Source: a virus. From it: a stretch of 32,013 bases of DNA. The DNA lies in IMG/VR virus record IMGVR_UViG_3300034142_000025, positions 1 to 32,013 of that record. One strand, given 5' to 3'. A model generated the notes under the pieces. It saw only the letters and a program-made list of their open reading frames with translations. It was not told the origin of the DNA and did no database searches. Below are positions 1 to 32,013 of this stretch, piece by piece; position 1 is the stretch's first letter; each line of letters opens with the position of its first letter. The position numbers were made by a program, and so were the translations under genes.

Positions 1-789
1 CCCCCTCCTGATAAAGAAAAGTCTCCCAAACCCTCTAAAGAAATTAACCTCCCCCGCCCCATCGATGAAGCTGACGCTTCATCGACAGGCCCCAAAAATC
101 CGGTTTCGCCGGAACGACCGGAAGAGGGTGGGAGCGAACCCCCGGATCGCCAACAGCCTGACCGCCAGCCCGGCGACCGCCAACCGTCCGAACGGCAGCG
201 CAAGGGCGCCCGCATCCCCGACGGCTGGACGCCGCCGCCGATCGCCGAGCTCCCGCCGATGGCGCAGGCGCTGGCCTCGCAATGGCCGGCCGGGGCCTAT
301 GCCGCCCAGGGCGAGCTGTTCGCGGCCTACTGGCGCGGCGAGGGCGGACGGCAGGGAGCCCGGAAGCTCGACTGGACCCAGACCTGGTGCAACTGGATCG
401 GCCGGGTGACCGGGCAGGTGCTGCGCGACGCCAAGGCCGGGGTGAGGTTCGCCGCCGACGCGCCGGCGCGGCAGAGGACCGCGGCGGAGATCGAGCGCGA
501 CGAACGGCTGGCGCGCGAGCTCGACGCGCTGCACCGGGCCGAGACGGCGGAAGCGAGGGCGATCCGGGAGCGGATCCGTCGCGACGCCGGCGCCCGGACC
601 TATGACGGCTGGGTCAAGCCCTGCGCCATCGCCATCGAGGGCGACGACATCATCGTCAGCAGCCCCTCCGAATTCGTCTCCGGCTGGCTCGAGCAGCATT
701 TCGCGGCGACCTTCACCGGCGTCGGTGGAACGGTGCTCGGCCGGCCGGTGCGGCAAGTGCTGTTCAGGGTGGTGAAGCCGCCCGGATAG
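1..789 (+). CDS. Phage replication protein with DnaA N-terminal-like C-terminus (5' truncated)
   Basis: The frame is open from the first base, so the start lies outside the window; 262 residues are visible. The first ~85 are a charged, proline-rich linker. Next comes a tryptophan-rich segment (GRKLDW-type, here ARKLDWTQTWCNWI) seen in phage replication/DnaT-like proteins that carry an N-terminal winged helix. The last ~65 residues, including IVSSPSEFVSGWLEQHF, match the pattern of the DnaA N-terminal (DnaA_N) helicase-interaction domain. Inference: a replication initiator or helicase-loader protein of the prophage early region that recruits the host replicative helicase. The helix-turn-helix expected in the missing N-terminus cannot be checked. 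The next gene follows after a short gap, so the two are likely co-transcribed. Confidence 0.75.
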   Translation, partial: PPPDKEKSPKPSKEINLPRPIDEADASSTGPKNPVSPERPEEGGSEPPDRQQPDRQPGDRQPSERQRKGARIPDGWTPPPIAELPPMAQALASQWPAGAYAAQGELFAAYWRGEGGRQGARKLDWTQTWCNWIGRVTGQVLRDAKAGVRFAADAPARQRTAAEIERDERLARELDALHRAETAEARAIRERIRRDAGARTYDGWVKPCAIAIEGDDIIVSSPSEFVSGWLEQHFAATFTGVGGTVLGRPVRQVLFRVVKPPG

Positions 790-819
790 CCCTCCGGTGT
801 TGAGGAGGATTTGGTTCTG

Positions 820-1776
820 TTGGGAGTGAGCGTGGTGGCGGACGATGCGGAGAATGTGAGGGGCTGGGCCAGGCGGCGGCTGGCGGCGCTGGAAGGCGCG
901 GAGCGGCCGGAGCGGGAAGCGCGCGGGCCGAGCTTCTTCAAGCGCCTGGCGCTGCGCGAGGCGGAGCGGGTCGAGAACATCCTCGCGGCCGACAAGGTCA
1001 GCGCCGAGCGCAAGACGGGGCCGAGCCGCCGCCAGCGCGCCCGCATGGTCGTTCCCACCGACGAACGTATCGGCCAGGCGCGCGAGGGCGGCGAGCAGCT
1101 CGAATGGGTGAACCCGGCCGAGATCGACAGCGCCGAGCAGGCGATCGGGCTGACCCGCCGCTTCAAATCCTCGCATCTCGACCGGCTCTACCGGGGCGGC
1201 AGGCTGAGCTGGGTGCAATGGTATGCCGGTGAATGGTACCGCAACCAGCATGCGCGGTGCAGCTTCGCGCTGTCGGTGGTGGCGAGCTACGGCGGCGGCA
1301 CCGGCGGCGGCGAGCCGAGCTACGGCCTGCCGCGGACCGAAGCGCAATTGCGGGCGCGGCAGCTCTACATGGAGGCGCGCCGCGCGCTGCCGGCGCCGAT
1401 GCTCGGCTTCATGGAGCGGATGCTGATCCACGACGAGTTGCCGCGCGCCTATGGCGGCAAGCAGAGGATGCGCAGCACGGCGCGGATCGCGGCGGCGCTG
1501 GACGCGCTGGCGGGGTGGCTGGGCCTCGGGCCGCGGCAGTGGCCGGTGCGCGGGAGTGTCGACGGCGGCGTCGACATGGCCGCCGGCCCGGACGCGACGG
1601 TTGTGGCGCTGGTGGACCGCGACGGCGTGGTGGCCTCGGCCGATCTGGGCAGCGTGGAGCAGGTGCTTCGTCTGGCGGAGATGCACCCGGACTTCTTCGA
1701 CGCGAATGGCCGGATGCTGCCGTTCGAGGACATCGCGGCGATCATCAAGGCGCGGCTGGGCGGCGAGCAAGCCTAG
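820..1776 (+). CDS. Phage protein of unknown function (possible DUF6456-like segment)
   Basis: About 318 residues in the high-GC style of its neighbours. A strong GAGGAGG Shine-Dalgarno at 802-808 precedes several non-ATG candidates: TTG at 811 is too close, TTG at 820 has good spacing, and GTG at 826 or 832 are further away. I chose 820. The N-terminal third is Arg/Glu-rich and charged. The middle, around DRLYRGGRLSWVQWYAGEWYR and then MEARRALPAPMLGFMERML, resembles alphaproteobacterial DUF6456-type sequences (a spaced pattern with xxQxxAGxxYR followed by an ALDALAxWLGL helix). The assignment is from memory of the pattern only. No catalytic motif is visible. Its position between replication and packaging genes would suit a late-gene regulator, but that is not shown by the sequence. 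Confidence 0.6.
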   Translation: MGVSVVADDAENVRGWARRRLAALEGAERPEREARGPSFFKRLALREAERVENILAADKVSAERKTGPSRRQRARMVVPTDERIGQAREGGEQLEWVNPAEIDSAEQAIGLTRRFKSSHLDRLYRGGRLSWVQWYAGEWYRNQHARCSFALSVVASYGGGTGGGEPSYGLPRTEAQLRARQLYMEARRALPAPMLGFMERMLIHDELPRAYGGKQRMRSTARIAAALDALAGWLGLGPRQWPVRGSVDGGVDMAAGPDATVVALVDRDGVVASADLGSVEQVLRLAEMHPDFFDANGRMLPFEDIAAIIKARLGGEQA

Positions 1777-1818
1777 CGCGCAAGATCCCCGAAACACCCT
1801 CTCCAAGGAGTTTGAAGC

Positions 1819-2553
1819 ATGACTGGCGTTCTGATTACGGAAAATATTACTGGCTACTGCGGCGCTTGCGGTCAGCAGGTCGGCGACACGCATTCGTGCC
1901 CCGCCTTTGTACGGCATCCCGATGGTTCCATTTCGATGACCATCCCAAGCGGCGAGGATGAAGTCGAACGGGCGCCGCATATTCTGAGGGACGCACTAAG
2001 CTCGCTGCACGAGGCCGTGCTGGGTCTAGCGGAGCGCCAGTCGAGCGGGGAACGCCTCACTTATTTTGAGGCTAGCCCCTCGCGAGACATTGAAGCCTTC
2101 ACGCGGTGGGCTCGACTGAATGACGCGCAAAAGAAGGCCGCCGCCGCGCTCGCCTCACATCCCAAGCCCTCAGTACAAGAAGAGGTGGTGGAGGCGGCTA
2201 AGCGGGCTGACTTGGGCTTGGCGATCCTCGGCAGTGTTCGGGAGCGAGTCGAGGAAGCCAGCCACGACGACGAAGGCCGCTGGATCACTTGTAACGGCTG
2301 TCACGAAACAGTCGATGGGCAGGAGACGGGGGATTATCCCTACAGTCCTGACTTCGGCTGCGTCATCGGCGGCGGCTGTATGGAATGCGGCGGGCTCGGG
2401 GCGATTTGGGACACCACCGACTATGCAGCCAACGCCGAAGCGATGATGGCCGGTGAAGCAGCCCTCACCCGTACTGGGGAGGCGGATGGCAACCCCCCTT
2501 GTGAGACGCCGCCCACGGACGACGGACCGTCTGTGGGCGAGAGCCTACCGTAG
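1819..2553 (+). CDS. Cys-rich hypothetical protein, probable cargo gene
   Basis: 244 residues with an AAGGAG ribosome-binding site just upstream of the ATG. The family is not recognised. Two cysteine clusters could bind zinc: C14xxC17 with C27 and H25 near the N-terminus, and a C-terminal group (CNGCHE, then CVIGGGCMECGG) at about residues 158-193. The middle is a helical, Glu/Ala-rich segment that may be coiled coil. Base composition is visibly less GC-rich and codons less biased than in flanking genes, suggesting recent acquisition. It lies between replication and packaging genes, a usual place for morons. The last ~20 residues are Pro/Thr-rich and may be poorly conserved. Function unknown. 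Confidence 0.65.
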   Translation: MTGVLITENITGYCGACGQQVGDTHSCPAFVRHPDGSISMTIPSGEDEVERAPHILRDALSSLHEAVLGLAERQSSGERLTYFEASPSRDIEAFTRWARLNDAQKKAAAALASHPKPSVQEEVVEAAKRADLGLAILGSVRERVEEASHDDEGRWITCNGCHETVDGQETGDYPYSPDFGCVIGGGCMECGGLGAIWDTTDYAANAEAMMAGEAALTRTGEADGNPPCETPPTDDGPSVGESLP

Positions 2554-2623
2554 CATCCCGAGCTTAGCCGCCGGCCCTCGGCCTGCTAGCCTCGCCGCTC
2601 CCGCCCCACACGAGGCCTCGGCC

Positions 2624-2860
2624 GTGGAAGACCCGCTCGCCTTTCTCGCCCGCTCCGGCTTCCCCGTCACTCGCACGGCCGGCGGCCGGTTCGACATTCC
2701 CAATTTGGCGATGGGCATGACGGCCGGCGAGGTGATCGGCCTTTGGCTGCGGCTGAGATGCTGGCCGGAGCCGGCGCCCGACGTGGGCCATTGGATGCCC
2801 GCTGACGGGGGCCTTGACGGCCGGGGCGACGCGGTTCAGGCTGCGCTTTCTATCGTCTGA
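2624..2860 (+). CDS. Small hypothetical phage protein
   Basis: 78 residues from a GTG start at 2624. The frame is also open upstream to ATG codons at 2453 and 2486, but those would overlap the preceding gene by 70-100 bases and encode an Arg/Pro-rich tail of shadow-like composition, so I prefer the GTG. The protein-like part begins VEDPLAFLARSGFPVTRT and includes GRFDIPNLAMGMTAGEVIGLWLRLR, a compact soluble domain. No family is recognised and no membrane segment is visible. It ends 11 bases before the lipoprotein gene, which suggests the same transcript. The start remains uncertain. Confidence 0.5.
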   Translation: MEDPLAFLARSGFPVTRTAGGRFDIPNLAMGMTAGEVIGLWLRLRCWPEPAPDVGHWMPADGGLDGRGDAVQAALSIV

Positions 2861-2871
2861 GGGGGCTCAAG

Positions 2872-3195
2872 ATGAAACGGATCATGATGATTGCCGCGGC
2901 GGCCGCGATGGTGGGCGCGTGCGCGACGACCAAGACCATGCAGGCGATCGGCGGCAGCCGCTCGGACGGGGTGGTCCGGCTGGCCTATGAATATAATATG
3001 TTCGAGAACCCGCAGGTGGACCCGGTGCAGGCGCTCGAGACGGCGCGTTCGCGGTGCAAGGTGTGGGGCTATACCGACGCGGAGGCCTTCGGCGCCGGGA
3101 CGCAGCAATGCCAGCAGTCGAACGCCTATGGCAGCTGCATCAAGACGATGGTGACCGTCGAATATCAGTGCACCGGGGCGAACACGCCCAGCTAG
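2872..3195 (+). CDS. YecR-like lipoprotein
   Basis: 107 residues. The N-terminus is a lipoprotein signal: a basic start (MKR), a short hydrophobic stretch, and a lipobox VGAC with the acceptor cysteine at about residue 17. The mature part has the pattern of the YecR-like lipoprotein family: GGSRSDGVVRLAYEY, then VDPVQALETARSRCKVWGYTDAEAF, ending with a conserved VEYQCTG. Four further cysteines could form disulfides in the periplasm. A GAGGGGG ribosome-binding site overlaps the preceding stop. Inference: a membrane-anchored periplasmic protein, possibly expressed by the lysogen. YecR-like proteins are known in prophages, but their role is not established. Confidence 0.7.
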   Translation: MKRIMMIAAAAAMVGACATTKTMQAIGGSRSDGVVRLAYEYNMFENPQVDPVQALETARSRCKVWGYTDAEAFGAGTQQCQQSNAYGSCIKTMVTVEYQCTGANTPS

Positions 3196-3403
3196 CAGCG
3201 ATTCGAATGGAGCAGGTCGCGGCGTTCGTGGACGCCGCGGCCTGACGGCGTGCGCGCACGAAAATAAATCCCCTTGCCGAGGGAACCTTTTCGTGTCACC
3301 AATTCATCAACGTGGCGAGTTGCGCCAAGCGACAAGCGCTTCACCGCAAAACGTCCCTCATTCGCATTGGTTCCCTCCCCTCCCCGCTCCCGCGAGGTGC
3401 GCC

Positions 3404-3682
3404 ATGGCCGACGCCTCACGCTTGCTTGCCGGACTGGCGCTGCCTCGGCGGTTCGCCTGCCGCCCGCTCGACGGTTACGACCTGCCGCCGCTCAACCATG
3501 CGCTCCACCACCGGCTGGCGGTGACGCTCGACGGGCGGGCGGTGTGCGGCGTGGTGGCGGCGGATGCCGATGCGGGCTTCATCGTCGCCATCGCCCGCGA
3601 CGAGACGGGCAACATGATCAGCGAGGGCGGCGCGGCCAGGCTCGCGGAACTGAGGGGCGCCGTCGTCATCGGCTGGGCCTGA
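3404..3682 (+). CDS. Small hypothetical phage protein upstream of HNH gene
   Basis: 92 residues beginning MADASRLLAGLALP; the ATG at 3404 follows a GAGGTG ribosome-binding site. The frame is open further upstream, but that part looks non-coding. The sequence contains AVTLDGRAVCGVVAADADAGFIVAIARDETGN, a beta-rich pattern without a recognised family. Its TGA overlaps the ATG of the next gene (HNH endonuclease) by one base, so the two are translationally coupled. It sits immediately before the packaging module. No membrane segment or catalytic motif is apparent. Confidence 0.6.
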   Translation: MADASRLLAGLALPRRFACRPLDGYDLPPLNHALHHRLAVTLDGRAVCGVVAADADAGFIVAIARDETGNMISEGGAARLAELRGAVVIGWA

Positions 3683-4050
3683 TGCCGAGCCAGCCGCCGG
3701 TGTTCAGGATGCCGGGCGCGGCGCCGGCCCGCAAGGCATGGGCACGGCCCGCCTCGCCGTTCGCGAGCAACGAAGACAGGCGCATCCGCGGGCGCGCTGG
3801 ACAGAAGCTGCGCCGCCAGGTGCTGAGCGAGGAGCCGCTGTGCCGGGTGTGCCTGGAGCAGGGGCTGACCGCGGCGAGCGCGATCGCCGATCATATCGTG
3901 CCGCTGGCTTGGGGCGGCGCGCCGGGGCGCGAGAACATGCAGGGGCTTTGCGAGCCGTGCAGCGACGCGAAGACGAAGCGGGAGAGCGTGGCTGGCGCGG
4001 ATCGCTGGCGGCGCGGCGCGGGCAGCCGGGGGGCGGGGTCTAATCTCTGA
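3682..4050 (+). CDS. HNH endonuclease (packaging-associated)
   Basis: 122 residues. The HNH domain is clear: zinc cysteines C54xxC57, the catalytic ADHIVPL block (D70-H71), then N85 and a second zinc pair C90xxC93 in LCEPCSDAKTKRE. This is the McrA/HNH group typically encoded next to terminase genes. Known biology: in HK97-like phages (for example HK97 gp74) the HNH protein works with terminase in cos cleavage and head morphogenesis. Here it precedes terS by ~150 bases, fitting that role. The start overlaps the previous stop (TGATG), so translation is coupled. The N-terminal ~30 residues are Pro/Ala-rich and the C-terminus is Gly/Arg-rich. Confidence 0.88.
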   Translation: MPSQPPVFRMPGAAPARKAWARPASPFASNEDRRIRGRAGQKLRRQVLSEEPLCRVCLEQGLTAASAIADHIVPLAWGGAPGRENMQGLCEPCSDAKTKRESVAGADRWRRGAGSRGAGSNL

Positions 4051-4204
4051 GCCGGTGCAAGCGGACACCGGCGGCTAAGTCAAAGTTTTACGCGGGCGAA
4101 ATCAAAGGTAAAAAGTTCGCGGTTTTGGGAACTCGCCCTGTGGGCGTCGAAGGCCCCGGCTCTGAGGGGTTCTGACGTAGGCGTCGTGGGGCGGGGATGG
4201 GTCG
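4051..4204 (+). other. Intergenic region before terS: hairpin and candidate cos/promoter region
   Basis: The region opens directly after the HNH stop codon with a perfect 7-bp hairpin (GCCGGTG / CACCGGC, 4051-4057 and 4066-4072, 8-base loop) without a clear T-tract. A locally A/T-richer stretch with several AAA and TTTT runs follows (about 4078-4130). HK97-like phages usually place cos just upstream of terS, so this is the best candidate site in the window for cos or a late promoter. No cohesive-end sequence could be identified, so this is a positional inference only. Confidence 0.35.
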
Positions 4205-4750
4205 ATGGCAAAGGGTGGGTCGCGGCCGGGCTCCGGACGGAAGCCGAAGCCGCCGGCTTTGCGGCTCGAGGCGGGCACGAAGTTTCGGAGCGGACCGCGG
4301 GCGGATCCGGTGCCGGGCCAGGTCGAGCTGCTGGCGCCGGGCGAGGGATTGCCGGACCATGTGCCGGCCGGGCCGATGGTGGCGCCGGCCGATCTGTCGG
4401 ACCGCGAGCTGTTCCACTTCGGCCAGACGGTGCGCACGCTGGAAGAGCAGAAGCGCTGCAGCCCGCATTTCGAGCCGTTCGTGACCCTGCTCGCCCGCCG
4501 CCTCGCCGATATCGAGCGGCTGAGCGCGGTGATCGAACTCGAAGGCGACACGTTCGAATCCAAGTCCATCAAAAGGGATGGTGAAGAGCGGATCATCACG
4601 AAGATGAAGCGGGCGCACCCGGCGGTCGCGATGCGGGCGGAGGCGATGCGGCACGCGCAGTCGCTGCTCGGCGAGCTGATGCTCAGCCCCCTGTCGGCGC
4701 TGAAGCTGGGCGGAGCGCCGCAGGCTGCGGCCGATCCTTTTGATTTCTGA
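4205..4750 (+). CDS. terS: Terminase small subunit, P27-like
   Basis: 181 residues. The N-terminus MAKGGSRPGSGRKPKP is the basic Gly/Pro-rich leader typical of P27-family small terminase subunits. A helical region follows (LSDRELFHFGQTVRTLEEQK, then FVTLLARRLADIERLSAVIE) and a C-terminal helix AMRHAQSLLGELMLSPLSALKL. Known role: binds the phage cos/pac site and hands the DNA to the large subunit for cleavage and packaging. It lies directly upstream of the rest of the packaging module. Length is normal for the family. Confidence 0.85.
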   Translation: MAKGGSRPGSGRKPKPPALRLEAGTKFRSGPRADPVPGQVELLAPGEGLPDHVPAGPMVAPADLSDRELFHFGQTVRTLEEQKRCSPHFEPFVTLLARRLADIERLSAVIELEGDTFESKSIKRDGEERIITKMKRAHPAVAMRAEAMRHAQSLLGELMLSPLSALKLGGAPQAAADPFDF

Positions 4751-4756
4751 GGTGGC

Positions 4757-5164
4757 ATGGTCGAGAGCGCGAGCGAGCGGCGCAAGAAGTCCTGCTATGT
4801 CGGTGCCCCCGCGATCTTCGCGCTGGAGGCCGCGTGCAAGCAGGTTGCGGAAGCGTTCGGAGGCTATGCCAGCGGCGGCGGCCTTTATCTGGTCGGATCG
4901 GCGCTGGAGCGGCCGGACTGGCGCGACGTCGACCTACGTTTCATCTTGCCTGATGCTGAGTTCGAGCAACTCTTTCCCGATGCTGGCCGGCATTGGGAAT
5001 TCGATGAGCGTTGGTTGCTGCTGACGGTGGCAATCTCGGAGCGGCTGTCGAAGATCACCGGCCTGCCGATCGACTTCCAGTTCCAACCCCAGTCGCACGC
5101 CAATGAGCGCCACGCCGGGCCCCGCCACGCCGTCGGCCTGCGGTTCGCGAAGGAGGCGGGGTGA
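4757..5164 (+). CDS. Nucleotidyltransferase-fold protein in the terminase operon
   Basis: 135 residues. The centre carries the signature of the polymerase-beta-type nucleotidyltransferase superfamily: G47-S48, then D57-V-D59-L (VGSALERPDWRDVDLRFIL), and a third acidic strand LPIDFQF with D106. All three metal-binding acids are present, so the protein could be catalytically active, transferring a nucleotide to an unknown substrate. The C-terminus contains a His/Arg-rich motif, HANERHAGPRHAVG. Nothing resembling an antitoxin (HEPN) partner is adjacent. It sits between terS and terL with a 6-base gap to terS and ~7 bases to terL, so it belongs to the packaging operon. The superfamily call is from motifs; the substrate is unknown. 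Confidence 0.7.
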   Translation: MVESASERRKKSCYVGAPAIFALEAACKQVAEAFGGYASGGGLYLVGSALERPDWRDVDLRFILPDAEFEQLFPDAGRHWEFDERWLLLTVAISERLSKITGLPIDFQFQPQSHANERHAGPRHAVGLRFAKEAG

Positions 5165-5171
5165 TGCGCCT

Positions 5172-7481
5172 ATGGCCGAGCAGCGCGACTATGTCGCGAT
5201 CGCCGAGGGCTATGCCCGCGACGTCGTCGGCAAGAAAATACCGGCCTGCAAATGGGTGCGGCTCGCTTGCCAGCGTCACCTCAAGGACCTGACGAAGAGC
5301 CGGCGCAAGGCCTATCCGTTCCGGTTCGACGCGGCCAAGGCCGTCCGGGCCTGCAAGTTCATCGAGATGCTGCCCCACACGAAGGGCAAGTGGGCGGCGC
5401 ACAAGGAGCTGTTGAAGCTCGAGCCGTGGCAGGCGTTCATCGTCTGCTGCGTCTTTGGGTGGGTGAAGAAGGGTACCGGCCCGAAGCCGGAGCCGGCCCA
5501 GCCGCCGAACGAGCTTCGCCGGTTCCGCATCGTCTTCCTGGTGGTACCGAGGAAGAACGGCAAGTCGCCGCTGGCCGCCGCGATCGGCGTCTACATGTTC
5601 ACCTTCGACAAGGAGTTCGGTGCCGAGGTCTATAGCGGCGCGACCAACGAGAAGCAGGCCTGGGAAATCTTCCGGCCGGCGCGGCTGATGATCGACCGGA
5701 CGCCGGCACTGAAGGCCAAATACGGGATCGAAGTCGGCGCGGGAACGCTCCAGCGGGCGGTCGACGGCAGCCGATTCGAGCCGGTGATCGGCAAGCCCGG
5801 CGACGGCGCCAGCCCGAGCTGCGCGCTCCATGACGAATATCACGAGCATGCCGACCGGGACCAGGTCGATACGATGGAAACCGGCATGGCGGCGCGCGAG
5901 CAGCCGCTGCAGGTGATCGTCACGACGGCCGGGGATAACCTCGCCGGCCCCTGCTACGCCGACATTCAGGACCATCGCCAGGTCCTGGAGGGCGTCCGCG
6001 AGAACGACGAGCTTTTCTACATCGAATATACGATCGACACGAAGCCGTACACCGAGATGGCCGAGTGGGACGATGCTCTGCGACGTCTGGATGGGGTGTG
6101 CACGTGCGGACTTGTGAAGCCCACCCTGATCGGCGAGCTCGCGCGCGAGGCCTTTGCGGCGCTTGCTACGACAGGCAGCTCCGGGAAAAAGACCCGGAGT
6201 ACGCCGAGCGCCAGCGCGCCAACGGTCGCGCCTGGTATCATCGCAATCGGGATAAATGCAGCCAGTCCGCCAGACGCTGGCGCGAGAAGCCGGGCAATAA
6301 AGAAAAAATCCGCAACAACAAACTTGCCGTCCAGTTCGGCCTCACCAGAGCCGAATATGATGAACTCCTTTCGCAGCAGCGCGGCGGCTGCGCAATCTGC
6401 CACGCTCGCGAGAACCTGTGCGTGGATCATTGCCACTCTTCAGGGGATGTTCGGGGCATCCTTTGCCGACAATGCAACAGCGCGATCGGTTTTTTGGGGG
6501 ATTCTGAGGAAGGTATACAACGCGCACTCGACTACCTGCGCGGTTCGGGGCGCAAGTCTTAGAAAGACAGGTGTTTCAATCACCGTGCCGGCGGACGACT
6601 GGAAGTCGGAAGCCGCGCTGGTCAAGGCAAATCCGAACCTCGGCGTGTCGGTCAATACCGACTTCCTGCGCGCCCGCCTGCGGGACGCGATCGCCACCCC
6701 TCGCAAGGCTGCGGTCTATAAGACGAAGCACCTCAATCAGTGGGTGTCGGCGCGGGCGGCTTATTTCGACGTCGAGGCATGGAGGGAGTGCGCGGATCCG
6801 GCGATCCCGATCCGGGCAGTCGACGCGCTGGCGCTGCCGGAACTGCGGGGGCGGCGCTGCAATCTCGGACTCGACCTTGCGTCAAAGGTGGACATTGCCG
6901 CGCTGGAATATCTGATCCAGCCGATGGGCGAGAGGCCGACGCCCGACGATCCCTACATCCGGATCGGCCGCTACTTCGTCCCGGCCGACCGGGTCGCGCT
7001 GGTGTCGCACTATCAGGGCTGGGATGCCGATGGCCTGCTCGACGTCACGCCGGGCGAGATCATCGATTATGACGAGATCGAGCAGGCGATTATGGAGGCG
7101 ACGAGCCTGTTCCAGGTCGAGCACGTCGCTTACGACCCGCACCAGGCGACGCAGCTTTCAACCCGGCTGATGAAAGAGGGCGTGCCGGTCATCGAATACC
7201 GGCCGATCGTGCTCAACTTCTCCGAGCCCATGAAAGAGCTCGACGCGCTGATGAAGCTGAAGGGCAACCCTCGGGGGCGCCGGGTTCGGCACGGCGGCGA
7301 CCCGGTCATGGAGTGGCAGATCTCGAACGTCGTGGCGCAGCCCGACAAGAAGGACAACGTCTACCCCACGAAGCCGCGAGACGAAGCGAAGATCGACAGC
7401 CCGGTGGCGCTGATGAGCGCGCTGGGCGTGTCGATGACGGCCGAAGCGGCGCCGAAGTCATTCTGGGAGGCGATGGCATGA
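5172..7481 (+). CDS. terL: Terminase large subunit with in-frame open insertion
   Basis: The start is the ATG of MAEQRDYVAIAEGYARD; upstream codons in frame are non-conserved. Translation of the open frame gives 769 residues, about 180 more than HK97-like TerL proteins. The N-terminal ATPase is intact: Walker A-type PRKNGKS at residues 126-132, Walker B followed by catalytic acid in LHDEYHEH (D221-E222). The C-terminal nuclease is also intact: D568 (LGLDLASK), D655 (AYDPH) and D742 (KIDSPVAL). Between FYIEYTID (~residue 289) and PADDWKSEAALVKANPNLG (~residue 473) lies foreign sequence that encodes an endonuclease in another frame; in the terL frame it reads as Ala/Ser/Thr-rich non-homologous protein. 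Role: ATP-driven packaging motor and genome cleavage. Whether the long form is functional is unknown. Confidence 0.9.
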   Translation: MAEQRDYVAIAEGYARDVVGKKIPACKWVRLACQRHLKDLTKSRRKAYPFRFDAAKAVRACKFIEMLPHTKGKWAAHKELLKLEPWQAFIVCCVFGWVKKGTGPKPEPAQPPNELRRFRIVFLVVPRKNGKSPLAAAIGVYMFTFDKEFGAEVYSGATNEKQAWEIFRPARLMIDRTPALKAKYGIEVGAGTLQRAVDGSRFEPVIGKPGDGASPSCALHDEYHEHADRDQVDTMETGMAAREQPLQVIVTTAGDNLAGPCYADIQDHRQVLEGVRENDELFYIEYTIDTKPYTEMAEWDDALRRLDGVCTCGLVKPTLIGELAREAFAALATTGSSGKKTRSTPSASAPTVAPGIIAIGINAASPPDAGARSRAIKKKSATTNLPSSSASPEPNMMNSFRSSAAAAQSATLARTCAWIIATLQGMFGASFADNATARSVFWGILRKVYNAHSTTCAVRGASLRKTGVSITVPADDWKSEAALVKANPNLGVSVNTDFLRARLRDAIATPRKAAVYKTKHLNQWVSARAAYFDVEAWRECADPAIPIRAVDALALPELRGRRCNLGLDLASKVDIAALEYLIQPMGERPTPDDPYIRIGRYFVPADRVALVSHYQGWDADGLLDVTPGEIIDYDEIEQAIMEATSLFQVEHVAYDPHQATQLSTRLMKEGVPVIEYRPIVLNFSEPMKELDALMKLKGNPRGRRVRHGGDPVMEWQISNVVAQPDKKDNVYPTKPRDEAKIDSPVALMSALGVSMTAEAAPKSFWEAMA
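6039..6590 (+). mobile_element. Endonuclease-bearing insertion inside terL
   Basis: Boundaries are approximate, set where TerL homology appears to stop (after FYIEYTID) and resume (at PADDWKSEA). The segment is about 550 bases, is visibly less GC-rich than terL, and is almost filled by an endonuclease VII/HNH-type gene. Only ~65 bases precede and ~30 bases follow that gene, too little for an ordinary group I intron core. Its length is apparently a multiple of three and it has no stop in the terL frame. Most likely a homing-endonuclease-type insertion; self-splicing has not been shown. Confidence 0.6.
6104..6562 (+). CDS. Endonuclease VII (HNH) homing-type endonuclease nested in terL
   Basis: 152 residues from a GTG at 6104, preceded by a GATGGGG ribosome-binding-like stretch. 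The frame differs from terL. The C-terminal half has the recombination endonuclease VII signature: zinc pair C96xxC99 (CAICHARE), catalytic DHCH (108-111), then RGILCRQCNSAIGFLGD with zinc pair C121xxC124. The N-terminus has a small Cys motif (CEAHPDRRARARGLCGACY) common in this group, followed by a basic helical region. Known biology: members occur free-standing or as homing endonucleases in phage introns and intergenic spaces, often near terminase. Inference: a selfish homing nuclease that targets uninterrupted terL alleles. Composition is less GC-rich than flanks. Confidence 0.82.
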   Translation: MRTCEAHPDRRARARGLCGACYDRQLREKDPEYAERQRANGRAWYHRNRDKCSQSARRWREKPGNKEKIRNNKLAVQFGLTRAEYDELLSQQRGGCAICHARENLCVDHCHSSGDVRGILCRQCNSAIGFLGDSEEGIQRALDYLRGSGRKS

Positions 7482-7633
7482 CGAAGTTCGTCACCACGGC
7501 CCGGGACGCCGCGGGTCTCGCTGGTTGCGCGCTGGTGTCGTATGGGTCCGGTCTGGTCTACATGCCGGCCGGCTTCATCGTCGGCGGGCTGATGCTGCTG
7601 GGTGGCGCGCTGTTGCTGGCGCGGGCCGGCTGA
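7478..7633 (+). CDS. Small phage membrane protein
   Basis: 51 residues (MTKFVTTARDAAGLAGC...). The start overlaps the terL stop (ATGA) and its stop overlaps the portal start (TGATG), so it is coupled on both sides. The C-terminal two thirds are hydrophobic and Gly-rich (FIVGGLMLLGGALLLA), giving one or two membrane segments. Short membrane proteins at this site occur in many HK97-like alphaproteobacterial prophages. Function unknown; the tight overlaps support that it is a real gene. Confidence 0.65.
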   Translation: MTKFVTTARDAAGLAGCALVSYGSGLVYMPAGFIVGGLMLLGGALLLARAG

Positions 7634-8859
7634 TGGGAGGGTTGTTCGGCAAGCTCGCCGACGGCCTCAAAGAGGCGCGGACGCTCGACATGCTGCCGAG
7701 CTTCCTGATGGGCCCGGAGAGCAAGACGGGCATTTCGGTCACGTGGTCGACCGCGCTGCAGGTGACGGCGATGTTCGCCTGTTGCCGCGTCGTCGGCGAG
7801 GATTTGGCCGCCGCCCGCTGCCGCTTGATGCGGCGCCGCCAGGACGGCAAGGGTGCCGACCTTGCAACCGACCATCCGCTTCACCGGCTGCTGTTCCTGG
7901 AGCCGATGAAGGGGCAAACCGCCTTTTCGTTCTGGGAGAGCATCGCCTTCCACGTCATGCTGGTCGGCAACGCCTATGTGTATGTGAGCCGGGGGGCGGG
8001 AGACCGGATCATCGAGTTGATCCTCCTGCAGCCCAATCGGGTCAGCGTGACGCAGCATCGGGACCTTTCCCTTAGTTACGACGTAACGTCCGAAGAGGGA
8101 GGGCTCCAGCGGCTCACGCCGCGCGAGATCTGGCACATACGCGGGCCAAGCTGGAACGGCTGGATGGGTATGGAGACGGTGCGCCTGGCGCGGGAGGCTC
8201 TCGGCCTCTCGCTCGCCCTCGAATCCAGCCACGCGCAGCAGCATAAGGACCGCGTGCAGCCGAGTGGGGTCTATTCGGTCGAAGGCCCTCTCACGCCCGA
8301 GCAGCATACCCAGATGACCGAGTGGCTGAAGAGGTTCGCCGCAGCGTCGTCCGGGATGCCGATGGTGCTCGATCGCGGCGCCAAGTGGTTGAGCCAGCAA
8401 CTCACAGGTGTCGAAAAAGAGCATGTGGCGACGCGGCGGCTGCAGATAGAGGAGGTCTGCCGGCCGGTGCGCGTGATGCCGATCATGATCGGCCTCGCCG
8501 ACAAGGTCGCGACTTATTCAAGTTCGGAGCAGATGTTCCTCGCCCACGGCAACTATACGATGACGCCCTGGGCGGGGCGCATCGAGCAAGCGATTGAAGT
8601 CGGTCTCCTCACCGAAGAGGAACAGCGCGACCTCTACGCGAAGTTCAACCTGTCGGTTCAGATGCGGGGCGACTTCAAGGGTCGCCAGGAAGGCCTTCAG
8701 ATCATGCGCCGCAACGGCGTGATCAACGCCGACGAGTGGCGCGACATGGAGGACTGGAACCCGCGCGATGACGATGGCGGCGTCCAGTATATCGTCGAGG
8801 GCAACATGGCGGTCCAGGACGGCCGCGACCTCGTGCCCGTCAAGAACGTAATCGTCTGA
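7633..8859 (+). CDS. Phage portal protein, HK97 family
   Basis: 408 residues. It begins MGGLFGKLADGLKEAR and contains portal hallmarks: TWSTALQVTAMFACCRVVGEDLAA near the N-terminus, LLVGNAYVY-type strand (FHVMLVGNAYVYVSRG), the EIWHIRG segment, and the long helix with VCRPVRVMPIMIGLAD followed by TYSSSEQMFLAHGNYTMTPW, which is the conserved stem/clip region of HK97-type portals. Known role: a dodecameric ring at one vertex through which DNA is packaged and exits; it also nucleates procapsid assembly. Length is normal. The start overlaps the preceding stop. Confidence 0.93.
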   Translation: MGGLFGKLADGLKEARTLDMLPSFLMGPESKTGISVTWSTALQVTAMFACCRVVGEDLAAARCRLMRRRQDGKGADLATDHPLHRLLFLEPMKGQTAFSFWESIAFHVMLVGNAYVYVSRGAGDRIIELILLQPNRVSVTQHRDLSLSYDVTSEEGGLQRLTPREIWHIRGPSWNGWMGMETVRLAREALGLSLALESSHAQQHKDRVQPSGVYSVEGPLTPEQHTQMTEWLKRFAAASSGMPMVLDRGAKWLSQQLTGVEKEHVATRRLQIEEVCRPVRVMPIMIGLADKVATYSSSEQMFLAHGNYTMTPWAGRIEQAIEVGLLTEEEQRDLYAKFNLSVQMRGDFKGRQEGLQIMRRNGVINADEWRDMEDWNPRDDDGGVQYIVEGNMAVQDGRDLVPVKNVIV

Positions 8860-8869
8860 GGAGCGGCCG

Positions 8870-9532
8870 ATGGACCGACTGGGATTCGACTGCGAGATAA
8901 AGCTCGCGGGCGACGAAGCCACCACCGGCACAATCGAGGGCTACGCCTCGGTCTTCAACGTCATGGACCGGGGCGGCGATATCGTCATGCCGGGCGCGTT
9001 CAAGGCGACGCTCGCCGACTGGCGTCGGCGCAAGTCGATGCCGCCGATGCTCTGGTACCACGATCCGACCTGCCCGATCGGTGTGTGGAGCGAGTTGGAA
9101 GAGGATGAGAAGGGCCTGAAGGTCAAGGGCGAGTTGATCCTCGACGTGCCGCAGGCGAGCGTCGTTCGCTCGGTTATGCGGGCGGGAGCGGTCAAGGGCC
9201 TCTCGATCGGGTACCGCTGCGGCGATCACGAGATCGACCGCACCACTGGCGCTCGCAAGATCAAGAAGCTGGACCTGTTCGAGATATCGCCGGTCACCTT
9301 CCCGATGCTGCCGGAGGCACAAATCACCGGCATCAAGGGCGATTTCAACCCGCGGGAGCTGGAGCGGATGCTCCGCGCCGACGCCAACCTGTCGAGTGCC
9401 GACGCCGTGAAGGCGGTGGCGATCTTCAAGAAGCATCTCCGTGACGGAGGTGGACAGCCCGAGCCGGGCACCCGTGACGGGGGTCCCGACATGCTCATGT
9501 CCCTGCGCAAGGCCTCCGCGGCTCTGCGCTGA
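8870..9532 (+). CDS. HK97-family prohead protease
   Basis: 220 residues. It contains GTIEGYASVFNVMDRGGDIV, the catalytic histidine H64 in LWYHD, and the nucleophile Ser112 in KGLSIGY, which fit the herpesvirus-assemblin-like fold of U35 peptidases. Known role: cleaves the scaffolding (delta) domain of the capsid protein and itself during head maturation. The gene lies between portal and capsid, the standard place, and a GAGGAG ribosome-binding site overlaps the portal stop. The C-terminal ~40 residues are Gly-rich and probably a processed tail. Confidence 0.93.
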   Translation: MDRLGFDCEIKLAGDEATTGTIEGYASVFNVMDRGGDIVMPGAFKATLADWRRRKSMPPMLWYHDPTCPIGVWSELEEDEKGLKVKGELILDVPQASVVRSVMRAGAVKGLSIGYRCGDHEIDRTTGARKIKKLDLFEISPVTFPMLPEAQITGIKGDFNPRELERMLRADANLSSADAVKAVAIFKKHLRDGGGQPEPGTRDGGPDMLMSLRKASAALR

Positions 9533-9553
9533 ACCCCCCGAAAGGAAATCATC

Positions 9554-10903
9554 ATGTATATCGGCAAGCAGGCCGCGCTCCTGGCGGGCGCGTCCCCCCT
9601 CGGCATGGCACCGGAGACCAAGGACGGCGACGGGCTCGACGTCGAAACCAAGAAGGCGGTCGACGCCCTGGCCAAGGACTGGGAGGACTTCAAGTCGAAG
9701 AACGACCAGCGCCTGGCCCAAGCCGAGAAGAAGGGCGAGGACGCCGTCACCAAGGATGAGCTCCAGAAGCTCAACAAGGCCGTCGACGACGGCATGGCCG
9801 AGGTGAAGAAGCAGCTCGATGAAATGGCCGCCAAGGCCAACCGCCTCTCGCTCAGCGGACCGGGCGCCGGCGCCGACGAGGCGAAGGCCGCCAAGGAATT
9901 CGGCCGCATCATCGGCAAGTCCGATTATTCGGCCGAGCAGCTCGCCGAATATAAGGGCGACCTCGACGGCTACCTCCGGCGCATGGAGGTGAAGGCGACC
10001 ACCATGATGGTCGCCTCGGACCCGAGCGGCGGCTACTGGGTCACCCCCGACACCTCCGGCCGCATGGTCAAGAAGGTGTACGAATCGACCCCTATGCGGC
10101 AGCTCGCCAATGTCGTGACGATCGGCACCGATCGGCTGGAAGGCGCGATCGACAATGACGAGAGCGACGCGGCCTGGGTCGGCGAGACCAGCACCCGCCC
10201 GCAGACCGACACGCCGCAGATCGGGAAATGGGAAATCCCGGTCCACGAGCTCTATGCTTACCCGAAGGTGACGCAGAAGCTGCTCGAGGACGCGATGATC
10301 GACGTCGAGGCGTGGCTGGCCGACAAGTCGGCCGGCAAATTCTCCCGCAAGGAGAATGCCGCCTTCATCAACGGCACCGGCATCCTGCAGCCGAAGGGCA
10401 TCCTCAGCTACAACTTCGCCGACACCGCGGACGCTACCCGGCCGTGGGGCACGTTCCAGTTCATCAAGTCGGGCGGCGCCGCCGGTTTCGCGGCCAGCGA
10501 CCCGGCCGACAAGCTGATCGACCTCATCTTCGAGGTGAAGGCGGCCTATCGCCAGCGTGCGGCGTTCCTGATGGCCAGGCGCACGGTCGCTGCGGTGCGC
10601 AAGCTGAAGAGCGGGGACGGCAATTATCTGGTCGATCTCCGGCTCCGCGACGGCGCGCTGGTGGAATCGATCTTCGGCTTCCCCGTCACCGACGGCGAGG
10701 ACATGCCGCCGATCGCCGCCAACGCGCTCGGCATCCTGTTCGGGGATTTCGGCGAGGCCTATACGATCGTCGATCGTCTCGGCACCTCCGTCGTCCGCGA
10801 CAACATCACCCAGCCCGGCTTCGTGAAGTATCACATGCGCCGGCGCGTGGGTGGCGGCGCCGTCAACTTCGAGGCCATCAAGGCGCTGAAGTTCGCGGCC
10901 TAG
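9554..10903 (+). CDS. Major capsid protein, HK97 fold
   Basis: 449 residues with an AAAGGA ribosome-binding site. The first ~120 residues are highly charged helical coiled coil (KKAVDALAKDWEDFKSKN and onward), the delta scaffolding domain expected to be removed by the prohead protease. The rest is a typical HK97-type capsid: SDPSGGYWVTPDTSGRMVKK, then PMRQLANVVTIGTDRLEG, PVHELYAYPKVTQKLLEDA, FINGTGILQPKGIL and a C-terminal RRRVGGGAVNFEAIKALKFA. The cleavage site is probably near residues 115-130. Size is typical. A hairpin follows the gene. Confidence 0.95.
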   Translation: MYIGKQAALLAGASPLGMAPETKDGDGLDVETKKAVDALAKDWEDFKSKNDQRLAQAEKKGEDAVTKDELQKLNKAVDDGMAEVKKQLDEMAAKANRLSLSGPGAGADEAKAAKEFGRIIGKSDYSAEQLAEYKGDLDGYLRRMEVKATTMMVASDPSGGYWVTPDTSGRMVKKVYESTPMRQLANVVTIGTDRLEGAIDNDESDAAWVGETSTRPQTDTPQIGKWEIPVHELYAYPKVTQKLLEDAMIDVEAWLADKSAGKFSRKENAAFINGTGILQPKGILSYNFADTADATRPWGTFQFIKSGGAAGFAASDPADKLIDLIFEVKAAYRQRAAFLMARRTVAAVRKLKSGDGNYLVDLRLRDGALVESIFGFPVTDGEDMPPIAANALGILFGDFGEAYTIVDRLGTSVVRDNITQPGFVKYHMRRRVGGGAVNFEAIKALKFAA

Positions 10904-10927
10904 TCGCCGCAACTGACCGACGCGCTC

Positions 10928-10957
10928 GGGAGGGGGCAGCTTTCCCCGCCCCCTCCC
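10928..10957 (+). terminator. Hairpin after the capsid gene (10-nt loop)
   Basis: Perfect 10-bp stem GGGAGGGGGC / GCCCCCTCCC enclosing the loop AGCTTTCCCC, 25 bases downstream of the capsid stop. No T-tract follows (CCCTTCTCTCC), so it is not a classical intrinsic terminator; partial termination or mRNA end stabilisation would limit expression of genes downstream of the very abundant capsid. The same loop recurs in another hairpin at 11491-11524. Confidence 0.6.
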
Positions 10958-11016
10958 CCCTTCTCTCCCCTCGCGGCTCGGCCGCTTCATCGACAAATCA
11001 GGAAAGGATTATCGCC

Positions 11017-11451
11017 ATGCGCGATCTCTACTCCAATCTCGGCGTCGCCGTGCTGCTCGCCGCGGCGACCTATGCGGCGGATAACACCCCGGCTGCCGTC
11101 GACCTCGACGGCTTCGACAGCGCCCTCCTCGCGATCGAGGTCGGCGCCGGCGGCATCGCCTTTTCGAATACGAACAAGGTGGAATTTTTGCTGACCCACA
11201 GCGACGACGACAGCGTGTACGAGGCCGTGACGATCGACGATGTTCTCGGCCTGACCGCGGTCGGTGCCGGCGGCATCGTCAAGACGCTCAACTCCGCGCA
11301 TGCCGCGGCGGACGTGACGCTGGTCGGCTATATCGGCGGCAAGCGCTACCTGAAGCTGCTGGCGGACTTCAGCGGCACCCACGGCACCGGCACGCCGCTC
11401 TCGGCGCTGGTGATCAAGGGCAACGCCCGGATCCTGCCGGTCAACACCTGA
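11017..11451 (+). CDS. Probable head decoration / minor capsid protein
   Basis: 144 residues, ATG preceded by an AGGAAAGGA ribosome-binding site. The sequence is Ala/Gly/Thr-rich and beta-strand-like, with a repeated theme (VGAGGIAFSNTNKVEFLLTH and VGAGGIVKTLNSAHAA) and ends GTPLSALVIKGNARILPVNT. There is no catalytic motif. The N-terminal hydrophobic stretch (LGVAVLLAAATYA) looks weakly signal-like but is probably part of the fold. Immediately following the capsid gene, and of this size, it is most likely a decoration or head-fibre protein; the family was not recognised. Confidence 0.6.
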   Translation: MRDLYSNLGVAVLLAAATYAADNTPAAVDLDGFDSALLAIEVGAGGIAFSNTNKVEFLLTHSDDDSVYEAVTIDDVLGLTAVGAGGIVKTLNSAHAAADVTLVGYIGGKRYLKLLADFSGTHGTGTPLSALVIKGNARILPVNT

Positions 11452-11460
11452 TCGAGACAC

Positions 11461-11481
11461 CGGCCCTTACCCTAGGGGCCG
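11461..11481 (+). terminator. Small hairpin after the decoration gene
   Basis: CGGCCC at 11461-11466 pairs with GGGCCG at 11476-11481 across a 9-base loop, directly downstream of the decoration protein stop. It lies just ahead of the larger hairpin at 11491-11524. No T-tract follows. Confidence 0.4.
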
Positions 11482-11490
11482 GCCAAACTG

Positions 11491-11524
11491 GAGGTCGCCG
11501 CCAGCTTTCCCCGGCGGCGGCCTC
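11491..11524 (+). terminator. Hairpin with the same 10-nt loop as the one after the capsid gene
   Basis: A 12-bp stem, GAGGTCGCCGCC / GGCGGCGGCCTC with one G-U pair, encloses the loop AGCTTTCCCC. The loop is identical to that of the hairpin at 10928-10957 while the stems are unrelated. It is followed by CTTTCCTCTTTCGG and then the ribosome-binding site of the connector gene. It could be a terminator, an mRNA processing/stability element or a protein-binding RNA. Confidence 0.6.
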
Positions 11525-11549
11525 CTTTCCTCTTTCGGAGAGGTGAGCG

Positions 11550-12104
11550 ATGGTTGCGCCGATCACGCTCAACGACGCCAAGGCGCACCTCAAGGTCGAG
11601 GACGATGCCGAGGACGGGCTGATCGCGAGCCTGATCGCCGCCGCAGCGCGCCACGCGGAGCGGGCCGCCAGCGTCGTCAGCGAGGCACGGACGGAGACCT
11701 TCTACTTTGACGGGTTCAGCCAGCAGCTCCTGCTCAACAAATGGCCGGTCGACGCCGCGAGCGTCGAGATCGCCTATATCGACACCGACGGCGTGGAGCG
11801 GACGATATCCACGTCCAGCCTGCGCGTGGTGACCAGAGACAAGATCACGCGGGTGCTCGCGCCTGTGGGGACGGAATGGCCCGCCACCTATGCGGTGCCG
11901 TCGTCGGTGGCGGTGACCGCCAGCGTTGGGTTCGCGCCGCCGACAGACGAGACGCCGTCCGCCTGCCCCGACAATGTGAAGCACGCCGTCCGGCTGCTCG
12001 TCGGCCACTTCTACCGCAACCGCGAGGCGGCGAGCTCGGCCGAGATCGTCGACGTGCCGCTCACCGCGACCGACCTGCTCGAAGCCGAGCGCATCATCCT
12101 CTGA
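11550..12104 (+). CDS. Head-tail connector protein, gp6-like
   Basis: 184 residues, ATG with a GGAGAGG ribosome-binding site. The N-terminus TLNDAKAHLKVEDDAEDGLIASLIAAAARHAE is the characteristic helix pair of HK97 gp6-like (QLRG/DNA-packaging) connector proteins. A beta-rich middle follows (FYFDGFSQQLLLNKWPVDA, SVEIAYIDTDG) and the C-terminal helix VKHAVRLLVGHFYRNREAA is also typical. Known role: an oligomeric ring below the portal that joins the head to the tail. Position after the capsid genes agrees. Confidence 0.85.
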   Translation: MVAPITLNDAKAHLKVEDDAEDGLIASLIAAAARHAERAASVVSEARTETFYFDGFSQQLLLNKWPVDAASVEIAYIDTDGVERTISTSSLRVVTRDKITRVLAPVGTEWPATYAVPSSVAVTASVGFAPPTDETPSACPDNVKHAVRLLVGHFYRNREAASSAEIVDVPLTATDLLEAERIIL

Positions 12105-12119
12105 CCGAAGGAACCCGCC

Positions 12120-12623
12120 ATGCTGACCGCGAAGCTCGTCACCCATCTGCTCGCCACCGTGGCGGGTTCGCCCGACGTCGGCGCGGCCGCGCACCAGGTC
12201 GATGCCCGGCACCGGCTCGACTATGAGGACGGTACCGGCGCCGGCCAAGCCAACGCGCTGTTCACCGACACGCGCACGCTGACCGCCTCGGCGACCGAGA
12301 ATATCGACCTGGCCGGCAGCCTCGAGGACGCGCTCGGCAACGCGGTGGCCTTCACGGCCGTGAAGGCGATCCGGATACGGGCGTCGGCGGCCAACACCAA
12401 TTCGGTGATCGTCGGCGGGGCGGCTTCGAACGCCTTCCTTGGGCCGTTCGGCGACGCGACCGATACAGTCGCGGTCAAGCCGGGCGGCGTGTTCGTCATC
12501 GGCGACGGCTCGGCGACTGGCTGGGCGGTGACGGCCGGCACCGGCGATATCCTGAAGGTGGCGAACAGCGCGGCCGGCACTGCGGTCACCTATACGATCG
12601 AGATCATCGGAGAGGTCGCCTAA
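12120..12623 (+). CDS. Phage structural protein of unknown function
   Basis: 167 residues, ATG with GAAGGAA ribosome-binding site. Beta-rich, with FTDTRTLTASATENIDLAG, then LGNAVAFTAVKAIRIRA and GVFVIGDGSATGWAVTAGTGDILKVANSA near the C-terminus. The pattern suggests a jelly-roll-like capsid accessory or neck protein, but no family was recognised with certainty. It lies between the connector and head closure genes, only 15 bases after the former. A structural role is inferred from position and composition. Confidence 0.6.
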   Translation: MLTAKLVTHLLATVAGSPDVGAAAHQVDARHRLDYEDGTGAGQANALFTDTRTLTASATENIDLAGSLEDALGNAVAFTAVKAIRIRASAANTNSVIVGGAASNAFLGPFGDATDTVAVKPGGVFVIGDGSATGWAVTAGTGDILKVANSAAGTAVTYTIEIIGEVA

Positions 12624-12626
12624 GCC

Positions 12627-12974
12627 GTGCCGATCAACGCCGGCGAGCTCGACAAGCGGATCACGATCCTGCGCGCCGCCGACGTTGACGATGGCTTCAG
12701 CAGCCAGAAGGGCGAGCCGCTGCCGTGGCTCAAGCGCTGGGCTCGCAAGCGCGACGTCAGCGACCGCGAGCGGATGCAGGCGGGGGAGTTCGGAGCCGAG
12801 GTCACGTCGCGCTTTCTGGTGCGCAAGGACGCGCAGACGCAGACGATCACGACCACCGACCTGGTCGAGCATAAGGGCCGCACATACGAGATTGTGGGCC
12901 TCAAGGAGGTCGATGACGACGGGGTGGAGATCACCGCATCGGCGCGGATCGACGTTGCCCGGGAGGGCGAGTGA
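12627..12974 (+). CDS. Head closure / head-tail adaptor protein
   Basis: 115 residues from a GTG start (MPINAGELDKRITILRAAD) 4 bases after the preceding stop. The pattern GELDKRITIL, WLKRWARKRDVSDRERMQAGEF, and HKGRTYEIVGLKEVDDDG is that of SPP1 gp16 / HK97-type head closure proteins. Known role: plugs the connector after packaging and provides the tail docking surface. Length fits. Confidence 0.82.
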   Translation: MPINAGELDKRITILRAADVDDGFSSQKGEPLPWLKRWARKRDVSDRERMQAGEFGAEVTSRFLVRKDAQTQTITTTDLVEHKGRTYEIVGLKEVDDDGVEITASARIDVAREGE

Positions 12975-12975
12975 T

Positions 12976-13371
12976 ATGGCGATGCGATCACAGCTTTTCG
13001 GGGCGGCCGAGCTGGACCGGATGTTCGGCCGGATCAAGACGGTGGCGGACCGCGAAGTGGCAGAGCGGGCGCTCACGGCCGGCGGCCAGCCGATCGCGGA
13101 GGCGGCCAGGGAGCGCGTCCACCGGGACAAGGGGTATCTGGCCGATTCGATCAAAGTCGGCCCCGACGCGGTCGGCGCCGGGGGAGGTGGCGGACCGCGC
13201 GTCTTCGTCGGACCGGGGCAGGATCCTGCCGGCATCCAGGAAGAGTTCGGCAATAGCGACCAGGACGCGCACCCGTTCCTGACACCCGCCTTCGAAGCCA
13301 AGCGCGGCGCGGCGATCGACGCCATCGCCGGCGTGCTCAGGGACGATCTGGGCAACAAGACCAAAGGCTGA
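12976..13371 (+). CDS. HK97 gp10-like tail/neck protein
   Basis: 131 residues, ATG one base after the preceding stop. The sequence has the family pattern: a helix with LDRMFGRIKTVADREVAERALTAGG, then IAEAARERVHRDKGYLADSIKV, and the conserved EFGNSDQDAHPFLTPAFEA near the C-terminus. Known members (HK97 gp10, putative tail-component family) act at the head-tail joining region. Position between head closure and tail completion genes fits. Confidence 0.82.
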   Translation: MAMRSQLFGAAELDRMFGRIKTVADREVAERALTAGGQPIAEAARERVHRDKGYLADSIKVGPDAVGAGGGGGPRVFVGPGQDPAGIQEEFGNSDQDAHPFLTPAFEAKRGAAIDAIAGVLRDDLGNKTKG

Positions 13372-13389
13372 GCCGGCGGGGAGGAAGCG

Positions 13390-13782
13390 ATGGAAGAAGC
13401 GCTCCGCACCCGCCTCAAGGCCGCGCCGGGGATTCGGGCGGTCGTAGATGGCCGCGTGGATTGGGGCCGGCGCACGGGGGCGACGCTGCCGGCGCTGACG
13501 ATGCGAAAGATGGCGGCCGGGCGCGACTATACGTTCGACGGCGCCTGCGCGCTCGAGGTTCCGCGGGTGCGGTTCAGTTGTTGGGCCAGCCGCCCCGGCG
13601 AGGCGCGGCGGCTGGCGCGGGCGCTGACCGAGGTGATGGAGCAGCCGGACGAGGTCGACGGGGTCCGGTTCGACCCCGCCTTCGTCGCCAGCGACGTCGA
13701 CATGCCGAGCGAGGCCGGCGCCGCCGGCACCGTCGCCGACCGGGTCGAAATCGACTTTTATGTTCCGTGCAAACCTGTCTGA
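13390..13782 (+). CDS. Tail completion protein (DUF3168-like)
   Basis: 130 residues, starting MEEALRTRLKAAPGIRAVVDGRVDWGRR, which is the typical opening of DUF3168/gp17-type tail completion or tail terminator proteins (short helix, then a loop with VxWGxRP-like residues). RVRFSCWASRPGEARRLARALTEVM and the C-terminal RVEIDFYVPC continue the family pattern. Known role: caps the head-proximal end of the tail tube. It lies just before the tail tube gene. Confidence 0.82.
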   Translation: MEEALRTRLKAAPGIRAVVDGRVDWGRRTGATLPALTMRKMAAGRDYTFDGACALEVPRVRFSCWASRPGEARRLARALTEVMEQPDEVDGVRFDPAFVASDVDMPSEAGAAGTVADRVEIDFYVPCKPV

Positions 13783-13797
13783 CGAAAGGAATTAGTT

Positions 13798-14229
13798 ATG
13801 AACGATGGCGTGATCGGTCTGGGCGCGGGCCTCTATCTCACCAATGGCAGCGCGGTGCTGATCAAGGTGGAGGGCTTGCAGAGCGTCGGGCGGCCCAACC
13901 TCACCGTGTCAAAGGAGGATACCACGGACTTCGACAGTGTCGATGGTATCCAGGAGTTCATCGGCGGCCTCGCCGACCCCGGCGAGTTCAAGTTCAGCGG
14001 CAAATATGAGGCGGGATCACCGACCGACGACCTGCTGAACGAACATTTGATCAGCCGCGAGGTGCGGCCGTTTCGAATCGTGCTCCCGAACAGCAGCGGC
14101 AGCGAGGACGTGACCGGCAACATCCTGCTGCTCACTTATAGTCCGAACGACCTCGAGCCGGGCAAGGTGCAGACCTTCTCGGCGACGGCGGCGGTGTCCG
14201 GCCCCACCGCGCAGGCGCAGTCGGCCTAA
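13798..14229 (+). CDS. Major tail tube protein
   Basis: 143 residues, AAAGGA ribosome-binding site. It contains the tube-protein pattern VEGLQSVGRPNLTVSKEDTTDFDS, then GIQEFIGGLADPGEFKFSGKYE, and the C-terminal strand KVQTFSATAAVSGP. Known role: polymerises into the tube of non-contractile tails. Tail completion upstream and tail chaperones downstream support the call. Confidence 0.87.
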   Translation: MNDGVIGLGAGLYLTNGSAVLIKVEGLQSVGRPNLTVSKEDTTDFDSVDGIQEFIGGLADPGEFKFSGKYEAGSPTDDLLNEHLISREVRPFRIVLPNSSGSEDVTGNILLLTYSPNDLEPGKVQTFSATAAVSGPTAQAQSA

Positions 14230-14266
14230 ACCCTCTCCCCTCCCTCTCTCCAAGGAACACGCCGAT

Positions 14267-14632
14267 ATGGGCAACCCTCTGCGCGGCGAGGCCGCGTTCA
14301 CGGCCGGCGCCACCCCCTACACGCTCGTGTTCGACGTCAACGTCTTTTGCGAGCTGGAGGCGGACACCGGCCTCGCCCTCAACGAGCTCGTCGCAACGAT
14401 CCAGGGCAGCCCGAGCTTCACGCTGCTGCGGGCGGTGTTCTGCGCCGGGCTGCAGGCGAAGCATCCGGCAACGACCAAGGCGCAGGCGGGGACGATCATG
14501 TCCGACGCCGGCATCGAAGAGATGACCGGAGCGCTGCGCCGGGCGCTCGCCATGGCGATGCCGAAGGAGGTCAAAGGCGATGCCGCGCGCCCTCCGAGGT
14601 CGCCGAGGAAGAAACAGGCTGGGACTGGCTGA
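14267..14632 (+). CDS. Tail assembly chaperone 1 (GTA-family-like)
   Basis: 121 residues, AAGGAA ribosome-binding site. It begins MGNPLRGEAAFTAGATPYTLVFDVNVFCELE and contains LNELVATIQGSPSFTLLRAVFCAG and then IEEMTGALRRALAMAMP, the usual pattern of the gene-transfer-agent/phage tail chaperone family (lambda gpG equivalent). Known role: coats the tape measure during tail assembly. The last ~15 residues are Lys/Arg/Pro-rich and overlap the second chaperone frame, which lacks a start of its own, so a -1 ribosomal frameshift product is expected. Confidence 0.75.
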   Translation: MGNPLRGEAAFTAGATPYTLVFDVNVFCELEADTGLALNELVATIQGSPSFTLLRAVFCAGLQAKHPATTKAQAGTIMSDAGIEEMTGALRRALAMAMPKEVKGDAARPPRSPRKKQAGTG

Positions 14633-14928
14633 CGCTCCACGAGCGCTGGTGCCAGGCGGGCTACGACCCTGATGCCTATTGGAGGCAGACGCCGCGGACG
14701 CTGCTGTCGGCGCTGAACGGCTATGGTCAGAGGGTGCGGCTGCACCAGCGTCAACTCGGCTGGGCCGCGCTGACGCTGGCGGTGCTCTACCGGAGCCCCA
14801 AGGACCGGCCGCTGCCGACCGTTGACGAGCTACTCGGGGATAAGGCGCCGGTGCCGGCCGCCCAATCCGAAGATGAGATGTTCGCCAACCTTCGGGTGTG
14901 GGGCATGGTGTTGCGGCGTCAAAGGTAG
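14581..14928 (+). CDS. Tail assembly chaperone 2, probably made by -1 frameshift from chaperone 1
   Basis: About 116 codons in the -1 frame relative to the preceding gene. The conserved-looking part starts near GWDWLTLHERWCQAGYD and includes AYWRQTPRTLLSALNGYG, resembling the short tail assembly chaperone pattern (FWxxTPxEL). No ATG, GTG or TTG lies in this frame just ahead of the conserved part, so it is likely translated only as a fusion, as in lambda gpGT. No canonical XXXYYYZ slippery heptamer is visible; CGC-CCT-CCG at about 14591-14599 would allow a one-codon P-site slip. The exact slip site is unknown. Confidence 0.65.
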   Translation, partial: CRAPSEVAEEETGWDWLTLHERWCQAGYDPDAYWRQTPRTLLSALNGYGQRVRLHQRQLGWAALTLAVLYRSPKDRPLPTVDELLGDKAPVPAAQSEDEMFANLRVWGMVLRRQR

Positions 14929-15131
14929 CCGAAAGTATAGAGAAACACGAACCCGACGATGCAGGCGAAACCGGTCACTCCGATAGCGGCCGCGCTGTTC
15001 CGTTGCTGGAGTTCAATTCGCTGCTTCTCTTCGGCCGGGAGTTCGTCGAACCACGTGAAGCGGTAGTGGCAATAGCGACAGACCGCAGCGTGGCCGCGAA
15101 CGACTTCGGCACATTCGGGACACGTCTTCAT
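14919..15131 (-). CDS. Zinc-ribbon membrane protein on the opposite strand (moron)
   Basis: 70 residues. An N-terminal zinc ribbon with C4xxC7 and C18xxC21 (TCPECAEVVRGHAAVCRYC) is followed by a basic/acidic linker and one membrane helix at about residues 46-69 (AAIGVTGFACIVGFVFLYTF). The ATG is preceded on its own strand by a GGAGGG ribosome-binding site. It is the only minus-strand gene in the prophage, and its 3' end overlaps the stop of chaperone 2. Unlike the shadow frames it has coherent motifs, so it is likely real. Inference: a separately expressed lysogeny gene; function unknown. Confidence 0.7.
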   Translation of the reverse strand: MKTCPECAEVVRGHAAVCRYCHYRFTWFDELPAEEKQRIELQQRNSAAAIGVTGFACIVGFVFLYTFGYL

Positions 15132-15232
15132 TAGGTCTTACCCTCCGCCTCGCGCTTGCGCGCGTTTCCGGAACACCCGAATCATGGCAATGAACGACCG
15201 GCCTGAAAGGTCGGCGCAAGCAATAATACCTG

Positions 15233-15255
15233 AAGGCCGCTTTGAGCGGCCTTTT
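15233..15255 (+). terminator. Intrinsic terminator hairpin just before the tape measure gene
   Basis: Stem AAGGCCGC / GCGGCCTT (8 bp) with loop TTTGA, followed by TTTTT overlapping the stem end. The tape measure ribosome-binding site GGAGG begins 5 bases after the T-tract. Because the stem is A/T-bordered on both sides it could act in both directions. Confidence 0.75.
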
Positions 15256-15269
15256 TCGTGGAGGCGCGC

Positions 15270-18200
15270 ATGAACGCTGTGATCGGCGCGCTGCGGGTGG
15301 ATCTTGGTTTCGACGGGCGCGAATTCGTGCGGGGGGTCGCGGACGCGCAATCGACATTCGCGCGGTTCGCGAGCGAGCTTGGAGACCAGCTCGCGAACGT
15401 CGAAGCGACGATCAAGAAAGTGGCGGCCGCCCTGACGATCGGCATAACGGCCCCGTTCGCGGCGCTAAGTGTGGCGAGCGGGCGCGGGGCCGGCGCGTTC
15501 GAGGCGGCGATGGGAGACGTGCAGGCGGCGCTGCGCGGGCTCTCGCCGACGCAGCTCAACGACCTGGCCGATGCCGCGCTGAAGCTCGGGCCGGCGGTGG
15601 GCCGGAGCGCGGTGGAAGCGGCGGAGGGGATCGAGACGCTGGCGCTGACCGGGCTCGACGCCGAGCAGATATTGAACGGCGCCGCCGAAGCGACGCTGCG
15701 CCTTGCCGCCGCGAACGACGCGGAGCTGGCACCGGCCGCCGAGGCGGTGACCGACGTGATGGCGCAGTTCGGGCTGTCGGTGGCGGCGCTGCCGCGGGTG
15801 GTCGACCAGATCACCGGGGCGCTCGACAACAGCAAGTTCGCCTTCGAAGATTTCGGACTGGCGATCGCGCAGGCGGGCGGCGTGGCCGGAAACGCCGGGG
15901 TCAGCTTCGACGACTTTAATACCGCGATCGCCGGGACCAGCGAGCTGTTCGCGTCGGGGTCCGACGCCGGCACGAGCATGAAAAGCTTCATTACGAGCCT
16001 CAATCCCAAATCGGAAGAGGCGGCGCGGGTGATGAAGCAGCTCGGCATCGAGTTTTTCGACGCGACCGGCCGGATGAAGGACCTCGCCGATATCGCGCAG
16101 ATCCTGAAGGACAAGCTGGGCGGGCTTTCGGAGCGGTCGCGGACGGAAGCGCTGACAAAAATGTTCGGCACCGACGCGATGAGGACCGCGATCGGCCTGA
16201 TGAAGGTCGGCAAGCAGGGGTTCGAGGAGCTTCAGGCGACGATCGGCAGCACGGACGCCGGCGACAAGCTGGCAATCCAGTTGACCGGGCTCGAGGCGGC
16301 GTCGGACCGCGCCTCGGCCGGGTTCGAACGGCTGAAGATCGCGCTCGGCACGGCGGGCCTGCTGGCGGCGTTCACGGCCCTGCAGGAGGGGCTAGCGAGC
16401 GTGGCAACCTGGCTAGCGAACCTCCCGCCGGTGTTCCACAGCCTCTACCTCGTCTGCGGCGCGCTTGCGGCCGCGATCGGGCCGCTGATCCTGGTCGTGA
16501 TGACGCTCGGGCGGCTGGCGCTGCCCCTGCTGCTGACACGGACGGGACTGCTGGGGAAAGCGCTGATCTTCCTGGTCAACCCGATCGGAGCGATTGCCGC
16601 GCTGCTGGTGCGGCTGGCGGTGGTGTCGACGGGCGCGGCGAGCGCGATGACGATGCTTGCGACCCGGGTCGCGGGCGTGTTGGGGCCGCTTGGACTGGCG
16701 GTTACCGCGCTAGCGTTGCTGGCCACCGGGTCGGACGATGCATCGGCCGCCTTTGGCCGGCTGGAGGCGGGCGCCGACCTGGCCAAATCGAAGCTGGAAG
16801 AAGCGCGCAGCCGCGCGGAAGCGGCCGGGATCGCGGTCAACGCGATGAAGGTGGAGACGGCGGCGGCGCATCCGGTGATGATGGGCATTGCCAGCGCGCT
16901 CGGGTTCGCCGCGAACGAGGCGATGCGCTACGCCGAATCGGCGCGGACGGCGGCGATAGCCTCGGCGCGGCTGCGGCTGGCGCAGACGAAGGAGGATCTG
17001 TCGACGGCGGAGCGGGTCGACCGGAGCCGCAAGACCGGCAACTTCCTCGACCGCGAAGTGCCCGACCTGCTGTGGGGGCCGAGCGGCGAGCGGCTGGACG
17101 CGATGGTGGCGAACGGCCGCGCGCAAATCCGGGCTATCGAGGAAGAGATACGGCTGCTGGAGAAGACGCCCGAGGCGGCGTTCCGCAGCGGCGCGCCCGA
17201 GGGCGGCGAGAATGTGAGCTTCGACAAGCCCGACACGCCGAGGAAGCCGAAGAAGCCGCGGGCGGGCAAAAAGGACCGCGAAGACGACAAGGCCTACCGG
17301 CTGGAGCTGTTGAAGCTCCAGCAGATGCTCGACGTCGCGACCGCGCGCGGCGACATCGAAGAGGAGAACCGGCTGCAGGATCTGCTGGCTCTGAAGCAGC
17401 GCGAGAAGGAGTATGTCGATCTCGGGCTGAAGGCGGCGGACGCGAAGGTGGCGGCCGGGCGCGACCTGGCCGACCTGCAGGCCGCAGAGGCGGTCGCGAA
17501 CGCCAAGGCGGTCGAGCTGTCGGGGATGGAGAACGACCTGCAGGCTGCGCAGATACGCGGCGACCTCGAATTCATCCGGCAGCGCGAGAACGAGCTTTTT
17601 CTGAGGCGCGAGATTCAGGAGCTTCGGGAAAAGGAAGTGCCGCTGGCCGAGGCGGAGATCGAAGCCGCCTCGCGGCTGGCGAACATCGAAGCGGCGCGGC
17701 TCGATATCGCGAAGCGGCTCGCATCGGAGCGCGAGCTCGGCCGCCAGGTCGAACTGGCGAAGCTGCGCGGCGACAGCGAAGCGGCGATCCGGCGGCTCGA
17801 ATACGGTCCAAAGCTCGCCCAGCGCACCCGCGAGATTTACGACGCGGGCGACGGCGACATCAGCGAAGACGATGCAGCCGAGCAGGCGCGGCTGGAGCTA
17901 GCCGAGGAAGACCAAGCCCGGATGACCGGGCAGTTTCGCGAGATGTTCCGGGGCGGCTTCCAGGCGGCGATGGAAGGGGATTTCAAGGGCTGGTTTCGCA
18001 ACTGGCTAACCGACCGCTTCGCAAAGTCGTTCGAGGACGCGCTGAACAAGCTCGCCGATGTGTTTTCGAAGGCGCTCGCGAATGCGCTGGATCAGGGCGG
18101 GCAGCCGGGGGGCGGCAACTGGCTGCAGTCGCTCGGCAACGCTTTCGCCTCCGCCTTCGGCCTCGGCGACGCGGGTGCGGGAGCTTCCGGGGCGGTGCCC

Positions 18201-18536
18201 AGCTTTGGCGAGATCAGCATCCCCGGCTTCGCAGGCGGCGGGCGCCCGCCGCTCGGCAGGGTCAGCATCATCGGGGAGGAAGGGCCGGAGCTTTGGGTGC
18301 CGGACGGGCCGGGCACGATCATCCCCAACCATGAGGTGGGCGACTGGCTTAGCGCGGGCGGCAGTGGCGGCGGCGAGCAGCCGCTTCATCTCGCGATCTA
18401 CGTGGACGCTCGCGACGCGGTGCTGACGCAACAGGTGAAACAGTGGGTCGCGGACGGTGTAAAGCAGGCGACAGCGGACGGTGCCCTGCGCGGTGCGGTG
18501 CTTGCGCACCAGCAGCGCGCGCGCCGGCAGGCATGA
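15270..18536 (+). CDS. Tail tape measure protein, TP901 family
   Basis: 1088 residues, ATG with GGAGG ribosome-binding site; a GTG four codons upstream is a less likely start. The N-terminal third carries the TP901 core: AFEAAMGDVQAALRGLSP, the EGIETLALTGLDAEQILNG repeat region, then FGLAIAQAGGVAGNAGVSFDD and MKSFITSLNPKSEEAARVMKQ. Hydrophobic segments near residues 370-500 (LYLVCGALAAAIGPLILVVM and following) may insert into the host membrane. Long Glu/Ala/Arg coiled coil fills residues ~540-900. The C-terminus has EEGPELWVPDGPGTIIPNHE, a common tape-measure ending. Known role: sets tail length and helps DNA ejection. Confidence 0.93.
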   Translation: MNAVIGALRVDLGFDGREFVRGVADAQSTFARFASELGDQLANVEATIKKVAAALTIGITAPFAALSVASGRGAGAFEAAMGDVQAALRGLSPTQLNDLADAALKLGPAVGRSAVEAAEGIETLALTGLDAEQILNGAAEATLRLAAANDAELAPAAEAVTDVMAQFGLSVAALPRVVDQITGALDNSKFAFEDFGLAIAQAGGVAGNAGVSFDDFNTAIAGTSELFASGSDAGTSMKSFITSLNPKSEEAARVMKQLGIEFFDATGRMKDLADIAQILKDKLGGLSERSRTEALTKMFGTDAMRTAIGLMKVGKQGFEELQATIGSTDAGDKLAIQLTGLEAASDRASAGFERLKIALGTAGLLAAFTALQEGLASVATWLANLPPVFHSLYLVCGALAAAIGPLILVVMTLGRLALPLLLTRTGLLGKALIFLVNPIGAIAALLVRLAVVSTGAASAMTMLATRVAGVLGPLGLAVTALALLATGSDDASAAFGRLEAGADLAKSKLEEARSRAEAAGIAVNAMKVETAAAHPVMMGIASALGFAANEAMRYAESARTAAIASARLRLAQTKEDLSTAERVDRSRKTGNFLDREVPDLLWGPSGERLDAMVANGRAQIRAIEEEIRLLEKTPEAAFRSGAPEGGENVSFDKPDTPRKPKKPRAGKKDREDDKAYRLELLKLQQMLDVATARGDIEEENRLQDLLALKQREKEYVDLGLKAADAKVAAGRDLADLQAAEAVANAKAVELSGMENDLQAAQIRGDLEFIRQRENELFLRREIQELREKEVPLAEAEIEAASRLANIEAARLDIAKRLASERELGRQVELAKLRGDSEAAIRRLEYGPKLAQRTREIYDAGDGDISEDDAAEQARLELAEEDQARMTGQFREMFRGGFQAAMEGDFKGWFRNWLTDRFAKSFEDALNKLADVFSKALANALDQGGQPGGGNWLQSLGNAFASAFGLGDAGAGASGAVPSFGEISIPGFAGGGRPPLGRVSIIGEEGPELWVPDGPGTIIPNHEVGDWLSAGGSGGGEQPLHLAIYVDARDAVLTQQVKQWVADGVKQATADGALRGAVLAHQQRARRQA

Positions 18537-18543
18537 TTCTGTC

Positions 18544-19191
18544 ATGACGATCAGCTTTCCGCGCGAACTGCCGAGCTTCGGCGGCCTCTCCGTCTCGTTC
18601 GAGTTGGCGCGCGTAGATTATTTGTCGCCGGAGCAAGGAGGGCGGCTGCTGGCGGTGACAGCGGGCTTTCCGCTGTGGCGGATGTCGCTCTCCTACACCA
18701 ACCTCAGCCGGGCGAGGGCCGACGCGCTGGAAGCGTGGCGGGACAGCCTGCGCGGCGTGCAGCGGACCTTCTACGCCTGGGACCATAGCCGGCCGGTGCC
18801 GAGGTTCCATGCGAACGGCATCCCGTTCAATGCCGCACCCAGCGGCTGGTCGCAGGCGATCGACGCGGACGGCACCGCCTATCTGACGCTCACGGGGCTG
18901 CTCGCCGGCCAGGTTGTGTCGTATCGGGACTATGTCGGCTTCGTCTGGGACACGACCAAGCGGTCGCTGGTGCGGGCGATCGAGCCGGCGCAAGCCGATG
19001 CGGCAGGATCCGCGACCTTCGCCGTCGAGCCGCCGGTGCCGCCGCTGACGCCGCCGACGGCGGCCGTGACCCTGCGGAAGGCCGAGTGCCTGATGCGGCT
19101 GGTGACGGGCGAGACGCAACTCGCGGAGCATGGCCTGATGTTCATGGGCTCGGGCGGTCGGATCGTCGGCATCCAGGACCTCAGGGCGTGA
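18544..19191 (+). CDS. Phage tail protein (distal tail-like)
   Basis: 215 residues beginning MTISFPRELPSFGG. The beta-rich N-terminus contains WRMSLSYTNLSRARADALEAW followed by GVQRTFYAWDHSRPVPR, resembling phage minor tail proteins that form the ring between tape measure and tip. The C-terminus is Pro-rich then RIVGIQDLRA. It lies directly after the tape measure and its last bases overlap the next gene (GTGA). Family not firmly recognised; a distal-tail/baseplate role is inferred from position. Confidence 0.65.
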   Translation: MTISFPRELPSFGGLSVSFELARVDYLSPEQGGRLLAVTAGFPLWRMSLSYTNLSRARADALEAWRDSLRGVQRTFYAWDHSRPVPRFHANGIPFNAAPSGWSQAIDADGTAYLTLTGLLAGQVVSYRDYVGFVWDTTKRSLVRAIEPAQADAAGSATFAVEPPVPPLTPPTAAVTLRKAECLMRLVTGETQLAEHGLMFMGSGGRIVGIQDLRA

Positions 19192-19814
19192 AGACGATCG
19201 CGCCGGCGGCGCTGGCCGCGCTGGCGAATGGGACGGCCCTGGTGGTGGGAGCGGTGGCGATCGTCACGGCGACGCCGCTCTACGCCTGGGGCGGGCACTG
19301 GACGCTGAGCATCGACGGCAACGATTATCTGCCGTTGGGCGACCGGAGCCTGTTCCAGTCGACCGGCGGCGCGCTTGGGGGATCGGAGCAGAATGACAGC
19401 ATCACGCTCTCAGGCGTCGAGCCCGCGGCGATCGACCTGCTGGACGACACCGGGCTGCAGTGGGCGCCCGCGATCCTGCGCCGGCTGATATTCGAAGGGG
19501 CGGGCACCCAGCTGCTCGACAGCCAGATCTACCGGCGCGGCCGAGTCGATGAAATACTGACCGAAGAAGCCATCGGAGGCATGGCTGCCATCCTCGCCAT
19601 GATCGAAGGCGCCGCAAGGGGGCTCGGGCGGCGCGGCGGGCGGATGCGGACCGATGCGGACCAGCGGCTGATCAAGGCGAATGACGACAGCTTCGAGGCG
19701 GTGGCGTTTGCGGGCGAGAAGACGCTGTATTGGGGCGGGCCGAGGCCGGAGCCGGCAAGAAACGCGATCGGCAGCGGCGGCACGGCAAGCCAGCTCATTA
19801 CGAGAATCTTCTGA
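19188..19814 (+). CDS. Phage tail tip protein
   Basis: 208 residues from a GTG at 19188 overlapping the preceding stop. After a hydrophobic N-terminal helix (PAALAALANGTALVVGAVAIV) comes YAWGGHWTLSIDGNDYLPLGD, then SITLSGVEPAAIDLLDD and a C-terminal half with DADQRLIKANDDSFEAVAF. The layout (beta domain followed by an R/D-rich loop) resembles tail hub proteins upstream of the peptidase and J-like genes in alphaproteobacterial phages (a DUF2163-type role), but the family is not certain. Coupled to the next gene by TGATG. Confidence 0.6.
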   Translation: MKTIAPAALAALANGTALVVGAVAIVTATPLYAWGGHWTLSIDGNDYLPLGDRSLFQSTGGALGGSEQNDSITLSGVEPAAIDLLDDTGLQWAPAILRRLIFEGAGTQLLDSQIYRRGRVDEILTEEAIGGMAAILAMIEGAARGLGRRGGRMRTDADQRLIKANDDSFEAVAFAGEKTLYWGGPRPEPARNAIGSGGTASQLITRIF

Positions 19815-20200
19815 TGCGGGATTATCGGGCGCTCGTCCAATTTCTCGCGGAGCGGGCCGAACAGCCGTTCGACTGGGAGTTAAACGATTGCGTCCGCTTC
19901 AGCTTCGGCGCGGTCGAAGCCCAGACGGGCGTGAGCCACCTCGAGGGGCTGCGCTGGAGGACCGAGAAGGGGGCGGCGCGGCTGCTCAAGCGTGGCGGCG
20001 GCATGGAGGCGATGGTGACCCAGCGCCTGAGGCCCATTCCACTCGCCATGGCCGGCCGGGGGGACATTGCCGGCGTCGTCCATGAGAAGACGGGCATGGG
20101 GCTGATGGTGGTCGAAGGCGCGACCCTGATCGGGCCCGGGCCGGTGGGTTCGGTCTGGCTGCCCCGCAACGCCATGATTGCCGCCTGGAGCGCCGACTGA
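19814..20200 (+). CDS. DUF6950-like tail protein, NlpC/P60-type cysteine motif
   Basis: 128 residues. FDWELNDCVRFSFGAVEAQTG carries the Cys26 environment (NDC) of DUF6950/NlpC-P60-like phage tail proteins, followed by LRWRTEKGAARLLKRGGG, the conserved second block. A possible histidine partner is in GDIAGVVHEK. Known role of relatives: peptidoglycan peptidase or tail-tip assembly factor, equivalent in position to lambda gpK. It overlaps its neighbours by single bases on both sides. Catalytic activity cannot be judged from motifs alone. Confidence 0.8.
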   Translation: MRDYRALVQFLAERAEQPFDWELNDCVRFSFGAVEAQTGVSHLEGLRWRTEKGAARLLKRGGGMEAMVTQRLRPIPLAMAGRGDIAGVVHEKTGMGLMVVEGATLIGPGPVGSVWLPRNAMIAAWSAD

Positions 20201-22128
20201 TGCCTCAGGTGATCGGCGCACTCGGTGGACCGCTGGGCCTGCTTCCGGCGGCAGGCTTGAACGCAGTCGGGATACCGATGTCCGGTGGCCTCATCGGCGA
20301 CTTGCTCGGCATCGGGCCGAAGGAGAAGGCTCAGGACCGCCAGGCGTCGATCACCACCGTGCAGATTGGCGAGCGCCCGCGCATGGCGCTGTTCGGCACG
20401 GTCGCCACGGCCGGCACGGTTATGGACGTCTGGAACAGCGGCGGCGATGACGGGACCGACTGGGAGACGGTCCGGCTCGCGATCGCCGATCATGAATGCG
20501 AAGAGCTGGTCGGCCTCTATGTGAACGACGCCTATGTCGCGTTCGGCGAGGATGGGGTGGTCCCCGGCTATCGCGACCAGCTCGAGGTCTTTTGGCTCCC
20601 CGGCACCGAAGCGCAAAGCGTGCCTGCCACCATATTGGCGTCGAACCCGGACTATGACGCGAACGACAATGGGGCCGGCGTCGCGCAGGCGTTCGTCCGC
20701 TACATGGCGGACGACCCGAAGCGCCTCGAAGAGGAAGAGCTGGACCCGGTCTGGACGGGCCGTCCCACCTTCCTGTTCGTGGTCAAGGGCAAGAAATGCT
20801 ACCAGGCGAGGAAGGATAGCTCCGTCGGCGGCAGCGGGGCGCACCGCTGGGCCAATCCCTCCACTTGGGAATGGACCGACAACGCCGCCGATTGCCGCTA
20901 CAATTGGGTTCGCGGGGTCTATGCCTGCGACCGGGTGAGCGAGCCGGATCAGCTTCTGGTTGGGCGTGGGCTGAGCGCCGAGGAAGCGCCGCCCGAAAAC
21001 GTCTTCGCCTGGGCCAACATCTGCGACGAGACTGTCGCGCTTGCCGCGGGCGGGGCGGAGAAGCGCTACACGGCCGGCGCGGTGATCGCAGCCGACGAGA
21101 CCTATATCAACACGGAGAATGCCTGGGCCGCCGCGATGGGCGGCGTCATCATCCAGATCGAAGGCAGCGTCGAGGTTGAACCGGGCTACGCCAAGACGCC
21201 GGTGATCAGCATCACCGACGACGATCTGGTCGTTGGAACCGAGGTTCGATTCTCCAACTTCCGGTCCAAGGCCGATGACGAGTGGGTCAACACCATCGTT
21301 CCTCGGTACGTCGAGCCCGACCAGAAGTGGGTAGATCACGCCGCGCCGCTCAGGCGACAGGAGGCCGATGTCGCCGCGGACGGCGGCTCGCGCGAGCAGA
21401 ATCTGACGCTGTCGTTCGTCACGTCCGGCACTCAGGCGCAGCGCTGCGGCGAGATACGGCGCCGGATGGGCCGGCTGACGCGGACGGCGACGATCACGCT
21501 GGGGCCGGTCCATGCGGGCATAGAGGAAGGGGATTGGATCACCTGGACCTCGGCCAGGCGCACAGGGGGCCTGCCGGTGGTGTTCCGGGTCGACACCTAC
21601 ATGCTCAACGAGAAGTGGCAGAACACGCTCACCCTGCGCGAGATGAGCGCGGTCGTCTACGACTGGGATACGAGCGACGAGATCGCCGACCAGTCGGTTG
21701 CCGAGCAGCAGGCTCCCCGGGTGCGGGTCGCGCCAGCCGCCGACGATTTCGAGCTCGCCGCCGAGCTGCTGTCGGGGGACGGATCGAGCATCCCGGCGCT
21801 GGTGTTCGCCGGCGCGGTGGGGGCGCGCCACGTCGAGCAGGTGCGGTTCGAATATTATCAGGGTTCGGCGGCGCCGTCATCGGTGGCGGACTGGATCGGG
21901 ACGGACATTGCCGGGGCTTCGGTGACGCGCCGCGAGGTCACCAGCATCAGCGCCGGCACGGCCTACATGGGCGCGATCAGCTATCGCACCCACGGCCTGT
22001 TCGGGCCGCGGCGGGTGCTCGGGCCGGTGAGCACCGACACGGCGACGACGGGCGGCGGACGCTGGAAGACGGCGAGCGGCGGGCGCTGGAAGACGGTGAG
22101 CGGCGGCCAGTGGCTTTTGGAGGCTTGA
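20200..22128 (+). CDS. Tail tip / central fibre protein (J-like)
   Basis: 642 residues, starting MPQVIGALGGPLGLLPAAG with a Gly-rich hydrophobic N-terminus. It contains beta-rich stretches such as TDWETVRLAIADHECEELVG, then FLFVVKGKKCYQARKDSS, EWVNTIVPRYVEPDQKW and, toward the end, GIEEGDWITWTSARR, typical of tail hub/host-specificity proteins that follow the NlpC-type gene. The C-terminus ends in a 2.5-copy GGRWKT(A/V)S motif. Known role by position: forms the tail tip and binds the receptor or carries the spike. The start overlaps the preceding stop. Confidence 0.75.
   Translation: MPQVIGALGGPLGLLPAAGLNAVGIPMSGGLIGDLLGIGPKEKAQDRQASITTVQIGERPRMALFGTVATAGTVMDVWNSGGDDGTDWETVRLAIADHECEELVGLYVNDAYVAFGEDGVVPGYRDQLEVFWLPGTEAQSVPATILASNPDYDANDNGAGVAQAFVRYMADDPKRLEEEELDPVWTGRPTFLFVVKGKKCYQARKDSSVGGSGAHRWANPSTWEWTDNAADCRYNWVRGVYACDRVSEPDQLLVGRGLSAEEAPPENVFAWANICDETVALAAGGAEKRYTAGAVIAADETYINTENAWAAAMGGVIIQIEGSVEVEPGYAKTPVISITDDDLVVGTEVRFSNFRSKADDEWVNTIVPRYVEPDQKWVDHAAPLRRQEADVAADGGSREQNLTLSFVTSGTQAQRCGEIRRRMGRLTRTATITLGPVHAGIEEGDWITWTSARRTGGLPVVFRVDTYMLNEKWQNTLTLREMSAVVYDWDTSDEIADQSVAEQQAPRVRVAPAADDFELAAELLSGDGSSIPALVFAGAVGARHVEQVRFEYYQGSAAPSSVADWIGTDIAGASVTRREVTSISAGTAYMGAISYRTHGLFGPRRVLGPVSTDTATTGGGRWKTASGGRWKTVSGGQWLLEA
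22054..22113 (+). repeat. 24-bp tandem repeat, 2.5 copies, in the J-like gene
   Basis: Two 24-base units (22054-22077, 22078-22101) differ at two positions, and a half unit follows. They encode GGRWKTAS, GGRWKTVS and GGQW at the extreme C-terminus. The unit is a multiple of three, so changes in copy number keep the frame. Confidence 0.85.
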
Positions 22129-22132
22129 ACCT

Positions 22133-22726
22133 ATGGCTGACCTGACGATCGCCGGCGCGACCAACGCCGCGGCGCTGACTGGCGCTGAGGAAATGCCGGG
22201 GCTTCAAGCGGGCGCCGACGTCGCGATCTCGGTCGCACAGATCCTGGCCTATGCGAAGGCGCAGGGAGTGCCGTTCGTGCTGGCCCGGAGCGCGGTGGCG
22301 GGGACTCCGCTGACAGGAACGCTGACGGAGACGACGCTGGCGACGATCACCATCCCGGCCGGAACGCTGGGCCCGAACGGCCACGTCGAGATCGAGGCGC
22401 TGGTCTCCTATGGAGCGGCCACCGCCACCGCCAAGTCGCTCAAGTTCAAGTTCGGAGGCACCACCTATCTAAACCTGTCGTCGACCGCCTCGGCGCTTTC
22501 GGCGCAGGCACGGGCGCGGATCGCCAACGCCAACAGCGTTTTGGCGCAGGTCGGCCCGCCCTCCACTACTACGTTCAGCGGCTACGGCACGAGCGCGAAC
22601 GCGCCGCAGACCTCGGCTGTCGACACCAGCGCGGACGTGACCATCCTGGTTACCGGGACGCTTGCCGACGTCGCCGACACGATGACGCTGCGAAGCTACC
22701 TCGTCCGCGTCGCCTACGGCGCCTGA
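22133..22726 (+). CDS. Tail-associated structural protein
   Basis: 197 residues, ATG with GGAGG ribosome-binding site. The N-terminal ~40 residues (ADLTIAGATNAAALTGAEE, then AISVAQILAYAKAQG) resemble the short tip-attachment segment of phage fibre proteins. The rest is Thr/Ala/Ser-rich beta sequence (TLTETTLATITIPAGTLG, then KSLKFKFGGTTYLNLSS). Family not recognised; probably a fibre or adhesion-associated protein by position between the J-like and spike genes. Confidence 0.65.
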   Translation: MADLTIAGATNAAALTGAEEMPGLQAGADVAISVAQILAYAKAQGVPFVLARSAVAGTPLTGTLTETTLATITIPAGTLGPNGHVEIEALVSYGAATATAKSLKFKFGGTTYLNLSSTASALSAQARARIANANSVLAQVGPPSTTTFSGYGTSANAPQTSAVDTSADVTILVTGTLADVADTMTLRSYLVRVAYGA

Positions 22727-22742
22727 TTTTTCGGAGACCGAG

Positions 22743-23141
22743 ATGCCGGCCAGCCTGAACATACCGGCGGCGCGCAACGTGCCGTTCGCGAACCCGATCC
22801 ATCTCTATTATAGCGGGGCGGCGCTGCCGCTGACCGGCGCTTCGATCAAGATGCAGATCCGGCTCTACTCCGGCGCGCCCGGCGCGGCGCTGGTGACGGT
22901 GGCCACCATCGCTCACACCGATGCGTCGGCGCCGACCGAGGCGGACCCGGCGCGGCGTTTGCTGACGCTGCTCCCGACGGTCGCCGAGGCGGCGCTGGCG
23001 GCCATGCCCACCGGCCTCAACGAGCCGGAGCCGGGCGACGCCGACCGCTACGCCTACGATATCGTCGTCACCTATGCCGATACCGCCGAGGACACCCTCG
23101 CGGAGGGCTATTTCCTTCTCAAGCCGGGGGTCACTCTATGA
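22743..23141 (+). CDS. Tail-tip accessory protein
   Basis: 132 residues beginning MPASLNIPAARNVPFANPIHL. The pattern LTGASIKMQIRLYSGAPGAAL followed by PGDADRYAYDIVVTYAD and a final EGYFLLKPGVTL resembles a small beta-sandwich common before spike genes in prophages (linker or baseplate upper-protein-like). No certain family. The stop overlaps the start of the spike gene (ATGA), so they are coupled. Confidence 0.6.
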   Translation: MPASLNIPAARNVPFANPIHLYYSGAALPLTGASIKMQIRLYSGAPGAALVTVATIAHTDASAPTEADPARRLLTLLPTVAEAALAAMPTGLNEPEPGDADRYAYDIVVTYADTAEDTLAEGYFLLKPGVTL

Positions 23142-25384
23142 GCGCGAAGATTCTGGAAGCCGTCATTCCGGGGCTGCGGGGTCCGGCCGGCGCCGATGGC
23201 GGCAACGGCGCCGACGGCAACCTGCCCGCGGCCAGCAATGCCGAGAATATCGCCGGGCTGGCCGTCGACAAGGTCACCACGCCCGCCGCGGACAAGGCGG
23301 CGCTGGATGCGCGCGTGGGCCCGGTGGAGGCGACGGTGGCGACGCTGGACGCGGTGCCGTTCGCGGGCTTCGTCAAGAATGCGATAATCGACATGGACTT
23401 CCTGGCCGGCCGCCATTTCGGCGAGCGCGCCAGGTCCTCGCTCGCTACCGCCGCCGCCGGCACCAACTTCTCGCGCAGCTCGACGGCTTGGGCGATGGGC
23501 GAGAGGCGGCTGTTCCCGATCGCCGCCGGCCAGCCGCGGCTGACCGACCGGGGCCTCTTCATCGGCGACGCCGCCACCAACCTGTTCGGGGCGACCAACG
23601 ACTTCACCGGCTGGGCGGTCGCGTCGGGCGCGACGGTGGCGAGCGGCACGGATCTGGCGCCGACCGGCATCGCCTACACCCGCGTGACGGCCAACGGCTC
23701 GATCGCGGCCCGCTATGCGCGCTCGTTCACGCTGGCGCTGGCGACGGTGCATGTCGTGGCGGTGCCGATCAAAGCGGACACGTCGACCGAATCGGCCTTC
23801 TTCGTGGCCGAAACGGGCGGCGGCACCAACGTCGTGCAGCTGCAATGGACCTGGCTGTCGGACGGCGGGTTCGGGTACATGCACACCCAGACCGGCGTCG
23901 CCGCATCCGACTGGCGGATCGACGACCTCGGCAATGGCGACTATCTGCTCACCTTCCGTTTCACCTCGCATGCGACCGAGGCGAGCCACAGTTTCCGCTA
24001 TGCCCCGGACCGCGCGACCGGCACTCAATCGGCCCAGATCGCGCCCTTCACCTTCGTCGCCGGCAGCATGGCGGGCCAGCCGAACCGCAATGCCACCGAC
24101 GCCGAAGACAGCCTGACGCAGACCGTCTCGCCCGGAACCCGGTTCACGTTCGGCGAGCGATCCTATGAGGTGCCGCTGTTCGCGCCGGAGGCGGGCTCTT
24201 CGTCGACCATCTGCACGCTCGACGACGGCGCTGCCAACGTCCTCAACAGCGCGCGCATCCAATATACGAGCGACCGCCATTTCCGGCTGCTGATCAACTC
24301 GGCCGGCGTGGAGGTGGTCAGCATCGAGACGACCGACGTCGCCCTGCCCGGCACGCGCGTGCGGCCGTTCGCGGTGATCGAGGGCAATGAGGTAGCCTTC
24401 TGGTGCGGCGACAATCTGGTCGGCACCGCCACGGCCGCGTCGATGCCGACCTTCACCCGCCTGTGCGTCGGCCATGCCGGGCTCAGCGGCTTTCGCGCCA
24501 ACGCTTTCCTCGGCGGCCCCTTCCTCGGCAAGGGCGACGATTCGGCGGAGCTCGCCCGCACCGCGCCGGTGCTGAAGGTCAATGTCGGCGTCGGGCAGAG
24601 CAACCGGGCCGGCCGCGGCAACCTCAACGATATCGACGACAATGACGAGGCCTATCTGGCCGGGCCGCAGAACCGGCGCGGCAACGGCTACATCTTCCAT
24701 GCGCCGAGCGCCCACCTTGCCGACTTTGCGACCGGCGCCGCCTTCCAGCGGCTGTTCGTGACGAGCTCGGCTGATACCAACCAGATGAACTGGAGCCCGT
24801 TCACCAACAGCTTCAGCCACGGCCAGACCGGGCCCGATGCGGCCCTGCTGTTCGGGCGGGGCGAGCGCGTGCTGGTGAAGCTGGCGGTCGACGGGACGCA
24901 GATGGCCGACGACGCGGCCGGGGCCGAGACCATCGCCAATTGGGAATGGTCGTCGAGCGTGACGGGCGAGCTGTTCGACTTCACCGTCGCCGGCGTGCAG
25001 GCGGCGCTGGCGAAGCTGCGGGCGGCCGGCTACCGCCCCGAGGTCGAATGGGTCGATATCGACCAGGGCGAGGCGGACGCGACCGTGCAGGCCCGGGCCG
25101 ACGCTTATTACGAGAACTTCTGGAACTGGCGGCGCGATTTCCGGGAGGCGCTGGCCACGCCGACGATCAAGTTCGCGGTTACCCAGCTCCACAAGGACAG
25201 CGTCGGCACCTATAAGGGCACGATCCGGACGGCGCAGCGCAACGCCGTCGCCGGCGACCCGCTGTCCTACCTGGTCGATGTCGACGACATTGCGATCGAC
25301 ACGACCGACTTTCTCCACTTCACCGCGCCCAATTACCACCGCCGCGGCTTTCGCGTGGCGGCGGTGCAGGACGCCGTCGGCTGA
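23138..25384 (+). CDS. Tailspike with C-terminal SGNH/sialate-O-acetylesterase-type domain
   Basis: 748 residues. A collagen-like start (GLRGPAGADGGNGADG, residues 13-28) probably forms a trimeric stem. Residues ~70-460 are beta-rich with concanavalin-like pieces (FTGWAVASGATVASG, FAVIEGNEVAFWCGDNLVG). The C-terminal third has the motifs of SASA-type esterases: GQSN at 486-489 (nucleophile Ser488), DQGEAD at 642-647, and DFLH (D724, H727). Known relatives remove O-acetyl groups from sugars. Inference: the phage deacetylates acetylated host surface polysaccharide during adsorption. Coupled by ATGA to the preceding gene. Confidence 0.75.
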   Translation: MSAKILEAVIPGLRGPAGADGGNGADGNLPAASNAENIAGLAVDKVTTPAADKAALDARVGPVEATVATLDAVPFAGFVKNAIIDMDFLAGRHFGERARSSLATAAAGTNFSRSSTAWAMGERRLFPIAAGQPRLTDRGLFIGDAATNLFGATNDFTGWAVASGATVASGTDLAPTGIAYTRVTANGSIAARYARSFTLALATVHVVAVPIKADTSTESAFFVAETGGGTNVVQLQWTWLSDGGFGYMHTQTGVAASDWRIDDLGNGDYLLTFRFTSHATEASHSFRYAPDRATGTQSAQIAPFTFVAGSMAGQPNRNATDAEDSLTQTVSPGTRFTFGERSYEVPLFAPEAGSSSTICTLDDGAANVLNSARIQYTSDRHFRLLINSAGVEVVSIETTDVALPGTRVRPFAVIEGNEVAFWCGDNLVGTATAASMPTFTRLCVGHAGLSGFRANAFLGGPFLGKGDDSAELARTAPVLKVNVGVGQSNRAGRGNLNDIDDNDEAYLAGPQNRRGNGYIFHAPSAHLADFATGAAFQRLFVTSSADTNQMNWSPFTNSFSHGQTGPDAALLFGRGERVLVKLAVDGTQMADDAAGAETIANWEWSSSVTGELFDFTVAGVQAALAKLRAAGYRPEVEWVDIDQGEADATVQARADAYYENFWNWRRDFREALATPTIKFAVTQLHKDSVGTYKGTIRTAQRNAVAGDPLSYLVDVDDIAIDTTDFLHFTAPNYHRRGFRVAAVQDAVG

Positions 25385-25431
25385 CGCCGGCGGCGCCCGA
25401 ATCCTCTCCCCTCTCCCTCCGGAGTTACGCC

Positions 25432-25761
25432 ATGCTGAAGCAGGCTGCGCTGATCTTCGTGCTGTCGTCGGCGGCGGCCCTGGTCGCGCTGGTCGCGCGG
25501 CTCGGGCTCAGCATCGGCAACGACCTCCCCCCGGCCGAGCCGGCCGCCTTCGCGGCCTGGAAGCGGCGGCGGCTGTGGACTTTGGTCGCCGAGTTCAGCG
25601 CCCTGCCCGCCTTCGCGGCCGGCTGGACCGCCGCTTCCTATGCCTGGAGCCTGTCGGTGCCGGTGGTGGTGCTCGGCTCGATGGCGTCGGGGGCGCTCGG
25701 CTTCGGCTTCCTGCTCCAGGCTTTCCAGGCGATCGTCACCAAGAGGCTCGAAAATGTTTGA
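25432..25761 (+). CDS. Probable holin (membrane protein)
   Basis: 109 residues, CGGAG ribosome-binding site. Three likely membrane segments: residues ~5-25 (AALIFVLSSAAALVALVA), ~48-68 (LVAEFSALPAFAAGWTAAS), and ~74-98 (PVVVLGSMASGALGFGFLLQ), separated by a basic loop (WKRRRL). Its size, topology and position ahead of the endolysin suit a holin, which would form pores for endolysin release. No named holin family was recognised. It overlaps the next small gene by 8 bases. Confidence 0.65.
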   Translation: MLKQAALIFVLSSAAALVALVARLGLSIGNDLPPAEPAAFAAWKRRRLWTLVAEFSALPAFAAGWTAASYAWSLSVPVVVLGSMASGALGFGFLLQAFQAIVTKRLENV

Positions 25762-25987
25762 TCCGCTGACCCTGATTTTCGCGGCAAGCACCGCGGGCGC
25801 GCTCGGTGCCGGCGCCATGTCGACGCGCGCCCATGCCGAGCTGGTGCGGATGAACTCGCCGTTCGGCGACGCGCTGCGCGGGCTTTACCAGGACGTGGTG
25901 GACGAAGGGACACCGGCGGAGATGAGCGCACTGCTCGACAGGCTCGCCGGCGAAGGAGGCGAAGATGGACGTAACAGCCCTAATTGA
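25754..25987 (+). CDS. Small membrane protein of the lysis cassette
   Basis: 77 residues with a hydrophobic N-terminus (FDPLTLIFAASTAGALGAGAM) that may be a membrane anchor or uncleaved signal, followed by an acidic helical domain (DALRGLYQDVVDEGTPAEMSALLDRLAG). It overlaps both the holin-like and endolysin genes, so it is translated with them. It could be an antiholin or inner-membrane spanin-like protein, but no family is recognised. Confidence 0.55.
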   Translation: MFDPLTLIFAASTAGALGAGAMSTRAHAELVRMNSPFGDALRGLYQDVVDEGTPAEMSALLDRLAGEGGEDGRNSPN

Positions 25988-26504
25988 CGAAGTGATCGGC
26001 CGCGAGGGCGGCTATTCGAACCATCCTGCGGACCGCGGGGGGCCGACGCGCTGGGGCGTCACCCAGGCCGTGGCGCGGGCCCACGGCTATGCCGGGGACA
26101 TGCGCTTCTATCCGCGCGAGGACGCGGTTGAGGTGTACCGCCGCATCTACTGGCTCCGGCCCGGCTTCGACCGCGTCGCGGCCCATGCGCCGAAGGTGGC
26201 GGCGGAGTTGTTCGACACCGGCGTGAACATGGGCCCGGACGTCGCCAGCGGCTTCCTGCAGCGGGCGCTCAACGCGCTCAACCGGGGTGGAAGCGATTTC
26301 CCCGACATGGCCGTGGACCGCCGCATCGGCGAGCGCAGCATCGCGGCGCTCAAGGCCTTCATGAGCCGTCGAGGCGCGGCCGGCGAAGCAGTGCTGCTGA
26401 AGGCGATCGAGGCGCTGCAAGGCGAGCGCTACATCTCGCTCAGCGAGCAGCGGCCGGCCAACGAGGCGTTCCTTTACGGCTGGCTCGCCAACCGGATCGG
26501 ATAG
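25965..26504 (+). CDS. Endolysin, GH108 N-acetylmuramidase
   Basis: 179 residues, AAGGAGG ribosome-binding site. REGGYSNHPADRGGPTRWGVT holds the catalytic Glu14 in the EGGY motif of glycoside hydrolase family 108, and YPREDAVEVYRRIYWLRPGFD continues the domain. The C-terminal half (LFDTGVNMGPDVASGFLQRALN onward) matches the associated peptidoglycan-binding domain 3. Known role: cleaves the glycan backbone of peptidoglycan for lysis. No signal peptide is visible, so release should depend on the holin. A terminator follows. Confidence 0.92.
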   Translation: MDVTALIDEVIGREGGYSNHPADRGGPTRWGVTQAVARAHGYAGDMRFYPREDAVEVYRRIYWLRPGFDRVAAHAPKVAAELFDTGVNMGPDVASGFLQRALNALNRGGSDFPDMAVDRRIGERSIAALKAFMSRRGAAGEAVLLKAIEALQGERYISLSEQRPANEAFLYGWLANRIG

Positions 26505-26543
26505 CCGCGGCTTAGGCCGGAGCACGGGTCATCGAAATTTTCC

Positions 26544-26575
26544 GCCCGCCCTGGCGCTGCCCGGGCGGGCTTTTT
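26544..26575 (+). terminator. Intrinsic terminator after the endolysin
   Basis: Stem GCCCGCCC / GGGCGGGC (8 bp, loop 11 bases) followed by TTTTT at 26571-26575. It closes the lysis operon. As in front of the tape measure, the T-tract is followed directly by CGTGGAGG, the ribosome-binding site of the next gene. Confidence 0.82.
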
Positions 26576-26592
26576 GCGTGGAGGTACGGGCG

Positions 26593-27030
26593 ATGCGGAT
26601 TCGGGTGGTGGCGCTGCTGGCGGCGATGCTGGTGACGGGGTGTGAGGACGGCAGCCGCAAGGTCGCCGAGGCGCTGGGCAACTCGGCCGGGGCAGGATCC
26701 GGGATCATGCGCGCGGCGGCGCCCGCCGCGGCCGCTCCGGAGCCGCTGGCAGCCGCCGACGTCGCGCTGCCGGTCTACGGCGCCAATCACGACCTCAGGG
26801 CCGCGCTCGAGCCGCTGATGCCGCTCTGCCTCTCCGGCCTCGCGGCCGAGATGACGGGCGGCGAATTCACGGCGGCGATCGACAAGGCCACCGCGGGCTG
26901 GCCGGCCGACAAGCTCGCCCGGGCGCGGGAGATTTGCACGGCGTTCCGGTTCGGAGCGATCGGGCTGATGCTGATCACCGAGAAGACGCGCGAAGCGGAG
27001 GCCGCGGCGGCCGGCGCCAAGCGGATATGA
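26593..27030 (+). CDS. Putative lipoprotein
   Basis: 145 residues. The N-terminus MRIRVVALLAAMLVTGC is a lipoprotein signal with lipobox LVTGC. The mature part is Ala/Pro-rich and then helical (RAALEPLMPLCLSGLAAEM, AAIDKATAGWPADKLARAREIC) with two further cysteines. Family not recognised. It lies behind a terminator after the lysis genes, so it may be separately regulated; a role as outer-membrane spanin or lysogenic-conversion protein is possible, but there is no direct evidence. Confidence 0.65.
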   Translation: MRIRVVALLAAMLVTGCEDGSRKVAEALGNSAGAGSGIMRAAAPAAAAPEPLAAADVALPVYGANHDLRAALEPLMPLCLSGLAAEMTGGEFTAAIDKATAGWPADKLARAREICTAFRFGAIGLMLITEKTREAEAAAAGAKRI

Positions 27031-27218
27031 GCCCGCCCATGTCGCCTTGTCCCAATTCCTGCTCTCAGGTGATGCAGGAAATTGGGACAAGGCGGGGCCT
27101 AGGCCGGGCGCTGCGCCGGGGACGGAGCCGCGCTATCGGTGGCCTATGGTGGGTGGCGGTGCTGCTCGCCATGGGGTTATTGCTCGCCGACCATGAATGC
27201 GAGGCGCTGCGCGAGTAG
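27027..27218 (+). CDS. Small membrane protein overlapping the lipoprotein gene
   Basis: 63 residues, starting at an ATG that overlaps the lipoprotein stop (ATGA); an internal ATG at 27072 is an alternative start. One membrane helix near the C-terminus (GGLWWVAVLLAMGLLLADHE). The first part of the frame coincides with an inverted repeat, so it may be non-coding and the true protein shorter. Plausible partner of the lipoprotein; function unknown. Confidence 0.45.
   Translation: MSPPMSPCPNSCSQVMQEIGTRRGLGRALRRGRSRAIGGLWWVAVLLAMGLLLADHECEALRE
27044..27093 (+). repeat. Inverted repeat, 18/19-base arms
   Basis: GCCTTGTCCCAATTCCTG at 27044-27061 is complementary to CAGGAAATTGGGACAAGGC at 27075-27093, with a single unpaired base, around a 13-base loop. 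It sits at the start of a small open frame just before the prophage right end. It could be an operator, a transcript hairpin or a repetitive extragenic palindrome. Confidence 0.8.
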
Positions 27219-27250
27219 GCGCCGCTGCCCCCTATTCCGGGACGATTACC

Positions 27251-27293
27251 GCCCCGCCCGCCCGGCTTATGCCCGGGCGGGCGGGGCTTTTCT
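27251..27293 (+). terminator. Strong intrinsic terminator, end of prophage-like region
   Basis: Perfect 15-bp stem GCCCCGCCCGCCCGG / CCGGGCGGGCGGGGC with 7-base loop, followed by TTTTCTC. It lies 33 bases after the last small prophage frame and ~100 bases before the tRNA gene, insulating the latter. Confidence 0.87.
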
Positions 27294-27315
27294 CGTGCAT
27301 GCACGAATCGGGAAC

Positions 27316-27349
27316 GGTGCGAACTCGCTGAAAACGGGTGCGAACTCGC
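27316..27349 (+). repeat. Direct repeat upstream of the tRNA promoter
   Basis: GGTGCGAACTCGC occurs at 27316-27328 and again at 27337-27349, a 21-base period, i.e. two helical turns. It stands directly upstream of the -35 box of the tRNA-Cys promoter, so it may be a regulator site or an att remnant. Confidence 0.6.
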
Positions 27350-27351
27350 GG

Positions 27352-27380
27352 TTGCTCTCGCGCAAAAAACCGCCTAATTC
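27352..27380 (+). promoter_or_regulatory. Candidate sigma-70-type promoter of tRNA-Cys
   Basis: TTGCTC (27352-27357) and TAATTC (27375-27380) are separated by 17 bases. The -10 box ends 9 bases before the mature tRNA 5' end, so transcription would start just ahead of the tRNA. Pattern-based only. Confidence 0.55.
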
Positions 27381-27389
27381 CAGCGGCGC

Positions 27390-27463
27390 GGCCCGATGGC
27401 GGAGTGGTTACGCAGAGGACTGCAAATCCTTGCACCCGGGTTCGATTCCCGGTCGGGCCTCCA
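27390..27463 (+). tRNA. tRNA-Cys (GCA)
   Basis: Acceptor arms GGCCCGA and TCGGGCC pair perfectly, followed by discriminator T and an encoded CCA (27461-27463). The anticodon loop is GGACTGCAAATCC with anticodon GCA (cysteine). The T loop TTCGATT is canonical with a CGGG/CCCG-type stem. Length is 74 bases. The D-arm GCGGAGTGGTTACGC is typical of alphaproteobacterial tRNA-Cys. Likely the host gene rather than phage-borne, as it marks the change from phage to chromosomal content. The phage genes lie on its 5' side, which is unusual if the 3' end were the attachment site. Confidence 0.96.
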
Positions 27464-27504
27464 CTTCATGGGCGAACTTGCCGCTCCATCGACAAGAGAC
27501 CTTC

Positions 27505-28121
27505 ATGAGCGAGTCGCCAGCCGTTCGCCCGGGGAGCATCGCATCCTCCCTGGCCGAAGCGCGGGCGCTGCTGCGCGACGATCCGCGCGCCGCGGTAGCG
27601 CGGGTTCGCGAAGTGCTTGCCAATCGTCCGGGCACTCCCGAAGCCGTCGCGATTCTCGAGGAGGCGCTGAAGGCGCTGGACTATCCCGACTGGCGGCAAA
27701 AGGCCGGCCTGATGCCGTCGACGCGCTGCTGGGTAGGAGCCGGATCGGGTCGAATATGAGATGCTCCGCGCCGCCTGTCTCAGCCGGCTCGGCCGGACCG
27801 AGGAGGCACGGGCGATCTATGAAGCGCTGCTGGCCCGGCACGCCGGGATGCCTCGCTCTGGATCCTCTATGGCCATGCGCTGCGCACGCTCGGGCAGCAG
27901 CAGGAGAGCGTCGCGGCCTATCGGCGCGCGATCGAGGCGCTCGGGCATAACCGCGAGGCCTTCGCTCACTATCTGGAAGGCAACCGCGCGGTCCGCGATG
28001 CCGGCGACGTGAAGTTCAAGGGGACGACCGTGTTGGTCAACACCGACAATGTGAAGGTTACGACATGCACATCGTCGTGCAGGGCGACGCTATCAAGATG
28101 ACCGACATCGTCTTCGGCTGA
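27505..28121 (+). pseudogene. Frame-broken TPR/sulfotransferase-family N-terminal remnant plus a degraded short gene
   Basis: The first frame (27505-27759) reads MSESPAVRPGSIASSLAEARALL, a TPR-like helix pair. The sense then jumps to a second frame (EYEMLRAACLSRLGRTEEARAIYEALL, from ~27752) and a third from ~27850 (ASLWILYGHALRTLGQQQES, AAYRRAIEALGHNREAF). In order these match the TPR N-terminal half of the tetratricopeptide/sulfotransferase family, without the catalytic domain. After ~28000 the reading becomes VKFKGTTVLVNTDNVKVT, then in yet another frame HIVVQGDAIKMTDIVFG ending at 28121, apparently a second broken small gene. At least two frameshifts plus deletions make this non-functional unless assembly errors are involved. 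Confidence 0.65.
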
Positions 28122-28140
28122 TTGCTTTCACATCGCTTCA

Positions 28141-28175
28141 GGCGCCCCGGTCCAGCACCGGGGCGCCTTTTTTTT
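28141..28175. terminator. Strong intrinsic terminator between the pseudogene and the RTX genes
   Basis: Perfect 11-bp stem GGCGCCCCGGT / ACCGGGGCGCC with 5-base loop, followed by eight Ts (28168-28175). On the plus strand it ends the pseudogene region. The minus-strand RTX gene stops at 28208, so the same hairpin can end its transcript, although without a T-tract on that strand. Confidence 0.9.
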
Positions 28176-28207
28176 GTGCGCGGCGCAATGCCGCGGCCGC
28201 GCTCCGG

Positions 28208-30187
28208 TCAGGCTATGTGCAAGTCGGGACCGAGCGCCTCCGGCCGCCAAAGCGAGACGTCATGTCCGGCCAGCGCCATCGCCGCCGCCGGCTCGCTCGC
28301 CGCTTCCCAGGCGGCCGCCGCGGGGGCGGCCGCGGCAGCGGGCGGCGCCGAATAAGCGACGAAGTCGGCCCGCGTGACGGGGGTTCCCGCGTCCACCTTG
28401 GCGATCAGCACCTGGGCCGTGCCGCCGGTGCCGTCGGCATCGTAGAAGATCTCGCCGCTGCCCACATTGTAGATGATCCGGTCGGAAGTGTCGCCGGCCG
28501 CCGCGCCGGCCTTGAACGCGGTCGGATGGAGCTCGCCGTCGACGGCGATGCCCCCGAACACCGCGCGGTCGAGGTGGATGACGTCGTCGCTGGCGCGGAA
28601 GTCGGAAAGGGTATCGACATTACCCGCCCCGTCGGGCGCCGCGTCGAGCACGAACACGTCGCGGCCGCTCCCGCCGGTCAACAGGTCGTTGCCGGCCCCG
28701 CCGACGATCCTGTCGGCGCCGCCCGCCCCGTCGAGCACGTCGTCGCCGCCCAGGCCGATCAGCGCGTTCGCCGCGGTGTTTCCGGTGATCCCGTTCGCGG
28801 TCTCGTTGCCGGTTCCGTTGAGGGCCGGGCCGAGCAGCGCCAGCTGCTCGACGTTGGCGCTGAGCGTATAATCGCTCGCCCGCGAGCGTACGCTGTCATT
28901 GCCCGCGAACGCATATTCGAAAGCGACGTCGTCGGCGCTGTCGACCAGATAGATGTCGTCGCCGCTGGAGCCCATCATGGTGTCGGCGCCGGTGCCGCCG
29001 TCGAGCATGTCGGCCGAGGTCCCGCCGGTCAGCACGTCGACGCCGCCGAGCCCGCTCAGCACGTTCTCGCCGGCGAGGCCGGTCAGCTTGTTGGCCAGGT
29101 TGTTGCCGCGCAAGGTGTCGGCGAAGTTGGTGCCGGTGACATTGTCGATATTGTTGAGATTGTCGCCGGCCGCGGCCCCCGTTTGGGCGCCGCCGAGCAC
29201 GATGCCGACGCCCGTCGTCTCATGCCGGTAATCGACCGTGTCCGATCCGGCACCGCCGTCGAACGTATCGGTTCCGAGGCCTCCCAGCATCAGATCGTCG
29301 CCGTTGCCGCCGAAGATCGTGTCGTTGCCCTCGCCGCCGTGGAGCTCGTCATTGCCGTCCACCCCCGACAGGCGGTCGTTGCCGGCCTCGCCGAACAATT
29401 TGTCCCCGGAGACGGAGCCGGTCAGCGTATCGGCGACGGTGCTGCCGACCAGGCCTTCGATGCTTTCGAACGTGTCCGTGCCGAGCGTATCGCCGCGCCC
29501 GCGATTGGTGGTGAGGCTGGCGGTGATCGAAACCGCGTAGCCGTTATAATAAACCAGGTCGAAGCCGGTGCCGCCGTCGAGCAGATCGTTGCCGGCATCG
29601 CCGACCAGCGCATCGTCGCCGGTCTCGCCATGGACGATGTCGTTGCCCCCGCCGGCGAAAAGGGTGTCGTTGCCGCCGCCGCACCAGAAGGTCTCGGCGG
29701 TGGCCGAGCCGGTCCACGAGCCGCTGAAATGGGCCAGATAATAAAGCTCGAATTCGCTCGCGGTCTTGCCCTCGGCATGCTGGGCGAAGAAGCCGGCGGT
29801 CGCGCCGCGCGCGTCGAACGTGTCGAAACCGTCGCCGCCCGAAATCCCCACCCGGCCGCCGCCGCTGCCGACGATCCTGATGATGTCGTCGCCGGCCTGG
29901 CCGTAGAGATTGTCTAGGCCGCCGTTGAAGATCAATATATCGGCGCCGTCGCCGCCGGTGAGCTTGTCGTTGCCGAAGCCGCCGTCGAGCGTGTCGTTGC
30001 CGGCATTGCCGTCGAGAATGTCGTTGCCGAGATTGCCGAACAGCTTGTCGTCGCCGATGCCGCCCCGGGCGGTGTCGTCGCCATTGTTGCCGGTCAGCGT
30101 GTCGTTGCCGCCAAGCCCGTCGAGCAGGTCGTTCTCGGGTGTGCCGCTCAGCGTGTCCCCACCCGCAGTGCCTCTCAAAGTCGCCAT
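28208..30187 (-). CDS. RTX calcium-binding repeat protein (type I secreted)
   Basis: 659 residues, ATG preceded on its own strand by AGGGGGA. Starting immediately (TAGGDTLSGTPENDLLDG), it contains many RTX nonapeptides of the type GGxGxDxLx in three blocks (about residues 5-95, 165-190 and 255-520), each folding as calcium-bound beta roll. Between them lie beta domains without repeats. The C-terminal ~130 residues (RASDDVIHLDRAVFGGIAV, IIYNVGSGEIFYDADGTGG) match the M10-serralysin-C/RTX ending that precedes the type I secretion signal, followed by an Ala-rich tail. No protease or lipase motif is visible. Inference: secreted by a type I system as adhesin or surface-layer-like protein. Confidence 0.87.
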   Translation of the reverse strand: MATLRGTAGGDTLSGTPENDLLDGLGGNDTLTGNNGDDTARGGIGDDKLFGNLGNDILDGNAGNDTLDGGFGNDKLTGGDGADILIFNGGLDNLYGQAGDDIIRIVGSGGGRVGISGGDGFDTFDARGATAGFFAQHAEGKTASEFELYYLAHFSGSWTGSATAETFWCGGGNDTLFAGGGNDIVHGETGDDALVGDAGNDLLDGGTGFDLVYYNGYAVSITASLTTNRGRGDTLGTDTFESIEGLVGSTVADTLTGSVSGDKLFGEAGNDRLSGVDGNDELHGGEGNDTIFGGNGDDLMLGGLGTDTFDGGAGSDTVDYRHETTGVGIVLGGAQTGAAAGDNLNNIDNVTGTNFADTLRGNNLANKLTGLAGENVLSGLGGVDVLTGGTSADMLDGGTGADTMMGSSGDDIYLVDSADDVAFEYAFAGNDSVRSRASDYTLSANVEQLALLGPALNGTGNETANGITGNTAANALIGLGGDDVLDGAGGADRIVGGAGNDLLTGGSGRDVFVLDAAPDGAGNVDTLSDFRASDDVIHLDRAVFGGIAVDGELHPTAFKAGAAAGDTSDRIIYNVGSGEIFYDADGTGGTAQVLIAKVDAGTPVTRADFVAYSAPPAAAAAPAAAAWEAASEPAAAMALAGHDVSLWRPEALGPDLHIA

Positions 30188-30328
30188 GATGTCTGTCCCC
30201 CTTATAAGATCAGGCGTCGAAAACCGGCGGTTCGGATCATTGGGGCAAAGATTTATTTTGCAGCAGGCGCGGCTTAGCCGTCGTCATCCTCCGTCGCTCG
30301 CTTCGCGCCGACACCTCCAAGCGCACCC

Positions 30329-30390
30329 CGTCATTCCCGCGAACGCGGGAATCCCACTTCTCTTCCTGGATCCGGAAAGCGGGAGTGACG
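30329..30390. repeat. Palindromic intergenic repeat (REP/MITE-like)
   Basis: An inner perfect hairpin, ATTCCCGCG / CGCGGGAAT (30333-30352, 2-base loop), is part of a larger inverted repeat: GTCATTCCCGC at 30330-30340 and GCGGGAGTGAC at 30379-30389 (one mismatch). TCATTCCCGCGAACGCGGGAATCC-type palindromes are common dispersed repeats in proteobacterial chromosomes. It lies between the two RTX genes and supports host rather than phage DNA. Confidence 0.75.
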
Positions 30391-30396
30391 AACCTC

Positions 30397-32013
30397 TCAC
30401 CCCATATAAGCGAGGAAGTCGGCTTCCGTCAGCGCGGTGCCGGCGGCGACCCGCGCGAACAGGATCGCGGCCGCCCCGCCCGCCCCGTCGGCATCGTAGA
30501 AGATCGAGCCCGACTTGGAATCGTAAAGGATTCGGTCGGTGGCATCGAGCGCAACCGTGCCTTCCTCGAACGCGGAAGCCGCCAGCCGGCCGTTGGCGCC
30601 GATGCCAGTGAACACCGCCCGGTCGAGCCGGATCGTGTCGTCGGTGACCGAGAAATCGACCAGCCGGTCGACATTGCCCGCGCCGAGCGCGCTGTCGAAG
30701 CCGAAGCTGTCGGCGCCGAGGCCGCCGCTCAACTGGTCGCCGCCGAGGCCGCCGTGCAGCCGGTCATTGCCCTCGCCGCCGACCATGCGGTCGTCGCCGC
30801 CGCCGCCCTGCAGCAGATTGGCCGCGGCGTTGCCGGTCAGGCCGTTGGCGAGATCGTTGCCGGTGCCGCCGATCACGCGCAGGCCAGTCAGGATCAAATT
30901 CTCGACATGGTCGCCGAGCGTATAGGTTGCGGTGCTGCGGACGTTGTCCGTCCCCTCCCCCGCGGCTTCGACGATCGTGTCGCCGGCGAGATCGACATAA
31001 TAAGAATCGTTGCCCGCTCCCCCGGTAAGCCGGTCGGTGCCGCCGGCGCCGTTCAGCACGTTGGCCGCTTCATTGCCGGTGATATTGTTGTCGAGCCCGT
31101 TGCCGGTGCCGCTCCGCGCCGTTCCGGCAAGCACGAGATGCTCGACGTTCGCGCCGAGCCTGTAATCGACCTGGCTGGTGACGGTGTCGATGCCCTCGTC
31201 CAGCGCCTCGGTCGCGCGGTCGGTGCCGAAATCGACCGCGTAGCTGTCGTCGCCGAGGCCGCCTGACATGCGGTCCGCGCCGGCGCCGCCGTCGATGATG
31301 TCGTTGCCCTCGCCGCCGTTGACGACGTCATTGCCTCCGGCCGCCATGATCGTATCGGCGCCGAGACCGGTCGAGATGATGTCGTTGCCGTCGCCGACGG
31401 TGACGCTGTCGTTCTGGGCGGCGGTGGTGATGGTGAAATGCTCGACCCCGGTGAAGGTGGTCTGCGCGTAGGCGCCGCCAAGGTAGAATTGGCCCGAATA
31501 GCCGGTCGCCAGCGTGCCGGTGAACGGCTGGTTCTCGCCGTAAAAATGGCCGTTGACGTAGCTATAGTCGATCACCAGCCGGTCGCTGCCGCCGCCCATG
31601 TTCACGACGTCGGTGGCGCGCGAGACCTCCACCAGGTCGTTGCCGCCGCCGGTGTCGAAAGTGGCGTTGAAGGCGTGGATGCCTTCGCGGAACACATCGT
31701 TGAAGCGGGTTCCGACCACATTGCCGTGGAAGCTTTCGAAGTTCGCCACGGAACCGGGTCCAGCCGCCTGCTGCGCCCCGGCCGCCAGCAGATTGATCGA
31801 GACCCCGCTCGCGCGGCCGGTGAAGTCGATGCTGAGCGCGTCGATCCCGGCGCCGCCGTCGACCTGGTTGACGCCCCTGCCGGCGGTGACCCAATCGTCG
31901 GCCGCACCGGTCGAGACGATGTCGTCGCCGTCGCCGACGCGGACGCTGTCGAGGCCACCGGCCGTCGTGACGGTGAAATGCTCGACGCCGCTGAAGATGG
32001 TCTTGGCGCCGCC
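30397..32013 (-). CDS. RTX calcium-binding repeat protein, paralogue (5' truncated)
   Basis: The frame stays open from a GTG at 31749 up to the window end, so the gene starts outside; 538 residues are visible. The N-terminal visible part has GAKTIFSGVEHFTVTTAGG, which recurs ~138 residues later as FTGVEHFTITTAA, an internal domain duplication. RTX nonapeptides (GNDVVNGGEGNDIIDGGAGAD and others) follow, interrupted by TEALDEGIDTVTSQVDYRLG-type units. The end (SVTDDTIRLDRAVFTGIGANG, SGSIFYDADGAGGAAAIL) is homologous to that of the downstream RTX protein, so the genes are tandem paralogues. Likely type I secreted. No enzymatic motif is seen. Confidence 0.87.
   Translation of the reverse strand, partial: GGAKTIFSGVEHFTVTTAGGLDSVRVGDGDDIVSTGAADDWVTAGRGVNQVDGGAGIDALSIDFTGRASGVSINLLAAGAQQAAGPGSVANFESFHGNVVGTRFNDVFREGIHAFNATFDTGGGNDLVEVSRATDVVNMGGGSDRLVIDYSYVNGHFYGENQPFTGTLATGYSGQFYLGGAYAQTTFTGVEHFTITTAAQNDSVTVGDGNDIISTGLGADTIMAAGGNDVVNGGEGNDIIDGGAGADRMSGGLGDDSYAVDFGTDRATEALDEGIDTVTSQVDYRLGANVEHLVLAGTARSGTGNGLDNNITGNEAANVLNGAGGTDRLTGGAGNDSYYVDLAGDTIVEAAGEGTDNVRSTATYTLGDHVENLILTGLRVIGGTGNDLANGLTGNAAANLLQGGGGDDRMVGGEGNDRLHGGLGGDQLSGGLGADSFGFDSALGAGNVDRLVDFSVTDDTIRLDRAVFTGIGANGRLAASAFEEGTVALDATDRILYDSKSGSIFYDADGAGGAAAILFARVAAGTALTEADFLAYMG

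Follow-up and report, generated by a model that had tools for sequence, protein, structure and literature searches.

An endonuclease VII (EndoVII) gene lies within the terminase large-subunit gene (terL) of the viral DNA analyzed here (the window, a 32-kb record of 32,013 nucleotides), and the terL frame stays open across it. The same arrangement was found at the same terL site in other viral contigs, where the host frame is preserved far more often than the nuclease sequences predict. The nested gene is very probably a homing element that operates without splicing and is written over a linker, translated and probably disordered, that joins the ATPase domain of TerL to its nuclease domain.

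The interrupted terL gene and its nested nuclease

The gene order of the window is terS, terL, portal, protease, capsid, adaptors, and tape measure. An HNH endonuclease gene (PF01844; 3274–4050), a common neighbor of packaging genes, lies 5′ of terS, and a 135-amino-acid ORF with no Pfam or PHROG match occupies positions 4757–5164 between terS and terL. The terL frame, on the plus strand like the parts of the gene and insert described below, has no stop codon from 5103 to 7481, and its likely start at ATG 5172 gives a gene of 769 codons. The product has the ATPase and nuclease domains and the invariant motifs of an HK97-type large terminase (phrog_9), and the solved structure closest to its model is the HK97 large terminase. 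The Pfam matches to TerL_ATPase (PF03354) and TerL_nuclease (PF20441) flank residues that are absent from uninterrupted relatives. In the alignment, these empty relatives read ...YT(I/V)D and then xx-DDW directly, with a spacing of exactly two codons in 83 of 85, whereas in the window YTID and DDW are 185 codons apart (6039–6593). The alignment placed the 5′ junction at 6039 and the 3′ end at 6587, with an uncertainty of up to two codons (to 6593), and thus defined a stop-free insert of ~549 nt, or 183 codons. The first exon-like part of terL (5172–6038) contains the N-terminal region and ATPase domain and ends in ...EYTID; the second (6594–7481) begins with DDWKSEAAL and encodes the nuclease domain. 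The claim of an earlier reading made from the sequence alone (the sequence-only reading), that both domains are intact but split by ~184 codons, was borne out. In the AlphaFold model of TerL, both domains are confidently predicted and the linker between them has pLDDT values mostly below 50 and ends in a short, confident strand; the linker is therefore predicted to be probably disordered.

Within the insert, a leader (6039–6103) read only in the terL frame precedes the EndoVII gene (6104–6562; 152 amino acids), which occupies the third frame of terL. The tail 3′ of the nuclease stop codon (6563–6593) reads KTGVSITVPA in the terL frame and corresponds to a predicted strand running into DDW. The out-of-frame ORF matches Endonuclease_7 (PF02945) with an E-value of 1.7e-21, contains the paired cysteines and DHCH ... 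CN.A.G core of the family, and, by profile, matches T4 endonuclease VII of the PDB. Its structure model is confident (88.7), and a Foldseek search with that model returned no significant match. Judged from alignment, translation of the nuclease probably begins at GTG 6104 rather than GTG 6065, because ATG is found at the aligned position in 11 of 12 homologs. The gene had been credited with its own GTG start and a ribosome-binding-like stretch; the GTG start stands, probably at 6104, but the second feature is weak in the window, and a good Shine-Dalgarno sequence precedes the nuclease start only in some loci (e.g., L014 and L016).

Recurrence at one site and preservation of the terL frame

Searches of public viral contigs with the nuclease identified 11 more distinct loci (L006, L009–L014, L016, L017, L091, and L095; 12 in total) in which EndoVII lies at this site of terL with an unchanged frame relation. 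These loci were chosen because the nuclease lay in terL, not for openness of the host frame. In all 12, the nuclease uses the same alternative frame of terL and the YTID-to-DDW stretch, 555–681 nt long, is a multiple of three. The sequence-only reading had held that homologs with the extra TerL residues and no nuclease gene would speak against an insertion; none occurred among the loci found. One insert-free terL (L159) carries 39 nt instead of 6 nt where the insert would lie, which may be what remains of a lost insert. In L013, a run of seven tRNA genes (5583–6372) lies 3′ of the inserted terL. The 3′ part of the window nuclease (6416–6547) is 79% identical in DNA to that of L012 over 132 nt, compared with 68–70% for the terL exons, and recent exchange or double coding constraint may perhaps explain this similarity. 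A search of GTDB genomes with EndoVII gave distant matches only, including one that lies within a helicase-methylase.

The terL frame is unbroken in 11 of the 12 loci (the window and 10 others). The expected number of stops was obtained by reshuffling the synonymous codons of each nuclease. Across the 12 nuclease genes, 1 stop was observed in the terL-read frame against 33 expected, and the lowest value in 1,000 simulations of the set was 20. In a control of 71 EndoVII genes located outside terL, 525 stops were observed against 489 expected, and none of the 71 was stop-free. The leader and tail segments outside the nuclease gene give a parallel result, with no stop in 339 codons of the terL frame and 24 and 19 stops in the other frames. 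Taken by itself, the window is within chance (P of no stop 0.22–0.25, given the nuclease protein), so the significance of the open frame comes from the 12 loci together and not from the window. It could be argued from the window value that high G+C content simply opens alternative frames and that the nesting is meaningless. With 1 stop where 33 are expected, and with insert G+C of 37–60% (ten loci), this explanation is refuted for the set and retains next to no probability.

The exception, L016 (408–2777), is the sole terL-nested EndoVII with a stop in the terL frame, a single TAG that leaves terL ORFs at 408–1631 and 1689–2777. The TAG is probably a real stop, because other ORFs there also end in TAG; an ATG is present 3′ of it, and the L016 terminase may be made in two pieces. 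This locus, together with an in-frame GTG at 6585 in the window shortly 5′ of the nuclease domain, is what could be said for a general explanation in which the insert splits or inactivates the gene, leaving TerL in two pieces or decaying. Such a reading is most unlikely for the set, since the frame is open in 11 of 12 loci against a strong expectation, and the terL exons are under purifying selection with invariant motifs.

Substitution rates were compared in one pair, L009 and L010, to which all of the following values refer. The terL exons gave dN 0.07 and dS about 1. In the insert, the nuclease frame gave dN 0.13 and dS 1.16 (dN/dS about 0.11), whereas the same bases read in the terL frame gave dN 0.27 and dS 0.27 (ratio about 1). 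By these rates, the nuclease protein is under purifying selection while the overlapping terL peptide drifts.

Splicing and bypass as alternatives to a translated linker

The sequence-only reading had left two branches, a tolerated translated linker or removal of the segment by an unrecognized compact splicing or bypass element. In favor of an intron, mobile EndoVII genes do sit in a group I intron of Vequintavirus terL. In the Vequintavirus MaxBurger, the group I intron around EndoVII scored 48.7 bits (E 8.3e-10), just short of the curated cut-off of 50, and the terL frame runs into stops at once and is full of them throughout the intron. The Vequintavirus terL intron with its EndoVII gene was noted at L126:683–3113 and L128:2411–3001. 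The annotation of KR698074 gives the name terminase large subunit to the nuclease ORF itself, apparently in error. The Rfam search for group I cores proposed earlier was run and found no intron match, and hence no group I ribozyme core, in the window insert or the 11 others; the same search detected the Vequintavirus intron in the positive control, L126. The consensus fold of the 12 inserts was negligible (−4.7 kcal/mol), with no conserved RNA structure. Group I or other catalytic RNA was rejected on these grounds. A compact self-splicing intron of an unrecognized type, or some other removal of the insert from terL mRNA, would in addition give no reason for stop avoidance in the host frame or for lengths in multiples of three, and the control intron is rich in stops; we consider it highly improbable.

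An intein was likewise rejected: Pfam searches of the terL-frame inserts from the window and L010 gave no match and so no in-frame splicing domain, the insert ends vary, and the nuclease is read in a different frame. Translational bypass has a phage example in T4 gene 60, where ribosomes hop a coding gap that adjoins a mobile nuclease, and by analogy a bypass or programmed frameshift might skip or join the segment here. Neither an open frame nor a length divisible by three would be needed for bypass, and no conserved take-off or landing structure was seen in the inserts. The nuclease frame also has stops 5′ of its start in several loci, and a bypass or frameshift is barely credible. Between the two branches, the evidence strongly favors the translated linker (11 of 12 loci with an open frame, all lengths multiples of three, stops avoided far beyond chance) and lends no support to splicing or bypass (no intron match, no conserved RNA structure, and a control intron unlike the inserts).

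Mobility, precedents, and a possible wider class

The inserts are patchily distributed at one fixed site. On the terL tree, a quick tree with two long branches, inserted genes are scattered among empty ones with nine changes of state, at least six of them forced by well-supported branches. The EndoVIIs of inserted terL genes cluster (2 changes versus 11 for random labels), and a single clade of terL-nested EndoVIIs is compatible with the data (AU p 0.19). A single old insertion that was inherited vertically and never moved was nevertheless rejected because the terL hosts are scattered, although the EndoVIIs fit one clade. The empty terL of L001 shares 77% identity with that of the window. A far closer comparison is provided by L011, which, to judge from its contig number, probably belongs to an isolate genome. 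Its terL exons are ~96% identical in DNA to the terL of Pseudomonas phages P7869, PMG1, and PP9W2, which has no insert, and the length difference is exactly 666 nt. Adjacent to the L011 junction (2816–2827), all four YTID codons are synonymously changed relative to the empty alleles, from TACACGATCGAC to TATACAATAGAT. Such changes are expected if the flank traveled with the insert, and they suggest that the L011 flank was co-converted.

We propose that a homing endonuclease gene inserted in phase at one fixed site between the TerL domains, in the third frame of terL. The terL message would be translated whole and unspliced into a 769-residue terminase with a probably disordered linker of ~183 residues that the working enzyme would tolerate. 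The endonuclease would be made separately, by internal initiation at a conserved ATG or GTG near the 5′ end of the insert. In mixed infections, it would presumably cut empty terL alleles at the site, and repair would then copy the insert together with some flanking sequence. Selection would maintain the nuclease protein and keep stops out of the terL frame, leaving the linker amino acids otherwise nearly free to drift.

This proposed element can be set against several known systems. The Vequintavirus terL intron (e.g., MaxBurger, MZ501093) likewise places a mobile EndoVII gene inside terL but differs in having a recognizable ribozyme and stops in the terL frame, in being annotated as a joined gene, and in an EndoVII placed away from these in the tree. 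Phage terminase inteins share in-phase insertion in a conserved gene with an open host frame; here, by contrast, there is no splicing domain and the nuclease is out of frame. In phage Aeh1, the free-standing homing endonuclease mobE splits nrdA and two proteins result. This system and the bypass cassette of T4 gene 60 resemble the present case in that a homing endonuclease has intruded on an essential coding sequence with no canonical intron involved, but they yield two proteins or a ribosomal hop, whereas the host frame here is unbroken.

The closest precedent is the ShiLan domain, an out-of-frame HNH nuclease in a mycobacteriophage methylase whose frame remains open (PMC11855218; Gosselin et al. 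2023, PMC9957025). Because of it, the claim in the sequence-only reading of a wholly new arrangement was too strong. The two cases share in-phase insertion at a conserved site, a third-frame nuclease that starts at a GTG close to the 5′ end, an open host frame without intein or intron signature, and a patchy distribution. They differ in that the ShiLan nuclease is a classical HNH in a methylase called non-essential by its authors (PMC11855218, PMC9957025), whereas here an EndoVII occupies the essential terminase large subunit, 12 divergent loci are known, selection for the open frame is quantified, and a ~96%-identical empty allele exists. The text of the ShiLan paper mentions neither EndoVII nor a terminase as host, and a literature search, with bioRxiv outside its scope, found no paper on EndoVII overprinted in terL. 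The out-of-frame kind of nuclease therefore has one published precedent, and the essential host gene and the EndoVII family are new.

Two further nested EndoVII genes, found outside terL, point to a wider class. In L027, an EndoVII gene (2989–3408) lies out of frame in a DEAD-helicase-like gene (1841–4105) with 0 stops in the host frame against 2.9 expected; a search for uninterrupted relatives of this helicase found none. In L089 (1701–4976; Variovorax paradoxus ISL-3), EndoVII lies in a helicase-methylase gene in the opposite alternative frame, with 0 stops against 3.4 expected, and the host gene is related to mycobacteriophage helicase/methylase genes.

For annotation, a terL with 150–200 extra residues may conceal a second gene. 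Homing, cleavage specificity, internal initiation, and linker tolerance can be tested directly with the near-identical filled and empty terL alleles of Pseudomonas phages. Homing endonucleases in essential genes have been thought harmless only by way of an intron or intein; the 12 terminases seem to have taken a third route, in which a nuclease gene is laid over a translated linker, with preservation of the host frame by selection supported statistically. We put it at somewhat beyond an even chance that homing endonucleases of this overprinted kind are a general class of mobile elements that need no splicing. On that view, unrelated nuclease lineages (HNH and endonuclease VII) would have entered several genes of their hosts (terL, the L027 helicase, the L089 helicase-methylase, and the published methylases) and would persist there, essential genes included, because the host frame is held open by selection and a drifting linker is tolerated by the host protein. 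Long overlapping genes and linker protein made de novo would then be the result.
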